NCBI RefSeq assembly: GCF_002902965.1
Contig: NZ_CP026106.1
Span: forward strand, 2,666,001-2,730,000
Source of the DNA: Paraburkholderia hospita
Lineage (GTDB): Bacteria; Pseudomonadota; Gammaproteobacteria; Burkholderiales; Burkholderiaceae
Direction of reading: 5' to 3'
Length of the DNA: 64,000 bases
Shown here: positions 1-64,000 of the stretch, piece after piece
How positions within the stretch are numbered: position 1 is the stretch's first letter
Layout: each line of letters starts with the position of its first letter
Translations under genes and position numbers: made by a program
Notes under the pieces: generated by a model
Seen by the model: the letters and a program-made list of their open reading frames with translations, nothing else
Told to the model about the DNA's origin: nothing
Databases searched by the model: none

Positions 1-756
1 CGCTATTGCCGATCGGGCCAGTACTGGATGTGCGAGGTGCACAACATCTTCGGCTTCCAGCGGGAAGTCGCCGACGGCGGCATGGCCCAGTACATGCGCT
101 TTCCGCCGACGGCCATCGTCCACAAGATTCCCGTTGGCGTATCGCTGGAAGATGCGGCGATCATCGAACCGCTCGCCTGTGCGATTCACACCGTCAATCG
201 CGGTGACATCCAGCTCGACGATGTCGTCGTGATCGCGGGTGCAGGACCGCTGGGCCTGATGATGGTGCAGGTCGCGCATCTGAAAACGCCGAAAAAACTG
301 GTGGTGATCGATCTGGTCGACGAGCGTCTCGCGCTCGCGCGCGAGTACGGCGCAGACGTGACGATCAATCCGAAATCCGACGATGCACTCGGTGTCGTTC
401 GGTCATTGACCGATCAGTATGGTTGCGATGTGTATATCGAAACGACGGGCTCACCGTCGGGCGTCACGCAGGGACTGGATCTGATCCGCAAACTCGGGCG
501 CTTCGTCGAGTTCTCCGTGTTCGGCAGCGATACGACGACAGACTGGTCGATCATCGGCGACCGTAAGGAACTCGACGTGCGCGGCGCGCATCTCGGCCCG
601 TATTGCTACCCGATCGCCATCGATCTGCTCGCGCGAGGGCTCGTCACGTCGAAGGGGATCGTCACGCACGGCTTTACGCTGGAGCAATGGGACGAGGCGA
701 TCAAAGTCGCGAATTCGCTCGATTCGATCAAGGTCCTGCTCAAGCCGAAAAACTGA
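1..756 (+). CDS. Zinc-type medium-chain alcohol/polyol dehydrogenase, 3' part
   Basis: The reading frame is open from base 1, so the 5' end lies outside the window; about 251 residues are visible. The visible part starts inside the catalytic domain and continues into the NAD-binding Rossmann fold (GAGPLGLMM, about residues 79-87 of the visible part) and a C-terminal segment typical of MDR alcohol dehydrogenases. The cysteine/histidine-rich start and the sequence around the Rossmann motif resemble erythritol/threitol and sorbitol-type dehydrogenases, so NAD-dependent oxidation of a sugar alcohol in the cytoplasm is likely. The substrate is inferred only from resemblance. It is probably the last gene of an upstream operon, since 137 bases without a gene follow it. 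Confidence 0.8.
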   Translation, partial: RYCRSGQYWMCEVHNIFGFQREVADGGMAQYMRFPPTAIVHKIPVGVSLEDAAIIEPLACAIHTVNRGDIQLDDVVVIAGAGPLGLMMVQVAHLKTPKKLVVIDLVDERLALAREYGADVTINPKSDDALGVVRSLTDQYGCDVYIETTGSPSGVTQGLDLIRKLGRFVEFSVFGSDTTTDWSIIGDRKELDVRGAHLGPYCYPIAIDLLARGLVTSKGIVTHGFTLEQWDEAIKVANSLDSIKVLLKPKN

Positions 757-893
757 AGCGCAATGTGCGAAGGCCTTCCCTGAACTCCCGGCCGCCATAA
801 AATCATGTGTGTGATGGCGTTGACCCGAAAAGGATCAGGTCATCACTTGCACGGGTAAAGCCGGCTACGTCGATTCACCTAAGGGAAGACCAC

Positions 894-1199
894 ATGAGGA
901 ACTCAAAGATCCGCGCGTCACTGCCAGCGTTGGCGCTCCTGCTCGCGGGCTGTGCCGCGGGCGGCATGCCGGGAGGCGCAACGCATCTGAGCGCCGCACA
1001 GTGCCGCGACCTGACCGAGCTTCGAAACAATGCGCCCCTCACCCGCGAGCGCAATCTCAGCGAACTGGCAGCGCTCAGGCAAGCGGGTTACGACCCATCA
1101 CGGTGGTTCGATCCGTACTATCCGGACGATCTGCAGGCTGCGCAGGGTCAGGTCGATCGCTGGTACCACGCTGAATGCCAACAGGCCCAGGTAAAATGA
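894..1199 (+). CDS. Small DUF4148-like lipoprotein
   Basis: A 101-residue secreted protein. The ATG at 894 is preferred over an in-frame codon at 807 because a purine-rich ribosome site (AAGGGAAG, 881-888) precedes it and the product then begins with a positively charged signal peptide ending in the lipobox LLAGC, so it should be acylated at Cys and anchored in a membrane. The mature part has the pattern LTRxxxLxELxxLxxAGYDP seen in DUF4148 proteins of Burkholderiales, whose function is unknown. It is convergent with the MocR gene. Confidence 0.65.
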   Translation: MRNSKIRASLPALALLLAGCAAGGMPGGATHLSAAQCRDLTELRNNAPLTRERNLSELAALRQAGYDPSRWFDPYYPDDLQAAQGQVDRWYHAECQQAQVK

Positions 1200-1223
1200 G
1201 CCTGCGGTTTCCATTCATGGCGA

Positions 1224-2762
1224 CTACCGGGTGCCCGACACCGCATGACCGGGCTTTCTTTTGCCTGCTTTTCTTTGCCGCGGTGTACCCGCGATGACTG
1301 CCGCCAGGCGTTGAGCAGCGGCTTTCATCTGCTCGCTGCTAAACCCTCCAAAGCCAAGAACAAGACCGGGGCGTCCCGTCTGCGGCGCGAACATGGGCGA
1401 CACAGCACGTACCGCGACGCCCTCCCTGGCGGCGCGCTCGACAACCTCCCGGTCGTCCAGCCCGTCTGCGAGCCAGAGTACGAGGTGCATCCCCTGATCG
1501 CCGGGCTCGATCCACGCAAGATCAGCGGGGAGCAAAGCTTCGATCGTATCGATCAGTTGACGCCGATGTTCGGAGTAGACATTTCGAACCTTGCGTATGT
1601 GCCGCTCCAGGTGTCCTTCCGCCATGAAGGCGGCGAGCACGTGCTGATCGGCAGTTGGCGGGTGGCGATCCATGAGCACGCGTGCACCGCAGAACGCATC
1701 GACGAGATTGCGCGGGACGATCAGATAACCCAGTCTGAGGGACGGAAACAGAATCTTGCTGAACGTACCAAGATAGATCACGCGGTCCGGAGCCAATCCT
1801 TGAAGGGCCGGAAACGGATAGCCCTCGTAACGTAGCTCGCTGTCATAGTCGTCCTCGACCACCCAGGCATCACTGCCGCGTGCCCACGCGAGCAAGGCCG
1901 TGCGCCGCGCCATGCTCAAGGGCATCCCCAAAGGATACTGATGGGACGGCGTAACGAATGCCGCGCGTGCATGCGGGGCCATGTTTATGCCAGCCTCGAC
2001 ATCAAGACCCTCGGCGTCAACAGGCACACGGATCACGCCCTCGCGATAGCCGATGTTTTCCAATATGGCGGTGACGCCACGGTAAGCAGGGTTCTCGACC
2101 CACACCTGATCGTCCGGACCAAGCAGGACCTGACTCGCGAGAAAAAGTCCCTGTTGGGTACCGCTGGTCACAATGACCTGGTCTGCCTCACACCGCACGG
2201 AGCGGGACCTTCGCACATAGGCCGCGATCGCTTCGCGCAGGGGTAACGCGCCCAACGGATCGGCATATCCCGTGGGCGCACCCGGCCCCCTGGCGCGTAA
2301 CCGATTACCCAGGCGACGCCAGATATCGCCGGGCGCGGTCAACCCGACCGGGACAGAGATCGCGAAGGGCATAGGCTCGAGCGGACGGAACTCGCGTGCA
2401 ATCTGGGCGAACGCCAGGGCGCGCCCGGGTAGCCCGGACTTCGGTGCCGGCTCCAGTATCGCCTCGGGTGCGCTGACTGACCGCGACTCGGTCAGGGCTT
2501 GCGCGACATGAGTTCCCGCCCCAGCTTTCGATTCCAGAAAGCCCTCGGTAAGCAATTGCTCGTAGGCCTCGATCACCGTCCCTCTTGCAACGTGAAGTGA
2601 GGCAGCGAGCGAACGCGATGACGGTAATACGTCTCCGGCTCTTATGTCTCCCTTGCGCACCGCCTCCCGCAGCGCCTCGGCAATTTGACGGCTCAGATTG
2701 CCCGCCGTGCGATCGAGCGCCCCAAGGGACGGCATGTCCGCGGCCCGCGCAGTTCTCGCCAT
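1224..2762 (-). CDS. MocR-family (GntR HTH + aminotransferase) regulator
   Basis: A 512-residue protein with the two-domain build of MocR/PdxR regulators. The N-terminal GntR winged helix (about residues 15-85) is followed by a class I aminotransferase-like domain. The PLP lysine is visible in GTFSKILFPSLRLGY, and TSGTQQG and VVEDDYDSE are typical of the fold. Such proteins bind PLP and use it as effector or sensor rather than catalysing transamination. It is divergent from paiB across a 116-base gap, an arrangement common in this group, and probably controls that gene. Confidence 0.9.
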   Translation of the reverse strand: MARTARAADMPSLGALDRTAGNLSRQIAEALREAVRKGDIRAGDVLPSSRSLAASLHVARGTVIEAYEQLLTEGFLESKAGAGTHVAQALTESRSVSAPEAILEPAPKSGLPGRALAFAQIAREFRPLEPMPFAISVPVGLTAPGDIWRRLGNRLRARGPGAPTGYADPLGALPLREAIAAYVRRSRSVRCEADQVIVTSGTQQGLFLASQVLLGPDDQVWVENPAYRGVTAILENIGYREGVIRVPVDAEGLDVEAGINMAPHARAAFVTPSHQYPLGMPLSMARRTALLAWARGSDAWVVEDDYDSELRYEGYPFPALQGLAPDRVIYLGTFSKILFPSLRLGYLIVPRNLVDAFCGARVLMDRHPPTADQHVLAAFMAEGHLERHIRKVRNVYSEHRRQLIDTIEALLPADLAWIEPGDQGMHLVLWLADGLDDREVVERAAREGVAVRAVSPMFAPQTGRPGLVLGFGGFSSEQMKAAAQRLAAVIAGTPRQRKAGKRKPGHAVSGTR

Positions 2763-2787
2763 AATTCTGGTTCACTAGAAATTGAAT

Positions 2788-2828
2788 AAACTGGTCCTTC
2801 AGGATAAACCACTTTTACAGCAAACTGG
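2788..2828. promoter_or_regulatory. Direct repeats in the mocR-paiB divergent promoter
   Basis: AAACTGG occurs at 2788-2794 and again at 2822-2828 in the short divergent intergenic region. MocR regulators commonly bind direct repeats between themselves and a divergent target. Assignment as the operator is an inference from position and repetition only. Confidence 0.3.
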
Positions 2829-2878
2829 AAGGGTCGCAGTGATACCAGCCAATCGCCCTTAGCAGCCAGAGATAGCGT

Positions 2879-3511
2879 ATGTACATACCAGCCCACTTTG
2901 CCGAAACCCGAAAGGAAGTTCTACATTCCCGCATCGTGCAACACCCGTTTGGCACGTTGATCACTCACGGGAGCAGCGGACTAGACGCCAATCACATTCC
3001 GTTTGAACTTGCAGCAGAGGACGGCGAACTGGGCGTGCTGCGCGCGCATGTGGCGCGGGCCAACCCGGTATGGCAGGAGGTGGCGAACGGCGACGAGGTG
3101 CTGGTCGTCTTCCATGCGGGCGACGCCTATATTTCTCCGAACTGGTATCCGAGCAAGCATGAACTGCACAAACAGGTGCCGACCTGGAATTACATGGTGG
3201 TGCATGCGCACGGCCGCATTACGATTCTCGATGATGAGCGCTACGTGCGAGGCGTAGTGGGCCGGCTCACGCGCACACATGAGACATCGGAACCGAAACC
3301 GTGGAAGATGGGCGACGCACCGAAGGACTACGTGGATGCGATGGTAAAGGCGATCGTTGGTGTTCAGATTGAGGTCACGCGTCTTGTTGGCAAGAGCAAG
3401 CTCAGTCAGAACAAGGAGGCACGGGATATCCAGGGTGCGGCCGAAGCACTCAAGTCGAGTGGCGAATCCCAGCTTGCCGATGCAATGCTCGCCGGGGTTC
3501 CGACGAAGTAG
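2879..3511 (+). CDS. paiB: FMN-binding negative transcriptional regulator, PaiB family
   Basis: A 210-residue protein matching the usual PaiB length. It carries family features: the MYIPAHF start, the split-barrel flavin fold around residues 10-150 with FHAGDAYISPNWYPSKH, and the later motif KLSQNK. PaiB proteins have a PNPOx-like FMN-binding barrel and were named after repressors of sporulation and degradative-enzyme genes in Bacillus. In Gram-negative bacteria they sit beside MocR regulators, as here, and may act in polyamine or pyridoxal-related detoxification; the exact role is unknown. No strong ribosome site is visible. Confidence 0.85.
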   Translation: MYIPAHFAETRKEVLHSRIVQHPFGTLITHGSSGLDANHIPFELAAEDGELGVLRAHVARANPVWQEVANGDEVLVVFHAGDAYISPNWYPSKHELHKQVPTWNYMVVHAHGRITILDDERYVRGVVGRLTRTHETSEPKPWKMGDAPKDYVDAMVKAIVGVQIEVTRLVGKSKLSQNKEARDIQGAAEALKSSGESQLADAMLAGVPTK

Positions 3512-3556
3512 TGATACAGAGCGGTCGGCTTCACTTAACACTCATCAGAAAGCCCA

Positions 3557-3880
3557 ATGTACTCTTCCACCTTCATTTTTCGGGCCGGTCAATACGACGA
3601 GGCGTTCCATGAACTCGATCGACGGATTGCCGAAGTGGCGCGATCCATACCGGGATATGTGAGTGAGGAGACGTGGGAAAACGCCGGTGAAGGATTGATC
3701 CAGAACGTCTACTACTGGGAGTCGGAAGAGGCGTTGCTGCAGCTCATCAGGCATCCCGTCCACGTCGAGGCGAAAGCGAAGCAAAGTCGATGGCTGGATG
3801 GCTATCGGGTGATCATCGCGAGGGTGATTCGGGAGTATGGCGATGGCCGGCTCGTGAGGCAGCTCCACGGCCATCAGTAA
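3557..3880 (+). CDS. Antibiotic biosynthesis monooxygenase (ABM)-domain protein
   Basis: A 107-residue single-domain protein of the dimeric alpha-beta barrel (ABM) superfamily, recognised by the N-terminal YSSTFIFRAGQYDEAFHELD strand-helix, then SIPGYVSEETWEN and a strand rich in aromatic residues. Small stand-alone ABM proteins act as quinol or heme-type monooxygenases or as detoxification factors; the substrate cannot be told. It starts 45 bases after paiB in the same direction and could be co-transcribed with it. Confidence 0.7.
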   Translation: MYSSTFIFRAGQYDEAFHELDRRIAEVARSIPGYVSEETWENAGEGLIQNVYYWESEEALLQLIRHPVHVEAKAKQSRWLDGYRVIIARVIREYGDGRLVRQLHGHQ

Positions 3881-3887
3881 GAGACCA

Positions 3888-3915
3888 GTCTGGAAAGCAA
3901 TCGTCTCTTCCAGAC
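3888..3915. terminator. Stem-loop between convergent genes
   Basis: GTCTGGAA (3888-3895) and TTCCAGAC (3908-3915) form a perfect 8-bp stem with a 12-base loop between the convergent ABM and aldolase genes. No T-tract follows on either strand, so a terminator role is only suggested by position. Confidence 0.3.
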
Positions 3916-4031
3916 GAACGCGGACTTCTGCGCCGTGCCTGAAGCACGCTTCGCGGTGACCCGTCGACAAATGGTGCACCCCGCGTTCAGCACGCCAACC
4001 CAGTGAGAAAGGAAACCGCAGCCCCTTCAGA

Positions 4032-4814
4032 TCAAAGCCGATAGCTCCCGCCATCACGCTCGAGCAGTCGCAACAGCGCCGTCCATTCTCGGTCCAGATG
4101 CACCGTATCGAGGTAGGCATAGTCGTCGTGCTGTCTAGCAGCGTGTTCACAAACTTCGGGCGAAGGAATCACAACCTTCTGCCCCGCCGACAGCGTCGCA
4201 ACCTGGATTTCACATGCCTTATTCAGGTAGTACATGCGTGTGAACGCTTCGGCAACCGAACGCCCCGTCGTCAGCAAGCCGTGATTGCGCAGAATCAGAT
4301 AGTCCTTTTTGCCGATCGACGCGACGATCCGTTCACGCTCATCGAGTTCGAGCGAGATGCCTTCATACTCGTGGTAGGCAACACGGTTATAGAACTGCAT
4401 GCTGATCTGGTTCAGCGGCAGCAGACCGCATTCCATCGCGGCCACTGCCATGCCGTACGTGGTGTGCAGATGAACGACGCACTCGACGTCGTGTCGCGCC
4501 TGATGCAGCGCGCTATGAATCGTAAAGCCGGCCGCGTTCACTTCGAAACGGTCGTCTCCGATCGGATTGCCATTCACATCGATCTTCACCAGCGACGATG
4601 CGGTGATTTCGTCGAAGAACCAGCCGTGCGGATTGATCAGAAACTGATCGTTGGTGCCGGGCACCCGCGCCGAAATATGCGTGTAGATCAGATCAGTCAA
4701 TTCGAACTTCGCTGCGAGCCGATAGGCAGCGGCAAGCTGAACACGCGTATCCCATTCCACCTGCGAAATATCCCGTGGTTTGCGGTTGATGTGCGGATCA
4801 GTGGTGGAAATCAT
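4032..4814 (-). CDS. Class II aldolase/adducin family protein
   Basis: A 260-residue protein, the usual length of the family. The metal site is seen in the VVHLHTTYGMAVAA segment (His-x-His) and a later histidine in LILRNHGLLTTG; the N-terminal LAAAYRLAAKFELTDLIYTHISAR is typical of the fold. Members cleave or epimerise sugar phosphates or decarboxylate related acids with a divalent metal. A ribosome site (GGAGAGAA) precedes the start. It lies on the same strand as etfBA, 105 bases downstream, and may be the last gene of that unit, supplying a carbon-carbon cleavage step to the catabolic island. The substrate is unknown. Confidence 0.82.
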   Translation of the reverse strand: MISTTDPHINRKPRDISQVEWDTRVQLAAAYRLAAKFELTDLIYTHISARVPGTNDQFLINPHGWFFDEITASSLVKIDVNGNPIGDDRFEVNAAGFTIHSALHQARHDVECVVHLHTTYGMAVAAMECGLLPLNQISMQFYNRVAYHEYEGISLELDERERIVASIGKKDYLILRNHGLLTTGRSVAEAFTRMYYLNKACEIQVATLSAGQKVVIPSPEVCEHAARQHDDYAYLDTVHLDREWTALLRLLERDGGSYRL

Positions 4815-4919
4815 GCTGAATTCTCTCCAGGTTTATAAATTGCAAGAACGTGGTCAGGCAGCACATCGGATGGATGCATGGCCAACCATGGTTCGCATAG
4901 TTGTTGGGTGAAAGAAAAT

Positions 4920-5852
4920 CTACAGTTCGGCAACGAGCGCCGGCACTACGCCGAACAGATCGCCAACCAGACCGTAGTCCGCGACGCTGAAAATCGGCGC
5001 TTCCTCGTCCTTGTTGATCGCGACGATCACCTTCGAGTCCTTCATACCAGCCAGATGCTGGATCGCGCCGGAAATGCCGACCGCGATGTAAAGCTGCGGT
5101 GCAACGATCTTGCCCGTCTGTCCGACCTGATAGTCGTTCGGCACGTAGCCAGCATCGACGGCTGCGCGCGATGCGCCCAACGCGGCCTGTAGTTTGTCTG
5201 CCAGCGGCTCCAACACTTGTGTGTAATTCTCGCCACTTCCGAGACCGCGCCCACCCGAAACAATGATGTTCGCCGACGTCAGTTCCGGACGGTCCAGCTT
5301 CGTCACTTCACGGCTCACGAACTGCGAGATGCCGGCGTCAGCCGCTGCGTCGATCTTCTCGATGGATGCGCTGCCGCCTTCTGCTGCAACGGGATCGAAG
5401 CCAGTTGCACGCACTGTAATGACCTTGATCGGGTCTTGAGACTGGACCGTAGCGATCGCGTTGCCTGCGTAGATCGGGCGCTCGAATGTATCGGCGCTGA
5501 CGACAGCCGTAATCTCGCTGATCTGCGCGACGTCGAGTTTCGCCGCAATACGCGGCGCGACGTTCTTGCCGTAGGCCGTCGCCGGCGCGAGGATGTGCGA
5601 GTAATCCTTCGCGATGTTCAACACCGTCGCTTCGACGTTTTCCGCGAGGCCTGCTGCCAGGTGCGGCGCATCGGCGAGCAGCACCTTCGCCACGCCCGCC
5701 TCCTTCGCAGCCGCATCGGCCGCGCCTTGCGCGTTGTGACCCGCAACCAGCAAATGAACGTCGCCACCAATCTTCTGCGCGGCAGCAACCGTTTTCAGCG
5801 TCGCTGCCTTTAGCGCCGCGTTGTCGTGTTCAGCAATTACCAGAATCGTCAT
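4920..5852 (-). CDS. etfA: Electron transfer flavoprotein, alpha subunit
   Basis: A 310-residue EtfA (FixB). The C-terminal FAD-binding region is complete, with [12 protein letters not shown], then [20 protein letters not shown] and [12 protein letters not shown]. With EtfB it forms the soluble heterodimer that takes electrons from flavin dehydrogenases and passes them to ETF-quinone oxidoreductase. It starts 15 bases after etfB, as in a typical operon. The sequence is close to what I recall of the housekeeping Burkholderia pair, so this may be a paralogue recruited to the adjacent island. Confidence 0.95.
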
Positions 5853-5867
5853 GTTCTTTCCTGTACC

Positions 5868-6617
5868 TCAGAGAACTTTGGCTTCGGTCTTGAGCTTCTC
5901 GACCAGCGTCTTCACATCGGCCACCTTCACGCCAGCCGAGCGCTTCGGCGGCTCGCTGACTTTCAGGGTCTTCAGACGCGGCGTGACATCGACGCCCAGA
6001 TCTTCGGGCTTCACGGTTTCGAGCGGCTTCTTCTTCGCCTTCATGATGTTCGGCAGCGTCACGTAGCGCGGCTCGTTCAGGCGCAGATCGGTCGTGATGA
6101 CTGCGGGCAACGTCAGCGACAACATTTCCGCGCCGCCATCGACTTCACGCGACACCGTCGCCTTGCCATCCGCGACGACAACCTTCGATGCAAACGTCGC
6201 CTGCGGCAGATTTGCCAGCGCGGCCAGCATCTGGCCCGTCTGGTTAGAATCGTCGTCGATGGCCTGCTTGCCGAGAATCACCAGTTGAGGCTGTTCCTTG
6301 CCGACCAGTGCCTTCAAAAGCTTCGCCACGGCCAACGGTTGCAGGTCTTCACCCGACTCGACCAGAACCGCACGATCGGCCCCAATCGCCAGCGCCGTGC
6401 GCAGCGTTTCCTGACACTGCGCGACACCGCAAGAAACAGCAACAACCTCGCTGACAACACCCGCCTCCTTCAAACGCACCGCTTCTTCAACGGCGATTTC
6501 GTCGAACGGATTCATCGACATCTTCACATTCGCAATGTCGACGCCTGTGTTATCCGACTTCACGCGAACCTTCACGTTGTAGTCGACCACTCTCTTGACC
6601 GGCACCAGAATCTTCAT
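5868..6617 (-). CDS. etfB: Electron transfer flavoprotein, beta subunit
   Basis: A 249-residue EtfB (FixA). The ATG at 6617 gives the family N-terminus [18 protein letters not shown] and has a GGAG ribosome site about nine bases upstream; an in-frame TTG at 6626 is less likely. The EtfB signature region ([21 protein letters not shown] split over residues 33-55) and the AMP-binding part ([15 protein letters not shown]) are present. It is the first gene of etfBA. A terminator-like hairpin lies in its leader (6648-6687), so expression may be attenuated. Confidence 0.95.
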
Positions 6618-6647
6618 CCCTCGCAACTCCGCTATTCCGCATCACAC

Positions 6648-6687
6648 AAAAAACGGCGAAAAATTGGAACTTAGAAAATTTTTCGCC
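6648..6687 (-). terminator. Intrinsic-terminator-like hairpin in the etfBA leader
   Basis: On the minus strand GGCGAAAAATT pairs perfectly with AATTTTTCGCC (11 bp, 11-base loop) and is followed after one G by six T residues (6648-6653). This is an intrinsic-terminator arrangement sitting about 30 bases upstream of the etfB start codon rather than after a gene. It could be an attenuator of etfBA or the terminator of a short leader RNA; an operator palindrome is an alternative reading. Confidence 0.5.
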
Positions 6688-6829
6688 TATAGGTATAGGC
6701 ACTCATACGCACCTGAAGCCACCTCGCTCAAGCTCGACAAAACCCGCATATTTGCTTATAAATCAATACAGTATATGAAACAAGCAAGCATCGAAATCGA
6801 TCCTGAAGCACAAAGTTAATTTGTTCGTG

Positions 6830-6861
6830 TTGACAGCACTGTAGGACGTCACTCATCATAT
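6830..6861 (+). promoter_or_regulatory. Candidate promoter of the hyuA operon
   Basis: A perfect TTGACA -35 box lies at 6830-6835. The -10 region about 18 to 20 bases further on (CATCAT or TCATAT) is weak, and it overlaps the ATATGTCA operator, which fits a promoter that a FadR-type protein represses. It is the best -35 match seen in the gap between etfB and hyuA. Confidence 0.4.
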
Positions 6862-6865
6862 GTCA
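6856..6865 (+). promoter_or_regulatory. FadR/GntR-type operator candidate upstream of hyuA
   Basis: TCATATGTCA, followed by ACGATCAAAAA. The same ten bases recur at 16781-16790 upstream of the binding-protein gene, followed there by the similar ATGGATCAAAAA, and ATATGTCA recurs upstream of the local GntR regulator. The recurrence at three transcription units of one island is the evidence; the binding protein is inferred. Confidence 0.5.
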
Positions 6866-7011
6866 ACGATCAAAAAATAACCGGTTCAACGCTGTTGGAG
6901 ACGGATGGCAAAGACCTGGACTGGACGGCCAAAACGCCATCCAGAGTGCATCACCCAAATTGTTTCGCCGGGCACGCCCCGGCGCATGTCATGGTTTTAA
7001 ACAGGAGAGTC

Positions 7012-9111
7012 ATGGTGGCCAGTCACGACAAGGCGCGAGTGGGTGTTGATATCGGTGGAACCTTCACCGACGTTGCGCTGGAACTTGGTGGAGAACTCTT
7101 TTCCACGAAGATCCTCACGGATTACACGGCGCCCGAGCGCGCCATCATCAAAGGCATCGGCATCGTCGCTGACAAGGCTGGCATCGCGCTGAAGGACATC
7201 GGCGTCATCATCCACGGCACCACGCTCGCCACCAACGCACTCATCGAACGACGCGGGGCGAGAACGGCCTTCGTCACCACGCAAGGGTTCCGCGACACAA
7301 TCGAAATGCGGACCGAAAACCGCTTCGAACAATATGATCTGAATATCAAGCTCCCGCCGCCGTTGATCGAACGCTGCGATCGTTTTACGCTCGGCGAACG
7401 TATCGACGCGCAAGGCGGCGTCCTGCTCGCGCCGACGGAAGCCGAGATCGAGACCATTGTCGATCGAATCGAACGAGGCGGCTATGAAAGTGTCGCCGTC
7501 GGTTTCATCCATGCGTATGTGAATGGTGTGCACGAACGTATGGTGCGCGAAGCGATTGAACTGCGTCTGCCGCATGTCTCCGTGTCGATTTCGAGCGAGG
7601 TATCGCCGCAGATTCGCGAGTTCGAACGGTTCAACACGGTCTGCGCCAACGCGTATGTGCGCCCGATCATGAAGTCCTACCTGGACCGCCTGCTCGGGAA
7701 GGTCCGTGAAGCCGGCGCGCTTTGCCCGATCTTCATCATTCATTCGGGTGGCGGCATTGTCTCGATCGAAAGTGCATCCGAGTTTCCCGTGCGTCTCGTG
7801 GAGTCGGGCCCTGCTGGCGGCGCGATTTTCGCCGCGCATATCGCTGCACGCTACGATCTGAATACCGTTCTCTCGTTCGACATGGGCGGCACGACTGCGA
7901 AAATCTGCCTGATCGACGATCTGACGCCGAAGACGGCCAACACCTTCGAAGTCGCGCGCACGTATCGCTTCAAGAAAGGCAGCGGCATGCCGATCTCGAT
8001 CCCCGTTGTGGAAATGGTGGAGATCGGCGCGGGCGGTGGTTCGATTGCATCGCTCGACGTGATGCGTCAGATCCGTGTCGGCCCGCACAGTGCCGCATCC
8101 GAACCCGGCCCCGCCTGTTACCAGCGCGGCGGCACGCAGCCGACCGTGACCGATGCCGACCTGTTGCTGGGCCGCCTCGATCCCTCCAACTTTGCGGGCG
8201 GCTCGATCCAGCTTTCCACCGACAACGCCGCAAGCGCGATGCTCAGCGAGGTAGGCGGCTCGATCAACCTCAATGCCGAGGAAACGGCTTACGGCGTAGC
8301 CGAAGTCGTCGACGAGAACATGAGCAATGCGGCTCGCGTGCATGCCGTCGAAAGCGGCAAGGACATCAGCGGCTACACGATGATCACGTTCGGCGGCGCG
8401 GGCCCGCTGCACGCCGCGCGTCTGTGCGAAAAGAGCGGCATCAGGAAGTTCATCGTGCCGCCCGGCGCGGGCGTTGGCTCGGCGATCGGCTTTTTGCGCG
8501 CGCCGTTCGGCTATGAAAGTGTGCGTAGCGCCGGCATGCGCTTCAATGACTTCGACGCCGACGCGCTCAACCGGATCGTCGATCAGTTGAGCACGGAAGC
8601 CGTGCATTTCGCGCGTCAGGGCTCGGGTGAAGCCGAGCCCGTAGTCGAAATCAAGGCCTTCATGCGCTACGTCGGTCAAGGCTGGGAAATTCCCGTGACC
8701 ATTGCGCACCGCCGTTTCACTGCCGACGATCGCACGACCTTCACGGAATCGTTCACCAAGGCTTATACGCAGTACTTCGGCCGTCCCATCGATGGTCTCG
8801 ACATTGAAATCGTCAGCTGGGCCGTCAAGGCAAGTTCGCCGCTGCCGCCTGTCGAACGTCTGCAACTCGTGACGTCCCGCGACGCGGTGGTCGCGCCGAA
8901 GTCTCGCAAGATCTTCGATGCAGCGCTGCATCGCTTCGTCGATGCAGCCATTGTCGAACGTGCGTCGCTGAAGGTCGGCGAAAGCGTGACGGGCCCCGCC
9001 ATCATCGTCGAACCCGAAACGTCGACGCTCGTCACGTCCTCCTTCGATGCGACAGTGCAGCCCGACGGCTGTCTGCTCGTGGTCGCCAAAGAACTGAACG
9101 CCGCCCAGTAA
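7012..9111 (+). CDS. hyuA: Hydantoinase/oxoprolinase family protein, subunit A
   Basis: The ATG at 7012 is chosen because AGGAG (7003-7007) precedes it and it gives MVASHDKARVGVDIGGTFTD, the family N-terminus; a TTG at 6897 or upstream codons lack this support. The 699-residue product has the two ATP-binding loops of the actin-like fold (GVDIGGTFTD near residue 12 and FDMGGTTAK near residue 290). HyuA proteins join HyuB in ATP-dependent cleavage or carboxylation: N-methylhydantoin or 5-oxoproline hydrolysis, and acetone or acetophenone carboxylation. Which reaction applies cannot be read from sequence. hyuB begins 14 bases downstream. Confidence 0.9.
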   Translation: MVASHDKARVGVDIGGTFTDVALELGGELFSTKILTDYTAPERAIIKGIGIVADKAGIALKDIGVIIHGTTLATNALIERRGARTAFVTTQGFRDTIEMRTENRFEQYDLNIKLPPPLIERCDRFTLGERIDAQGGVLLAPTEAEIETIVDRIERGGYESVAVGFIHAYVNGVHERMVREAIELRLPHVSVSISSEVSPQIREFERFNTVCANAYVRPIMKSYLDRLLGKVREAGALCPIFIIHSGGGIVSIESASEFPVRLVESGPAGGAIFAAHIAARYDLNTVLSFDMGGTTAKICLIDDLTPKTANTFEVARTYRFKKGSGMPISIPVVEMVEIGAGGGSIASLDVMRQIRVGPHSAASEPGPACYQRGGTQPTVTDADLLLGRLDPSNFAGGSIQLSTDNAASAMLSEVGGSINLNAEETAYGVAEVVDENMSNAARVHAVESGKDISGYTMITFGGAGPLHAARLCEKSGIRKFIVPPGAGVGSAIGFLRAPFGYESVRSAGMRFNDFDADALNRIVDQLSTEAVHFARQGSGEAEPVVEIKAFMRYVGQGWEIPVTIAHRRFTADDRTTFTESFTKAYTQYFGRPIDGLDIEIVSWAVKASSPLPPVERLQLVTSRDAVVAPKSRKIFDAALHRFVDAAIVERASLKVGESVTGPAIIVEPETSTLVTSSFDATVQPDGCLLVVAKELNAAQ

Positions 9112-9125
9112 TCAGGAGTAGAACC

Positions 9126-10808
9126 ATGTCTCTCAGCAATCTCGACACCATTCACATGCAGGTGATGTGGAACCGCTTGATCTCCGTCGTCGAAGAACAG
9201 GCGATGGCCCTGATCCGAACGGCGTTCAGCACCAGTGTGCGCGAGGCAGGCGATCTCTCGGCCGGTATCTTCGACAAGCGCGGCCGCATGCTCGCGCAAG
9301 CGGTCACGGGTACGCCCGGCCACGTGAATACGATGGCCGAGGCCGTCGAGCATTTCATGAATGCAATCGGCGTGGACCGGATGTACGAAGGCGACGTCTA
9401 CCTGACCAACGATCCATGGAAAGGCACTGGCCATCTGCACGACTTCACGGTCGTGTCGCCGTCGTTCCTCAATGGCGAACTGATCGGCTACTTCGCGAGC
9501 ACCGCACACGTGGTGGATATCGGCGGTCGTGGCTTTGGTCCAGACTCGCGCGAAATCTATGAGGAAGGTCTTTTCGTTCCGATCATGAAGCTGATCGAGC
9601 GTGGCGAAGTCAACCGCGACCTGATCAATATCGTGCGCAACAACGTGCGCGAAGCCGACAAGGTCGTGGGCGATCTGTACGCGCTTGCCTCGTGCAATGA
9701 GACGGGTCACAAGCGCCTGCTCGAGATGCTCAAGGAATTCAATCTGAAGGATGTCGAAGGCATTGGCGAGTTCATTCTTGCGCGCAGCCGCGAAGCGACG
9801 CTCGAACGTATCGCTGCGCTGCCCAAGGGCGTCGAGACCAACGATATGACGCTCGACGGATATGACACACCCGTCAAGCTCAACGTCACGCTCACCGTCG
9901 GCGACGATCATCTGCTGGCGGACTTTGCGGGCACGTCGCCGGCGAGCCCGTTCGGCATCAACGTTCCGTTGCTGTACGCCAAAGCCTACGCGTGCTACGG
10001 CCTCAAATGCATCATCGCGCCAGAAGTGCCAAACAATGCCGCGTCGCTCGAACCGTTCCGCGTTCAGGCACCCGAAGGCTGCATCCTCAACGCGCAACGT
10101 CCCAGCCCCGTTGCCGTGCGTCACGTGCTGGGTCACTTCGTGCCCGATCTGGTGCTGGGCGCGTTGCACAAGATTTTGCCGGACCGCGTGCCCGCCGAAG
10201 GTTCGGGTGCACTCTGGAATCTGCATGTCAGCGCGCGTCCCGTGCGCGAAGATTCGGGCCTGAAGGGCAGCGAAATCCTGATGTTCAACAGCGGCGGCAC
10301 AGGCGCGCGCGCGGAACTGGATGGCCTGTCGGCCACGGCGTTCCCGAGCGGCGTGCACGCGATGTCGGTCGAAGCGACGGAACAGGTCGGGCCGATTGTC
10401 GTGTGGCGCAAGGAAATGCGCTCAGGCTCGGGCGGCGCCGGCAAACTGCGCGGCGGTCTGGGCCAGATCGTCGAGATTGGCCCACGCGCCGGCTATCACT
10501 TCCGCTTCAACGCGATGTTCGATCGCATCGATCATCCGGCGCGCGGACAGTCCGGCGGCAAGTCGGGCGCGCCAGGACAGGTCACGCTATCGGATGGCAC
10601 GAAGATGAAGGGCAAAGGCACGCAGACAGTCGCCGAACATGAACGCGTCGTGCTGTCGCTGCCTGGCGGCGGCGGCGTCGGTGCGCCCGCCGAACGCGAA
10701 CGTGAAGCCCTGATTCGCGATATTCGCAACGAATACATCTCTGAAGCTCAGTTGCGGGACGACTACGGTGTCACGCCCGACGCCCTGAGCGCATCGAACA
10801 ACCAGTAA
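9126..10808 (+). CDS. hyuB: Hydantoinase/oxoprolinase family protein, subunit B
   Basis: A 560-residue HyuB. Recognisable stretches are the N-terminal region ending in VREAGDLSAGIFD, then GTPGHVNTM and DVYLTNDPWKGTGHLHDF, and the C-terminal glycine-rich RSGSGGAGKLRGGLGQ and SLPGGGGVG. It forms the catalytic complex with HyuA. AGGAG lies just upstream of the ATG. It is the second gene of a run of six closely spaced plus-strand genes (7012-14442), so it should be co-transcribed with the dehydrogenases that follow. Confidence 0.9.
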   Translation: MSLSNLDTIHMQVMWNRLISVVEEQAMALIRTAFSTSVREAGDLSAGIFDKRGRMLAQAVTGTPGHVNTMAEAVEHFMNAIGVDRMYEGDVYLTNDPWKGTGHLHDFTVVSPSFLNGELIGYFASTAHVVDIGGRGFGPDSREIYEEGLFVPIMKLIERGEVNRDLINIVRNNVREADKVVGDLYALASCNETGHKRLLEMLKEFNLKDVEGIGEFILARSREATLERIAALPKGVETNDMTLDGYDTPVKLNVTLTVGDDHLLADFAGTSPASPFGINVPLLYAKAYACYGLKCIIAPEVPNNAASLEPFRVQAPEGCILNAQRPSPVAVRHVLGHFVPDLVLGALHKILPDRVPAEGSGALWNLHVSARPVREDSGLKGSEILMFNSGGTGARAELDGLSATAFPSGVHAMSVEATEQVGPIVVWRKEMRSGSGGAGKLRGGLGQIVEIGPRAGYHFRFNAMFDRIDHPARGQSGGKSGAPGQVTLSDGTKMKGKGTQTVAEHERVVLSLPGGGGVGAPAEREREALIRDIRNEYISEAQLRDDYGVTPDALSASNNQ

Positions 10809-10820
10809 GGAGCCACCCAC

Positions 10821-11651
10821 ATGACCGACATTACCAAGCCTCCGTTCAAGAACATCCTGATCACGGGCGCCGGCGGCGCGCTGGGCTCTGTGCTGCGCGA
10901 GTCGCTGCGGCCGTATGCGGAAACGCTCAGTCTGAACGAACGCAAATCACTAGGCGAAGCACGCGAGAACGAAAAGCACTTCATCTGCGATCTTGCCGAC
11001 CGCGATGCCGTGTTCGACATGCTCAAGGGCGTCGACATGGTGATTCATATGGGCGGCGCGCCGCGCGAGAACACGTTCCAGGTGATTCTGGATTCGAACA
11101 TCGTCGGCAGCTACAACATCTACGAAGGCGCGCGGCAAGCGGGCGTCAAGCGTATCGTCTATGCGAGCTCGGTGCATGCAATCGGCTTTTACGAATGCAC
11201 GCAAACCATCGATGCCAACTCGCCGCAACGACCGGACAGCCTGTACGGCGTCAGCAAGACCTTCGTCGAGAACCTGTCGCGCTACTACTTCGACAAGTTC
11301 GGCATTGAATCGGTTTGTTTGCGCATCGGCTCGTGCTTTCCGAAACCCGTTGACCGCCGCATGCTGGCGACGTGGCTCTCCTACGACGACTTTTCGCATC
11401 TGTGCGTCCAGTCGATCATGACGCCGAGCGTCGGTCACATGATCGTGTATGGCAATTCGAACAACAGCGCCAACTTCTGGGACAACACGCAGGCTGGCTA
11501 TCTGGGCTATCGTCCGAAGGACTCCGCTGATGCGTATCGCGCCGAAGTCTATGCGAACACGCCTGTAGGCGACCCGCGACATCCCGCCGTGCGCTTCCAG
11601 GGCGGTCAGTTCGCTGCCGACGGCCACTTCGAAGACCCGAAGACGAAGTAA
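10821..11651 (+). CDS. NAD-dependent epimerase/dehydratase, uronate dehydrogenase-like
   Basis: A 276-residue extended SDR. The NAD motif GAGGALGSVL is at residues 16-25, the catalytic YxxxK is in SLYGVSKTFVEN, and the family-specific stretch RIGSCFPKPVDRRMLATWLS closely follows the sequence I recall for Agrobacterium uronate dehydrogenase, as does FWDNTQAGYLGYRPKD. Uronate dehydrogenase oxidises galacturonate or glucuronate to the aldarolactone. Here the genes around are not a uronate pathway, so a related hydroxyl substrate may be used. It follows hyuB by 12 bases with its own ribosome site. Confidence 0.8.
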   Translation: MTDITKPPFKNILITGAGGALGSVLRESLRPYAETLSLNERKSLGEARENEKHFICDLADRDAVFDMLKGVDMVIHMGGAPRENTFQVILDSNIVGSYNIYEGARQAGVKRIVYASSVHAIGFYECTQTIDANSPQRPDSLYGVSKTFVENLSRYYFDKFGIESVCLRIGSCFPKPVDRRMLATWLSYDDFSHLCVQSIMTPSVGHMIVYGNSNNSANFWDNTQAGYLGYRPKDSADAYRAEVYANTPVGDPRHPAVRFQGGQFAADGHFEDPKTK

Positions 11652-11687
11652 GCGCCGCTACCTGACCGACTTTCTGGAAACACTGAG

Positions 11688-12884
11688 ATGGCACAGCAAG
11701 CATCAAAGCAGCACTACGACGTCGTGATCGTGGGCGGCGCGGTCGTCGGCAGCGCGACCGCGTATTTTCTGGCGAAGAACCCGGACTTCAACGGCTCGGT
11801 TCTGGTTGTCGAGCGGGACTGGACCTATGCGCAATCCGCGACGGCCCTGTCGAGTGCGTCGATCCGTCATCAGTTCTCAAACCCGCTGAACATCAGGATC
11901 TCGCAATTCGGCACCGAGTTCATCCGCAACTTCCACGAACTCGTTGCGGTCGAAGGCGACGCACCCGAACTCGGGTTCAAGGAAAACGGCTACCTGTACC
12001 TCGGCGATGCAAAAGGCGCGCCGATGTTCGAGCGCAACCACGCGACCCAGCGCGAAAACGGCGCCGATGTCGTGTTGCTCGATCAGGACAAGTTGAAAGC
12101 GCGCTTCCCGTGGCTGAATACCGACGGACTGGTCAACGGCGTCTATGGACAAAGCGGCGAAGGCTGGTTCGACAGCTACGGGCTGCTTCAAGGCATGCGG
12201 CGCAAAGCCCGCTCGATGGGTATCGAATACATCGAAAACGAAGTGGTCGATGTGGTGCGCGAAGGCGACAGGATCACGGGCGTGACGCTCAAGAGCGGCG
12301 AGACTATCGGTTGCGGTTTGATGGTGAATGCCGCAGGCACGCGCGGACCCGCGATGGCGCGTCTTGCCGGACTCGAGATTCCTGTCGAGCCGAGAAAGCG
12401 CTGTCTGTTCGTGTTCGACTGCCGCACGCCGCTGCAAGGCACGGTGCCGCTCACCATCGACACGACGGGCATCTTCTTTCGCCCCGAAGGGCAGTATTAC
12501 CTGACGGGCTGCTATCCCGATCCCGACCCGCTGGCGGACGTGAACGACTTCGACGTGATTCACTCGGAGTTCGAAGAGGTCATCTGGCCCGCGCTTGCTG
12601 AGCGCGTACCCGCGTTCGAGGCGATCAAGGTCGTCAACGCGTGGGCCGGCCACTACGACTTCTGCATGCTGGACCACAATGCGATAGTCGGACCGCATCC
12701 GCAGGTCGAGAACTTCCTGTTCGCCAACGGATTCAGCGGACATGGTTTGCAACAGTCGCCCGCCATCGGACGCGGCCTGAGCGAACTGATTACGTACGGC
12801 AAATACCGGTCGCTCGATCTTGCACCGCTCGGCTATGAACGCGTGGTAGAGAACAAACCTTTCCTCGAAGAAGGCGTGATCTGA
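11688..12884 (+). CDS. FAD-dependent oxidoreductase (D-amino-acid/sarcosine oxidase family)
   Basis: A 398-residue flavoprotein of the DAO family. The dinucleotide motif VVIVGGAVVGSATAYFL lies at residues 12-28, the middle part has the substrate domain, and the C-terminal FANGFSGHGLQQSPAIGRGL is the second FAD-contact region. Members oxidise secondary or primary amines and 2-hydroxyacids. Because etfBA is divergently placed 5 kb away in the same island, this enzyme could be a dehydrogenase that hands electrons to ETF rather than to oxygen; this is inference from context. Confidence 0.85.
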   Translation: MAQQASKQHYDVVIVGGAVVGSATAYFLAKNPDFNGSVLVVERDWTYAQSATALSSASIRHQFSNPLNIRISQFGTEFIRNFHELVAVEGDAPELGFKENGYLYLGDAKGAPMFERNHATQRENGADVVLLDQDKLKARFPWLNTDGLVNGVYGQSGEGWFDSYGLLQGMRRKARSMGIEYIENEVVDVVREGDRITGVTLKSGETIGCGLMVNAAGTRGPAMARLAGLEIPVEPRKRCLFVFDCRTPLQGTVPLTIDTTGIFFRPEGQYYLTGCYPDPDPLADVNDFDVIHSEFEEVIWPALAERVPAFEAIKVVNAWAGHYDFCMLDHNAIVGPHPQVENFLFANGFSGHGLQQSPAIGRGLSELITYGKYRSLDLAPLGYERVVENKPFLEEGVI

Positions 12885-12915
12885 GTGCGTCGCCCATTGA
12901 CCAAAGGCAGATAAC

Positions 12916-13656
12916 ATGACTTCCCATTCCTACCAGACCGCGCTGGTCACTGGCGCGTCCAGCGGCATCGGGCGCGCGATTGCACAGCGGCTCGTCACCG
13001 ACGGGCTCAAGGTCTACGCGCTCGGCCGCGACGCCAAAGCGCTCGATGCGCTCGCAAGCGAGTGCGACGTCACGCCGATCGCTCTTGATCTGCAGGATAC
13101 GACGCCTTTGCGCGATCTGTTTGCGCGCACCGAAATCGACGTCGTCGTCAATAACGCGGGGCTGCTACCGGCGCTTGCAAAGTTCGCTGAGAGCGAACTT
13201 TCGGATATCGACCGCATGATCGATATCAATCTGCGTGCGCCGCTGCGCCTTGCGCACATGGCGCTCGACGGCATGATCCAACGCAGGCGCGGACATCTGT
13301 TCTTCGTCGGCTCCAGTGCCGGGCGATTCCCGCATCCGAACACCGCCGTCTATGGCGCGACGAAGGCCGGCATCAGCATGTTCTGCGATTCGCTGCGTTG
13401 CGATCTGCTCGGCACGAAGGTTCGCGTCACGGAGATCGCTCCTGGCCGCGTGCAAACGAGCCTCTATCGCACGGCGCTCGGTGCGGAAGGCGCGAACGAA
13501 AAGCTGTATGACGCCTATCGCTCGATTCAGCCTGAAAACATCGCCGAACTTATCGCGACGGCCATCGCGCTGCCAGAAGCTGTCGACGTGTCGCGCATGG
13601 AAGTTTTCCCGACCGATCAGGCAGCAGGCGGCTCGCAGATCGTCTCAGTCAAGTAA
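12916..13656 (+). CDS. Short-chain dehydrogenase/reductase (first of two)
   Basis: A 246-residue classical SDR: the cofactor motif TGASSGIGRAIA at residues 13-24, NNAG in the central strand, the catalytic serine in FFVGSSAG and YGATKAG with the YxxxK pair. It belongs to the hyu operon, 31 bases after the flavoprotein gene. It probably oxidises or reduces a hydroxy/keto intermediate of the island's pathway with NAD(P). Substrate unknown. Confidence 0.88.
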   Translation: MTSHSYQTALVTGASSGIGRAIAQRLVTDGLKVYALGRDAKALDALASECDVTPIALDLQDTTPLRDLFARTEIDVVVNNAGLLPALAKFAESELSDIDRMIDINLRAPLRLAHMALDGMIQRRRGHLFFVGSSAGRFPHPNTAVYGATKAGISMFCDSLRCDLLGTKVRVTEIAPGRVQTSLYRTALGAEGANEKLYDAYRSIQPENIAELIATAIALPEAVDVSRMEVFPTDQAAGGSQIVSVK

Positions 13657-13689
13657 TCCACGTACTGCACTACAGGACATATTCGAATC

Positions 13690-14442
13690 ATGAAGAATCA
13701 ACGAGTCGTTATCGTCGGCGGCGCTTCCGGCCTTGGCCTGTCCGTCGCCAAGCTGATGCTCGCAGACGGCGCCGAAAGCATTGCGCTGATCGACAAGAAC
13801 GGTCCGCTGCTCGACGAAACCGTGGGCGCGCTGAAGGCGCAAGGTCACACGGTTTTTGGCGCGGTCGGCGACATCACGCGCAAGGACTCCGCGCAGGAAG
13901 TGTTTCGCACGGCGCTCGAAGCGCTGGGCCGCGTCGATTGCCTGATCAACAGCGCGGCCATTTATCCGCGCCGCCCTATCCTCGACATCTCCGATGACGA
14001 GTGGGACCTGGAAAACGCCGTCAATATCAAGGGCACCTATCACATGATGGTCGCCGCCATCGAACATATGCGCAGCCGTGCGAAGGTCGAGCCGCATGTC
14101 GCGGGCCGCATCGTCAACATCACATCTGTCGATGCGTTCAAGGCGCATCCGCAGAACGCGCATTACGCGGCAACGAAAGCCGCTGTCGTGAGCCTGACGA
14201 AATCATTCGCGCAGGAGGTGGCGAAGGACGGCATTCTCGTGAACTCCGTCGCGCCCGCCGGCTTTGCGACCGACAAGGCAAAGAAGGCAGGCTTCCTCGG
14301 CGAACTCGCCGCTGCCAATCCGCTGGGCCGCGCGGCCGAACCCGAAGAAATCGCGCAATGGGTCGTCATGATGGCAAGCGCGCGCAACACCTATGCGACG
14401 GGCGAAAACGTCATCGTCAGCGGCGGTTATATCTACGCTTGA
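13690..14442 (+). CDS. Short-chain dehydrogenase/reductase (second of two)
   Basis: A 250-residue classical SDR with [12 protein letters not shown] at the N-terminus, NSAA in place of NNAG, and the catalytic pair in [17 protein letters not shown]. FabG-like C-terminus ([13 protein letters not shown]). It is the last gene of the plus-strand operon. Two different SDRs in one operon suggest two oxidation steps or two stereo-isomers. A GntR regulator gene starts 174 bases downstream with its own candidate operator. Confidence 0.88.
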
Positions 14443-14506
14443 GTCACATCAAGAGTTCGCCCCGCCCCGTTCGCGGGCGGGCAACGACGCGGCCGCGACT
14501 GTGGTA

Positions 14507-14525
14507 GAGTCATAATATGTCATAC
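14507..14525. promoter_or_regulatory. Candidate autoregulatory operator of the FadR-type regulator
   Basis: The stretch holds GTCATA-ATAT-GTCATA, two direct half sites, and includes the ATATGTCA core (14515-14522) that also occurs upstream of hyuA and of the binding-protein gene. It lies about 95 bases upstream of the regulator start, so autoregulation is likely. Inferred from recurrence. Confidence 0.5.
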
Positions 14526-14616
14526 GGCGCAGGTCAGACCCGTTCCACCCACGCCGGCGCGGTACGCCTGCAGCCGAGAATTGCAGAGCACTCCTGATCC
14601 GGTGTGAGTACACGGA

Positions 14617-15369
14617 ATGACTCTGGACGCTGAAACCCTCCTTAAGAACGCGGCGAGCACTGGCAAGCGCCGCAGCCTGACCGAACTGGTCATCCAGGCA
14701 CTGAACGACAAGATCGACCGCGGCGAATATGCGCCGGGCGCCAAGCTCCCAACCGAACCTGAACTCTGCAATGAATTTAGCGTCAGCCGCACTGTCGTGC
14801 GCGAAGCCGTTGCATCGCTGAAACTGGGACGCCGTCTCATTGCGCGCCACGGCGTTGGTGTGTTCGTTTCGGAGACACCCGGCCAATCCGGTGAAATGGG
14901 CTTTATCGACACCACGACGCTGAACAACTCGATGCATGTGCTCGAACTGCGTATCGGCGTCGAGACGGAATGCGCGGCCTATGCGGCGTTGCGCCGGTCA
15001 GAGCATCATCTCCGGGCGCTCAAGGAAGTGTATGCACGCATGGAAATCGTTGCCGCGGACGATGAAGCTGAATGCGCACGCGCGGACTTCGAATTTCATC
15101 TCGCTGTCGCCACCTGCTCCGAAAACCCGCACTTCACTTCGATTCTTCGCTCGCTAGGCCAGGAGATCATCATCGACCTGCGTCTCAAGCACGCAAAAGC
15201 GAACGCCAAGGAACGAAAGACGTACATCAGGCGCATTCAGCGTGAGCACGCCGATATCCTCGACGCGATTGAACGGCAGGATGAGACGGCAGCGCGGCGC
15301 GCGATGCGACGTCATCTGAACGAAAGTCTGGAGCGCTATCACCATCTTTCGAGTACGCGCAGCGAGTAG
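14617..15369 (+). CDS. GntR-family regulator, FadR (FCD) subfamily
   Basis: A 250-residue regulator. The N-terminal winged helix (about residues 25-90) contains LPTEPELCNEFSVSRTVVREA; the all-helical FCD domain follows, with metal-site-like residues in EFHLAVATCSENPH and HRxHLNESLERYHH-type histidines at the end. FCD regulators are usually repressors released by a pathway intermediate such as an organic acid. Its place between the hyu operon and the binding-protein gene, and the shared ATATGTCA element at their promoters, make it the probable regulator of the island. Confidence 0.88.
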   Translation: MTLDAETLLKNAASTGKRRSLTELVIQALNDKIDRGEYAPGAKLPTEPELCNEFSVSRTVVREAVASLKLGRRLIARHGVGVFVSETPGQSGEMGFIDTTTLNNSMHVLELRIGVETECAAYAALRRSEHHLRALKEVYARMEIVAADDEAECARADFEFHLAVATCSENPHFTSILRSLGQEIIIDLRLKHAKANAKERKTYIRRIQREHADILDAIERQDETAARRAMRRHLNESLERYHHLSSTRSE

Positions 15370-15404
15370 TCAGGCGCTTCGTGTTCGCGCCTTCTCTACG
15401 AACA

Positions 15405-15453
15405 AACGCCGGATGAACGGCGCGTCGCGTGACGCTACCACTCATCCGGCGTT
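15405..15453. terminator. Inverted repeat between convergent genes, likely bidirectional terminator
   Basis: AACGCCGGATGA (15405-15416) and TCATCCGGCGTT (15442-15453) are perfect 12-bp arms between the regulator stop and the binding-protein stop. The 25-base loop and lack of a T-run make it a weak intrinsic terminator, but its place between two convergent genes supports that role. Confidence 0.45.
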
Positions 15454-15475
15454 CTGATTCGAACATGGCGGCCCG

Positions 15476-16648
15476 TCAGTTCTGCAAGGCCTCAACCTTG
15501 TCGCCGTACGCCACCGCTTGCGGCACCCACTTCCCGCCGATCACCTTGTAGAACGTCGCTGCGGGATCTTTCATATCGCCGTTTTGCATGAAAGCGATAT
15601 TGCCCGACACCCCCTCGAACGCAACCGATTTGATGAGCGGACCATACACTTTCGGGTCGGTCGAGTTCGCTTTCTGCATCGCGTTGATCAGAACCCACGT
15701 CGCGTCATACGCGGAAGGCGAGTAAGCCACGACACCTTCGTTGTACTTCGCCTTCATCTTGTTGTCGAACTCCTTGCCGGCCTTAAGCCTCGACAACGGT
15801 ACGCCGTAGTCCCATGAAACGGCACCCTCGGCGCTATCGCCCGCGACCTTCAGGAACGTCTCGTTTTCGAAGCTGCCGCCGCCGAGCAAGATCGCCTTGA
15901 TACCGAGCTGCCGCATCTGCTTGATCAGCATGCCAGCCTGTTGATCGAGCCCGCCCCAGAAAATGACATCCGGGTTGAAGGACTTCATCCGCGTGAGCTG
16001 GGACTTGAAATCAACGGCCTTATCGGTCGAAAACTCACGATCGACGACTTTCCCGCCTGCCGCTTCCACGCCTTTGACGAACTCGTCTGCCATGCCCTGC
16101 CCGAACGCCGTGCGGTCGTCGATCACGGCAATGCTCTTGCCCTTCAACGCCTGAACGGCTGAATGCCCCGCGAGCTGGCCCATCTGCGAATCGGAGTTGG
16201 TGACACGAAATACCGTCTTGAAGCCCTGCGATGTGAGCATCGGATTCGTTGCCGTGGGCGACACCATCGGGATACCCGCGTTGTAGTAGATCCGCGAAGC
16301 CGGAATGCTCGTGCCTGAATTGAAGTGCCCCACGATCCCCGCGACCTTCGAGTCGACCATTTTCTGTGCGACCTGCGAGCCCATGCGCGGGTCGCCCTGG
16401 TCATCTTCTGCATCGATTGCGAAATGCACCGGCTGCCCCCCGATGACGAGTTTCTTCGCGTTCGCGTCGTCGATTGCAAGCTCGACGCCGCGCTTCAGAT
16501 CCACCCCGTAGTGAGCGGACGCCCCCGTCAACGGGGCGGCGAAGCCGATCGTCACGTCCCCCGCGTGAGCGGCCGGGGCGACGAGCAATGCCCCGGCGGC
16601 CAGACTCGCGGCGAACACGATACTTTTGAGTTGATACGGGATGTTCAT
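15476..16648 (-). CDS. Periplasmic substrate-binding protein, branched-chain amino acid (LivJ/LivK) type
   Basis: A 390-residue type I periplasmic binding protein. The ATG at 16648 (MNIPYQLKS) is preferred to an upstream in-frame codon at 16735, since AGAGGAA precedes it and a clean signal peptide ending AHAGDV follows. The mature protein begins VTIGFAAPLTGASAHYGVDL and keeps GHFNSGTSIPAS and PMVSPTATNP, typical of Leu/Ile/Val receptors. The ABC membrane and ATPase genes are absent, so it must borrow a Liv system or those genes lie elsewhere. It is transcribed from a promoter region containing the shared ATATGTCA element, so it probably imports the island's substrate. Confidence 0.9.
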   Translation of the reverse strand: MNIPYQLKSIVFAASLAAGALLVAPAAHAGDVTIGFAAPLTGASAHYGVDLKRGVELAIDDANAKKLVIGGQPVHFAIDAEDDQGDPRMGSQVAQKMVDSKVAGIVGHFNSGTSIPASRIYYNAGIPMVSPTATNPMLTSQGFKTVFRVTNSDSQMGQLAGHSAVQALKGKSIAVIDDRTAFGQGMADEFVKGVEAAGGKVVDREFSTDKAVDFKSQLTRMKSFNPDVIFWGGLDQQAGMLIKQMRQLGIKAILLGGGSFENETFLKVAGDSAEGAVSWDYGVPLSRLKAGKEFDNKMKAKYNEGVVAYSPSAYDATWVLINAMQKANSTDPKVYGPLIKSVAFEGVSGNIAFMQNGDMKDPAATFYKVIGGKWVPQAVAYGDKVEALQN

Positions 16649-16780
16649 CTGATTCCTCTGCGAATTTCGACAGGTTGAAAAAGAGGTGTCAGGTCTGGGC
16701 ACGCCCGCCCCAGCTCGGTGCGAACCACCGGCCATGCCTCGAAACCCGACCGCATGCCTATCAAGGTATTAGGTGAGACG

Positions 16781-16790
16781 TCATATGTCA
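16781..16790 (+). promoter_or_regulatory. FadR/GntR-type operator candidate upstream of the binding-protein gene
   Basis: TCATATGTCA, identical to 6856-6865, and preceded by GACG and followed by ATGGATCAAAAA, which also resembles the first site. It lies about 135 bases upstream of the binding-protein start codon. Identity across two distant promoters is the evidence. Confidence 0.5.
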
Positions 16791-16971
16791 ATGGATCAAA
16801 AAGGCCAGCCGGACCAGGGTTTTCGAGAGGCATCGGAGAGCGGCCCGCGATGCGTTCAGGTCGCGCCGGGTGGCGGAACCTGCTTCGGGGCATTGAAGGT
16901 ACTGAGGGGTTTCTGCGGGGAACGTGCGGGACGATCGTCACACCGATACGCTTTCATCGCGCATCAGGGAT

Positions 16972-16995
16972 GGGGCCACCCTCAAGGGCGGCCCC
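16972..16995. terminator. GC-rich stem-loop in intergenic DNA
   Basis: GGGGCCACCC (16972-16981) and GGGCGGCCCC (16986-16995) pair with one G-T wobble around a TCAA tetraloop. Followed by TATTCTCATT on the plus strand. It sits in the gap of almost 500 bases between the binding-protein gene and the phosphoesterase gene. The remainder of that gap (16796-17143) shows no gene I can support. Confidence 0.35.
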
Positions 16996-17143
16996 TATTC
17001 TCATTGTTGAACCGATGCCCGGAATCGCCGCTTTGTCGGCGACACGATGCGCCACGCGACTGAGTCGAAGTAAAGCGCACATGGGAGATGCGCAATCTTC
17101 AATTGCATGCAAGGAGCTCGTCGGGTGGCATCAGCCATCCCGG

Positions 17144-18808
17144 TCAGTCATCCTCTCCCAGTCCCGGTAGCGGCCGGGTGCCCTCCAAACGTACGGAGTG
17201 CAACGATGCCGGGTCGAGGCCGAGTGCACGCAAGATAGTGGGTGCAACCTGCGTGGTGCTTACGCGGCGATCGACATGCCGCTCATGGTGATGTCCATCG
17301 GGATACGCGACGATCAGACCCAGATGACTGTCGTCCGGCGCGTTCCCGCCATGCTCCTCGTCTTTCGCTTTGCTCGATGTGTAAATAACACCGGGGTTGG
17401 GTTGCACGATGATATCGGGCGTGCGTCCGTCTGCCGGGTCGCCAAATAGCGCCGCGAGCCGCGGTCCTGAAAGGATGTACGCCTGCGGCCCGTCCGCGCA
17501 GATTCCTGGCGCATTACAACCAAGGTTGGCCTTCAGCGTCGACACGACATCCTGAGCCTGGCTCTGATCCCGCAACCAGATGAGACCGACATCGTCGGTT
17601 TGCGCGAGGCCTGTGCCGACCAAACCCGTCCCGTCATTCAGGTTCCCCGTCGTCGTACTATTTTGTCCAAAGTGGCCGTTCGGATCGAGGTAGTTATGCG
17701 CTTCGAGCAGGTTCACCAGCGTGTCGCCGTTCTTGACCAGCTTGGTGTGGTCGCTTGGCGACTGGCCGTGCTTGGCCGTTACGACCACCATCGTCGACTT
17801 CGCGAGATCTCTCGACTTCAGCGCATCGACCATCTTTCCGAGCGCATCGTCAACGTAGCCGATAGCAGCCGCCACCTGCTTGCCCGGCGTAAAGCTCGCG
17901 TCGAGATAGCCGCCGCCAGACGCGACGGGCGCCTTCTGCGCAACACTCAATGTCTGAAAATTCGTACCGAACAAGGTCGGCACAGCGGCGTTTTGCTGGC
18001 CCGTCGAGTCCTTGCCGTCGATCTCATTGATGATGGACTGAACATGCAGGTTATCGAACTGTTCAGTATGCGCGTACACGTCGGTGTAGTTCGTGCCCGT
18101 CGCCGGATCGATCGAATTGATCTCGGTACGCGACAGATCGTCGACGCCCTTGCCTGACGGACCATTTAGCCAGTCGTAGCCCCACGCATGCTTGTCGGCC
18201 CATGCCGTACGGGCACCATGGAAATGCTGCTTGACGGCCTCGAAGATCGTATTGGTCTTCACATAGTTATGTGGATACACAGGCACGCATACGCCATTTG
18301 TCTTTGCATGGGGAATCGCTTGCGGATTAAAAGCGCCTCCTCCATCGAGATGCGTAAGCGCCCCGCCGTTCTCTGCATCTATTCCCGTCGTTTCGTCGAA
18401 TACGACATTCCAACCCTGCTTGCCCTGGCAAGTCGGGTCTGACGGCGCATAAAGCGTGCGATCGTACGAAACGTCATAGAACAGTCCCGCCGATTTCGGC
18501 GAGCCACCCGTCACGAGTGCCGCCAGGCCAGGAAACGAGTCGGAGAGCCCGGGTGTATAAGCATTGGAGTACGTTACGCCGGACTTCGCCAGCAAAGCCA
18601 TATTCGGACACGTGTTAGCGGCGATGCAACGCGCCACATCCTGCTCGTGGAGACCGTCCACACTGATCAGCAAAACATGTCGCACCTCAGTGTCGCGCCG
18701 GTCGTGATCGTGACCATGCTCCTTATCATCGCCAGCATGAACGACCATCGGAACCGCAATCGTTGCCGCCAGGATGCCTGCTCCCATTTGCCTGATAAGA
18801 CGACTCAT
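17144..18808 (-). CDS. Secreted alkaline-phosphatase-superfamily phosphoesterase
   Basis: A 554-residue protein. The ATG at 18808 follows GAGG at suitable spacing; a GTG two codons upstream is less likely. A signal peptide (residues 1-26, ending VVHAGD) is followed by a histidine/aspartate-rich linker. The type I phosphodiesterase fold shows in VLLISVDGLHEQDV (metal Asp), the nucleophile region SDSFPGLAAL with Ser where most relatives have Thr, TAKHGQSP and DSHLGLIV (metal His). The substrate (nucleotide, phospholipid or phosphate ester) is unknown. A strong Fur-box match 105 bases upstream suggests induction under iron limitation. Confidence 0.82.
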   Translation of the reverse strand: MSRLIRQMGAGILAATIAVPMVVHAGDDKEHGHDHDRRDTEVRHVLLISVDGLHEQDVARCIAANTCPNMALLAKSGVTYSNAYTPGLSDSFPGLAALVTGGSPKSAGLFYDVSYDRTLYAPSDPTCQGKQGWNVVFDETTGIDAENGGALTHLDGGGAFNPQAIPHAKTNGVCVPVYPHNYVKTNTIFEAVKQHFHGARTAWADKHAWGYDWLNGPSGKGVDDLSRTEINSIDPATGTNYTDVYAHTEQFDNLHVQSIINEIDGKDSTGQQNAAVPTLFGTNFQTLSVAQKAPVASGGGYLDASFTPGKQVAAAIGYVDDALGKMVDALKSRDLAKSTMVVVTAKHGQSPSDHTKLVKNGDTLVNLLEAHNYLDPNGHFGQNSTTTGNLNDGTGLVGTGLAQTDDVGLIWLRDQSQAQDVVSTLKANLGCNAPGICADGPQAYILSGPRLAALFGDPADGRTPDIIVQPNPGVIYTSSKAKDEEHGGNAPDDSHLGLIVAYPDGHHHERHVDRRVSTTQVAPTILRALGLDPASLHSVRLEGTRPLPGLGEDD

Positions 18809-18913
18809 CTTCACCTCACTGAATGTTTTGAATTCGAAGTTATTACAGCGAGGTAATGTGCTCGTTTAATACGTCGTCAAGATGACCTTTCCCTTTCGTT
18901 TTGCCCAATTCAT

Positions 18914-18932
18914 GAGAATGAAAATCATGATC
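18914..18932. promoter_or_regulatory. Fur box candidate
   Basis: GAGAATGAAAATCATGATC matches the classical 19-base Fur consensus GATAATGATAATCATTATC at 16 of 19 positions. It lies in the 340-base gap between the phosphoesterase gene (minus strand, start 18808) and the DUF4148 gene (plus strand, start 19149), nearer the first. The rest of this gap shows no gene. Confidence 0.65.
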
Positions 18933-19148
18933 CACAAAGAGAACTTTAGCGCCGAGTAATTCCGCAAAGTACTTCGGATAGGGGTATGTCATCGAACTCG
19001 CTAATGTGGCCCACTGAATATATCAAAAGATCGAGCGTCAATAACACGATAACGAATTCGTAACTAGACGGTCAGTGCTGCGATAACTCACGTCACTAGA
19101 ATGCTCTTCGTGGAAACAACCACTTCCTCAATACTTAGGAGGGTCATC

Positions 19149-19433
19149 ATGAAGCTACCAGCCTTGTTCGCGGTCACCGTGCTCGGCCTTGCATTCGGTG
19201 CGAATGCCTTTGCACAAGCAACTACGCACGGCATCACGCGTGCCGAAGTGCATGCACAACTTGTCGAGGCGCAGGCAGATGGGTTAGTGCCTGTTCCCAA
19301 AAACGACTATCCGCCATCCGCCGATACCATCGCACGGAACAAGGAGCTGTATGCAATCCAGCATCATCAATCCGCCAGCGATACCGGATCCTCAACCGGG
19401 AACGTGACAGCCCCGCGCGCTGCCTCCGACTGA
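19149..19433 (+). CDS. DUF4148 small secreted protein
   Basis: A 94-residue protein starting at the ATG at 19149, directly behind a near-perfect ribosome site AGGAGGG (19137-19143); the upstream in-frame codon at 19101 lacks one. A signal peptide (MKLPALFAVTVLGLAFGANA, residues 1-20) is followed by the DUF4148 core: GITRAEVHAQLVEAQADGLVP and NDYPPS. These small periplasmic proteins are multiplied in Burkholderia and relatives; function unknown. Convergent with the porin. Confidence 0.85.
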   Translation: MKLPALFAVTVLGLAFGANAFAQATTHGITRAEVHAQLVEAQADGLVPVPKNDYPPSADTIARNKELYAIQHHQSASDTGSSTGNVTAPRAASD

Positions 19434-19463
19434 CCGCGTGTGAGCGAAGAGATCATCGTTACC

Positions 19464-19486
19464 GCGACGGGCATCACGCCCGTCGC
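19464..19486. terminator. Perfect stem-loop between convergent genes
   Basis: GCGACGGGC (19464-19472) and GCCCGTCGC (19478-19486) form a perfect 9-bp stem with a 5-base loop, 30 bases after the DUF4148 stop and before the porin stop. Only a short TATT follows on the plus strand. A terminator is the natural reading. Confidence 0.55.
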
Positions 19487-19552
19487 TATTCGCACTATAA
19501 AGAAGGCTCAATCTGGCGAAATAATCCGGCGATAGAATCGACCCACGGGTAC

Positions 19553-20698
19553 TCAGAACACGTGTCGAATCCCTACTCGCGCGGCGAATTGATTGGCCGT
19601 CGTCGATGGTGCATCCGTGCCCGTGATGAATGCGGTATTCAGAGGTGCTGCAGCACCGGTTCCACCGCTCGCATGCTGATACATCCCTTGAACATAAACA
19701 TCTGTACGCGGTGACAAATTGTAGTCCGCCATCAAACCGACCTGATGCCATTTGGGCTTCGAGTTGCCGGCCGTACTGTCGAAATGACCCAGCGTGTAGC
19801 TGTACATAGCGCCTACAAAGGCGTTTTTCACAAACTGATACTTCGCGTTGACCTCGAAGTTATCGAACTTCAGACTGGTCGCGGTGTTCGCAAAATTCCC
19901 CGTGTAGACCGAGCCCGTCGCATCGTTAAGGCTCGTATGGCTGTAAACGAAGCCCAGTATCGTGGATCCAAGTGTGTAGTTGATGCCTGCACCCCACACC
20001 TGTTGCCGGCCCGCGAAGAAGTCCGTATCGTCCGTCGCAAGAGAGCCTCCAGCGTTTGCGCCCGGATTGTTGATCTGCATATATGCCGCAGCGATTGCGA
20101 CCGGGCCTCCCACGTATTGCGCACCGAGGCTATAGGCTCGATTATTCGCAAAGCCACCCGGCTGGTTGCTGAATCCGTAAAGACCACCGAATGTAAAGCC
20201 TCCGAGAACGGGACTCGTGTACTTCACGGTATTGTTGAGCCGGAATGAGTTATCGGTGTTGTCATTGTCGTAGGGGTGCGAAAGCAGATAACCAGCCCAG
20301 TTACCATTCGCCGTCAATGGTGCAAGGTAGTCTACGACGGAGTCGTACTGACGACCCAGCGTTACTGCGCCAAACCGATCTGAATTCACACCGACGTATG
20401 CCTGACGGCCGAACATGCGCCCCGACTGTCCCAGTTTTCCGGAGTTCACGTCAAAGCCATTTTCGAGCGTGAAAATAGCCTTCAACCCTCCGCCAAGATC
20501 CTCGGAACCGCGCAGCCCCCAGCGGCTCCCCTGCGCAAAGCCGCTCTGCATCTGAACTGCCGAATGTCCGCCTGTGTTATTCGTATAGTTCAAACCTTCG
20601 TCTATCAAGCCATACAGCGTTACGCTGGTTTGCGCCATTGCCACCGTCGGGACCGCAACACAGCCGAGCGCCGCACCGGCGATCAGGAGCTTCTTCAT
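19553..20698 (-). CDS. Gram-negative porin (OmpC/Omp32 type)
   Basis: A 381-residue outer membrane porin of the Burkholderiales family. The ATG at 20698 follows GGAA and gives the signal peptide MKKLLIAGAALGCVAVPTVA with mature start QTSVTLYGLIDEGLNY; the longer frame to 20791 is not supported. Typical landmarks: SRWGLRGSEDLGGGLKAIFTLE (split over residues 50-72), GRQAYVGVNSDRFGAVTLGRQYD, and a terminal phenylalanine (IRHVF) needed for outer membrane insertion. General diffusion of small solutes is expected. A LysR gene lies upstream on the same strand. Confidence 0.92.
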   Translation of the reverse strand: MKKLLIAGAALGCVAVPTVAMAQTSVTLYGLIDEGLNYTNNTGGHSAVQMQSGFAQGSRWGLRGSEDLGGGLKAIFTLENGFDVNSGKLGQSGRMFGRQAYVGVNSDRFGAVTLGRQYDSVVDYLAPLTANGNWAGYLLSHPYDNDNTDNSFRLNNTVKYTSPVLGGFTFGGLYGFSNQPGGFANNRAYSLGAQYVGGPVAIAAAYMQINNPGANAGGSLATDDTDFFAGRQQVWGAGINYTLGSTILGFVYSHTSLNDATGSVYTGNFANTATSLKFDNFEVNAKYQFVKNAFVGAMYSYTLGHFDSTAGNSKPKWHQVGLMADYNLSPRTDVYVQGMYQHASGGTGAAAPLNTAFITGTDAPSTTANQFAARVGIRHVF

Positions 20699-20915
20699 TT
20701 CATCAATTCCTTGATATGTTGACCAGTCTTCTGTCCATCGCCAGCGTCTCTCGACATCCCGCACAGCGAACCCCTGACAGAAGAAGGCCACACTCTAGGA
20801 GCATTAAAATTCCACTCTCGCAGCAATTCAATATTGCTGAAATTCTGTTGCGTCCATTCCACTGACAGGACACAACACCAACTTTAAAGAGACGACTCGC
20901 AACCAGCCAGGTTTC

Positions 20916-21881
20916 CTAGAACCCACTCCACACCAGATCTGGACACATTTGCATAGGGTTTTCTGTCGACCGCTGAGCGTGTCCGAAGGACCTCTTCTCG
21001 TAGAATTCCGCCACAAAATCTATAAAGGTGCGGAGGACGATTGGCATATGCCGATGGCTGGAATATAAAAGCCACACCGTCCATTGGCTCTCGCAAAGCT
21101 CCGCATCGTTAAGGACCATCCGCAATCTTCCGTCCGACAACTCGTCCATAACGACAGACCTCGGAAGTCGGGCGAGTCCCAGTCCAGCGCACGCGGCCCT
21201 CTTCACCATGAGTGGACTTTGCAAATTCATGATTGGCCGAACCACGACACGCTGCGTTCCATTTCGATCGCGAAACTCCCAGTATCGACTCGGAGCATCG
21301 GACGCAAGGAGCACATCGTGCGATGCCAGATCGGCAAGTGTTCGTGGCGCGGCATTCCGCTCCAGATACGATGGACTCGCGACAATCACGTCGCACGTTT
21401 GCGCGATTGGTTTGCATATGAGCGATGAATCCTTGAGTCGCCGCGCGGCGTTGAAGCAAATATCGAAGCCTGCAGGATCGATATCCGACATAGTCTCGAA
21501 AACGGATAGTTCGAAGTTCATTCGCGGCTGGAGGCTTCTGTATCCGGTGAGTAGATGTGGGAGATCTGTCGACGCAAACGACGCCGATGCAGAAATGCGG
21601 AGACTACCGGCAGGTTGCTGCGTCGCATCTGCAACGCACTCGTCCATTGATTCCAGAAGCTTCATGAGATCAATGGCATATTCCAGATATTGCTTTCCCA
21701 CTGGCGTCAGCGAAACGTGTCTTGTCGTTCGATTCACGAGACGAACATCCAGATCCTTCTCAAGCATCGCGACTCCGCGCGTTACGACTGAACTTGACAC
21801 CCTTAGCTGCTTTGCGGCTTCAGCAAAACTCAGACATTGGGCGACCGTCACAAATATACGGATGGAAGCGAGCTTGTTCAT
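20916..21881 (-). CDS. LysR-family transcriptional regulator
   Basis: A 321-residue LysR protein. The N-terminal winged helix has MNKLASIRIFVTVAQCLSFA and VSSSVVTRGVAMLEKDL, followed by NRTTRHVSLTPVGKQYLEY; the effector domain follows from about residue 90. The C-terminus has about 20 residues more than usual. It is of the CrgA-like group that regulates nearby redox or transport genes. It is followed, 217 bases downstream on the same strand, by the porin gene; whether it regulates that gene is unknown. Confidence 0.88.
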   Translation of the reverse strand: MNKLASIRIFVTVAQCLSFAEAAKQLRVSSSVVTRGVAMLEKDLDVRLVNRTTRHVSLTPVGKQYLEYAIDLMKLLESMDECVADATQQPAGSLRISASASFASTDLPHLLTGYRSLQPRMNFELSVFETMSDIDPAGFDICFNAARRLKDSSLICKPIAQTCDVIVASPSYLERNAAPRTLADLASHDVLLASDAPSRYWEFRDRNGTQRVVVRPIMNLQSPLMVKRAACAGLGLARLPRSVVMDELSDGRLRMVLNDAELCESQWTVWLLYSSHRHMPIVLRTFIDFVAEFYEKRSFGHAQRSTENPMQMCPDLVWSGF

Positions 21882-22423
21882 TGGAATGGAGCGGAAATCA
21901 CAGGATCCGATGGCGTCTTATCCCTTGTCACAAAGCGCCAGAATGCCCGCAAGTTGCAACAGGTTTCGACAGGTAGGTATCGAAAGGGTACAGAGGCACG
22001 CTTGCGCGTTTCCGTCAATCCGATTACGAACCTGTTATCTTTTTCTCCAGATCCCTACTCCGCCGGGAGAGACGCGTGCTTCTTCGACGATTCAGGCAAT
22101 GTTTGTAAAGAATTCCCACTATCGAGCCGCATCGAAGACTGAGCCTATTCTGCACCGCTTAAGCGATGCTTAAGCAACTTGCTGGAGAAATTATAAGAAG
22201 GTGTACTTGACCGACATTCTTATCGGAGAGTCCGACACTATTGGCTTTATTACGCGGCCATGAGCTGTTGCGCTTTCTTCGGTGCGACGTCGTAGCTCAA
22301 CAGTTACTTTGCGGGGTACGGGGGAAAGGCTATCCTAACGAGGACAGGTTCGTGGAAAGATCACGGCAGACTGCGGTAAGGCTATCGCTTTACCGTCCGT
22401 CGTACGTGCGAATAGTACTGAGT
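21882..22423. other. 542-base intergenic region with no supported gene
   Basis: The gap between the LysR start and the FTR1 stop codon contains no reading frame that looks like protein; the plus-strand frame 22241-22639 runs antisense over the FTR1 gene and has no recognisable features. The only structured element seen is the perfect CTTAAG direct repeat at 22158-22174, followed by a TATAAG-like sequence near 22193. The region may be what is left of a deleted gene. Confidence 0.5.
22158..22174 (+). promoter_or_regulatory. Perfect CTTAAG-N5-CTTAAG box (PmrA/QseB type)
   Basis: CTTAAG-CGATG-CTTAAG, two identical hexamers with 11-base periodicity, as bound by PmrA and QseB-type OmpR-family regulators. 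Weaker copies occur at 31701, 31794 and 33173 around the two-component locus. Here no plausible gene begins downstream on the plus strand. Confidence 0.5.
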
Positions 22424-23278
22424 CTATGTCGAGTGCCGCGCCTGCCCACCTGCACCATGCACACGGCCGACCACTCGGGAGAGCGCCACGATTATCGCAA
22501 GCGTCGCGAGATACCCGGCAATCTGAATTCCTGCCGGCCTTGCGGTATAGCCAATGAGGGCATGCAGCATCTTTCCGACGACACTGGTCTCCGCGAGCAG
22601 CCAGGATGTATCCCACATAGCGTCTCCCAAAGACGGTAAAAGCCCCGCTGATACGAGGTAGCCGATGCCCTGACTGGCCATGCCTGCCGCAAGGAGCACA
22701 ATGAGTGCGTTGGTCACCGAAAAGAGGCGCTTCAGCGGGATCTGAAGCAGTCCGGCATACATGCCTGCGCCGAGGCCCACGCCACCGGCAACGCCCAGCA
22801 GGGCACCCAAGGCCATCTGGGGAGTTTGACCGGGCTCACCGACTGCAATGCCATAGAGAAACAGAACTGTTTCTGATCCCTCGCGAAGTACGGCCACTCC
22901 CACGACCACGGCGAGACCTGTAAGCGGCCGACTACCGGCTGCGACGGCCTTACCGACGGCGGCAATCTGCTTCGCCATTTCACGACTATGTTTGCCCATC
23001 CACACGCTGTGCCATCCAAGCATAACTACTGCAACAAACATGACGCAGGCATTGAAGACTTCCTGACCCATTCCGGAGGCCCACGAAGAAATGGCATCTG
23101 CAAAGACGGCGATGAGACCGGCACCGATAATCCCGCCAAGCAGACCGCCACTCACCCACCATCCCCGATGGGCAACTCCCTTGGTCGCTGCGAGCACAAT
23201 CGAGACAACCAACGCTGCTTCAAGGACTTCGCGGAAAACGATAAGCGCAGTAGATAGCATGATCAGATAAGCATTCAT
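22424..23278 (-). CDS. FTR1-family high-affinity iron permease
   Basis: A 284-residue inner membrane protein with about seven hydrophobic helices. Both iron-binding RExxE motifs are intact: REVLE at residues 16-20 and REGSE at 132-136. FTR1/EfeU permeases take up iron across the inner membrane, usually with partner proteins (EfeO and EfeB, or P19 and others). Here the gene is divergent from an operon that includes an EfeB-like peroxidase and FbpABC, while no EfeO or P19 gene is present. The promoter region contains Fur-like sites. Confidence 0.92.
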   Translation of the reverse strand: MNAYLIMLSTALIVFREVLEAALVVSIVLAATKGVAHRGWWVSGGLLGGIIGAGLIAVFADAISSWASGMGQEVFNACVMFVAVVMLGWHSVWMGKHSREMAKQIAAVGKAVAAGSRPLTGLAVVVGVAVLREGSETVLFLYGIAVGEPGQTPQMALGALLGVAGGVGLGAGMYAGLLQIPLKRLFSVTNALIVLLAAGMASQGIGYLVSAGLLPSLGDAMWDTSWLLAETSVVGKMLHALIGYTARPAGIQIAGYLATLAIIVALSRVVGRVHGAGGQARHST

Positions 23279-23404
23279 TCGACTGTGGGACGAGTCATGG
23301 AATCAGCCCCGTGATACTCGTCGTGAAATTCGTAGACTCCACCTTCAGCGGACCCATAGATGCCTGGAAGTCGCGACGCTGTCAGTCAGTAAGGTATTGA
23401 AAGC

Positions 23405-23423
23405 GATAATAAAAGCGATTCTC
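23405..23423. promoter_or_regulatory. Fur-like site 1, FTR1 side
   Basis: GATAATAAAAGCGATTCTC matches the 19-base Fur consensus at 13 positions; it lies 127 bases upstream of the FTR1 start. Alone it would be marginal, but it is one of three Fur-like sites in one divergent iron-gene promoter region. Confidence 0.4.
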
Positions 23424-23507
23424 ATCCGATTGCTTAAGTCCCCTGAGCTTGAGTGGTTAAGCCATTTCAGTCTGACAGTGCGACGCTATCCCCTAGCACG
23501 CCGCTTT

Positions 23508-23522
23508 TGATTTTCATTCTCA
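23508..23522. promoter_or_regulatory. Fur-like site 2
   Basis: TGATTTTCATTCTCA matches the core 15-mer TGATAATCATTATCA at 12 positions. It lies midway between FTR1 and the porin operon. Confidence 0.5.
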
Positions 23523-23583
23523 GACCTTGACTACGCTTTCACCGTAAGCACTACGTAATCCCACGTTCAACTTGCTGGAATCA

Positions 23584-23601
23584 AATGACACTCGTTCTCA
23601 T
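23584..23601. promoter_or_regulatory. Fur-like site 3, porin side
   Basis: The site is the centre of a perfect inverted repeat, CAAATGA (23582-23588) and TCATTTG (23598-23604), and matches the extended Fur pattern ATGATAATCATTATCATT at 14 of 18 positions. It ends a few bases before the -35 box of the candidate promoter of the iron operon. Confidence 0.6.
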
Positions 23602-23606
23602 TTGTA

Positions 23607-23635
23607 TTGACGATTTGTCTCCGCCTACCTAACAT
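23607..23635 (+). promoter_or_regulatory. Candidate promoter of the iron operon
   Basis: TTGACG (23607-23612) and TAACAT (23630-23635) are spaced by 17 bases. The Fur-like inverted repeat abuts the -35 box, an arrangement suited to iron-dependent repression. Confidence 0.5.
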
Positions 23636-23730
23636 TTACTGATTGCGACGGTATTCGTCGGATGGTCATAAGCGTCACGCGCACATCGGCATCGCGCGGC
23701 ACATCCATAGAACAACTAAAGGACTTTTCG

Positions 23731-25212
23731 ATGAAATTCATCCGATCAATCGGATCTGGTCCGCTCATTGCGTCGCGGGCGTCGCTGCGCAAAGCGACCA
23801 TTGCTGCATTGTTTGCATGCGCACCGCTCTTCGCGCAATCGGCCGCCCACGCGGAGTCCAATCCTGACGCCATACCGGAAGCGCCTGAGGCCGACCTCGG
23901 CATCCAGGCGAAGCCGACGGGACAATGGACCGGTTTCTGGACACGCGAAACCATGCTCGGCGACATCGGCGGATTGCGACCATGGCTCGGAAAGTACGGT
24001 GTGACCTTTCAGTTGACGGAAACGAGCGAATATCTCGCGAACCTGCGCGGTGGCCTGTCGCGCGGAGGGGCCTACGACGGTCTCACGACGGCAACCGTGC
24101 AGATGGACACGCAAAAGGCGTTCGGGCTACCGGGCGGCTTGTTCAATGTCAGCGCACTGCAGATTCACGGCCGGAATCTGAGCGCAGACCGGCTCGGCAC
24201 GCTGAACACCGCAAGCGGCATCGAAGCTGAAGCGACGACGCGTCTATGGGAGTTGTGGTACCAGCAGTCATTCCTCGACAAGCGCCTCGATGTGAAGATC
24301 GGTCAGCAAAGTATCGACCAGGAATTCATGACCAGCCAGTACGCGGCAACCTTCATCAACACGATGTTTGGCTGGCCTGCCCTGCCGTCGTACGACATGC
24401 CGTCGGGCGGTCCTGCCTATCCGCTATCCGGGTTGGGGGTGCGCGTGCGCGGGCAGATCACGCCCTCTCTAACGGCGCTCGCCGGCGTCTACTCAGGCGA
24501 CCCGCTGGGCAACAATCCCGACAACATTCATGGCACCAACTTCAACCTGCACAACGGCGCGTTGTGGATCGGCGAACTGCAGTACGCAATCAACCAGCCT
24601 GCCGATGGCGAAATGACGGGCATGGACAGCAACAAGCTGCCGGGTACGTACAAGATCGGTGTCTGGTACAACAGCAACCGCTTTGATGACCAGCGCTTCG
24701 ACAACACTGGCCTGTCGCTCGCGAATCCGGCGACGACGGGCATTCCGCAGTCCCATCACGGCGACTACAGCATCTACGCAGTCGCCGACCAGATGGTGTG
24801 GCGCCCCAATCCCGACGAGCCGCGCAGCGTGGGCGTCTTCGCACGCGTGATGGGCGCTCCGGGCGATCGCAACCTGGTCAGCCTTTCGGCGAATCTGGGC
24901 GTCGTGCTGAAAGCACCGTTCAAGGGTCGCGACGATGACAGCGTCGGCCTCGCCGTCACTTACATCAAGGTGGGCAACCACGTGCACGATCTCGATCTCG
25001 ACAACCGCGATTTCTCGGGCGGTCCGTACGGTGTGCGCACAAGCGAAACAGCGCTGGAAGCAACCTACATCTATCAGGCGGCGCCCTGGTGGCAAATACA
25101 GGCCGACGCGCAGTACACGTTCAATGCAGGCGCCGGCCAGAATCCGAACGATCCGACTCAACCGCTACGCAACACATTCGTGGTGGGCGTGCGAACCAAC
25201 ATCACGTTCTGA
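23731..25212 (+). CDS. OprB-family (carbohydrate-selective type) outer membrane porin
   Basis: A 493-residue protein. The ATG at 23731 follows AAAGGA and starts a signal peptide that ends at SAAHAES (about residue 35). The body has the OprB pattern: TGFWTRETMLGDIGGLRPWLGKYG at the start of the barrel (seen in two parts), LWELWYQQSF and IGQQSIDQEFMTS, and the C-terminal VVGVRTNITF ending in Phe. OprB porins pass sugars such as glucose. Here it heads an iron operon behind Fur-like sites, so its solute may be an iron chelate such as citrate-like or sugar-acid complexes; that is inference. Confidence 0.88.
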   Translation: MKFIRSIGSGPLIASRASLRKATIAALFACAPLFAQSAAHAESNPDAIPEAPEADLGIQAKPTGQWTGFWTRETMLGDIGGLRPWLGKYGVTFQLTETSEYLANLRGGLSRGGAYDGLTTATVQMDTQKAFGLPGGLFNVSALQIHGRNLSADRLGTLNTASGIEAEATTRLWELWYQQSFLDKRLDVKIGQQSIDQEFMTSQYAATFINTMFGWPALPSYDMPSGGPAYPLSGLGVRVRGQITPSLTALAGVYSGDPLGNNPDNIHGTNFNLHNGALWIGELQYAINQPADGEMTGMDSNKLPGTYKIGVWYNSNRFDDQRFDNTGLSLANPATTGIPQSHHGDYSIYAVADQMVWRPNPDEPRSVGVFARVMGAPGDRNLVSLSANLGVVLKAPFKGRDDDSVGLAVTYIKVGNHVHDLDLDNRDFSGGPYGVRTSETALEATYIYQAAPWWQIQADAQYTFNAGAGQNPNDPTQPLRNTFVVGVRTNITF

Positions 25213-25260
25213 GCGCCGATCTCACAGAACATCTTTCGACCCTATTGAAGCAACCCCATC

Positions 25261-26451
25261 ATGACGGCAAAACAGGCTGTGAGCGCAAATATGAATACAA
25301 GGAAGGCCCGGCTTTCGCGTGAACTTGCGAGGCGAGTCCGCACAAAGGCCGCATACGTTGCGGGCATGCTGGCGCTCATCGCCACGTGCACCGCTCAAGC
25401 CGAACCCCAAGGGTTTCTCGAAACCCTGCATCGCAATACGACGCTCGTCAACACTGTGCCCGATAACGGCGATCAGAATCCTTACGCGATCGTCGTCGCG
25501 CCGGTCTCGGCGGGTTCGGTGAAACAGGGCGACGTACTGGTCGACAACTTCAACAACTCGGCCAATCTGCAAGGTACGGGTAGTACGATCGTCAACTATC
25601 ACCCCGACACGAAGCAGATAACACTGTTCGCGCAGATTCCGCGCGATCTGAAAGATTGTCCCGGCGGCGTTGGTCTCTCGACTGCAATGACCATGCTCAA
25701 GTCCGGCTGGGTGATCGTCGGCAGCACACCGAGTAATGATGGCACCACGGGCACCAAAGGCGCCGGCTGTCTGGTCGTGCTCGACTCGCAGGGCAAAGTG
25801 ACCTCGACCATCTCCAGCCCGAACATCAACGATCCATGGGGCAACATGGCCGTCGTCGACAACGGTACGAGTGCGACCTTGTTCATCAGCATGGCGGGCT
25901 TCGGCGTCGGCGGCGCGGATGGCGAGCCGCCCGTGTTCAAGCAGGCGACTGTGCTGCGCCTCGACCTCGATATTCCGCAAGGCAAGCCGCCCGTCGTGAA
26001 GAAGGAAACGGTGGTGGGCAGCGGCTTCGGCGCGCAGGCAGACAAGGGCGTGTTCCTCGTGGGACCGACGGGGCTCGCGCTGTCGGCGGATCAAAAGCTG
26101 CTGTTTGTGTCGGACGCAATCGGCAACCGCGTCAACGAGATCGACGAGCCGATGACGCGCGATACCAGCGCCGGTGTCGGACGGCAGCTCACGGCAGACG
26201 GCCTGCTGCATCGCCCGCTCGCGATGGTGACGGCGCCCAACGGCCATCTGCTGGTGACGAATGCACTCAACGGACAGGTCGTCGAGATTGTCCCCGCCAC
26301 GGGCAAGCAGCTCTACGCGCGCTGGATCGATACCGACAAGGCGCAGACACCGCCTGGCAACGGCGACCTGTTCGGCATCGCGATGACGCCCGAGGGCGAT
26401 GGCTTCTACTATGTACAGGATGACGTGAACACGCTGGTGATCGCGAAGTGA
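25261..26451 (+). CDS. Exported NHL/beta-propeller protein
   Basis: A 396-residue protein with an N-terminal basic stretch and hydrophobic segment (residues 32-47, ending AQAEP) that looks like a signal peptide. The mature part has repeated blades such as NPYAIVVAPVSAGSVKQGDVLVDNFN, GPTGLALSADQKLLFVSDAIGNRVNEI and HRPLAMVTAPNGHLLVTNALNGQVVEI (each seen in pieces), the NHL-type propeller pattern. Function is unknown; propellers of this kind bind ligands or proteins in the periplasm. It stands between the porin and the DyP peroxidase genes, so a role in iron-chelate handling is possible. Start could also be Met11. Confidence 0.7.
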   Translation: MTAKQAVSANMNTRKARLSRELARRVRTKAAYVAGMLALIATCTAQAEPQGFLETLHRNTTLVNTVPDNGDQNPYAIVVAPVSAGSVKQGDVLVDNFNNSANLQGTGSTIVNYHPDTKQITLFAQIPRDLKDCPGGVGLSTAMTMLKSGWVIVGSTPSNDGTTGTKGAGCLVVLDSQGKVTSTISSPNINDPWGNMAVVDNGTSATLFISMAGFGVGGADGEPPVFKQATVLRLDLDIPQGKPPVVKKETVVGSGFGAQADKGVFLVGPTGLALSADQKLLFVSDAIGNRVNEIDEPMTRDTSAGVGRQLTADGLLHRPLAMVTAPNGHLLVTNALNGQVVEIVPATGKQLYARWIDTDKAQTPPGNGDLFGIAMTPEGDGFYYVQDDVNTLVIAK

Positions 26452-26482
26452 CGGCAACAGACAAGCAGCAAGAGGCAGCATC

Positions 26483-27775
26483 ATGACGAACGATCAATCC
26501 CCACCGTCGCGGCCTGGCCGGCGCGGCTTTTTGAAAGCCGGCGGAGCCGCCGTCGCGGCGGGCGCCGGACTCGCCACGTCGAGCGTTACGCATGCCGCGT
26601 TGACGCGCACCCACGCCGACGACGTGCAACGCCAGATCGAACCGTTCTACGGCGCGCATCAAGGCGGCGTCGTGACGCCGCAGCAGAGTCATAGCTACCT
26701 CGCGGCTTTCGATCTGAAAACCGACAAGCGCGAGGAAGTGATCGCGCTGCTGCGCGAGTGGACCCAGGCCGCCGCGCGCATGACGCAAGGCAAGCCCGCC
26801 GGCTCGCTCGAAACAGCCGACGACAAACCCGCCGCCGATTCCGCCGATGTACTCGGCCTCGGCGCGTCGTCGCTGACCATCACATTTGGCTTCGGCCCGG
26901 GTCTGTTCACGTCGCGCGACGGCAAGGACCGCTATGGCCTCGCGAGCAAACGCCCTGCCGCGCTCGTCGATCTGCCGCGATTCAACGGCGACCAGCTGAT
27001 CGCCGAGAAGACGGGCGGCGACCTGTTCGTGCAGGCGTGCGCGAACGATGCGCAGGTCGCGTTCCATGCCGTGCGGCAACTCGCGCGCATGGGTTACGGC
27101 GCGATCCAGATGCGCTGGGGCCAGGCGGGCTTCCTGTCGGGTCCGAAAGGTCAGACGCCGCGCAATCTGATGGGCTTCAAGGACGGCACCAACAATCCGT
27201 CGACGGCGAAACCGCCGCTGATGAACCAGTTCGTCTGGGCCAATGCCGCCGACGCGCCGTGGATGCAAGGCGGCACCTATACGGTCGTGCGCCGCATCCG
27301 CATCACACTCGAACACTGGGACCAGATGGAACTCGGCTTCCAGGAACAGGTTTTCGGACGGCACAAATACAGCGGCGCGCCGATCGGCCAGAAAAACGAG
27401 TTCGATGCCGTCGATCTGAAGGCCGTGGACAAGGACGGCAACCCCGTCATTCCCGACAATTCGCACGTGCGCCTCTCGAATCAGGCGAACAATGCGGGCG
27501 CGCAGATCCTCCGTCGTTCGTATTCGTACAACGACGGCACGAACTTCTATATCGAACGCTGGCCGCCATGGCGCCAGGAAACGGAATATGACGCGGGTCT
27601 CATCTTTATCGCGCATCAGGCGGACCCGCGCACAGGCTTCATTCCGATCAACGAAAAGCTCTCGAAGTTCGACGTGATGAACCAGTTCACGACGCACATC
27701 GGCAGCGCGATCTTCGCCGTGCCGCCGGGCGCGCGTGAAGGTTCGTATGTCGGGGCAGGACTGTTCGAAGCATAA
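26483..27775 (+). CDS. efeB: Dye-decolorising (DyP) peroxidase, EfeB type
   Basis: A 430-residue heme peroxidase with a twin-arginine signal (RPGRRGFLKAGG, residues 10-21). The catalytic GxxDG motif is GFKDG at 231-235 with Asp234 distal to heme; the axial histidine is His328 in DNSHVRLSN, and Arg344/345 follow. EfeB proteins act in the periplasm and are reported to oxidise ferrous iron or recover iron from heme in EfeUOB systems. Here EfeO is missing and the partner genes are FbpABC and, divergently, an FTR1 permease. Confidence 0.92.
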   Translation: MTNDQSPPSRPGRRGFLKAGGAAVAAGAGLATSSVTHAALTRTHADDVQRQIEPFYGAHQGGVVTPQQSHSYLAAFDLKTDKREEVIALLREWTQAAARMTQGKPAGSLETADDKPAADSADVLGLGASSLTITFGFGPGLFTSRDGKDRYGLASKRPAALVDLPRFNGDQLIAEKTGGDLFVQACANDAQVAFHAVRQLARMGYGAIQMRWGQAGFLSGPKGQTPRNLMGFKDGTNNPSTAKPPLMNQFVWANAADAPWMQGGTYTVVRRIRITLEHWDQMELGFQEQVFGRHKYSGAPIGQKNEFDAVDLKAVDKDGNPVIPDNSHVRLSNQANNAGAQILRRSYSYNDGTNFYIERWPPWRQETEYDAGLIFIAHQADPRTGFIPINEKLSKFDVMNQFTTHIGSAIFAVPPGAREGSYVGAGLFEA

Positions 27776-27844
27776 GTGCCGTATGTAGGCGTAAAGCACG
27801 CTCAAGCGGCCATTCAATAACGTCAAGAAGAAGAGGTTGAATTC

Positions 27845-28876
27845 ATGAACCGTTCCTGGTTTGGAGCAATGCGTCACGCGGCGCGCGTGACGGCCCTGTC
27901 GCTTTCGATCGCCGCCGCTACAGGCACAACAGGCGCATACGCCGCATCGATTACGGTGTACAGCGCGCAACACGAGCAGGTCATGAACATGCTCGCGAAA
28001 GACTTCGAAAAGCAGTCGGGCATTTCAGTGAAGGTCCGCAATGGCGAAGGCCCGGCACTCGCTGCGCAACTAGTCGCCGAAGGTTCAGCATCACCCGCCG
28101 ATGTGTACTTCACCGAGAACTCGCCCGAACTGATGCTGCTCGAAGAAAAGGGCCTGCTGAGCAAGGTCGATCCCGCCACCATCGGCACCATTCCCACGCG
28201 CTACAGTTCGCCGACGGGACAATGGGTCGGCGTGACCGCCCGCGAAAGCGTGCTCGCGTACAACACGGCGAAGATCCAGCCTTCGCAACTGCCCGCGTCG
28301 ATCTTCGATCTGGCGAAGCCCGAGTGGAAGGGCAAGGTCGGCATCGCGCCCAGCGACGCGGATTTTCTGCCGCTGGTAAGCGCCGTGCTCGCGTTGAAGG
28401 GCGAAGCGCAAACGCTGCAATGGCTCAAGGGCCTCAAGGCAAACGCGCAGATTTTCGACGACGACGAAGGTGTCGTGGCCGCCGTGAATCGTGGCGGCGT
28501 CGTCACGGGCGTGATCAACAACTACTACTGGGCGCGTCTTCATACCCAGCTGGGCGACAAGTCGACGCGTAGTGCGATCTATCACTACACCAATGGCGAC
28601 GTCGGTGGACTCGTGAACGTGTCGGGTGCCGCGATCATGAAGACCGCGCACAACGCCGACGGTGCGCAGCAGTTCCTGAAGTATCTGGTGAGCGAGCGCG
28701 CCCAGACGCTGATGGCAAACAGCCACGTCAGCTATGAATATCCGCTGCATGCCGGCGTCGCACCCGATCCGCTGCTCAAGCCGTTCAACGAATTGCAGCC
28801 GCCGTCTCTCACACTCGAACAACTCGGCGACGACAGCCAGGCGGGCAAGCTGCTGCGCCAGGCCGGTCTGCTGTAA
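27845..28876 (+). CDS. fbpA: Periplasmic ferric-iron-binding protein, FbpA/FutA type
   Basis: A 343-residue type II periplasmic binding protein with a signal peptide (residues 1-33, ending GAYAAS). The mature start ITVYSAQHEQVMNMLAKDF and the paired tyrosines of NNYYWARL are the usual Fe3+ ligands region of FbpA-like proteins; DVYFTENSPELMLLEEKGLL is also typical. It should deliver ferric iron to FbpB. The ATG follows AAGAAGAGG. It is 69 bases from efeB and 11 from fbpB, in one operon. Confidence 0.9.
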   Translation: MNRSWFGAMRHAARVTALSLSIAAATGTTGAYAASITVYSAQHEQVMNMLAKDFEKQSGISVKVRNGEGPALAAQLVAEGSASPADVYFTENSPELMLLEEKGLLSKVDPATIGTIPTRYSSPTGQWVGVTARESVLAYNTAKIQPSQLPASIFDLAKPEWKGKVGIAPSDADFLPLVSAVLALKGEAQTLQWLKGLKANAQIFDDDEGVVAAVNRGGVVTGVINNYYWARLHTQLGDKSTRSAIYHYTNGDVGGLVNVSGAAIMKTAHNADGAQQFLKYLVSERAQTLMANSHVSYEYPLHAGVAPDPLLKPFNELQPPSLTLEQLGDDSQAGKLLRQAGLL

Positions 28877-28887
28877 AGGAACGACAG

Positions 28888-30528
28888 GTGAGCGAGGTGA
28901 CCGACATCGGCGAAGCTGTCGCTGCGATCCAGGTTTCTGCCGATGTCCGCGCGCGCGACGGCAAGCGCGCGCCCCGCGGTCTGCTGGCGGGCGCCGCCGT
29001 CAGTGCACTGCTGGTGCTGCTGCCGCTCGCGTTCACGTTCTACCGCGCGACGACCGTCGGCTTCAGCGATGCAGCGGAACTCGTGTTCCGCCCGCTCGTC
29101 GGCGAGTTGCTCGGCAATACACTGCTGATCACGGTCAGCGCGACGCTGGCGTCGGCTGTCATCGGTACGGCGGCCGCGTGGTTCGTCGAACGCACGGATG
29201 TGCCGGGCCGTCGCCTGTGGGCTGTCGCCAGCGCGGCGCCGCTCGCAATGCCCGCCTTCGTCACGAGCTACGCGTGGGTGTCGATCAGCCTCGATCTGCA
29301 GGACTTCGCGGGCGCGCTGCTCGTCATCACGTCATCGTATTTTCCGCTCGTGTATCTGCCCGTCGCGGCCGCGTTGCGCGGCATGGACCCCGCGCTCGAG
29401 GAAAGCGCTCGCGCGCTCGGCTGCGGACGCTGGGCGACCTTTGCGCGCGTCGTGCTGCCGCAATTGCGACCTGCGCTGCTCGGTGGGATGCTGCTGGTCG
29501 CACTCGGCGTGCTGTCGGAGTTCGGCGCGTTCCAGATGCTGCGTTTTCGCACCTTCACCACCGAAATCTACGCGGAATACCGCACCAGTTTCGACAATAG
29601 CGGCGCTTCGCTGCTCGCGTGTCTGCTGATCCTGCTGTGTCTCGTCTGTCTTGCGTTCGAGTTTCGCGTGCGTGGCAGCGCACGCTATGAACGCGTCGAT
29701 CGCGGCGCGAGGCGGGCGGCGCTGCGTTACGAACTGGTCGGCTGGCACTGGCTCGTGCTGGCGGGTTTCGCTGCGCTGGGCATCGTCACGCTTGGCGTGC
29801 CGCTCGGCATGATCGGCTACTGGCTGACACAGGAAGGCGTAGCCGCCACAACGCCCGCCGAAGTCTCGCCGGAACTGCTGTTTAACGCGACGTTATCGTC
29901 CGTTGGGTTCGGTCTCGCTGCAGCGATGCTCACAACGCTGCTCGTGCTGCCGCTCGCATTTCTGCTCGCGCGTTACCCGGCGCGGCTCGCAACGGTGTTC
30001 GAGCGCACGGTGTTTCTCGCGCAAGGCGTTCCCGGCCTCGTGGTCGCGCTGGCAATCGTCTCGCTCGCCGTGCACGCATTGCGGCCGCTCTATCAAGGCA
30101 CGACACTTCTGATCGTGGCGTACGCGATCCTCTTCATGCCGCTCGCGCTCGTCAGCGTGCGGGCGGCACTGATGCAGGCGCAGCCGCGCCTCGAAGACAC
30201 GGCGCGCGCGCTCGGTCTCAATGCGATGCAAACCTTCGTGCGCGTGCTCCTGCCGTTGGCCGCACCTGGACTTGGCGCCGCGGCCACGATGGTGTTCATC
30301 TCGGTCGTGACGGAACTCAACGCAACATTATTGCTTTCCCCCATCGATACCCATACGCTCGCCACGCAAGTCTGGTCCGACACATCGACGCTCGCATTCG
30401 CCGCGGCCGCGCCCTATGCGGCACTCATGACGGCGATTTCGCTGTGCGCATCGGGCGTGCTGTTCGTCTTGCTGGGACGATCGGCCCTGACCGCGCGCGC
30501 CTCCGAATCCCCTTTGATTTCCAAATGA
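28888..30528 (+). CDS. fbpB: Ferric iron ABC transporter permease
   Basis: A 546-residue inner membrane protein that starts with GTG behind GGAACGACAG. It holds two permease units, each with about six membrane helices and an EAA-type loop: MDPALEESARALGCGRWATF near residue 170 and QPRLEDTARALGLNAMQTF near 435. The internal duplication is usual for FbpB. Its stop overlaps the fbpC start (ATGA), so the two are translationally coupled. Confidence 0.92.
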   Translation: MSEVTDIGEAVAAIQVSADVRARDGKRAPRGLLAGAAVSALLVLLPLAFTFYRATTVGFSDAAELVFRPLVGELLGNTLLITVSATLASAVIGTAAAWFVERTDVPGRRLWAVASAAPLAMPAFVTSYAWVSISLDLQDFAGALLVITSSYFPLVYLPVAAALRGMDPALEESARALGCGRWATFARVVLPQLRPALLGGMLLVALGVLSEFGAFQMLRFRTFTTEIYAEYRTSFDNSGASLLACLLILLCLVCLAFEFRVRGSARYERVDRGARRAALRYELVGWHWLVLAGFAALGIVTLGVPLGMIGYWLTQEGVAATTPAEVSPELLFNATLSSVGFGLAAAMLTTLLVLPLAFLLARYPARLATVFERTVFLAQGVPGLVVALAIVSLAVHALRPLYQGTTLLIVAYAILFMPLALVSVRAALMQAQPRLEDTARALGLNAMQTFVRVLLPLAAPGLGAAATMVFISVVTELNATLLLSPIDTHTLATQVWSDTSTLAFAAAAPYAALMTAISLCASGVLFVLLGRSALTARASESPLISK

Positions 30529-31583
30529 GCGAACTCCGAATCAGCGGGCTGCGCAAAGCCTTCAACGGTTGTGCTGTACTGCACGACGTCGATCTCGCCG
30601 TCCAACCGGGGACGTTGCTCGCGTTGCTCGGTCCATCGGGGGGCGGCAAAACGACATTGCTGCGGGTGTTGTGCGGCTTCGATCGCGCCGACGCCGGTAC
30701 GATCGAAATCGACGGCATACGCGTCGTGGACGACAACCTGCATGTGCCGACCGAGCAACGGCGGATCGGCTACGTGCCCCAGGAAGGTGCGCTCTTCCCG
30801 CATCTTTCCGTGACAGAGAACATTGTGTTTGGGCTGCCACGCACACAGCGACGCGCACGTCATCGTGTCGCGGAACTCCTGAGGCTGGTGGGTCTGTCCG
30901 ATGACTACGCGCAGCGCATGCCACAACAGTTGTCGGGCGGTCAGCAACAGCGTGTGGCACTCGCGCGTGCGCTTGCGCCTTCCCCTTCGCTCGTGCTGCT
31001 GGACGAGCCGTTCTCGTCGCTGGACGCCGCGCTGCGGCTCGAAACACGAGAAGCCGTCGCCGAGGCTCTCGCGGCAACGGGCGCAACGGCCATACTGGTC
31101 ACGCACGATCAGGCGGAAGCACTGTCGCTAGGACATGAAGTGGCCGTGCTGTGGGAGGGCAAACTCATCCAGCGTGCTGCACCTCAAACACTCTATCGGC
31201 GACCTGCGACCCGTGAACTCGCCGCATTCATCGGCGATGCGGTATTGCTGCCCGGCATCGCGGAGAACGGCATCGCAATGTGCCCGCTCGGAAGGCTGCA
31301 ACTCGTCGCGCCTGTTCCCAATGGCCGCGTCGACGTCATGATACGGCCAGAACAGATCCATCTCCTGTCCGCGTCCGAAACGGCGGCAGACCACAGCACT
31401 GTTCAGGACGCGCTGGTAACAAGCATCACCTACAACGGAAGGGACGCAGATATCTGCCTTCAACTATCCAGCGCCGCGCAATCTATCATTCGCGCAAGAG
31501 TGCCGGGGCACCGTTCTCCAAAGGTTGGTGAGCGCGTCCGGCTAAGCGTCGATAGTGACGTGATCGCCTATCCCCATCGATAA
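30525..31583 (+). CDS. fbpC: Ferric iron ABC transporter ATP-binding protein
   Basis: A 352-residue ATPase; the ATG at 30525 overlaps the fbpB stop and is preferred over 30444. Walker A GPSGGGKT is at residues 36-43, the signature LSGGQQQRVALARALA and Walker B VLLDEPFSSLD follow, with the switch histidine in LVTHDQAEA. A C-terminal TOBE-like regulatory domain covers about residues 240-350. It energises FbpB and is the last gene of the iron operon. Confidence 0.92.
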   Translation: MSELRISGLRKAFNGCAVLHDVDLAVQPGTLLALLGPSGGGKTTLLRVLCGFDRADAGTIEIDGIRVVDDNLHVPTEQRRIGYVPQEGALFPHLSVTENIVFGLPRTQRRARHRVAELLRLVGLSDDYAQRMPQQLSGGQQQRVALARALAPSPSLVLLDEPFSSLDAALRLETREAVAEALAATGATAILVTHDQAEALSLGHEVAVLWEGKLIQRAAPQTLYRRPATRELAAFIGDAVLLPGIAENGIAMCPLGRLQLVAPVPNGRVDVMIRPEQIHLLSASETAADHSTVQDALVTSITYNGRDADICLQLSSAAQSIIRARVPGHRSPKVGERVRLSVDSDVIAYPHR

Positions 31584-31700
31584 AGTGTACAGCCTCGCCA
31601 TGCAAGGCCATCCCCGGGCTGATTTCCTTAGTGATGCGCGAACAGTCGGCTGCTACTTCCTTCTTTGACCTGCTCCACCGCTTGCATTGGCTCTCGACCT

Positions 31701-31717
31701 CTTAAGCATTGCATAAG
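31701..31717 (+). promoter_or_regulatory. CTTAAG-type direct-repeat box
   Basis: CTTAAG-CATTG-CATAAG: two hexamers with 11-base periodicity, one mismatch from the perfect repeat at 22158. About 180 bases upstream of the membrane protein gene. Confidence 0.5.
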
Positions 31718-31793
31718 GAAAATCGATCTTTTCAAAAGGTCGTGCGACAGCAAATTGGCGCGTTTGAAAGAAGAACAAAGCATTCTGTAATCA

Positions 31794-31810
31794 CCTAAGC
31801 ATTCGATAAG
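31794..31810 (+). promoter_or_regulatory. CTTAAG-type direct-repeat box
   Basis: CCTAAG-CATTC-GATAAG, same 11-base periodicity and similar spacer to the box at 31701. It lies 84 bases upstream of the membrane protein start at 31895 and is probably the site that controls it. Confidence 0.5.
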
Positions 31811-31894
31811 CAATGCGCCCTCATAGTGCAGCATGAAGTTCTGATCTGCACCTCGATTACCGAGCCGGGTATCGTGAAAAAATGGGGGGAAGGA

Positions 31895-32665
31895 ATGTCA
31901 CATCGACACGTCGCACCGATGCAAAACAAGGTTCCGGAGGTCACGATCGCTTTCTGGACAATCAAGATCTTGTCCACCACGGTCGGCGAAACAGGTGCCG
32001 ATTACCTCGCTGTCCATGTCGGCCTGGGCGCCACGTTGACGATAGCAATCACGCTTTCCATGCTCGCTGCCTCGCTCGTTACACAGTTGAGCACACGAAC
32101 CTATGTGCCGTGGATCTACTGGCTAACTGTCGTGCTGGTAAGCGTGGTCGGCACGCAACTGACGGACGTGCTCACTGATGTTCTTGGAGTAAGCCTTTAC
32201 ACGAGTACGGCCGCATTCGCGGTACTACTCAGCGTTATTTTCGGGACCTGGTACTACCGAGAAAAGACCCTCTCCATTCACACGATCGTCACCCGTCATC
32301 GCGAACTCTTTTACTGGACTGCGATCCTCGTCACGTTTGCACTGGGCACAGCAGCTGGAGACCTTGCGACCGAAGCGTTAGGGCTCGGTTTCAGTCTCGG
32401 CGTCGTCATATTCGGCGTCATGCTTGTCATGATGGGAGTTGCGGCCTACCTCGGCGCCGATCGCGTGCTGATCTTCTGGCTTGCCTACATTCTGACCCGG
32501 CCATTTGGCGCGTCACTCGGCGATCTTCTATCCCAGGCAACTGAGTATGGCGGACTTGGATTGGGTACGGTCGTCACCAGCATTGCCTTTCTCTGCGTCA
32601 TTGTGGTCCTGGTATTCCTGCATACCGCTGCGAGAGTCCGGCAAAGCAGGATCAGCAGTACCTAG
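31895..32665 (+). CDS. Uncharacterised multi-pass membrane protein (COG4705 type)
   Basis: A 256-residue protein. The ATG at 31895 is chosen because GGGGAAGGA stands just upstream; a longer frame from 31826 has no such support. It has about eight hydrophobic helices, with a recurrent pattern around conserved acidic/Thr positions: KILSTTVGETGADYLAV, VVGTQLTDVLTDVLG, ALGTAAGDLATEALG and LTRPFGASLGDLLSQ (internal repeat pairs). This matches the membrane-anchored protein family COG4705, of unknown function. CTTAAG boxes upstream tie it to the neighbouring two-component genes. Confidence 0.75.
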   Translation: MSHRHVAPMQNKVPEVTIAFWTIKILSTTVGETGADYLAVHVGLGATLTIAITLSMLAASLVTQLSTRTYVPWIYWLTVVLVSVVGTQLTDVLTDVLGVSLYTSTAAFAVLLSVIFGTWYYREKTLSIHTIVTRHRELFYWTAILVTFALGTAAGDLATEALGLGFSLGVVIFGVMLVMMGVAAYLGADRVLIFWLAYILTRPFGASLGDLLSQATEYGGLGLGTVVTSIAFLCVIVVLVFLHTAARVRQSRISST

Positions 32666-32719
32666 TTGCACGCCCCTCTTTTACCCGTTCACCGTCATCT
32701 TTCAACCGGAGGATTAACA

Positions 32720-33151
32720 ATGAAGCGTGCCATCGTCAATTCCGCACTCTTGCTCGTAACAGCCAGCGCCGTCGCGGCCAGTCACACATCGGACATGCAT
32801 GCGCCGCTGTGGGTTGCCGCTTTGTCGCCCATCTCGTCGGCAAACGCTGCCACAGAGGTATCGAAGCTCGGCGATCTTTCGAAGTTCCGCGTGATCGTTG
32901 TCGACACCTCGAAGCTGGTCGACGCCAACGACCTCGCGGGCGCAAAAAAGCGGATCAAGGACCTGGAAACGTCGTGGGACGAGGCCGAAGCGGGACTGAA
33001 GCCACGCGCCGCCGCAGACTGGCACAAGCTCGACAAGTCAATCGACGACGCGCTCGAGGCTCTTCGCGAAAGTTCACCTAGCCAAGCCAAGTGTAAAAAG
33101 ACACTCGCGGATTTGCTCGCGTTGATGGATCGGATGAGTGGCAAGGCTTGA
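32720..33151 (+). CDS. Small periplasmic helical protein
   Basis: A 143-residue protein starting at the ATG at 32720 after GGAGGA. The N-terminus is a signal peptide (residues 1-18, ending VAAS; a second hydrophobic stretch extends to NAAT). The rest is mostly helical and charged: LSKFRVIVVDTSKLVDANDLAGAKKRI and LETSWDEAEAGLKPRAAADWHKLD (in pieces). I do not recognise a named family. It lies between the COG4705 membrane protein and the two-component genes in the same direction and could be a ligand- or metal-sensing accessory protein; this is a guess from position. Confidence 0.7.
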   Translation: MKRAIVNSALLLVTASAVAASHTSDMHAPLWVAALSPISSANAATEVSKLGDLSKFRVIVVDTSKLVDANDLAGAKKRIKDLETSWDEAEAGLKPRAAADWHKLDKSIDDALEALRESSPSQAKCKKTLADLLALMDRMSGKA

Positions 33152-33172
33152 GGTCAGTGTCAGGTTCCTCCT

Positions 33173-33189
33173 CTTAAGACTTTGATAAG
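33173..33189 (+). promoter_or_regulatory. CTTAAG-type direct-repeat box before the response regulator
   Basis: CTTAAG-ACTTT-GATAAG, 42 bases upstream of the response regulator start. Such a position suits autoregulation of the two-component pair. Confidence 0.55.
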
Positions 33190-33231
33190 CAACAGGCCGC
33201 GACAATCCACCCATTCGGGAGAAAACGCACC

Positions 33232-33450
33232 ATGCGCCTGTTGCTGGTAGAAGATGACGAGATGATCGGCGAGCCTGCCGCAAGCGGGCCCTATACCCGT
33301 TCGGCACTCGAAGACAAGTTGTACGGATGGGGCGAAGAAATCGCCAGCAACGCGATCGAAGTGCATGTACATGGTCTGCGGCGCAAGATCGGTGCTGACC
33401 AGATAGTGACCGTGCGTGGTGTCGGTTACCGGCTCAAGCGATGCGAATGA
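33232..33450 (+). pseudogene. OmpR-family response regulator (QseB/PmrA type) with large in-frame internal deletion
   Basis: The 72-residue frame joins the first 14 residues of a receiver domain ([14 protein letters not shown], with the acidic pair) directly to the last third of a winged-helix effector domain ([15 protein letters not shown], then [13 protein letters not shown] and [10 protein letters not shown]). Full-length relatives have about 220 residues, so roughly 150 are missing, among them the phospho-acceptor aspartate and dimer face. The recognition helix and wing remain and the frame is open, so a short product may still be made, but it cannot take part in phosphorelay. The kinase gene overlaps its stop. 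Confidence 0.85.
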
Positions 33451-34796
33451 CGTCGATCCGGCGCTGGCTGCTGGGATGGCTGATTGCAGGCCTCGCGGTC
33501 TCGGCGTTGACGGCCGGCTATGGCATCTTCCACACCGCGCGCGACGAAGCCAGCGAGCTATTTGATTTCGAGCTCCGCACGGTCGCCGAATCGCTTCCCG
33601 CAAACATCAGCACCACCGATACTATCCTGCAGAGCAAGCCTGATTTCGAAGGTTTGTCCGAAGATCGTCTTTTCATCGAGGTCTGGGATCAGGCAGGTGG
33701 GAGCGTCTACAGATCGCTGGGTGGAATTGATCTTGCACGCTTCCCTGCGGGTCTGCGCACAATCGAACATGACGAGTACCACTGGCGCGTATACGGCGTT
33801 CAGCAGGGCTCTCGCTTCGTACAGATCGCGCAACCCATCTCCGTGCGCGAGAATCTCGCACTTCGCCTTGCATTACGCACACTGGCGCCGCTAGCACTGT
33901 TCTTCCCGGTCATCATCGCGATCGTTCTTATCGTTGTTGGGCGAGGGCTTGCTCCGCTAGCGGAAATCTCCCGCGCGTTGACTACACGATCTTTCGATTC
34001 TCTCGAACCGCTGCACCTCGACGCAGCTACACCCCTCGAAATCAGGCCACTCGTCAATGCATTGAATGATCTGCTGCATCGACTGGACGTAGCGTCACAA
34101 ACGCAACGGACGTTTGTCGCGGATGCCGCGCATGAACTACGATCACCGCTGGCCGCATTGAAACTTCAATTGCAGTCCGCTGAGCGCGATGGATCACTGA
34201 TTGGAAACAAGACGACGTTCGAACGCATCGAAGGTCGCCTCAATCGACTCATCCATCTTGTGCACCAGTTGCTCACGCTCGCCCGCGAAGAAGCGCAGAT
34301 AGGCGCCCATTTCCAGTCGGTAAGCCTGCGCCGGCTGTGCGAGCGTGTAGTCGCCGATTTCTCGCTGCTCGCGGAGGAAAAGCAGATCGATCTTGGCCTT
34401 GAATGCGCTTCAACCGCGCAGGCGGATGACACCTACAAGGCTAGTGTGGAACCCGCTGGCATCGAAGTGTTGCTGAGCAACCTGATCGACAATGCGATTC
34501 GCTATACACCGCGCGGCGGCAAGGTCGATGTCATTCTCACGCGCGAAGCCGGGACGATCAGCGTTTGCGTATCCGACAGCGGCCCGGGCATACCAGACGG
34601 GGAACGGGAACGTGTATTCGATCGTTTTTATCGCAGCGCAGGTACCAAGGAGCAAGGCAGCGGTCTCGGGCTGGCGATTGCGCTAAAAATTGCGCAGCGT
34701 CACCATGCATCGCTCCAAATGCAAAACAATCTCGAACAGCCTGGTCTGCGGGTCACGTTAGTTGGACTGCGCGTAGAAAAGCCATCGCTACCATAG
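33441..34796 (+). CDS. QseC-like sensor histidine kinase
   Basis: A 451-residue kinase that overlaps the regulator gene by 10 bases. Two membrane helices (about 8-28 and 146-168) frame a periplasmic sensor region. The H-box is [12 protein letters not shown] with His231; the N-box [11 protein letters not shown] and G-boxes DSGPGIP and [10 protein letters not shown] are intact, so autophosphorylation should be possible. Its natural partner, encoded just upstream, has lost its receiver domain. Either the kinase serves another regulator or the system is dead. Confidence 0.92.
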
Positions 34797-34810
34797 AGTC
34801 GACCCATGGC

Positions 34811-34855
34811 TTGACCAGATCGAACTCCAGAATTACGCGAGTTCGAACCGGTCAA
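34811..34855. terminator. Imperfect inverted repeat between convergent genes
   Basis: The 17-base arms 34811-34827 and 34839-34855 pair except at two or three central positions (TTGACC and GAACTC with GAGTTC and GGTCAA), with an 11-base loop. It lies between the kinase stop and the cupredoxin stop and has no T-run. Probably a bidirectional terminator. Confidence 0.4.
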
Positions 34856-34872
34856 AGTCGATCAGATCACAT

Positions 34873-35220
34873 CTATTGCACAGTGATGACTTCCTTCATG
34901 TTCGGATGTATGCCGCAAAACACGTTATAGACACCCGGCTTGTCGAACTTGAATTGATAGGTGTCGTTCTGATCCAGCGCGGCGGAGCGAAACAGGCCGG
35001 AGTCGCTAACCACGGTATGCGGTTCGCCGTCCAGATTTTTCCAGGTCACCGTCGAACCCGCTTTAATCGTGGTAGACATCGGTGAAAACATAAAATTCTT
35101 GATAAGCACAGCATTGACGTCTTGCGCCTGCGCGACAGTCATCCCTGAAGTTAATGCCGCCACGATCATCCCGATTCCAACAGAGACAACCAGCGTACGA
35201 CGAAAGATGGCAGATAGCAT
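34873..35220 (-). CDS. Small cupredoxin (plastocyanin/amicyanin-like)
   Basis: A 115-residue exported blue-copper protein. The ATG at 35220 follows AAGGAA; an earlier in-frame codon at 35259 would put residues before the signal peptide. The signal peptide ends at QAQD (about residue 33). The type 1 copper ligands are visible: His68 (GEPHTV), Cys102 (FCGIHPNM), His105 and Met108. It should carry single electrons in the periplasm. It follows the metallophosphoesterase gene by 39 bases, forming a two-gene unit. Confidence 0.88.
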   Translation of the reverse strand: MLSAIFRRTLVVSVGIGMIVAALTSGMTVAQAQDVNAVLIKNFMFSPMSTTIKAGSTVTWKNLDGEPHTVVSDSGLFRSAALDQNDTYQFKFDKPGVYNVFCGIHPNMKEVITVQ

Positions 35221-35259
35221 GATCCGGTTCCTTGCTTGATAAGTAGGTGGTGATTGCAA

Positions 35260-36204
35260 TCAGACGAGCGTCGAGTCGGAAAGCGTGGCCTTGAGCGGGT
35301 GACGCGAGATCTTGATGCTGGTCACGCCAAGCATGCTGGCAAGCTGATCGCTCGCCACCTTGAGCGGCATAGGCCCAGGGCCATTCCCCGCCGTCGGTTG
35401 CGGATAGGCGGTCGAGCGCGCGGTATGAAAAGTGATATTCCCCTCCACCTTGGACACGATCTGATGGATATGTCCATTCAGTACGGTGACCGAGCCGAAC
35501 CGCTTCAGGTAGTCCATCGCCCGGCCGGCGTCGCCCGTGCCCCATCCCCACGGTTCGTAAATCGTCCACATCGGCATGTGTGCGAAGACAACAATCGGCG
35601 TGCTGGACGAGCGCCCCTTCAGATCTTTTTCCAACCATTCAAGCTGGTCGTCGCCAAGACTCCCCAGACCATTCGGCTTGAAATGCATCACATTGACGAG
35701 CCCGATGAAGTGCACGCCGTTGTGGTCGAAGCTGTAGTACCCCTTGTTGTCCGAGGCCTTGCCGAAGCGCTGGAAGTATTCGGTTCCAGGCCCGTCTGTC
35801 ACATCGTGTTCTCCGGGCACGGTGTGCAGTTCGGTGATATTCAGCCCCGACAGCAATTGGGCAGCGAGGTCGAATTCCGCTGCCTTCGAGAGATGGGTGA
35901 TGTCGCCCGTGTGTATCGTCAGTGCCGGCTTGACGGGCATCGCGTTGACGAAGTCAATCGTCTCCTTGAGCGTACCAGCGACATCCGGATTGGCTTCCTT
36001 GTTGAAGCCGATATGCGTGTCACTGATCTGAAGGAACAGGGGCACGCCTGAAGGTGCCGACTTGTCAGCCGTACCGGCGGCGAGCGCTAATTCAATTGGT
36101 GTGAGAATACCGCCGGCCAGGACGAACAGGGTGCCGGCGCCACCGTAGGCGAGGCATTTCAATGCGCTGCGGCGCGACGGATCGGAAGGAGTATCTGATG
36201 ACAT
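35260..36204 (-). CDS. Tat-exported metallophosphoesterase
   Basis: A 314-residue calcineurin-like phosphoesterase. A twin-arginine signal (SRRSALKCLAYGG, residues 10-22) is followed by a hydrophobic stretch. The metal-site motifs are in order: LQISDTHIG, TGDITHLS, VPGEHD, VFAHMP and LNGHIHQI. The substrate of this exported form is unknown. The pairing with a small cupredoxin recurs in related bacteria as far as I recall, and could link copper redox to a phosphoester reaction. Expected location periplasm. Confidence 0.9.
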   Translation of the reverse strand: MSSDTPSDPSRRSALKCLAYGGAGTLFVLAGGILTPIELALAAGTADKSAPSGVPLFLQISDTHIGFNKEANPDVAGTLKETIDFVNAMPVKPALTIHTGDITHLSKAAEFDLAAQLLSGLNITELHTVPGEHDVTDGPGTEYFQRFGKASDNKGYYSFDHNGVHFIGLVNVMHFKPNGLGSLGDDQLEWLEKDLKGRSSSTPIVVFAHMPMWTIYEPWGWGTGDAGRAMDYLKRFGSVTVLNGHIHQIVSKVEGNITFHTARSTAYPQPTAGNGPGPMPLKVASDQLASMLGVTSIKISRHPLKATLSDSTLV

Positions 36205-36498
36205 GATGTGCTCTCGATTGGGGGTTCAGAAGGTATAGACCGCCGAATCACCCAGTGGACCTCCTCCGACTGGGTTCAAGCACAAGACTGCTATGTCGTC
36301 GGTTCTATTCCCAAAACATGAACTCCTGTTGCTGGCGCCAACTCATCCGCTGACCTTTCGCGGCGCTGCTGCAACCCCGCTTGCTCTTGGTAAACGTGGC
36401 CGCAGGGTCGCGTTGTCCTCATCGGTTTCCGTTTAGCGCGGAATATCCGGCGCATGTGTACGGTCTAGCAGGCAGGACACACAAAATGGGGAATCGAA

Positions 36499-36825
36499 AT
36501 GGACATCATCGACCTGGCCCGTGAATCGGGATTGACAGTCATCCTCGATGGCAGAATCGGCCGCGAGGAATACCACAGCGTATGCGGCTCGATCTCGGCG
36601 TTGTCGCGATTCGCCGAATCGGTAAGTCAGTACGCAGCGACCCCGGATGACTACGCACCGCGCCGGTCCTCAGCGACCAACGCGTCTGGTCAGTCACGCC
36701 GTGGTCGTAACGGATGTGCAGAAATATCCGGTGCCATGGGTGCCTGCCCACCGTGTGCCACGCAACGCTTGCCGCAATCCGAAACGGGTAGCGTCGATGG
36801 CATGTCCCGCACATCCGCGAATTGA
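36499..36825 (+). CDS. Hypothetical protein, probably a degenerate or partial gene
   Basis: A 108-codon frame that starts behind GGGGAATCGAA. The first 45 residues (MDIIDLARESGLTVILDG, then IGREEYHSVCGSISALSRFAE) look like real protein with a helical start, but from about residue 50 the composition becomes Ser/Arg/Pro-rich and irregular, as if a frameshift had occurred near 36620. I do not recognise the family. Its stop overlaps the TTG start proposed for the next gene. Between 36205 and 36498 no gene is seen. Confidence 0.3.
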   Translation: MDIIDLARESGLTVILDGRIGREEYHSVCGSISALSRFAESVSQYAATPDDYAPRRSSATNASGQSRRGRNGCAEISGAMGACPPCATQRLPQSETGSVDGMSRTSAN

Positions 36826-37574
36826 GGTTTCGGGTGCAATCCGTTCTGCGCCGTCTTCAGCTCGGGTCAGGCATCGTGTTGCTGACCTATCTCTTCCTCC
36901 ATCTGATCAATCACGCGCTCGCCATCTGGTCACTGGAACTTGCCGGGCGCGGTCTGCTGGTGGCGTTGTGGCTCTGGCGTAGCATCCCGGGCACATTCGT
37001 GCTGTACGGTGCGGCATCACTGCATTTTTCGCTCGCGTTGCATACGATTTACGCGCGCCGCCAATGGACGCTAGGGCCGGCAGAATGGATCCGCCTCTGG
37101 GCAGGCCTCAGCCTGCCGCTGCTGCTCATCCGCCACGCGGTGACGACCCGGCTGGCCTCCACGCTCTATGGCTTCGAGCCAAACTATGAGCGCGTCGTCA
37201 TCACGCTGCTCACAAGTGGCACGCAGGGACTGCAACTTGCGCTGCTCGCCCCCGGCTGGGTACATGGATGCCTCGGATTGTGGTTCCGGTTGCGCCATCA
37301 TCCATTGGCGCAACGCATGAAACCCGCATTGCTTACGTTCGCTATCCTCTTGCCGCTGCTGTCTGCGGGAGGCTTTATCCAGATGATGCGAACCGTCGAG
37401 ACAAAGAACTTCATACTCCCGGCCCCCGATCCGAAGCTGGTTGCCCATCAGCTCGCCCTGGATGCCTGGCGTCACGATCTCGTCGCCATCTACCTCGTGG
37501 TGACGATCACCGCATTCGTTGCTGGCCAGATGCGCAACGGACTCGAACGACGAAGACAGGAGAAGAATCGCTGA
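36822..37574 (+). CDS. Adenylate-cyclase-type membrane anchor domain, catalytic part missing
   Basis: A 250-residue membrane protein with about six helices and conserved histidines (YLFLHLINHALA, ASLHFSLALHTIYARR, PLLLIRHAVTTRLA, WVHGCLGLWFRLRHHPLAQ). This resembles the succinate-dehydrogenase-cytochrome-like membrane module that precedes a ferredoxin and class III adenylate cyclase domain in Burkholderia and rhizobia. Here the frame ends soon after the last helix (RNGLERRRQEKNR) and no ferredoxin or cyclase sequence follows, so it is truncated or a stand-alone module. The start is TTG at 36822 or GTG at 36834. Confidence 0.55.
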   Translation: MRFRVQSVLRRLQLGSGIVLLTYLFLHLINHALAIWSLELAGRGLLVALWLWRSIPGTFVLYGAASLHFSLALHTIYARRQWTLGPAEWIRLWAGLSLPLLLIRHAVTTRLASTLYGFEPNYERVVITLLTSGTQGLQLALLAPGWVHGCLGLWFRLRHHPLAQRMKPALLTFAILLPLLSAGGFIQMMRTVETKNFILPAPDPKLVAHQLALDAWRHDLVAIYLVVTITAFVAGQMRNGLERRRQEKNR

Positions 37575-37821
37575 ATACCTGATACGTCACGGCAAGACGC
37601 GAAGTCCGCAACTCGCGCCAGGTTCGAAAGCAAGACGCAGAAAAGTTCTGAGCAGCGGTTCTCAATTGACGTGCCTTCCAGACCGATCTGATCCGTCCTC
37701 CGCTAATCGAAGTTCTGAGTTGCCGTGCGATGAGCGGAAGCCCCATGTCAGCTTCCTTCGTGATAGCACTCGCGAGCGAAGAGCCGCTCGGCCCGCGAGA
37801 ACTATCCGCTCGCGCTTTTTA
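37575..37821. other. Intergenic DNA without a supported gene
   Basis: The stretch between the membrane-module gene and the GlxA remnant holds only frames of irregular composition. The missing ferredoxin and cyclase domains cannot be found here in any frame. Confidence 0.4.
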
Positions 37822-37956
37822 CATCCCCACCGCTGTGATGTCGAAGCCCGCCGTGGCCACCCCGTTGCGCACGCTCGGCTGTTGGCCATCGCCAGGCTGT
37901 CGAGCACACCCGTGACCCGTATCGCCCCCCTCGAGCGCGAGGACGAAAATCCGCAT
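37822..37956 (-). pseudogene. Remnant of a GlxA/AraC-family regulator (5' end only)
   Basis: The minus strand from the ATG at 37956 begins MRIFVLALEGG and later reads GVATAGFDITAVGM then stop. The intact GlxA gene at 42937 begins MRIYVLALEGV and continues GVATAGFDITVVGM. Between these points several one- or two-base indels scramble the frame (VLDSLAMANS reappears in another frame), and all sequence after about codon 45 is gone. It is therefore a dead, truncated copy. Its promoter side is conserved (see the duplicated segment). Confidence 0.75.
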
Positions 37957-38063
37957 GGCCGAATTGATACCAAAATTGTCGATTGAGACAGTATTTTCCG
38001 GCGCGTTACGTTTGTACAGTGTCGATCACCGCATGGGCGCTCACGCGGGCCTGGAGAACAAAG
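37822..38063. repeat. Duplicated regulator-promoter segment, copy A
   Basis: About 240 bases that match 42798-43047 with scattered substitutions and small indels: start of a GlxA gene, the divergent promoter including ATTGTCGATTGAGACAGTA, TTTGTACAGTGTCGATCACC, and a leader with CTGGAGAACAAAG. In both copies the leader runs into a small enzyme gene on the plus strand (alpha/beta hydrolase here, ABM-domain protein at copy B). Confidence 0.8.
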
Positions 38064-38108
38064 GCTGACCGCCAATCCCCAAATCAGAAGCAAATCCGGA
38101 GTACACAG

Positions 38109-38990
38109 ATGAACGAGCATGCCCACGTAGATGGGATTTATCCCTTCCCGGCTGCGATGCAGACGCGGACGATCGAAACCAACGGCACATCCATCCATGT
38201 GCGGGTGGGCGGTCATGGTCCAGCCGTCGTCATGCTGCACGGCTTCGGCACAACGGGCGACATGTGGGGGCACCTGGCGAGCGCACTCATCGAAGACCAC
38301 ATGATTGTCGTGCCCGACCTGCGCGGCTTGGGCCTCTCGTCGAAGCCCGACGGCGGCTACGACAAGAAGAATCAGGCGGCGGACGTGGTGGGCGTGCTGG
38401 ACGCTCTGGGTGTGCATACGGCCGAATTGGTGACGCACGACATCGGCATCATGGTCGGCTTCGCAGTTGCCGCCACCCACCCCGATCGCGTGAACCGATG
38501 GGTAGCGATCGATGCGCCCCTGCCCGGCGTCGGACCCTGGGATCAGATCACACAGGATCCGGCTATGTGGCACTTTGGCTTCGGTGGTCAGGACATGGAG
38601 CGCCTCGTCGCCGGCCGCGAGCGCATCTATCTCGACCGCTTCTGGAACGAACTTTCCCGGAACCCGAAGCGGTTTGATGAAGCGAAGCGCCAGCATTACG
38701 CGGCGCTCTATGCGCAACCCGGCGCAATGCGAGCGAGCTTTGCCCAGTTCCTGGCGTTCAGCCAGGATGCGTCCGACAACAGCAGGTTCCTCGCGCAGAG
38801 CAAGCTTCAGATGCCGGTCCTGGCCTTGGGTGGCGAAGCGACATTCGGCCCGATGATCGGCGCGGTAGTGCGGTGTGCCGCCGATGACGTCGAAAACGTG
38901 ACCATCCCTGATTGCGGGCACTGGATCACGGAAGAACAGCCGGCCGCGACGACAAGACTTGTCGTCGACTTTCTGCATCGCCGTTCGTGA
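38109..38990 (+). CDS. Alpha/beta-fold hydrolase, epoxide hydrolase-like
   Basis: A 293-residue cytoplasmic hydrolase. The ATG at 38109 follows GGAG; the longer frame to 37983 runs through the duplicated promoter. The oxyanion motif HGFGTTGDMWGHL is at about residues 41-53; the nucleophile position is Asp in VTHDIGIMVGFA as in epoxide hydrolases and dehalogenases; the catalytic His is in CGHWITEEQP near the end. Substrate unknown. The promoter was derived from the GlxA duplication, so it may respond to the intact regulator at 41978. Confidence 0.88.
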   Translation: MNEHAHVDGIYPFPAAMQTRTIETNGTSIHVRVGGHGPAVVMLHGFGTTGDMWGHLASALIEDHMIVVPDLRGLGLSSKPDGGYDKKNQAADVVGVLDALGVHTAELVTHDIGIMVGFAVAATHPDRVNRWVAIDAPLPGVGPWDQITQDPAMWHFGFGGQDMERLVAGRERIYLDRFWNELSRNPKRFDEAKRQHYAALYAQPGAMRASFAQFLAFSQDASDNSRFLAQSKLQMPVLALGGEATFGPMIGAVVRCAADDVENVTIPDCGHWITEEQPAATTRLVVDFLHRRS

Positions 38991-39072
38991 GCTAGCTAGC
39001 GTTACGTAGGCGGCGCCGTGTGGCTGGGTCCAGTCGCGCCGCAGCCTATCATCGACACTTAGGGAGTCTGAT

Positions 39073-39651
39073 TTGAACAAGCACCTGATTGCAGCTTGCG
39101 TTCTCGCGTTGATCGCGGGATCAGCGATGGCGGCCACGACCACTTATAACCTTGACCCGAGGCACACCTATCCAAGTTTCGAAGCTGACCATTTCGGCGG
39201 CATTTCGGTGTGGCGAGGCAAGTTCACGAAAAGCAGCGGTGTCGTTACACTTGATCGCTCTGCAAAGACTGGCATGATCGACGTGTCGATTGACACCGCG
39301 TCGATTGACACGGGTAATGCGCAACTCGATACGCGTGTGAAATCGGATGAATTTTTCGATGTCAGCAAGTACCCGACCGCGACGTTCAAAGGTAGTGCGC
39401 TGCGCTTCGACGGCGACACGCCCATCGAAGTATCGGGCGACTTCACATTTCACGGGGTTACTAGACCGCTGACGTTGAAGATCGATTCGTTCAAGTGCTT
39501 CATCAACCCGCTGATCAAGCGCGAAGTGTGTGGTGCGGAAGCCAGCGCGCAATTCGACCGCGCCGACTACGGCGTGACTTGGGGCACCAATTACGGTTTC
39601 AGGACGCTGACTCGCTTGCAGATTCAGGTTGAAGGCGTGAAGGCGGACTAG
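39073..39651 (+). CDS. YceI-family periplasmic protein
   Basis: A 192-residue protein that starts with TTG at 39073 behind AGGGAG. The signal peptide ([20 protein letters not shown], residues 1-20) fits that start. The YceI lipocalin-like barrel is clear: [20 protein letters not shown], then [17 protein letters not shown] and [18 protein letters not shown]. YceI proteins bind polyisoprenoids or amphiphiles and often accompany stress or redox genes. It is preceded by the hydrolase gene with an 82-base gap. Confidence 0.92.
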
Positions 39652-39670
39652 GCTGTAGACGGCCATTGAG

Positions 39671-39730
39671 CACTTGCCAGATGAACCTCGTCGCCGTTTT
39701 TCAAATTGGTTTGTGCGCATCTGGCAAGTG
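39671..39730. repeat. Long perfect inverted repeat after the YceI gene
   Basis: CACTTGCCAGATG (39671-39683) and CATCTGGCAAGTG (39718-39730) are perfect 13-base arms separated by 34 bases. It lies 20 bases after the YceI stop. It could form a stem in RNA or be an operator. No T-run follows. The rest of 39652-40047 has no gene I can support. Confidence 0.6.
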
Positions 39731-39922
39731 TGATCCGATACGCTCGCGCTGAAAGCGCTGTTGAGTGGAAATCCGAAGGGCGAAACCATCGGTATCTGAC
39801 TCGCCAGCATCGACAAAAGCAGACGCGATTTCCCAGTGTGCTGTCTGTATCTCGTCGGTCATCGCGAGTTCTTCTTTTGCGGCATGAAGGTCAATCCTCC
39901 TACCCTGCCCTTCTTTTGTCGC

Positions 39923-39952
39923 GGCGCACGTTCTCAGAGGTGCGCCTTTTTT
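39923..39952 (+). terminator. Rho-independent terminator
   Basis: GGCGCAC (39923-39929) and GTGCGCC (39940-39946) form a perfect stem with a 10-base loop, followed by T6. It faces the plus strand 270 bases after the YceI stop. The distance from the gene leaves room for a long 3' end or a separate short RNA ending here. Confidence 0.75.
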
Positions 39953-40047
39953 ATGCATACAGTTCTTTTTCTTGACCGGAAACATCCGGCAAAACGTGGG
40001 CCTTTAATTTGATGCCCTGACCCACGCGTTAGTCGCTTCGGACAATT

Positions 40048-40698
40048 TCATCTACCAGCCGAAACAGAAGCCGCCCCCACCAACGCCACAGCCCGCTCGC
40101 GTGCAGCCTGTCTCGCCGCGTGATCCACTTCGGGTCCAAGCAGCGTTTTCTCGACGACAACCGATTCGACGTTGGTGATGCCGACGGATCGCAGCCACGC
40201 TTCGATATAGGGCCGCTGAAAATCGAACGAATGGGCCGGTGTGCTCGAGTCGATCGAATAGTCGAGGCCTCTGGCATAGATCACCACCGCCTTCTTGTCT
40301 TTCAGCAGGCCCTGGAGCCCACGTTCATCGAACGAGAACAGGATGTCTCGCTGCGACACGACGTCGATGAAATGCTTCAGCTTGTACGGAATAGAAAAAT
40401 TCCACAGTGGCACGGAGAGCAACAATGTATCCGCGTCGTGCAGCCGCTGCGCGAGGTGCCGGATGTCTGCCCACGCCTGCTGTTGGGCTTCGCTGAGCGG
40501 CGTGCCGCTCAGGTCCGCATATTTCGCATCGAGTGCATCGCCGTCGAATTCCGGCAAGTTAATCGACCACAGGTCGAGCACGTCGATCGGATGATCTGGA
40601 TGAGCGCTGCGATAAGCCTCCAGATAGGCCCGTGCAACGTCGAGGGAAGCAGATCGCGTCTTGCGTGGCGACGATTCGATATGCAGCAAGGTCGGCAT
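40048..40698 (-). CDS. azoR: FMN-dependent NADH-azoreductase
   Basis: A 216-residue flavodoxin-fold reductase. The phosphate-binding loop follows MPTLLHIESSPRKTRSAS; VPLWNFSIPYKLKHFIDVV is the conserved FMN-contact region of AzoR, and SLDVARAYLEAYR matches the family. It reduces quinones and azo bonds in two-electron steps with NAD(P)H, protecting against thiol and quinone stress. It is divergent from a LysR gene that likely controls it through the 110-base gap, a common pairing. Confidence 0.92.
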   Translation of the reverse strand: MPTLLHIESSPRKTRSASLDVARAYLEAYRSAHPDHPIDVLDLWSINLPEFDGDALDAKYADLSGTPLSEAQQQAWADIRHLAQRLHDADTLLLSVPLWNFSIPYKLKHFIDVVSQRDILFSFDERGLQGLLKDKKAVVIYARGLDYSIDSSTPAHSFDFQRPYIEAWLRSVGITNVESVVVEKTLLGPEVDHAARQAARERAVALVGAASVSAGR

Positions 40699-40736
40699 GG
40701 CAATACTCCTAGTGAGTTGACTACCGCCATCACAAC

Positions 40737-40755
40737 ATATTTCGATTTAAAATAT
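40737..40755. promoter_or_regulatory. AT-rich LysR-type operator candidate
   Basis: ATATTTCGATTTAAAATAT contains inverted arms ATATTT and AAATAT and lies in the azoR-lysR gap; nearby TTCG and CGAA add a second dyad. LysR regulators bind T-N11-A dyads in such gaps. Inferred. Confidence 0.4.
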
Positions 40756-40808
40756 AAACGAAGTATCTCAGCCTTATTCAGTTCAATTCGCACTGTATTG
40801 GAAGGACC

Positions 40809-41660
40809 ATGTTCGATACCGTTCTGCTGCGCTCTTTCGTGGCCGTCGTCCAGGAAGGGGGGTTCACGCACGCCGCCGCGCGTCTCAATCTGACGCAATC
40901 CGCGGTAAGCGCGCATCTGCGACGTCTGGAAAAACAGACCGGCCGCGACCTGCTCGTGCGCACCACGCGCTCAGTGACGCTCACGCCGGACGGTGAACTT
41001 CTGCTGGGCTACGCGCGCGCCATCCTCGCGCTGAACCATGACGCACATGCGCAACTGCTTCGCGGGCCCAGCGAAGGTGCGATCCGGGTTGGCCTGTCCG
41101 AAGACCTCGCCAACGTCAGGCTGATGAATGTCATGCAGGCGTTCGCGGTCCGCTATCCGCGCATTGCCTTCAGCGTCAGGGTCGGCATTCCTGCCGAACT
41201 GCTGCAGTCGATGGACCGGGGCGAATTCGACGTGGTGATCGGCGGACGCTGCCACGATTCACGCCCCGGACGCGTGCTATGGCGAGAGCCGCTAGTGTGG
41301 GCTGGCGCAGAGTGGGCTTCGCTTACGTCCGGCGCGCCGGTGCCGCTCGCGTTGTTTCCGGAACCTTGTCCGTATCGTGAGGCCGCCCTTTCCGCCCTCG
41401 CCCGTGCCGGCCTCGATTACCGGATCGCCCTGGTGTGCTCGAGCGGCGCCGGCCTGTGCGCCGCCGCGCAGGCTGGCTTTGCGGTGACGCCGGTCGTACA
41501 TACGCAACTCGTGCACGGCTTGCGTCCGGTCGCGCCGGATGCCGGCCTGCCGGCACTGCCCGATGTCGAGTTCACGATGTTCTCGGTGCCGGGCGCGTCG
41601 GCCAGCATCGCGGACGAACTAGGCAACGCGATCGTGCTCGCATTCGCGCATAAGGGATGA
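40809..41660 (+). CDS. LysR-family transcriptional regulator
   Basis: A 283-residue LysR protein, with the helix-turn-helix VVQEGGFTHAAARLNLTQSA and VSAHLRRLEKQTGRDLLVRT at the start, TLTPDGELLLGYAR, and an effector domain beginning IRVGLSEDLANVRLMNVM. Divergent from azoR, whose expression it likely activates on exposure to quinone-like compounds. It is somewhat shorter than average (about 300). Confidence 0.9.
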   Translation: MFDTVLLRSFVAVVQEGGFTHAAARLNLTQSAVSAHLRRLEKQTGRDLLVRTTRSVTLTPDGELLLGYARAILALNHDAHAQLLRGPSEGAIRVGLSEDLANVRLMNVMQAFAVRYPRIAFSVRVGIPAELLQSMDRGEFDVVIGGRCHDSRPGRVLWREPLVWAGAEWASLTSGAPVPLALFPEPCPYREAALSALARAGLDYRIALVCSSGAGLCAAAQAGFAVTPVVHTQLVHGLRPVAPDAGLPALPDVEFTMFSVPGASASIADELGNAIVLAFAHKG

Positions 41661-41977
41661 CACCGGGCGAGCGCAAGGTGTGCTGCCAAAGATAGCGAAT
41701 CGAGACCTCATCCGATCCATGCTGGTCCAGGAATCATCGATTGCGATCGACTTGTTCCACTCGCGCAAAACAGTTTTTCCATGACAGCTGTTTGCCCGAA
41801 GCATCAATCTCGACAACATCCGACACCGAATCAACGACGATGCCGTCTCCGCTACGAACAGGCTCGGGATAGTCATAACGGTCTGCTCGCTGAGCGAAGC
41901 GTCCTCGAGTCCGAAACGAACGCGCACGTCGTCGAGCAGCACCAGGCGCAAACGCGACCGTGCATGGCCACGGCGAC
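41661..41977. other. 317-base region without a recognisable gene
   Basis: On the minus strand two overlapping frames (41734-42003 and 41619-41981) have stretches that look partly protein-like but in different frames, such as DGIVVDSVSDVVEIDASGK. This may be a decayed gene. I cannot name it. Confidence 0.35.
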
Positions 41978-42937
41978 TCACGACGCCCGCAACTCACGTA
42001 CACCCTTACCTATCCGCCGCCGCAGCAACGTTCGCAAAGTGTGGCCGTCCGCATACCCAACCTGCTCAGCAATGCGCTCGACGGTGAGTTCGCTCGTCCT
42101 GAGCAGCTGGACGGCGCGCTCGATCCGCAGATCCTGAATGTACTCGACGGGCGTTTTACCGAGCACCGCGTTCAGACGCCGCGTCAACGTCCGCTTGCTG
42201 GTCGCCAGTTCATCGGCCACGACGTCGAGTGAGATTGCCGTGCCGAGGTGTTGGCGCACCCAGCGGTCGAACCGCTCGACGAGCACATCCGAGTGTGAGA
42301 GCTGATCGGAGATCGCATAGGCAGACTGCGATAGTCGCGAGTCGAATACGAGGTACCTTGCAACGAGCGCCGCAAGCTCAGGGCTGTGGTTGCGGATCAA
42401 CCAGAGCGCAAGGTCGAGGTGGCTCAGGGCCGCCCCTGCCGTTATGGCACCGCCGCTGGGAACGACAATCCGGTGCGCGTCGAGGTGCACGTTCGGGTAG
42501 CGCTGCCGGAATAGCGGCGAAAGCCACCAGGTGGTCGTGGCATCGTAACCGTCGAGCAAGCCGCTTTCAGCCAGCACGAACGTACCCGTACATGCGGCTG
42601 CAACGCGCGCGCCGCCACTTCGCCACGAGCGCAAAGCACCAAGTGCATCGACCACATCGTCCCGGCCGAGTGCAGGCACAAGCGCCTCGGGCGTCGTGCG
42701 GTTGAGCGCGGGCAAGACGACCCAATCCGGCGCAGGCGCGTCGGGCACCTCGCGCACGGGCACTTGCAACCCCAGCTCGGTACGTACTTCGGGGCGCATT
42801 CCCACCACGGTGATGTCGAAGCCCGCCGTGGCCACCCCTGTCGTGCGCGCAAGGCTGTTGGCCATCGTCAAGCTGTCGAGCACGGTGGTGAGGCCCGTAT
42901 CGAACACCCCCTCGAGCGCGAGAACATAAATTCGCAT
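41978..42937 (-). CDS. GlxA-family AraC transcriptional regulator
   Basis: A 319-residue regulator with an N-terminal DJ-1/PfpI-like domain (residues 1-185; the nucleophile-elbow-like Cys in AAACTGTFVLAE) and a C-terminal AraC helix-turn-helix pair (about 220-315; SLDVVADELATSKRTLTRRL, VERIAEQVGYADGHTLRTLLRRR split). It starts in the duplicated segment copy B and is divergent from the ABM gene. A second, decayed copy lies at 37822. Effector unknown. Confidence 0.92.
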   Translation of the reverse strand: MRIYVLALEGVFDTGLTTVLDSLTMANSLARTTGVATAGFDITVVGMRPEVRTELGLQVPVREVPDAPAPDWVVLPALNRTTPEALVPALGRDDVVDALGALRSWRSGGARVAAACTGTFVLAESGLLDGYDATTTWWLSPLFRQRYPNVHLDAHRIVVPSGGAITAGAALSHLDLALWLIRNHSPELAALVARYLVFDSRLSQSAYAISDQLSHSDVLVERFDRWVRQHLGTAISLDVVADELATSKRTLTRRLNAVLGKTPVEYIQDLRIERAVQLLRTSELTVERIAEQVGYADGHTLRTLLRRRIGKGVRELRAS

Positions 42938-43047
42938 GGCAGAATTGATACCAAAATTGTCGATCGGGACAGTATTCTCCGGCGCGTTCCGTTTGTACAG
43001 TGTCGATCACCGCATGAACCTCTCATGCGGAGCACTGGAGAACAAAG
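42798..43047. repeat. Duplicated regulator-promoter segment, copy B
   Basis: The intact counterpart of 37822-38063: the GlxA gene start, ATTGTCGATCGGGACAGTA with the dyad TGTC/GACA in the intergenic part, TTTGTACAGTGTCGATCACC and the plus-strand leader CTGGAGAACAAAG just before the ABM start. The dyad is the likely GlxA binding site because it is retained in both copies. Confidence 0.8.
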
Positions 43048-43353
43048 ATGATCAAGCACGCCTTGTTTGTCCGACTCGAAGCCAAACCGGGAAAGGAGCA
43101 GGCTGTAGCAGACTTCCTCATCGATGGGCTTGAGATGGCCAATCGGGAGTCGACCACACCAATCTGGTTCGCCCTCAGGCTGTCGCCGACGACGTTCGGC
43201 GTATTCGACGCTTTTGCGAGTGAAGCGGATCGCCAGGCACACCTGAACGGCAGTATCGCCAGCGCACTGATGGCCTGCGCCGACGAGATGCTGGCAAGCC
43301 CCCCATCGATCGAGCCGATCGACGTCCTTGGCATGAAGAACCTGCTGGCGTGA
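43048..43353 (+). CDS. ABM-domain protein (putative quinol monooxygenase)
   Basis: A 101-residue protein, MIKHALFVRLEAKPGKEQAV at the start, then WFALRLSPTTFGVFDAFASE and the terminal DVLGMKNLLA. This is the dimeric alpha-beta barrel pattern of YgiN-like small monooxygenases. GGAG stands nine bases before the start. It is divergent from the GlxA regulator and is its probable target. Confidence 0.82.
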   Translation: MIKHALFVRLEAKPGKEQAVADFLIDGLEMANRESTTPIWFALRLSPTTFGVFDAFASEADRQAHLNGSIASALMACADEMLASPPSIEPIDVLGMKNLLA

Positions 43354-43470
43354 GCCGTATGCGCCCCGGCAGCACACGAGTCCTGCCGCTGGAGACCGTC
43401 TCCAGCAACCGCGGTGTCCGCCAGCGTGTGGCGTCCTGATTCAATCCCGTTCATAGAGATGGAGTAGTTC

Positions 43471-44085
43471 GTGTCGATTCATTACAAACTAGGCGCTTTG
43501 TTCGCTGCCATTGCATTTTCGAGCGCGTCTTTCGCGCAAACACCCGACGTCAAACCGGAACGGATTCGCGGCGATATCGTGTCGTTCAAAGGCGAATTGC
43601 TGACCGTACACCGGAAGAGCGGCGGCACCGTATCGATCGATGTCAAGCCGGACGTCGGAGTCTCGGCTCTCAAGCCCGCCAGGCTGTCCGATGCCAAAAC
43701 CGGTTCGTACGTGGGGACGCCGGCGATTACGGGCAGCGATGGAAAATTGACGGCCACTTCGATGATCGTTTTTCCCGAGGCAGCACGCGGTACGGCAGAA
43801 GGGCATTTCGCCTATGACTTCGGTCCCGACAGCACGATGACAAATGCAAACGTGGTGTCGGTTGTCACCGGCACCCGCGGTCGTGAGCTGAATCTTTCAT
43901 ACAAGGGCGGTTCCAGCACGGTGACGGTCCCGGAGAACGTCCCCGTCGTGACGCCGGTTCCGGCGAGCAGAACGGATCTGACGGCAGGGAAGAAGGTGTT
44001 CCTCGTGGTGACACCGGGTGCGAGCGGTGTTTATGACGCGCACGTGCTGTTCGTCGAAAAGGACGGTGTGGCGCCTCAGTTCTGA
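43471..44085 (+). CDS. Exported protein of unknown function (DUF5666-like repeats)
   Basis: A 204-residue protein that starts with GTG behind GGAG. The signal peptide ends SSASFAQT (about residue 23). The mature protein starts with GDIVSFKGELLTVHRKSGGT, an OB-like strand pattern as in DUF5666 proteins, and repeats a related pattern in VVSVVTGTRGRELNLSYKGG. Function unknown. It follows the ABM gene by 117 bases in the same direction. Confidence 0.7.
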   Translation: MSIHYKLGALFAAIAFSSASFAQTPDVKPERIRGDIVSFKGELLTVHRKSGGTVSIDVKPDVGVSALKPARLSDAKTGSYVGTPAITGSDGKLTATSMIVFPEAARGTAEGHFAYDFGPDSTMTNANVVSVVTGTRGRELNLSYKGGSSTVTVPENVPVVTPVPASRTDLTAGKKVFLVVTPGASGVYDAHVLFVEKDGVAPQF

Positions 44086-44253
44086 CGCATCATGTCGGTC
44101 CACTGTGGCCGCTGATGCCGATGATTTGCCCCATTCCCGGCAAACGCGGTCGGGTCATGTCGGCCTTTAACTACGACGACTAGAGCGATTTTCGTTTCCA
44201 TTAATTCAATGATCCTAATTACTTTAGACGTGTTCCCTACTCAAGGATTGACC

Positions 44254-45027
44254 ATGCGCTTTCTCACGTTACGATCTGCAGCGGCGCAGGCCGCTGCCGC
44301 ACTTTGCCTGCTTGTCACTGCCGCCGCGCCTGCTTTTGCCGCACCGGTGAAGAACATCGTGGTGGTTCACGGCGCATTCGCCGACGCCGCAGGTTGGCGC
44401 CCTGTCTACAACATTCTGACGAAGGACGGCTACCACGTGACACTGGTTCAGCAACCTCTGACGTCGTTCAACGACGACGTGACTGCCACGAAACGCGTGC
44501 TTGATAGCCTCGACGGTCCGTGCGTACTCGTCGGCCACAGCTATGCCGGCGCGATCATTAGTGAAGCCGGGAACGACGATCACGTGAAGTCACTGGTCTA
44601 CATTGCCGCGCATGCGATCGACGCCGGTGAAACCATAGGGGACAACGGCAAGAAGTACCCGGTCGGCCCCCTATCGATCGTCGGAACGCCGGATCATTTT
44701 GTTTACCTGAAACCCACCGACTATCCGTCGCAGTTCGCACCCGACCTGCCTCGCGCGCAGGCCGATTTCGAAGCGCATGCGCAGATACCGCTTGCAGCAT
44801 CCGAGTTCTCGGCGCAGGTTTCCGATCCGGCATGGAAGACCAAGCCCAGCTGGTATATGGTCGCGAAGGCCGACAAGATCATCAGTCCGGACCTCGAACG
44901 CATGTACGCAGAGCGCGCTCACGCAACTACGGTCGAGATCAATGGTGCAAGCCATGCGGTGTTTGAATCCCATCCGCGGGAAGTCGCCGCACTGATCGAA
45001 CAGGCGGCGCAGCGGTCTGGCCAGTAA
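44254..45027 (+). CDS. Exported alpha/beta hydrolase (EstC-like)
   Basis: A 257-residue protein. The ATG at 44254 follows AAGGA and opens a signal peptide ending AAPAFAAP. The hydrolase core has VVVHGAFADAAGWRPVYNIL (oxyanion loop), the nucleophile in LVGHSYAGAIISEA with Ser, and the catalytic His in INGASHAVFESHP. It resembles salicylate-ester/EstC-type hydrolases that are exported in this group. Substrate unknown. Confidence 0.88.
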   Translation: MRFLTLRSAAAQAAAALCLLVTAAAPAFAAPVKNIVVVHGAFADAAGWRPVYNILTKDGYHVTLVQQPLTSFNDDVTATKRVLDSLDGPCVLVGHSYAGAIISEAGNDDHVKSLVYIAAHAIDAGETIGDNGKKYPVGPLSIVGTPDHFVYLKPTDYPSQFAPDLPRAQADFEAHAQIPLAASEFSAQVSDPAWKTKPSWYMVAKADKIISPDLERMYAERAHATTVEINGASHAVFESHPREVAALIEQAAQRSGQ

Positions 45028-45086
45028 GGGAACGTTCTTCGGCGCTTACCGCAAGCTTGACGCCATATGCAAGCGCAGACGGGCGC

Positions 45087-45294
45087 CTACGCGCGGATGA
45101 TCGGCAGGACCGGGATCACTTCCGTGTACCCGGCCGATGGGCTCGGGCTGAGCTCAGCCGAATTCAAAGCTTCTTCCAGCGTCTCGACACCGACCACTAC
45201 AAAGCCGCCAAACAGTGCGTGCCCTTCTGTACCGGATCGGCGTAGATGTCATAGACGTTGGGTGGTGCTGAAAAGCGAGAACAAATTCCATCAT
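45087..45294 (-). pseudogene. YciI-like domain protein, inactivated by two frameshifts
   Basis: From the ATG at 45294 (AGGAAAC upstream) the minus strand reads MMEFVLA; shifting frame it continues FSAPPNVYDIYADPVQKGT; shifting again it reads HALFGGFVVVGVETLEEALN and ends GYTEVIPVLPIIRA then stop at 45087. The three pieces in order make one YciI-like domain (GGFxxV and EVxPV patterns). As it stands no frame is complete. It lies 22 bases after the NmrA-type gene and was probably co-transcribed with it. Confidence 0.65.
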
Positions 45295-45316
45295 TGTTTC
45301 CTGTTAGAAGGGACGA

Positions 45317-46222
45317 TCAGGCGGGCGTGAACGCGGCCGCATGGCGGCGAGCGAATTCGGCGGCGGAAATCGGCGCGCGACCGACTAACTGCTCGAAGGT
45401 GTTGGTCATGCGGTCGTAGCGGTTGTCGCGATGCAGCTGGGCCATAACGATCAGGTGCGCGACCAGATGAGCCGGCTGTTTGGCCTCCTGGAGCCTGGCT
45501 TCCCAGATCTGCGGCGGCACGTTGACGTATTGGATGGTGCGGCCCAGTGCGCCGCTGAATTCCTGCGCGAGCCCGGCCATCGTCAGCGACTGGGGGCCGG
45601 TCAGTTCGTAGACCTTGCTGATATGCGGCTCTGGGTTGGCCAGCACAGCAGCAACGGCGGCCCCCACGTCGGCGGCGGCGATTGGAGAGGTCTTGCCGTC
45701 AGCGAACGGCAGGCGGATAGCGTTGTCCTCCCGGATCCCCTTGGCCGCCGGCAGGAACAAGCCTTCGAAGAAAGCGGTTGGACGCAGGTAAACCACCGGC
45801 AGGCCGGACCAGCGCAGCACCTGCTCTGCGAGCCAGTGCTGCTTCTGTTGCGGGCTGCCGGTGGTCTCTGTCTCGCTCATCTGCGACAGCGTCATCTGCG
45901 ACAGATTGACGAAGGCCTTCACACCCAGGCTTTTCGCTGTGACCGCGACGTTGGTGGTCGCTTCCAGGAAGTTGGGCGAAACCGACATCGTGAAATACAC
46001 CACTGAGCAGCCTTGCATGGCCGCACGCACCGCGACGATGTCGAGCATGTCGGCGACCACGACTTCGGCGCCCAGGTCACGCAACGTGTCGGCGCGCGCG
46101 TCCAGCTTGCGCACCATGGCGCGTACGCGATGGCCTTGTTCCAGCAGGATGGCGATAGCTGCGCGCGCGGTCGAGCCGACGCTGCCGGCGGCGCCAGTAA
46201 CGAGGATGGTTTCTTGGGACAA
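45317..46222 (-). CDS. NmrA-family NAD(P)-binding protein
   Basis: A 301-residue atypical SDR starting with TTG at 46222 behind AAGGAAGAG. The Rossmann motif TGAAGSVGSTARAAIAIL is near the N-terminus, and VVYLRPTAFFEGL, VYELTGPQSLTMAGLAQEFS follow as in NmrA/quinone-oxidoreductase-like proteins. The family binds NAD(P) and serves as redox sensor or reductase. It is transcribed away from the PadR gene and is its likely target, along with the YciI pseudogene. Confidence 0.85.
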   Translation of the reverse strand: MSQETILVTGAAGSVGSTARAAIAILLEQGHRVRAMVRKLDARADTLRDLGAEVVVADMLDIVAVRAAMQGCSVVYFTMSVSPNFLEATTNVAVTAKSLGVKAFVNLSQMTLSQMSETETTGSPQQKQHWLAEQVLRWSGLPVVYLRPTAFFEGLFLPAAKGIREDNAIRLPFADGKTSPIAAADVGAAVAAVLANPEPHISKVYELTGPQSLTMAGLAQEFSGALGRTIQYVNVPPQIWEARLQEAKQPAHLVAHLIVMAQLHRDNRYDRMTNTFEQLVGRAPISAAEFARRHAAAFTPA

Positions 46223-46640
46223 GATTCTCTTCCTTGTGTTAGTGAGAAAGATGAAGAACATGAGCAACGGACCTCAGGAATCGCCAGCCTGGCGCGTCTG
46301 CGCCGCATCAACGTCGGCACGCACCGCACTGGAAGCGAGGACGTAAAGACCGGGTCGGTGCGCATTGGCAGCAGCCCTTTCTGGAAAGGCTGGCCGGAAT
46401 CGTCGAACCGCTCGACGACCTTGCCGGCAGCGCGAAAGCCCAGGTTGCTTTCAGTGCGTGCATGCACGACGTTGATGCAGATGATGTTGTCGGCAGCGGC
46501 CGGCGCCGCCTCGACCCAGGCAACCTTGGTGCTCGGAGGAAACGACACGGCGGACCGACCGCGTCCGGCCAAAGCTACGACGGCTCGCGCGTTCGCAGCC
46601 CGGGACATAGGGAAAACGAAGGCCGCACTCATGATAGAAT
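46223..46640 (-). other. Unresolved stretch, perhaps a gene remnant
   Basis: The minus strand has an open frame from ATG at 46632 (MSAAFVFPMSRAANARAVVA, then NVVHARTESNLGFRAAGK) that loses protein-like character near 46330 and then runs out of frame over the NmrA gene. The start is where a PadR-controlled gene would begin, directly behind the operators, but no clear ribosome site is seen. I cannot name a family. It may be a decayed first gene of the unit. Confidence 0.35.
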
Positions 46641-46643
46641 CGT

Positions 46644-46663
46644 CTATGTTGAAAAATACATAG
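46644..46663. promoter_or_regulatory. PadR-type operator 1
   Basis: CTATGT-TGAAAAAT-ACATAG: perfect dyad with the ATGT-N8-ACAT layout known for PadR regulators. It lies upstream of the minus-strand unit. Confidence 0.75.
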
Positions 46664-46680
46664 TGACACGGTTTACACGA

Positions 46681-46700
46681 CTATGTCAAAAAAAACATAG
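46681..46700. promoter_or_regulatory. PadR-type operator 2
   Basis: CTATGT-CAAAAAAA-ACATAG: same perfect dyad, centre 37 bases from operator 1, and immediately upstream of the padR gene. Both promoters of the divergent region are thus covered. Confidence 0.75.
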
Positions 46701-46736
46701 TCATTCCGCGTGCGCATTGACGCAATCAAGGAGCGA

Positions 46737-47300
46737 ATGCGAGTGAGTGATTTGAAGGAAGCCAGGGCAAGCAAGGCGAAACCACTGAAAAATGTTCTCC
46801 TTGCCGGGCTATATAACCAGCCGCGTTCGGGCTACGAAATGACCAAATGGCTGCAGATGGCGGGCCAGCATTGCTGGGCGGTTGAGCACAGCTCCGTGTA
46901 CCCTGCTTTGCGCGAGCTGGAGAAGGACGGACTCATCAAATCGGAGCGCATGCCGGGAACGCGAGGACCGGAACGCTCGATCTACAGCGTGACCGATGCT
47001 GGACGTGAGGAGCTGACGGCTTGGGTGGCCAATGGTTCGCCGCGCCCGGCCATCAAGGACGAACAGATACTGCGGGTGTTATGTTTCGATTTGCTGCCGC
47101 GCGAGACAGCGTTGCAGCAAATTCGTGCGGTGCGCGCGGACCATCAGGCCCAGCTTGAATTCTTTCTCGAAAGACAGGCCGTGCTGACCGAGCATCAGCT
47201 TGGACCGCTGTTGGTGACGCGCCGCGGCGTGTTGGCGGAACAGGCCTATATCGCGTGGTGTGACGAGGTGGCGGAAATGATTGCTCGCAGGCCAGCCTGA
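46737..47300 (+). CDS. PadR-family transcriptional regulator
   Basis: A 187-residue regulator: N-terminal winged helix with VLLAGLYNQPRSGYEMTKWL and VEHSSVYPALRELEKDGLI, GPERSIYSVTDAGREEL in the wing, then a C-terminal helical dimer domain (YIAWCDEVAEMIARRPA). AAGGAG (46728-46733) favours ATG at 46737 or the GTG at 46743; a GTG at 46710 would run through the operator side. It is divergent from the NmrA-type unit with two ATGT-N8-ACAT operators between, so it probably represses both. Confidence 0.92.
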   Translation: MRVSDLKEARASKAKPLKNVLLAGLYNQPRSGYEMTKWLQMAGQHCWAVEHSSVYPALRELEKDGLIKSERMPGTRGPERSIYSVTDAGREELTAWVANGSPRPAIKDEQILRVLCFDLLPRETALQQIRAVRADHQAQLEFFLERQAVLTEHQLGPLLVTRRGVLAEQAYIAWCDEVAEMIARRPA

Positions 47301-47633
47301 TCCCGGCCGAATTCAGGCCGGCGCGCAGCTTGAATTTGCCAAATGGAAGTACCAGGCGAGGGAGGCGCCACCATCCTTGACAATGGCACGCGGTGCACCC
47401 AGGTAGACAAACAGACCGTTTGTCTCCGTAGCGATGCTTCGCAACCGGTGCGAGATCGCTACGGTGTCACGGGCATTCTCCACGGATGCGGGAAGGCCGA
47501 TGAAGCTACTCTCGTCGCCGCCGGATAGGAAAATCCGTTAGCGTCGCTGAAGCCGACGTTCGATCTACCGAGTGACCACCGCTTCATGGCTGATTTGAGT
47601 CTGATGTGAGCGCTCTAAATCCTAAATTCGAAA
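47301..47633. other. 333-base region without a supported gene
   Basis: The only frame (47343-47528) has no ribosome site and irregular composition. Nothing else is recognised. Confidence 0.5.
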
Positions 47634-48062
47634 CTAACTACTATTTGCTGGTCGTTGTGCGACGACTCCATCCGTCTGCAACAAATGAAGTACATGCATC
47701 GCCGTCGCTGCCGATTCGAGAGGAACAAAAATATGATCGTGGTGCGCGCCCGCCACCACATTACAGCTGATGCCGGAATTACCCAATGCGCTAGCGAATG
47801 CTGCGGTCAAGCCCACCGCCTCCAGGGCTGAATTCACAGTCAACGTAATCCAGGCGCATTTGAACAAGGCATTCAAACCGCCGACCTGCGCATCCGCCTC
47901 ACTCGTGACGACAGACAAGCCCTCGGGTTCGCGGATTGACGCAACAATGACGGCCGGGTCAATGGCGTTACCGTCCTTGACCGAAGCAAACACAAACACG
48001 CCCGGGTTAAGCACCGGCTCCAATGTTTTCAACAGAACAGAGAGATCTGAAACTGGGCTCAC
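47634..48062 (-). CDS. ACT-domain protein (COG3602 type)
   Basis: A 142-residue protein built of two ACT-like units: LSVLLKTLEPVLNPGVFVFAS with the family-typical start, EGLSVVTSEADA, and then ITLTVNSALEAVGLTAAFASAL with CNVVAGAHHDHIFVP. ACT domains bind amino acids; stand-alone double ACT proteins are of unknown role. No neighbour suggests an enzyme partner. Confidence 0.88.
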   Translation of the reverse strand: MSPVSDLSVLLKTLEPVLNPGVFVFASVKDGNAIDPAVIVASIREPEGLSVVTSEADAQVGGLNALFKCAWITLTVNSALEAVGLTAAFASALGNSGISCNVVAGAHHDHIFVPLESAATAMHVLHLLQTDGVVAQRPANSS

Positions 48063-48213
48063 GTTACCTCCTGTGTGGCGCCGCCCACATCATTTACGTG
48101 GACATCGGCGGATTGTCGGCCCATTGAAGCGTAATGTCGAACAAACGAATTGGCGGCCGGGTGCGGAAGCTTGACGTCAAACCGTAACGGACCTTCAACC
48201 TTCCCCAAAGCAG

Positions 48214-48519
48214 TCACTCCCAAGTCGGCAATGATGTGGCTGCCAGCTCGCTCACGATCGGCTCATCTTCCGCATCGACGACAAGCACGACATCCTGTCC
48301 AACCATGTAGTAGCTGTTCAAGCGCTCATAGTTCACTTTCCCTAGCTCTCCGTACAATTCGATTCGCGAACTGTTCTCCTCAAGCCACAATTCGCATCCG
48401 CGCCATGTGGGATCAGAGTTGTCGAATTCCGACGGGACAGCGGTGTAATTTGTCGTGACTTCAACACTTTCGTCGACTACGTAGAGGCCGGCAACGCTTT
48501 GTCCGAAGTGGATCCGCAT
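48214..48519 (-). CDS. Hypothetical protein
   Basis: The C-terminal 101 codons of a longer open frame (up to 48801) look most like protein: MRIHFGQSVAGLYVVDESVE, YERLNSYYMVGQDVVLVVDA. The ATG at 48519 has a weak GGCGGG upstream. Acidic, with alternating hydrophobic residues, like small immunity or stress proteins, but I do not recognise it. The longer form has many Arg/Cys/Trp residues and is less convincing. Confidence 0.35.
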   Translation of the reverse strand: MRIHFGQSVAGLYVVDESVEVTTNYTAVPSEFDNSDPTWRGCELWLEENSSRIELYGELGKVNYERLNSYYMVGQDVVLVVDAEDEPIVSELAATSLPTWE

Positions 48520-48886
48520 CCCGCCGACGCAAACACGATCGCGCCATACGTAACGGTCAACCGTCAAACTACGCGTCCGCTCTATGTAACTGCGTGTGAC
48601 CCCCAATTGGCGGCCGCGACGGGAATGCCAGCTTCGACCGTCTGTTCGGGCGCCAAACACCGAACGGAGAATGCACGTTTCGAAAGCAAGCCCATTTTTG
48701 CGCCTAGAAACAAACCCTAACCCCCAACAGCCGCACCACGCGTAACCCAACACGCGCCCTACATCCCTTTCAGCAAGGCTACCAATATCCCAAATCGGCA
48801 CGCACGCCTTGCCGGTTTCGGCGTTGGCCCGATTTTTCGTCGATCTACAGTCGCCTCACACAACGTGAATCTCTACCGGAGGCGAC

Positions 48887-50044
48887 ATGAGAATAAGGCG
48901 ACGAACCGCGTCCATCGCGGCGACGCTGTCATTTGCGGCTGCATGCATCGGCAGCGCGCACGCAATCGAAAAGCCCGAAGAACTGACCGTGCAGAAGCTG
49001 CCGCCGTGGCATCCGCATGAGGTGTTCGTCGTCGATATTTCGATGCCGTCGATGACTGACGCACGCATCTATCTGTACGACGCCGATGCGAAAAAGCTGC
49101 TCGGCCAGATCGACGCCGGCTTCGCGCCGGGCTTCGCTATCTCGCCCGATCACAAGACGAGCTTCGTCTCGACCACGTACTTCGCGCGCGGCTCGCACGG
49201 CACGCGCACCGACGTCGTCGAGATGACCGACAACGCGACGCTGGATCACACAGGCGAAATCGTGATTCCGCCGAAGCACGGCCAGCACGTGCCGTCACCG
49301 TACAACACGACGTTCAGCGCGGACGGCAAGCGTCTCTACGTGACCAACATCACGCCCGCCGCATCGGTGACGGTGATCGACGTCGCATCGAAGAAGGTGC
49401 TGTCGGAAGTGGACATGGCGGCCTGCGTGCTCGCGTTTCCGTCGGGTAACGACCGCTTCACGGGCCTGTGCGAAAGCGGCAAGGCGCTCACCGTCACGCT
49501 GGACGCGAACGGTAAGGAAGCGAAGCGCACGATGTCCGACGCGTTCATCGACGTCGACAAGGACCCCGCGTACATCAATGCATCGCCGTATCAGGGCGGC
49601 TACCTGTTCACGACTTTCCACGGCATGGTGCGCACCGCCGACTTCCACGGCGACAAGCCCGTATTCGGTAAACCGTGGTCGCTGCTGACGGACGCCGAGC
49701 GCGCCGAAGGCTGGCGTCCTGGCGGCTTGCAGCAGACGGCCGTGCACGCGAAGCTGCATCGCTATTACGTGGCGATGCACAAGGGCGAAGAAGGCTCGCA
49801 CAAGGACCCCGGCACCGAAATCTGGGTGTACGACCTGCAGACGAAAAAGCGCATTGCGCGCTGGGATCTGTCGCAGCAGAAGATCGACCCGGTCGCCTCG
49901 ATCCAGGTCAGCGACGACGACAAGCCGCTGTTCTACGGCATCACAGGCACGTCGGATCTCGTCGTAATGGATGCGCGCACGGGCAAGCTGCAACACGTCG
50001 AAAAGCAGGTCGGCAATACGTCGTCACTGCTCGTCAATCCGTGA
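48887..50044 (+). CDS. aauB: Aromatic amine dehydrogenase, heavy (beta-propeller) chain
   Basis: A 385-residue periplasmic protein; signal peptide residues 1-26 (ending GSAHAI), behind a GGAGG ribosome site. It has the amine dehydrogenase heavy-chain propeller, with VFVVDISMPSMTDARIYLYD, GFAPGFAISPDHKTSFVSTTYFARGSHGTRTD (in two pieces), VPSPYNTTFSADGKRLYVTN and HRYYVAMHKGEEGSHKDPGTEIWVYD in order. It pairs with the TTQ light chain. It is the first gene of an operon with MauE-, MauD- and light-chain genes, the order known from aau of Alcaligenes. Confidence 0.93.
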   Translation: MRIRRRTASIAATLSFAAACIGSAHAIEKPEELTVQKLPPWHPHEVFVVDISMPSMTDARIYLYDADAKKLLGQIDAGFAPGFAISPDHKTSFVSTTYFARGSHGTRTDVVEMTDNATLDHTGEIVIPPKHGQHVPSPYNTTFSADGKRLYVTNITPAASVTVIDVASKKVLSEVDMAACVLAFPSGNDRFTGLCESGKALTVTLDANGKEAKRTMSDAFIDVDKDPAYINASPYQGGYLFTTFHGMVRTADFHGDKPVFGKPWSLLTDAERAEGWRPGGLQQTAVHAKLHRYYVAMHKGEEGSHKDPGTEIWVYDLQTKKRIARWDLSQQKIDPVASIQVSDDDKPLFYGITGTSDLVVMDARTGKLQHVEKQVGNTSSLLVNP

Positions 50045-50051
50045 GGCCGAC

Positions 50052-50618
50052 ATGATGCTCGATCCTGTACTCGCGACGGGCGCACAAGCCAGCACGGCGA
50101 TTGTCGTGCTGCTCGGCGCCGTCGCCAAATGGCGGCGTCCTGCCGCGTTCCGTCAGGCGCTCGGCGATTACCGCCTGTTGCCCGACGCGTTGACGGCGCC
50201 CGCCGCCATCGCGATCACGGCAGCGGAAACGGTGGGCGCCGCGGCGCTGCTGTTCCCCGATACGCGCGTAATCGGCGCAATCGTGCTGGTCGCGTTGCTG
50301 CTCGCATTCGCGGCGGGGCTCGCGTTCAACATCCTGCGCGGCCACACCGATATCGACTGCGGCTGCTCGGGCTTTGCCGCGACGCAAGCGGCAAAGCAGG
50401 CGAACGCGCCACGCGGCATCGGCTGGTTTCATGTCGCGCGCGCCGTGCTGCTCGCTGCACTCGCGGCTACCGCGTTCATCGAACCCGCGACGCGCTCGAT
50501 CGTGTGGTTCGACTACCTGACGCTCTTCTTTTCCGTGCTGCTGATCGTCTGCACACTGCTCACTTTCGATGTGCTGCTGGCCAACGTGCCGCGCCTCTCT
50601 CACTTGAGGAATTCATGA
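50052..50618 (+). CDS. MauE-like membrane protein for amine dehydrogenase maturation
   Basis: A 188-residue inner membrane protein with about four helices of the DoxX-like/MauE type and the conserved DIDCGCSGF cysteines. MauE and MauD are needed for correct disulfide pattern and stability of the light chain, which carries six disulfides. It begins seven bases after the heavy-chain stop; its own stop overlaps the start of the next gene (ATGA). Confidence 0.88.
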   Translation: MMLDPVLATGAQASTAIVVLLGAVAKWRRPAAFRQALGDYRLLPDALTAPAAIAITAAETVGAAALLFPDTRVIGAIVLVALLLAFAAGLAFNILRGHTDIDCGCSGFAATQAAKQANAPRGIGWFHVARAVLLAALAATAFIEPATRSIVWFDYLTLFFSVLLIVCTLLTFDVLLANVPRLSHLRNS

Positions 50619-51232
50619 TGCAAACCGCTCTCACCGTTTCCACCGCGCTGCTGTGGATCGCCGTTCTCGCGCTCGGCGCGATCTGTCTCGCGCTGGTTCG
50701 CCAGGTCGGCATTCTGTACGAACGCATCATGCCCGCAGGCGCGTTGATGATCGACAAAGGCCCTGCTGTCGGCGCGATCGCACCGACGTTCGAACTGTCC
50801 GATATCCGCGGCCAGCAAGTGAAGGTGGGCGGCATCGACGCGCAAGGCAAGGCCACGCTGCTGTTCTTCCTGTCGCCGACGTGCCCCGTCTGCAAGAAGC
50901 TGCTGCCGCTGTTGCCGTCGCTGCAATCGAGCGAGACCACGCCCGTCAACATCGTGCTCGCCAGCGACGGCGACCTCGCCGAGCACCAGCGTTTCGCGCA
51001 AAAGCAGAACCTCGATCGCTTCCCGTACGTGCTCTCGCAGGAACTGGGCATGGCGTATCAGATCGGCAAGCTGCCGTATGCCGTGCTGCTCGACGACAGC
51101 GGCAAAGTGCGCGCGAAGGGTCTCGTCAACACGCGCGAGCATCTGGAAAGCCTGTTCGAAGCGAAGGAACGCGGCGTCGCGTCGCTGCAGGAGTTCGTGC
51201 ACGGCGATCATCGCCACGAACAGCACGCTTAA
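50615..51232 (+). CDS. MauD-like thioredoxin-fold protein
   Basis: A 205-residue protein with one N-terminal membrane helix (about residues 5-28) and a periplasmic thioredoxin-like domain. The CxxC motif is in FLSPTCPVCKKLLPLL. MauD acts as disulfide oxidoreductase or isomerase on the light chain. GAGGA precedes the start. Overlaps mauE by 4 bases. Confidence 0.9.
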   Translation: MMQTALTVSTALLWIAVLALGAICLALVRQVGILYERIMPAGALMIDKGPAVGAIAPTFELSDIRGQQVKVGGIDAQGKATLLFFLSPTCPVCKKLLPLLPSLQSSETTPVNIVLASDGDLAEHQRFAQKQNLDRFPYVLSQELGMAYQIGKLPYAVLLDDSGKVRAKGLVNTREHLESLFEAKERGVASLQEFVHGDHRHEQHA

Positions 51233-51272
51233 AGCGCCGAACCGATTACAAACCTGAGCGGAGAACAATCAC

Positions 51273-51818
51273 ATGGGCGTTTTTGATTCATGGTTCGAGA
51301 AGTCGGCGCGCGGCGTCGCGCAGCACAGTTCGCGGCGCAGCGCAATGGCGAAGCTCGGCCGCGTGCTGGTCGGCTCGGCAATGCTGCCGCTGCTGCCCGT
51401 CGATCGCACCGCGTATGCAGCGGATGCGGCCTCGGCAGCGTCGGGCGCATCGGGCGCTGCGGCATCGGGCGCCAGCGACGATCCGATGAGCTGCGATTAC
51501 TGGAAGTACTGCGCAATCGACGGCTGGCTCTGCAGTTGCTGCGGCGGCACGTCGAGCAGTTGCCCGCCGGGCACCACGCCTTCGCCGATTACGTGGATCG
51601 GCACCTGCCGCAATCCGCACGACGGCTCCGACTACATCGTCTCGTACAACGACTGCTGCGGCAAAACCTCGTGCGGCAAGTGCTTCTGCAACCGCAACGA
51701 ACGCGAGAAGCCGCTCTACAAGCTGTCGCTCGACAACGACATCAACTGGTGCATGGCGAACGGCAATTCGAACTATCACTGTTCGGTTTCGGTCCTGCTT
51801 GGAGCAGCAAAGCAATGA
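51273..51818 (+). CDS. aauA: Aromatic amine dehydrogenase, light chain (TTQ subunit)
   Basis: A 181-residue precursor with a twin-arginine leader (SSRRSAMAKLG, residues 19-29), an Ala/Ser/Gly linker, and a cysteine-rich mature part. The two tryptophans that become tryptophan tryptophylquinone are Trp108 (SPITWIGTC) and Trp159 (NDINWCMAN). Those contexts match the aromatic amine dehydrogenase of Alcaligenes more closely than methylamine dehydrogenase of Paracoccus, as I recall them. With the heavy chain it oxidises primary aromatic amines (such as tyramine or phenethylamine) to aldehydes in the periplasm. Confidence 0.93.
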   Translation: MGVFDSWFEKSARGVAQHSSRRSAMAKLGRVLVGSAMLPLLPVDRTAYAADAASAASGASGAAASGASDDPMSCDYWKYCAIDGWLCSCCGGTSSSCPPGTTPSPITWIGTCRNPHDGSDYIVSYNDCCGKTSCGKCFCNRNEREKPLYKLSLDNDINWCMANGNSNYHCSVSVLLGAAKQ

Positions 51819-52312
51819 AAGTGAATCACGCTGGAAAAATCGCGGCCGCCTGTCTTGCGGCGGCTGCGTCGTTGACGATGCCGGGCGTCTCGTTCGCGCA
51901 GAACGTGCACTACCCCGCCGGCAAGAGCATGTTCGACGCACAGTGCGCGGTGTGCCATCAGGCAGGCGGCAAAGGCCAGGATGGACTCGCGCCGCCGCTC
52001 ACCGAGTATCCGGGCAAGTACTCGACGACGGCGCCGGGCCGCGCGCAACTGACGTCGACCGTGGTGCACGGCATGTTCGGCGAGATCAAGGTCCAGGACA
52101 AGAGCTACAACTTCAAGATGCCGAGCTTCGCAAGCGCAAGCGACGAAGACCTGGCGCAGGTGTTGAATTACGTCGTGTTCGATCTGAACGCGCAGCACGG
52201 CGACGCGAAGCCGTTCACGGCCGCCGACATCAAGGCGGCCCGCGCGCAGACGATGGACAGCGCGGCCGTCCACACGCAACGCGCGGTCGTCACGAAGGGA
52301 CTCGGCCTATGA
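51815..52312 (+). CDS. Monoheme c-type cytochrome
   Basis: A 165-residue exported protein overlapping the light chain gene by 4 bases (ATGA). Signal peptide ends SFAQN (about 29). The heme site is CAVCH at residues 44-48 and the Met ligand is probably in FKMPSFAS. Probably takes electrons from the TTQ enzyme, where other bacteria use azurin or amicyanin. Confidence 0.9.
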   Translation: MKVNHAGKIAAACLAAAASLTMPGVSFAQNVHYPAGKSMFDAQCAVCHQAGGKGQDGLAPPLTEYPGKYSTTAPGRAQLTSTVVHGMFGEIKVQDKSYNFKMPSFASASDEDLAQVLNYVVFDLNAQHGDAKPFTAADIKAARAQTMDSAAVHTQRAVVTKGLGL

Positions 52313-52872
52313 ACGCCGCTCGCGTGTCTCGTGCCGGCGACCGCGTGCCCGCGCAACAGCCCGCGCGCGGCGCGCGCGCGGCTTCAGCGGTGACGTTGTG
52401 GATCGGCGCAGCGCGGCGCATATCGATGCTGCTCATCGCGTGCGCCGCGACTTACGTGCCGCCCTCGCCTGCCAATGCGCAAAGCAGCGCGGACTTATCG
52501 CTCGCGCAGCAGCACTGGGTGCTCAACTGCATGGGCTGTCACACGGCGACGGGCGGCGGCATTCCCGGCAAGGTGCCGCCGCTCGCGCACTCGCTTGGCT
52601 ACTTCGAACATCTGCCCGCTGGGCGCGAGTATGTGATGCGCGTGCCGGGCGCATCGAATTCGGCGCTCTCCGATCAGGAACTCGCTGACGTGCTGAACTG
52701 GCTGCTCACGACGATGAACCACGAAGCACTGCCGAAAGACTTCAAGCCCTACACGGCCACTGAAGTCTCCGCGCACCGCCGCCCCGCTCTCTCCGATGTC
52801 GCGACCGTGCGCGCCGGACTGATCCGCGATCTGCACGAGCGCGGTATCAAGGGTGTCGCGGATCGCTACTGA
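52309..52872 (+). CDS. Monoheme c-type cytochrome
   Basis: A 187-residue protein that overlaps the previous gene by 4 bases. The heme site CMGCH lies at 74-78; Met in YVMRVPG may be the sixth ligand. The N-terminus is long for a signal peptide (hydrophobic part 38-57, ending PANAQ); Met40 is an alternative start, but the ATGA overlap supports the first Met. It should be a second carrier in the electron path to the oxidase. Confidence 0.88.
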   Translation: MNAARVSRAGDRVPAQQPARGARAASAVTLWIGAARRISMLLIACAATYVPPSPANAQSSADLSLAQQHWVLNCMGCHTATGGGIPGKVPPLAHSLGYFEHLPAGREYVMRVPGASNSALSDQELADVLNWLLTTMNHEALPKDFKPYTATEVSAHRRPALSDVATVRAGLIRDLHERGIKGVADRY

Positions 52873-52897
52873 ACATCCCCAATCAAAGGAATCGAAC

Positions 52898-54403
52898 ATG
52901 GAGACGAACAACACCTTCCCGCTGCTCGCCGCAACGCAAGCGTTCATCGCGAAGCCGAAGAAGATGCTGATCGGCGCGGAATGGACGGATGCATCGTCGG
53001 GCCGCACGATCGACGTCGTGAATCCCGCCGACGGCAGCGTGCTCACGCGCGTGCCTGAAGCGAACGAGCACGACGTGCAGCAAGCCGTCGCCGCCGCACG
53101 CCGCGCATTCGATGCCGGCCCGTGGCGCACGATGAAAACCACCGACCGCGAACGTCTGCTGCTGAAGCTCGCCGATCTCGTCGAAGCGAATGCGCGCGAA
53201 CTCGCCGAAATCGAATCGCTCGACAACGGCAAACCGGTGATGGTCGCGCAAGGTCTCGATGTAGCGATGGCCGCGCAGTGCTTCCGCTACATGGCCGGCT
53301 GGGCAACGAAGATCGAAGGCAGCGTGATCGATGCGGGCATGCCGTACATGCCGGACAGCGAAATATTCGCCTACACGCGCAAGGAACCCGTCGGCGTGGT
53401 CGGCGCGATTATCCCGTGGAATTTCCCGCTGCTGATGGCCGCCTGGAAGCTTGCGCCCGCGCTCGCGACGGGCTGCACCGTCGTGCTGAAACCCGCCGAA
53501 GACACGCCGCTCACGGCGCTGCGTCTTGGCGAGCTGATCCGCGAGGCGGGCTATCCGGAAGGCGTCGTCAACATCGTCACGGGTTATGGGCATACGGCGG
53601 GCGCGGCGCTGTCGCGCGATCCGCGCATCGACAAAATCGCGTTCACGGGCTCGACGCAGACAGGCAAGCTGATCGGCCATGCAGCGCTCGATAACATGAC
53701 GCGCATGTCGCTCGAACTGGGCGGCAAGTCGCCTGTGATCGTGCTGCCCGACGTCGATATCGACAAGGCTGCGCAAGGCGTTGCGAACGCGATCTTCTTC
53801 AACTCGGGGCAGGTGTGCACGGCGGGCTCGCGCGTCTATATCCACAGCAAGGTGTTCGACAAGGTGATCGACGGTGTTGCGCAGATTGCGAAGAGCCTGA
53901 AGGTCGGCGCGGGCATGGACCCGTCGACGCTGATTGGCCCGCTAGTCTCCGCGAAACAGCGCGAGCGCGTGTGCGGCTACATCGACTCGGGCTTCGCGGA
54001 AGGCGCGCGCGCCGCGGCGGGCGGCAAGATCATCGACAAGCCGGGCTTCTTCGTCGAGCCGACCGTGATGGTCGACACGAACCACACGATGCGCGTGGTG
54101 CGCGAAGAGATCTTCGGGCCGGTGCTGGTCGCGATGCCTTTCGACGATATCGACAGCGCCGTGCAACTCGCCAACGACACACCGTATGGTCTCGGCGCGA
54201 GCATCTGGTCGAACGACATGTCGGCCGTTCACAAGCTGATTCCGCGCATTGCGGCGGGCACGGTGTGGGTCAATTGCCACTCGCTGCTCGACAACGCGCT
54301 GCCGTTTGGCGGCATGAAGCAATCGGGCTTCGGCCGCGAACTGGGACGCGCGGTTATCGAGCAGTACACGGAAAGCAAGTCCGTGATGATCAATTACGCG
54401 TAA
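52898..54403 (+). CDS. NAD-dependent aldehyde dehydrogenase (phenylacetaldehyde type)
   Basis: A 501-residue enzyme starting at the ATG behind AAAGGAA. Asn175 (PWNFP), Glu273 (LELGGKSP) and nucleophile Cys307 (NSGQVCTAG) are in place. Similar to FeaB/betaine-type aldehyde dehydrogenases. In this operon it should oxidise the aryl-acetaldehyde made by the amine dehydrogenase to the acid, which can enter the phenylacetate or homogentisate route. Confidence 0.92.
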   Translation: METNNTFPLLAATQAFIAKPKKMLIGAEWTDASSGRTIDVVNPADGSVLTRVPEANEHDVQQAVAAARRAFDAGPWRTMKTTDRERLLLKLADLVEANARELAEIESLDNGKPVMVAQGLDVAMAAQCFRYMAGWATKIEGSVIDAGMPYMPDSEIFAYTRKEPVGVVGAIIPWNFPLLMAAWKLAPALATGCTVVLKPAEDTPLTALRLGELIREAGYPEGVVNIVTGYGHTAGAALSRDPRIDKIAFTGSTQTGKLIGHAALDNMTRMSLELGGKSPVIVLPDVDIDKAAQGVANAIFFNSGQVCTAGSRVYIHSKVFDKVIDGVAQIAKSLKVGAGMDPSTLIGPLVSAKQRERVCGYIDSGFAEGARAAAGGKIIDKPGFFVEPTVMVDTNHTMRVVREEIFGPVLVAMPFDDIDSAVQLANDTPYGLGASIWSNDMSAVHKLIPRIAAGTVWVNCHSLLDNALPFGGMKQSGFGRELGRAVIEQYTESKSVMINYA

Positions 54404-54521
54404 GCGTTCTCGCGCTGCCTTGCCGAAGCGCTTTTGGCTTTTGGCTTTGGGCTTCACGCATCGGCAAGGCAGCCGGATCGCACGCTCACGAAGCAGACAC
54501 ATAAGACAAAGGGGAAGAGAC

Positions 54522-55760
54522 ATGAAACATCGGACGACGCCGCGCACGATCGCGGCGGCGGTGGCCGCGCTCGCCGGCGCAATGGCTGCGATCGCCGCGC
54601 CCGGCATGGCGCATGCGGAGAGCAGCGTCACGTTGTATGGCGATGTCGATGCGGGCATCACGTACACGAACAACCAGCAGGTCACGCATGCGGATGGCAG
54701 TGTCGGCGGCGGACACAATTTTCAGTTCACGGGTGGGAATTCTGCGCCTTCACGTTTCGGGTTGACTGGGAGTGAGGATATTGGCGGCGGCACGTCGGTG
54801 ACCTTCAAGCTCGAGAACAGCTTCTTTACGGGCAGCGGCAATTTCGTGCAGGGCGGCACGCTCTTCAATCAGAACGCGTGGGTCGGGCTGACCAATGAGC
54901 AATACGGGACGCTGACGTTTGGCCGCCAGTTCGACTCGTACACGAATGCGCTCGCGCCGTATGCTTCCAGTAATACGTGGGCCACGTTGTATGGGGCGCA
55001 TATCGGCGACGTCGATAATCTGAATGCTGCGCTTAATCTGAATAATGCTGTGCAGTATGTCAGTCCGACTATTGCGGGTTTCTCGGCTAGCGGCACGTAT
55101 TCGCTGGGTGGTGTTGCGGGAGATTTTTCGCAGAAGCGTGGTTGGGCGGTTTCCGCAAGTTATAACAATGCGCCCTTCTCGTTCTGGGTCGGTTATCTCG
55201 ATCTGAATAATCCGCTCGATGCTGCGTTAGGCGGCGAGCAAGGTTATATCGGGGATTTTGCGTGCTCGAATCCGACTGCGATGTATTGCGAGTTGCAGAA
55301 TGCGCATTCGTTGAAGGCGTTTGGTGTGGGTGGGTCTTATAGCTTCGGGCCGGCGACTTTTGGACTTGTTTATACGCATACACGGCTTGACGATAGTCAG
55401 TATTTTGCGAGCGCCACTCAGCCGCAAGGCGCGGATGTGCGGTTCGATATCGTTGAGGTGAATGCGACGTATGCTTTGTCGCCTGCCTTTACGCTTGGGG
55501 CCGCGTATATCTATAACTCGATGAAGACTGATGTCAGCGGGTCGCCGAAATTTCATCAGGTCAATCTTGGGGCGACGTATAGTTTGTCCAAACGGACGAC
55601 GTTGTATGCGGTTGGAATCTTCCAGAAAGCCGCTGGCAGTGGGATTGGGACTGATCCTGTCACCGGACAGAGCGTGAATTATGCGCAGATTCCTAATTTG
55701 CCGAATTCCACTACAGATAGGCAGGTGTCTGTGACTGTTGGGCTGAAGCACAATTTCTGA
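54522..55760 (+). CDS. Gram-negative porin (OmpC type)
   Basis: A 412-residue porin behind GGGGAAGAG. Signal peptide ends GMAHAES; mature start SVTLYGDVDAGITYTNNQQ; SRFGLTGSEDIGGGTSVTFK and GRQFDSYTNALAPY in the barrel; terminal Phe (GLKHNF). The later half has codons of lower GC and more T-ending choice than the start, unlike neighbours. It follows the aldehyde dehydrogenase by 118 bases and may admit the amine substrate. Confidence 0.92.
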   Translation: MKHRTTPRTIAAAVAALAGAMAAIAAPGMAHAESSVTLYGDVDAGITYTNNQQVTHADGSVGGGHNFQFTGGNSAPSRFGLTGSEDIGGGTSVTFKLENSFFTGSGNFVQGGTLFNQNAWVGLTNEQYGTLTFGRQFDSYTNALAPYASSNTWATLYGAHIGDVDNLNAALNLNNAVQYVSPTIAGFSASGTYSLGGVAGDFSQKRGWAVSASYNNAPFSFWVGYLDLNNPLDAALGGEQGYIGDFACSNPTAMYCELQNAHSLKAFGVGGSYSFGPATFGLVYTHTRLDDSQYFASATQPQGADVRFDIVEVNATYALSPAFTLGAAYIYNSMKTDVSGSPKFHQVNLGATYSLSKRTTLYAVGIFQKAAGSGIGTDPVTGQSVNYAQIPNLPNSTTDRQVSVTVGLKHNF

Positions 55761-55802
55761 GTTTTTTTTGTTGTCTGCGACGGGGGGTTGTTCTTGCCTT
55801 TT

Positions 55803-56462
55803 CGCTGGCATCCGCGTTTTGCCTTCGTGCTTCAAGCGTCGCCCCTGTGCGGGGCGGCACCTACTTTTCTTTGCCGCCGCAAAGAAAAGTAGGCAAAAGA
55901 AAGCGGCTAACACCGCCAACATTTCTTCTTGCCTGAGGGCCCCCAACCGGTCCTACGCTTCACACGGCAACGTCCTTGTTCGCGTGCGTTGCCAACGCGC
56001 TGAACGAGCGCCTCACCCACTTCAGACACCGACACAAGAACTAGCGGCAGCGAATGGTTTCTGCCGCCCAGGTGGCAAACAGTGTGTAGGTTGTCGCGGC
56101 GTATAGCTTGGCGCTCTTACAGGGTGGGACGCATGCGCTATCGGTCCGAAGCGAGGCGTGTGAGGTGCTACGGCCTACACACAGTTTGCCACCTGGGCGG
56201 CCGTGGAATATCTGGCATGGCGTGTGTGACGCGGACGCGTGAAGCGGGTGAGGCGTCAATTCAGAGCGTTGGCAACGAACATGAGTCACGTGATTGCCGT
56301 GTGAAGTGTGGGACCGTTTGAGGGCCCTCAGGCAAACACAAGAGCTGGCGGTGTTAGCCGCTTTCTTTTGCCTACTTTTCTTTGCGGCGGCAAAGAAAAG
56401 TAGGTGCCGCCCCGCACAGGGGCGACGCTTGAAGCAAGCTAACGAATCGCGGATGCCAGCGC
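55803..56462. repeat. Large intergenic inverted repeat (about 2 x 0.3 kb)
   Basis: The left arm from 55803 and the right arm to 56462 are reverse complements: near-perfect for about 90 bases at the outer end (55829-55918 with 56345-56435, including GCCGCCGCAAAGAAAAGTAGG and its complement), then imperfect toward a centre near 56135. The inner part includes GGTGGCAAACAGTGTGTAGG at 56072 and its counterpart near 56171. No gene is apparent inside. It resembles a repeated intergenic unit common in Paraburkholderia. It separates the amine and phosphonate operons. Confidence 0.85.
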
Positions 56463-56581
56463 AAAGCCCAAAACATCAAACGGCGAAGCATGAAGCACGA
56501 AGCACGAAGGCAAACCGCGGATGCCAGCAAAACCACAAGCAACCCACCCGCGCCGCAAAGGCAAAAAAAACCAAAAACCGC

Positions 56582-57649
56582 CTACCGCATCAACTCATCA
56601 AAACTCACAAGCAGCCGCTCAATATCAGGAGAATGAATATCCCCCATAGTAGAAATCCGAAAAAGCTCTTTAGACAGACCACCCTGCCCGGCATAGATAA
56701 CAAAGCCGCGCGCTTTAAGCGCATCATGCAACCGCTCATAAGAAACGCCGTCCGGCAACTTATAAGCCCTCAGCACGACAGAAGACTCATCCGCCGGCAG
56801 AGCACTCCCAATACCACGCGCAAAAAGCCCCACCCGAGCCTGCTCAGCCAGAGCCCGATAACGAGCATGCCGCGCCCGCCATCCACCTTCCTCATCAAGC
56901 TCGCGCAGCGCCTCCACAAGCGCATAGTAAGCATGAACAGAAGGCGTAAACGGCGTATTCCGCTGATCCTGCAAACTGGCAAGCCGCACAAGCCCGAGGT
57001 AATAAGTCCGGCTCGCAGCAGCAGCCAAAGCATCCCGCCGCACGATCACAAAAGCGGCACCCGGCACGCCATGCAAGCACTTGTTCGCCGTCGCCGCAAC
57101 AGCCGCAATCGTGCCCTCAGCGAAGTCGATCTCCTCAGCGCCGAAGCTGCTCACACCATCAACCAGCATCTTCACATTGCGCTCGCGGCAAACCGCTGCC
57201 AGCGCCTTGAGATCATTCAACCGCCCGGTCGTCGTCTCATGATGAATCACAGCAACATGCGTAATCGCCTTATCGGCATCGAGCGCAGCCGCAATCCGCG
57301 CCAGATCAGGCGCCTGCATCCACTCATGCTTCACGACGCTATGCGCAATGCGATACTGCGCCGCAATCTGCGAAATACGCTCGCCATACACGCCATTCTC
57401 GACGATCAGCAACTTGCCATTCTCCGGCACGAGCGCCGCGATCATGCTCTCGACAGCCGCCGTCCCCGAGCCCGTCATCAGCACGGCGCTCCATTGCGCG
57501 GGATCAAGGTCATACAGCTTGACCAGACGCGCGCGCGCTTCGTCCTGCAAGTCGAAAAACTCGCTCTCGCGATGACACAAGTCCGTTTGCAGCAGGCTAT
57601 TACGCACGCGCTCGGTCAGCGTGACGGGGCCTGGATTCATTAGCAGCAT
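56582..57649 (-). CDS. phnW: 2-aminoethylphosphonate-pyruvate transaminase (synthesis direction)
   Basis: A 355-residue class V aminotransferase. ATG at 57649 follows AAGGAG; the N-terminus [20 protein letters not shown] is typical. Asp164 and the PLP Lys190 (ATANKCLHGVPG) are present. It interconverts phosphonoacetaldehyde and 2-aminoethylphosphonate. In the same operon as PEP mutase and phosphonopyruvate decarboxylase it should run toward AEP. It is the last gene; its ATG overlaps the stop of the decarboxylase gene. Confidence 0.9.
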   Translation of the reverse strand: MLLMNPGPVTLTERVRNSLLQTDLCHRESEFFDLQDEARARLVKLYDLDPAQWSAVLMTGSGTAAVESMIAALVPENGKLLIVENGVYGERISQIAAQYRIAHSVVKHEWMQAPDLARIAAALDADKAITHVAVIHHETTTGRLNDLKALAAVCRERNVKMLVDGVSSFGAEEIDFAEGTIAAVAATANKCLHGVPGAAFVIVRRDALAAAASRTYYLGLVRLASLQDQRNTPFTPSVHAYYALVEALRELDEEGGWRARHARYRALAEQARVGLFARGIGSALPADESSVVLRAYKLPDGVSYERLHDALKARGFVIYAGQGGLSKELFRISTMGDIHSPDIERLLVSFDELMR

Positions 57650-58833
57650 CAACGTGCTCCTTCATTCGAGCCGGCAGTGGCGATATGGCGCATCAGGCGC
57701 GTCTTCACATCGGGCGGCGTAATGGTCGGGCGCGGCAAGCCGTCGGGCGTGCCACGGCGGATCGCGACGCGCACGAAGCGCGGGCCGTCCAGCAGCGGCG
57801 ACGCGAACAGTTCGTCGATCAGGCCCACGTCGTCGCCTTCGACAGCGGACGCATAGCCGCACGCCGCCGCGACACCCGCGAACGAAACCTGCGGCGAGAC
57901 CGTCGACTGACCACCCGTCGAGTCGTGCGCGCCATTGTCGAGCAGAATGTGCGTGAGATTCGACGGACCATACGCGCCCAGCGTCGCAAACACGCCCATG
58001 CGCATCAGCGCCGCGCCGTCGCCGTCGAGCGCGACAACATGCAGGTCCGGCCGCGTCAGCGCAAGACCCAGCGCGAACGGCGTAATACAGCCCATCGAGC
58101 CGACCATGTACAACTGGTTCGACCGGTCGTCGATTGCGTAAAGTTCGCGGCCGCAGAATCCCGTCGATGCAAGCACGACCGTCGAGTTCACCGGCGTATG
58201 AGCAATCACGCGCTGCAAGGCTTCACTACGCGTCGGCAAGGCGTCGGCGGGGACAGCACGCGAAACATCACGCGCGGCACGCACCTCGCGCTTTGTCGCG
58301 CGACCCGAGTCCTTCAGTTCGTACGGCGCGACGCTGCCCTTCTGCATCACCAGCGCATACGGGCGGCCCGTCGCGTCCATGTGCGCAATCGCGCGGTCCA
58401 GCGCGGGACCGATCGCTTCCGCTTCCGTCGGGAACGTCTCCCACGGAATCTCCATCGTGTCGAGCATCGCCGGCGTGATGGGGCCCATCAATTGATGCTG
58501 CGGTTCGTCCGCGACGCCAGGCTGGCCGCGCCACGTGACGATCAGCAGTTGCGGCAAACGGAACGTCCACGTCAGCGACGTGAGCGGACTCACCGCATTG
58601 CCGAGGCCCGAGTTTTGCATCATCGTCACGCCGCGACGACCGTTCTGCGCGCCGAGCGTCACGCCCGCGATGAACGCGACCGCATCGCCTTCATTCGCCG
58701 CCGACACGTAATGCAGCTTCGGATCCTGCAGCACGTAGTTGATGAACGGCGTCAGATACGAGCACGGCACGCCCGCGTACCAATCGAAGCCGCGCTCGCG
58801 CGCCGCCTCGACGAACTGTGCTGCCTCGATCAT
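57649..58833 (-). CDS. Phosphonopyruvate decarboxylase
   Basis: A 394-residue ThDP enzyme. Active-site Glu48 lies in AANEGDAVA, and the ThDP-Mg site is GDGA at 271-274 to Asn300 ([10 protein letters not shown]). It removes CO2 from phosphonopyruvate to give phosphonoacetaldehyde, the step that makes the mutase reaction irreversible. The start overlaps the PEP mutase stop by 4 bases (ATGA), so translation is coupled. Sequence features such as PHQHQ-like DEPQHQLMG are as in fosfomycin and bialaphos pathway homologues. Confidence 0.9.
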
Positions 58834-60539
58834 TGCGCCGCGCCTCCCGCTGCCTCGCTCTTCGCGAGCGGCGTCGCTTCGTGCGCGAAGTCGCCCGCAC
58901 GACGGAAGTCTTCGAGGTCGTTCACGCCGCGCCAGTGGCCGTGCACGTATTGCACTTCGATTTCTTCACCGGCTTCGATCAGCGCATTCAACAGCGCGGG
59001 CATGTCGAGCGAATCGAAATCGGGGCGCGCGCGCAGCGTGTTCATCACGGCCTGCAGACGCTCGCGGCCCGCGCCGCGCACGTTCAGCAGACCGATCCAG
59101 CGGCCATTCGGCACTTCGCCCTTCACGTCGGCTTCGTTGTTCGCCACGCGGCGCAGCAGCACCTTGTTGCCGAACAGGCCGCGATCGTCACCGGCCGAGC
59201 ACCACGCGAAATCGCGCACGCTCTGGTTCGTCGCGCCCGCTTCGGCAACCGTCGTCGAATCGACGACCACGCTGAACGGCGCTTCGCTGTCCACCAGATC
59301 GCGCACGATGTAGCTGCGGAACAGCAGGTCGCCGTACGAAATCACGGTGTCGTTCTGCAAGCCGTCGACGGCGCACGCGAGCGACGCCAGTTCGCCCGTC
59401 TGTTCGTGACGCTCGTTGACGACCAGCTTGATGCCCGCCGTGTCGATTGCGTCGGCGCGATAGCCGCCCACGACCGTGATGTCGTTGACGCCCTGCTGCT
59501 TGAACGCGTCGACGAGCCAACGCAGCAGCGGCTTGCCCGCGATGGGCAGCATGACCTTCGGACGGTCCGTCGTCACGGCTTCGAGGCCCTTGCCGCGGCT
59601 CGCGGCGAGCACCACAGCCGAACCCGCCACGCGCGACGACGACAGGTAGCGCTCTTCCGCTACCGAGTACTCGTCGGCATCCTGCAAACGGAAGATTTCG
59701 TTGACGGTCGCAATGCGGTCTTCGACATTGACGAGCGTCTGGCTTTCGTAGATCTCCTTGACGACAGCCTGCATCGCGGAAGTCGCCGCACGAATCTGAT
59801 GGTTCGCCCAGATCACCGTGCTGATGCCCGCCTTGCGGAACACTTCCGTCGGCGTGCTGTAGTACTTGGTCGGCACGATTACGAGCGGACCGCGGCCTGC
59901 CCATTCGCGCGCGAATTCGAGAATCTCATCGGGGCGCGACAGCTTGCTGTGAATCAGGATCGCGTCCGCGCCCGCCTGGCGATACGCTTCGGCGCGCTTC
60001 AGCGCTTCGTCCATGCCCCAGCCCGCGATCAGCGCTTCGACGCGCGCGACGATCGAGAAATGCTCGTCGGTCTGCGAGTCCTTGCCCGCCTTGATCTTGC
60101 CGCAGAACTCGTCGATATCGGCGAGCGGCTGCGCTTCGCCCTTGATGAAGCTGTTCGTCTTCGGGAACACCTTGTCTTCGATGCAGACGCCCGCAATACC
60201 GCGCTGCTCCAGCTTGCGCACCAGGCGGCGCACGTTGTTGAAGTTGCCGTAGCCGGTGTCGCCGTCGAGCAGAATAGGCAGATCGCTCGCGTCAGCCATG
60301 AATTCGAGCGTATCGACAACTTGCGTCCAGCTCGCTTCGTTGTTGTCGCGCACGCCGTATTGCGCGGAGATCGCGAGGCCCGAGCCCCAGATGCCCTTGA
60401 AGCCGGCTTCGCGCGCAATGCGTGCGGAGATGCCGTTGTGCGCTTCCATCAGGAATTCGAGCTCGTTGCTGGTGAGCATCTGGCGCAGTCGTGCGCTGCG
60501 CGACAGAGTAGAAACGAAAGAGGGTTCGCGTGCGTTCAT
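58830..60539 (-). CDS. Phosphoenolpyruvate mutase fused to a nucleotidyltransferase-like domain
   Basis: A 569-residue two-domain protein; AGGAG precedes the ATG. Residues 1-290 are a PEP mutase/isocitrate-lyase barrel with LDGDTGYGN (91-99) and the diagnostic [11 protein letters not shown] (121-131). It forms the C-P bond, making phosphonopyruvate from PEP. Residues 305-555 resemble an NTP transferase with [15 protein letters not shown] (325-339), but the signature loop reads [10 protein letters not shown] (311-320), where relatives usually have Gly and Arg at key positions. A separate cytidylyltransferase gene stands just upstream. Confidence 0.92.
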
Positions 60540-60564
60540 TGTGTGGCTCCTAGGTCGGCCCGAG

Positions 60565-61335
60565 TTAGCGCTTCAGCGCTTCATGCAAAGCCGGCCGCTG
60601 CAGTTGCGGCAGGACTTCTTTAGTTGCTCGCGCAACGTCGTTGGGAAAATCGATTTCAATCCAGGGCAGGCCGGTGACATCGGCCGTATCGAATGCGTGG
60701 CTGCGTTCGAGCAACAGGTCGCGCACGGCTTCTTCGTGCGGCAGGTTCGCGCGGCCGCTATCGACATAGCCCGCCACGATCTCCGCGAAGCGCCGCGCAG
60801 CGGCCTCGGTGAAGCGGAAAAAGCCGACCGATTCGCCGATCGTGTCGTAGTCGAGGCCTACAGCCAGCTGCTTGCGCAACTCGATGGGCACGCCCTGTTT
60901 CAGGCACAGCTTGACGGGCTCGTCGCCCGCTTCGAAGTCGCGGTCGATCAGCAAGCGATTCGCGTGCTCACCCGCCACGAGCGCGGCCAGCATGCGCTCG
61001 TCGTACAGCACGTCGGCGTCCATCAGCAGCACGTCGCCGCCGCGCGTGAGGGCATCGGCGACGGTGTGCACGGTCAGCACGCTGCCCAGATCGAAACGCG
61101 GATTGAGCTTGATCTCGGGCACCTTGCGGCCGGCGCGCGTCAGCTCGGCTTCGACCTGTTCCGGCTGGAAGCCGAGCGCGAGGACGACCTCATCGACGCC
61201 GACGGCTTCGAGCATCTGCAGATGGCGCTCCAGCAGCGTGATCCCGTCAAAGCGCAACAGACATTTTGGAAACTGCTCCCCCGGCGGTTGCTGGAGTCGC
61301 AAGCCGAGGCCTGCGGCAAGAATGATCGCTCGCAT
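60565..61335 (-). CDS. pntC: CTP:2-aminoethylphosphonate cytidylyltransferase (PntC type)
   Basis: A 256-residue nucleotidyltransferase with an intact loop LAAGLGLRL and [33 protein letters not shown] has the metal aspartates, as does [13 protein letters not shown] near the end. Similar to phosphocholine cytidylyltransferases (LicC) and PntC. In this operon it should form CMP-AEP from AEP and CTP. It is the first gene; divergent from the J-domain gene with 272 bases between. Confidence 0.82.
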
Positions 61336-61607
61336 TCGATTTCCAGGGAAAGGATTAATGGTTTATTGGCTCTTTTAATCTGGCATTCGAAATGGCTTCC
61401 ACGCTGCGCGCGAAGGCGTCCCGGCGAGCCAAAAATGGCGACTATATCGGAATTGAGAACGGATTGCAGACCAGCCGCGCCGCTTTTGGCAATTGATGGA
61501 ATTAGTTTGAAAAATGTGGTGATTTTGTTTGAAATCGACCCTGATTCGCCTGTTTCAGCCGGTGAAACGGTATGCTGCGTTTTCAGTAAATGGGAGGCAC
61601 GGGTTTC

Positions 61608-62705
61608 ATGAGCAAAGCAGCGGGCCGGTCAGTGACCATTGCGCCGGAAAAGCAACAGGCGCATCGATCGAAAGGCCAGAGGTACTTCAATTCACTCGTC
61701 AAGCAGATCGAAAACCGGCGTGGACGGATCGCGCAATGGGAAACCTTCACGCCCGTCTTCCAGAAGAAATATGTCGACGTGCTGATACCGCTGCGGCGGA
61801 CTTCGTGGGACGCGCAGGTGAAGCTCATTCACCGGCTCGACGCGGTGCATGGCGATAAAGGCCTGAACGCAATCGACCGTCGAATGGTCTCGGAACTGAT
61901 CGCCGACCTCTTGCAGCCGTTGCTTAGCCTTCACAACGACGATACGTTGCAGTCGATCTACGACCGGCATGCCCAAACACGCGACGACGGACAAGCCGAA
62001 ATCGACCTCGATGGCATGAAAGCGGCGATCGAAGACATGCTTGGCGTCGAATTCGAAGACGACGTGATTTCTCCACAGGAGTTCTTGAAGCGCGCGTCCG
62101 AAAAGTTCGCGAAACTGCGCACGGAAGCAGCCGAAAAAGCACAGGCGCGCGAGGAGCGTCGCGCGAAGCGCAAGAAGACGCCGAAGCAGCTCGAGGCCGA
62201 AGCACGCAAGGAAGCGGCGAAGGCGGAAATCAGCCAGTCGCTGCGCGATGTCTATCGCAAGCTGGCGAGCGCGCTGCATCCCGATCGCGAGCACGATCCC
62301 GAGGAGCGCGCACGTAAGACCGCGCTGATGCAACGGGTCAACGAGGCGTACGCGAAACGCAAACTTCTGCAGCTACTGGAGTTGCAACTGGAACTCGAAC
62401 ATATCGACCAGAAAACAATCGACGGTATCAGCGAAGAAAAACTCGCGCACTACAACCAAGTGTTGCGCGAGCAGCTCGGCGAACTGGATCGCGAACTCTC
62501 GGATATTGAGCAAAAATTCAGAGGCGCTTTCGGCTTCCCGCGTGGCCATTGCATATCGCCTGAATTCGCCATGGAAGATCTCGACGACGAGATCGCGCAG
62601 CGCGTGCACATGGTGCACGAGATCGAACACGATCTGCCCGTGTTCGACGACATCAAGAAAACGAAAGCCTGGCTGAAAGCGCTCAAACGCGACCGGCCCT
62701 TCTGA
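61608..62705 (+). CDS. J-domain (DnaJ-like) protein with N-terminal helical region
   Basis: A 365-residue protein; ATG at 61608 after GGGAGG (61592-61597, spacing 10). The J-domain is internal: DVYRKLASALHPDREHDPEE with HPD at 224-226, followed by MQRVNEAYAKRKLL. It is preceded by a long charged coiled coil (about 160-215) and a helical domain. No zinc finger or substrate domain is seen, so it is a specialised co-chaperone for an Hsp70, target unknown. Its neighbours give no clue. Confidence 0.8.
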   Translation: MSKAAGRSVTIAPEKQQAHRSKGQRYFNSLVKQIENRRGRIAQWETFTPVFQKKYVDVLIPLRRTSWDAQVKLIHRLDAVHGDKGLNAIDRRMVSELIADLLQPLLSLHNDDTLQSIYDRHAQTRDDGQAEIDLDGMKAAIEDMLGVEFEDDVISPQEFLKRASEKFAKLRTEAAEKAQAREERRAKRKKTPKQLEAEARKEAAKAEISQSLRDVYRKLASALHPDREHDPEERARKTALMQRVNEAYAKRKLLQLLELQLELEHIDQKTIDGISEEKLAHYNQVLREQLGELDRELSDIEQKFRGAFGFPRGHCISPEFAMEDLDDEIAQRVHMVHEIEHDLPVFDDIKKTKAWLKALKRDRPF

Positions 62706-62919
62706 TCCCGCGCAACGCCTCCATCAAGTCGGGCGCGCTCGCGCCCATCTTCTCGTCATACCAATACACGCCGTGCTCATTAGGGGTTTCCCCGCCTGCT
62801 GCAACCGTTTGCGGCGGTCGTAAACCCTGTCAGGCATCGCCTGTATCTGCCGCCATCGATCCCGCAGAAAACCCGAAGACCGCCACACGCAACCCCAGCC
62901 GCCGCAAGCCAAACACACC

Positions 62920-64000
62920 ATGACCCTGAACAAGAAACTCGCCTCGATGATCGCCATCCTGTGGATCGGCCTCGTTCTCATCGGCGCGTTCGGCGCGTGG
63001 CAAAGCCGCTCGTCGATGATTGCCGACCGCCGCGATCAGCTGACAACGCTCGTCGAGCAGGCCAATTCGATCGTCAACCGCTACTACACGCTGTCGCAGC
63101 AGCACGCGATGAGCGAAGCCGACGCGAAGAAGCAGGCGCTCGACACGCTGTCCGCGCTGCGCTACGGCACCGACGGCTATCTGTCCGTCAACGATTCGCA
63201 GCCCGTCATGCTGATGCATCCGTTCAAGCCGGCGCTGGTCGGCAAGAACCTGTCGGGCTTCACGGACCCGGCGGGCAACCATCTGTTCGTCGATATCGTC
63301 AACGCATCGAACCAGGGCAAAGGCGGCTTCGTCGACTACCTGTGGTCGAAGCCGGGCAGCGACACACCCGTCCCGAAGACCAGCTACGCGACGCGCTTCA
63401 CGCCGTGGGACTGGGTGATCGTCACGGGCATGTACATGGACGACGTGCAGAAAGCCTTCTACGTCGATCTCGGGCGCTGGCTCGTCATCACCTTCGTGCT
63501 GGGCGGCATCGCGACGCTCGTGATGGTGCTCGTGCTGCGCAGCGTGAAGCGCACGCTCGGCGGCGACCTCGAAGTGGCTGTCGAAGCAACCCAGCGGATC
63601 GCGCGCGGCGATCTCGCGACACCCGTACCGCTCGCGCACAACGACCGAGCGAGCCTGCTGCACGCGCTGCATACGATGCAGAGCGGCCTCGTCGATACCG
63701 TCTCGCGCGTGCGCGCCGGCACCGAGAACATCAACGTCGGCGCAAGCGAAATCGCCGCGGGCAACACCGATCTGTCGCAACGCACGGAAGAACAGGCGGC
63801 CGCGCTGGTGCAGACGGCATCGAGCATGGACCAGATGACGTCGAACGTGAAGCAGAACGCCGAAAGCGCCGCGACGGCCGCCGGGCTCGCGAGCGAGGCC
63901 GCCGACATCGCCAAGCGCGGCAGCCGGGTGGTCGACGACGTGGTCCGCACGATGGGCGACATCACGAGCAGCTCGAAGCAGATCGGCGACATCATCGGCG
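62920..64000 (+). CDS. Methyl-accepting chemotaxis protein, 3' end outside the window
   Basis: The frame from ATG at 62920 is open to the last base; 360 codons are visible. It has a membrane helix at about 9-26, a single Cache sensor domain (LRYGTDGYLSVNDSQPVMLM, MHPFKPALVGKNLSGF, WDWVIVTGMYMDDV), a second helix near 190-208, a HAMP region and the start of the cytoplasmic signalling rod (NTDLSQRTEEQAAALVQTAS). sCache receptors of this type sense small organic acids. No strong ribosome site is seen. Confidence 0.93.
   Translation, partial: MTLNKKLASMIAILWIGLVLIGAFGAWQSRSSMIADRRDQLTTLVEQANSIVNRYYTLSQQHAMSEADAKKQALDTLSALRYGTDGYLSVNDSQPVMLMHPFKPALVGKNLSGFTDPAGNHLFVDIVNASNQGKGGFVDYLWSKPGSDTPVPKTSYATRFTPWDWVIVTGMYMDDVQKAFYVDLGRWLVITFVLGGIATLVMVLVLRSVKRTLGGDLEVAVEATQRIARGDLATPVPLAHNDRASLLHALHTMQSGLVDTVSRVRAGTENINVGASEIAAGNTDLSQRTEEQAAALVQTASSMDQMTSNVKQNAESAATAAGLASEAADIAKRGSRVVDDVVRTMGDITSSSKQIGDIIG

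Follow-up and report, generated by a model that had tools for sequence, protein, structure and literature searches.

Six adjacent genes in Paraburkholderia hospita are predicted from their sequence to form one conserved operon, encoding an OprB-family porin, an exported beta-propeller, an EfeB-type DyP peroxidase, and FbpA, FbpB, and FbpC. The locus is probably a Fur-controlled, TonB-independent iron uptake operon, in which EfeB would work with FbpABC in place of EfeU/EfeO. The DNA analyzed (the window) is a stretch of 64,000 nt (GCF_002902965.1, NZ_CP026106.1: 2,666,001–2,730,000, forward strand). A sequence-only reading had described in it a composite locus of FTR1, DyP, FbpABC, an OprB-type porin, and a propeller, and all seven predicted genes are present and correctly placed. 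The view that these seven form a single system held for the six operon genes, which are colinear in 80 of the 80 named loci (in L082, the contig ends within FbpC), and failed for FTR1, which lies outside the conserved unit. Since the gene order is identical in all 80, a chance arrangement is excluded. The laboratory strain Paraburkholderia xenovorans LB400 also carries the module (L048). The features are as follows.

22424..23278, − strand: FTR1-type iron permease (PF03239), divergent neighbor, judged outside the conserved module
23405..23423, + strand: Fur-like site on the FTR1 side, outside the conserved DNA, 13/19
23503..23521, + strand: Fur-like site on the FTR1 side, outside the conserved DNA, 13/19
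23542..31588, + strand: conserved module as a whole, from a point about 190 bases before the porin start (23731) to just past fbpC
23581..23599, + strand: Fur-type box at the conserved position, 12/19 matches to the consensus (13/19 at the same place in L166/L167)
23607..23635, + strand: sigma-70-like promoter, with no other found in 22300–32000, beginning 7 bases after the Fur-type box
23731..25212, + strand: OprB-family outer-membrane porin, 493 aa (PF04966; ORF open from 23662)
25261..26451, + strand: putatively exported beta-propeller, 396 aa, NHL/SMP-30-type fold (AlphaFold2 model and structural matches; export judged from the N-terminus)
26483..27775, + strand: EfeB-type DyP heme peroxidase with a twin-arginine signal, 430 aa (TIGR01412; RRGF, GFKDG, HVRL, and RRSYS motifs)
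27845..28876, + strand: FbpA/HitA-type periplasmic ferric-iron-binding protein, 343 aa (6iwf HitA, E 1.7e-75)
28888..30528, + strand: FbpB, two-domain inner-membrane permease, 546 aa (two PF00528 stretches)
30525..31583, + strand: FbpC ATPase (PF00005 and TOBE_2)

Gene identities and conservation of the module

The porin matches the OprB barrel family PF04966 (E 8.5e-100; 335 bits against a cut-off of 22.9) and the solved Porin B structures 4gey/4gf4, and is the only OprB match in its own genome. Its start is likelier at 23731 than at 23662, since alignments to relatives begin only close to 23731. EfeB scores 465 bits against TIGR01412, the iron-uptake deferrochelatase/peroxidase equivalog, above the cut-off of 428, and bears the Tat signal of EfeUOB-type EfeB (RRGF at residue 13). 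Other substrates have also been proposed for EfeB-type DyPs. FbpA has HitA (6iwf, presumably from Pseudomonas aeruginosa) as its nearest solved structure, and its NNYY at residue 225 aligns with the same residues there, the adjacent tyrosines of which we take to be iron-binding. FbpB is followed by fbpC, whose start at 30525 overlaps the fbpB stop as ATGA. The layout is that of FbpABC/HitABC, with a two-domain permease and a TOBE-type ATPase in the order A-B-C; FbpABC would be a transporter of Fe3+.

At E 0.001, neither Pfam nor NCBIfam gives a match to the propeller. Its fold is supported by an AlphaFold2 model (pLDDT 84.7), whose structural matches are six-bladed NHL/SMP-30-type propellers, and it agrees with the six-bladed fold of SMP-30/DFPase-type enzymes. 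This fold reveals no function, because lactonases, DFPase, and binding domains share it; most likely, the protein would be a periplasmic partner of EfeB or a binder of iron chelates. Residues C133 and C170 are invariant across the iron-locus sequences compared and perhaps form a disulfide that stabilizes the propeller. A function shared with its paralogues (approximately 35–40% identity) was considered and found unsupported: OprB, EfeB, FbpA, and FbpB occur in none of 14 paralogue loci, where ABC ATPase matches of 40% or less to FbpC were disregarded as unrelated.

We investigated how far these genes travel together. Within 18000–40000 of the window, the unbroken stretch that matches L166 and L167 at 92% of nucleotides has both its ends at the limits of 23542..31588. 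Orthologues of the propeller and of EfeB occur in identical sets of genomes, 58 of the 249 in the family. The porin lies immediately ahead of the propeller in 57 of these 58, and EfeB immediately after it in 57, with a contig break behind each exception. DyP matches of 32% identity or less were excluded from the EfeB orthologues, and EfeB matches of 39–45% in four genomes without the propeller (G022, G056, G057, and G066; two near FTR1) were counted apart. Across 91 loci (L167 was omitted as a near copy of L166), the protein distances of the six components agree with one another, with correlations of 0.76 to 0.92, although shared descent alone would also give high values. A class-level search of 369 genomes gave a strong match only in the own genome, besides three short weak ones, and in a phylum-level search of 398 genomes G1208 was the sole strong match from beyond the order, other new matches being short, weak, and dropped.

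FbpABC is found in 92 of the 98 loci compared. Seven more distant loci have porin, propeller, and EfeB with no FbpABC adjacent; L161 has an Nramp gene downstream of EfeB, and L157 has BFD-like and ferritin-family genes ahead of the porin. From the seven loci without adjacent FbpABC and the one with Nramp, porin–propeller–EfeB appears as the core and the inner-membrane transporter as variable. The genome survey called for by the sequence-only reading thus shows strong co-occurrence. The outcome that would have counted against it, retention of fbpABC by all relatives in the absence of porin and propeller, was not observed: the orthologous propeller always stands with porin and EfeB, contig breaks aside, and the component absent from the more distant loci is FbpABC, not porin or propeller. 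The envelope-spanning set that it proposed (porin, propeller, DyP, and FbpABC) is supported as a conserved gene set.

The porin is not strictly bound to the module. Homologues of approximately 54 to 76% identity exist at sites without the propeller, and therefore membership of this porin family does not by itself imply iron as the substrate. OprB matches of at least 65% occur without the propeller in 13 of the 249 genomes, and another genome, G227, has porin fragments (72–79%) and no propeller. We examined 12 such porin loci: 10 from the 13 genomes (all but G059, G068, and G097) plus a second copy of the porin in each of G246 and G083. Of the 12, L211 and L212 retain the Fur core described below, and L212 also has an fbpB remnant after the porin; this looks like decay of the module. 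In the other 10, no OprB-linked propeller, EfeB, FbpA, or FbpB and no Fur core were found (best 19-base scores, 10 to 12).

Upstream region

Fur-type iron control, claimed from the single sequence, is borne out at the level of the motif. An exact Fur-type core lies upstream of the porin in 72 of 94 relatives, compared with 35 of 1,880 control stretches (L053, L070, L074, and L156 were too short to scan), and in both probable relic porins compared with none of the 10 other unlinked porin homologues. It is absent from the remaining 22 upstream regions, including that of the window, which has a degenerate copy, and those of its closest relatives L035, L166, and L167. The same 22 include every one of the 12 most divergent loci in the scan (L131–L134, L153–L155, and L157–L161), whose best 19-base scores are 10 to 15; among them, L157 has no good Fur box, and in L158 and L160 the box is several hundred bases further upstream. 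In each of the core-only loci L159, L161, and L209, the highest-scoring Fur-like site (13/19 to 15/19) is at the module start. Scores refer to a 19-base Fur consensus that we assumed, and the 64 kb window contains five sites scoring at least 13/19. The sigma-70-like promoter is suggestive by position only, because such sites are rarer in 22300–32000 than in shuffled sequence (1 vs a mean of 2.4).

Proposed role and alternatives

We infer iron as the substrate, together with its form, the direction of the EfeB reaction, and the role of the propeller. The OprB-family porin would admit Fe2+, or iron on a small organic ligand, to the periplasm, where EfeB and the propeller would oxidize the iron or release it from its ligand; FbpA would then bind Fe3+, and FbpBC would import it at the expense of ATP. 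FbpABC would thereby fill the place of EfeU (FTR1) in EfeUOB, and the propeller that of EfeO. In more distant bacteria, the porin–propeller–EfeB core may feed another permease, such as Nramp in one locus. More tentatively, the core could be a portable TonB-independent device for iron acquisition, with the propeller as a new EfeO-replacing periplasmic handler of iron or iron chelate, and its product could be passed to any available permease (FbpABC, Nramp, or an unlinked one).

Conversely, DyP, propeller, and porin might constitute an oxidative catabolic or detoxifying unit acting on aromatics, lignin-derived compounds, or peroxide, with the iron transporter alongside by coincidence, which we regard as unlikely. 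OprB porins carry small organics, the propeller fold resembles that of lactonases, and the core occurs without adjacent FbpABC and, in the most divergent loci, without the exact Fur core. Secreted DyPs are also read as oxidative enzymes: the available text of PMC9723775 places among them a DyP with a signal sequence from Paraburkholderia RP11, and an RP11 contig holds the module (L074), whose DyP may be the same gene. Nevertheless, EfeB scores as the iron-uptake equivalog, Fur-type cores follow the module and not unlinked porins, the inner-membrane partner is FbpABC at nearly all compared loci and Nramp at one, and no catabolic gene lies inside the module.

A somewhat smaller chance attaches to EfeB as a deferrochelatase that strips periplasmic iron from heme or another tetrapyrrole, the freed iron being imported by FbpABC. 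The OprB pore is small for heme, the deferrochelatase role of EfeB is disputed, and the operon has no heme receptor. This role is nonetheless among those proposed for EfeB in the accessible part of PMC9174327, and that of PMC3577903 links FepB, an EfeB relative, to the use of heme iron.

It is very improbable that a single system has both FTR1 and FbpABC as inner-membrane arms served by a common porin, propeller, and DyP: FTR1 is divergent to the operon across a common intergenic region (23279–23730) containing Fur-like sites, but it stands beside the module in none of the 80 named loci, 74 of which include 3 kb or more of DNA ahead of the porin. The match to L166/L167 begins at 23542, in the gap that separates FTR1 from the porin, and FTR1 has no match in L166–L168. 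Five other genomes have both; as far as their contigs show, the two are unlinked there, FTR1 lying more than 1 Mb away in three and on a separate contig in two, and in three of five contexts read it adjoins a cupredoxin gene of its own. Conservation and linkage led us to exclude FTR1 from the system, and with it the second inner-membrane route of the sequence-only reading, while a functional link in the window's strain alone is still conceivable.

Comparison with known systems

Gram-negative iron uptake is usually described as TonB receptors and siderophores outside and ABC or FTR1 permeases inside. If the proposed uptake operon is real, its own porin and periplasmic peroxidase–propeller pair would make a complete TonB-free iron route needing no siderophore receptor. 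It would also offer a second, EfeO-free setting in which to test the disputed chemistry of EfeB, give a function to an uncharacterized exported propeller, and caution that the DyPs secreted by soil Paraburkholderia need not all be oxidases of lignin or aromatics. Among the matches listed in full-text literature, mostly without subscription journals, no description of this gene-set composition was found, consistent with the earlier reading, to which no characterized system of this make-up was known.

The EfeUOB/EfeUOB-M systems of E. coli, Bacillus subtilis, and Pseudomonas syringae likewise have an EfeB-type, Tat-exported DyP peroxidase in an iron context, whereas the window module has FbpABC instead of EfeU and, in addition, a porin and a propeller. 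EfeO was correctly called missing: a search for EfeO/M75 (PF09375) found none in the own genome assembly and was positive in 4 of 14 control genomes. Nor is EfeU in the same operon; FTR1, which carries REVLE and REGSE motifs, is divergent, scores 153 bits against the EfeU cut-off of 255, and is not conserved with the module. FtrABCD ferrous uptake consists of P19, a cupredoxin, FTR1, and a ferredoxin; it serves iron uptake in the same bacteria and has no component in common with the window operon, and a P19 gene lies 0.5 kb from a second FTR1 in the own genome (G000:C1:2466900-2468649). The SMP-30/gluconolactonase and NHL six-bladed propellers share 12–18% identity with the window propeller in structural alignments.

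A precedent for an iron-carrying porin is Slr1908 of Synechocystis, which the available text of PMC9705863 reports to carry inorganic iron and discusses with OprB-domain porins, while Anabaena porins could not be tied to iron uptake there; this cyanobacterial case is likened by description, not by sequence, and that text mentions no DyP or propeller with it. With FbpABC/HitABC/SfuABC, the window transporter has in common a HitA-closest FbpA with its tyrosine pair, a two-domain permease, and an ATPase, and it differs from them in being encoded at the end of an operon that also supplies a porin, a propeller, and a DyP.

Layout and conservation of the locus

The window lies on contig 2 (2666001-2730000) of an 11.5 Mb genome, and the nearest named matches found at the locus were on Paraburkholderia largidicola and Paraburkholderia sp. 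22B1P replicons, whose propeller is 97% identical. All seven genes that the sequence-only reading had combined into a composite Fur-type iron locus are present where it placed them: a plus-strand series encoding an OprB porin, a propeller, the DyP-type EfeB, FbpA, FbpB and FbpC, and a divergent FTR1 gene (22424-23278, minus strand). The porin probably starts at 23731, because the alignment of relatives begins only near this position, and fbpC starts at 30525, overlapping the end of fbpB by ATGA. Given the short spacing of the six plus-strand genes (48, 31, 69 and 11 bases, plus the overlap) and the sole promoter-like site found in 22300-32000, which is 5' of the porin (shuffles: mean 2.4), we read them as one operon.

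Using the propeller as query, we compared 80 named loci (the best 80 of 204). The six genes were colinear in all 80, with FbpC truncated by a contig end in L082, and the earlier claim that porin, propeller, DyP and FbpABC form one set was right. Since these loci had been selected via the propeller, a reverse search was run with EfeB; its orthologues occurred in 58 of 249 family genomes, exactly the 58 having the propeller, a strong co-occurrence (Fisher 3e-58, not to be taken literally because the value disregards shared ancestry). Among these genomes, the propeller was directly flanked by the porin in 57 and by EfeB in 57, the exceptions (G179 and G234) both being contig breaks. The propeller was fragmentary or broken in G185, G179 and G037, and EfeB in these and in G167. 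Damaged copies of module genes occurred in six genomes (G167, G037, G179, G185, G173 and G227), partly from contig breaks and partly from decay (stops within EfeB in G167 and G179). Four genomes carried an EfeB of 39-45% without the propeller, and two of these genes were near an FTR1 gene, resembling the FTR1-EfeB proximity of EfeUOB.

In the closest relatives at the locus (L166 and L167), an unbroken DNA match to the window ran from 23542 to 31588, and the only other match within 18000-40000 covered 288 bases of the DUF347 region. Judged by the unbroken match, the module physically spans 23542-31588 and excludes FTR1. A gene for a DUF347 membrane protein follows fbpC, together with one for a small protein (31826-33151); both are 5' of the porin in L036, and L166 and L167 carry a piece of DUF347 some 6.6 kb beyond fbpC. 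Judging by these differing positions, the two genes are close to the module in some relatives but have no fixed place beside it.

FTR1 as a separate neighbour

The inclusion of FTR1 in the system did not hold. Besides lying outside the conserved DNA, FTR1 was not matched (E 1e-4) at any of the 80 named loci (best 80 of 204), 74 of which include 3 kb or more of DNA 5' of the porin. Close homologues (73-82%) were found in 16 other genomes among 150, one of them partial; five of these genomes also have the module, and, judging by the contigs, FTR1 was unlinked to it in all five (>1 Mb off on the same contig in three, on another contig in two). We take FTR1 to be a separate system, facing the operon here by happenstance.

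A small cupredoxin-domain gene adjoins the FTR1 homologue in L189, L192 and L193, and none was identified near FTR1 in L190 and L191. This pair is possibly a two-gene system for iron that differs from both FtrABCD and EfeUOB. The highest-scoring Fur-like site of the window (18914-18932, 16 of 19) is flanked by genes for a type I phosphodiesterase/nucleotide pyrophosphatase (17144-18814, minus strand) and a DUF4148 protein (19101-19433, plus strand). In L191, a phosphodiesterase gene 76% identical to that of the window is no more than 0.5 kb from FTR1, and the two genes may therefore make up their own Fur-controlled neighbourhood.

Proposed three-gene core and putative Fur-type control

An order-level search of 300 genomes found the propeller in 11, eight of them outside the family (nine loci). 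All six genes were present in three of these loci (L153-L155); the other six (L156-L161) had porin, propeller and EfeB, and FbpA/FbpB were not found alongside. L209, from a genome outside the class, is a further core-only locus. L161 has an Nramp gene 3' of EfeB on the same strand, and L157 has BFD-like and ferritin-family genes 5' of the porin. Across 98 loci (L209 excluded), the three genes were matched in 98 and all six in 92. From these counts and the core-only loci, we take porin, propeller and EfeB as the likely core and the inner-membrane transporter as the variable part.

Fur sites were scored against a 19-base consensus. The mean best score was 12.6 in 94 upstream regions versus 10.0 in 1,880 stretches drawn at random from these loci; scores of at least 12 occurred in 77/94 versus 119/1,880, and the core GAATC-A/G-TTC-T/G or its complement in 72/94 versus 35/1,880, counts that are not independent because the loci are related. 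As evidence to the contrary, the exact core was absent from 22 of the 94 regions, including those of L035, L166, L167 and the window, whose Fur-type box is as follows:

23581, Fur-type box of the window, 12 of 19 consensus matches

It was also absent from all 12 divergent loci (L131-L134, L153-L155 and L157-L161). Good 19-base matches were found at the module start in L159, L161 and L209, and several hundred bases upstream in L158 and L160; none was found in L157, and the best match of L153 (14 of 19) sits between porin and propeller. The more informative control was the porin: the core was found in 0 of 10 porin homologues at unlinked places and was kept before two lone porins (L211 and L212). 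Directly after that of L212 is a 60-residue fbpB remnant (6762-6941, 73% identity), which suggests that a deletion removed the module there.

Proteins, proposed route and known systems

EfeB exceeds the NCBIfam equivalog cut-off for iron-uptake deferrochelatase/peroxidase and contains GFKDG, HVRL and RRSYS, which we read, respectively, as the distal Asp motif of DyPs, the proximal His and the distal Arg. A distant second DyP in the same genome (C2:1682690-1683082; 29% identity to EfeB over the matched part) is unlinked to the remaining module genes. Among solved structures, HitA was the closest to FbpA, with NNYY common to both. No OprB match besides the porin was found in its own genome, but the family has many OprB homologues, with some match in 113 of 249 genomes.

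The AlphaFold2 model of the propeller (pLDDT 84.7, confident over most of its length) is six-bladed and NHL/SMP-30-like, its top structural matches including RPA3624 lactonase and DFPase. C133 and C170 were present in 11/11 iron-locus sequences versus 0/8 paralogues (alignment A2) and invariant across the 14 rows of alignment A3, and we infer a probable C133-C170 disulfide. A second propeller subfamily of about 35-40% identity (L116, L117 and L119-L130) had no porin or DyP neighbours found, and lacked the cysteine pair in the eight sequences compared.

In the most economical reading of these genes, iron would enter through the outer membrane by the porin, undergo oxidation or ligand release by EfeB and the propeller, be captured by FbpA, and be imported by FbpBC. 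The module is a real, conserved iron-locus architecture, undescribed in the literature as far as our searches show; the six-gene set is not described in the available portions of PMC7377471, PMC12117332, PMC9705863, PMC5979394, PMC9723775 and PMC9174327. A table in PMC5979394 gives a DyP gene, Bphy_5473, with -1.9, possibly but not necessarily the EfeB of the module. According to excerpts of the respective papers, Fe2+ oxidation by EfeB ahead of ferric transport is one published proposal for EfeUOB (PMC9174327), and Synechocystis Slr1908, a porin reported to carry inorganic iron (PMC9705863), provides a precedent for an iron-carrying porin with which the OprB porin of the module may be compared.
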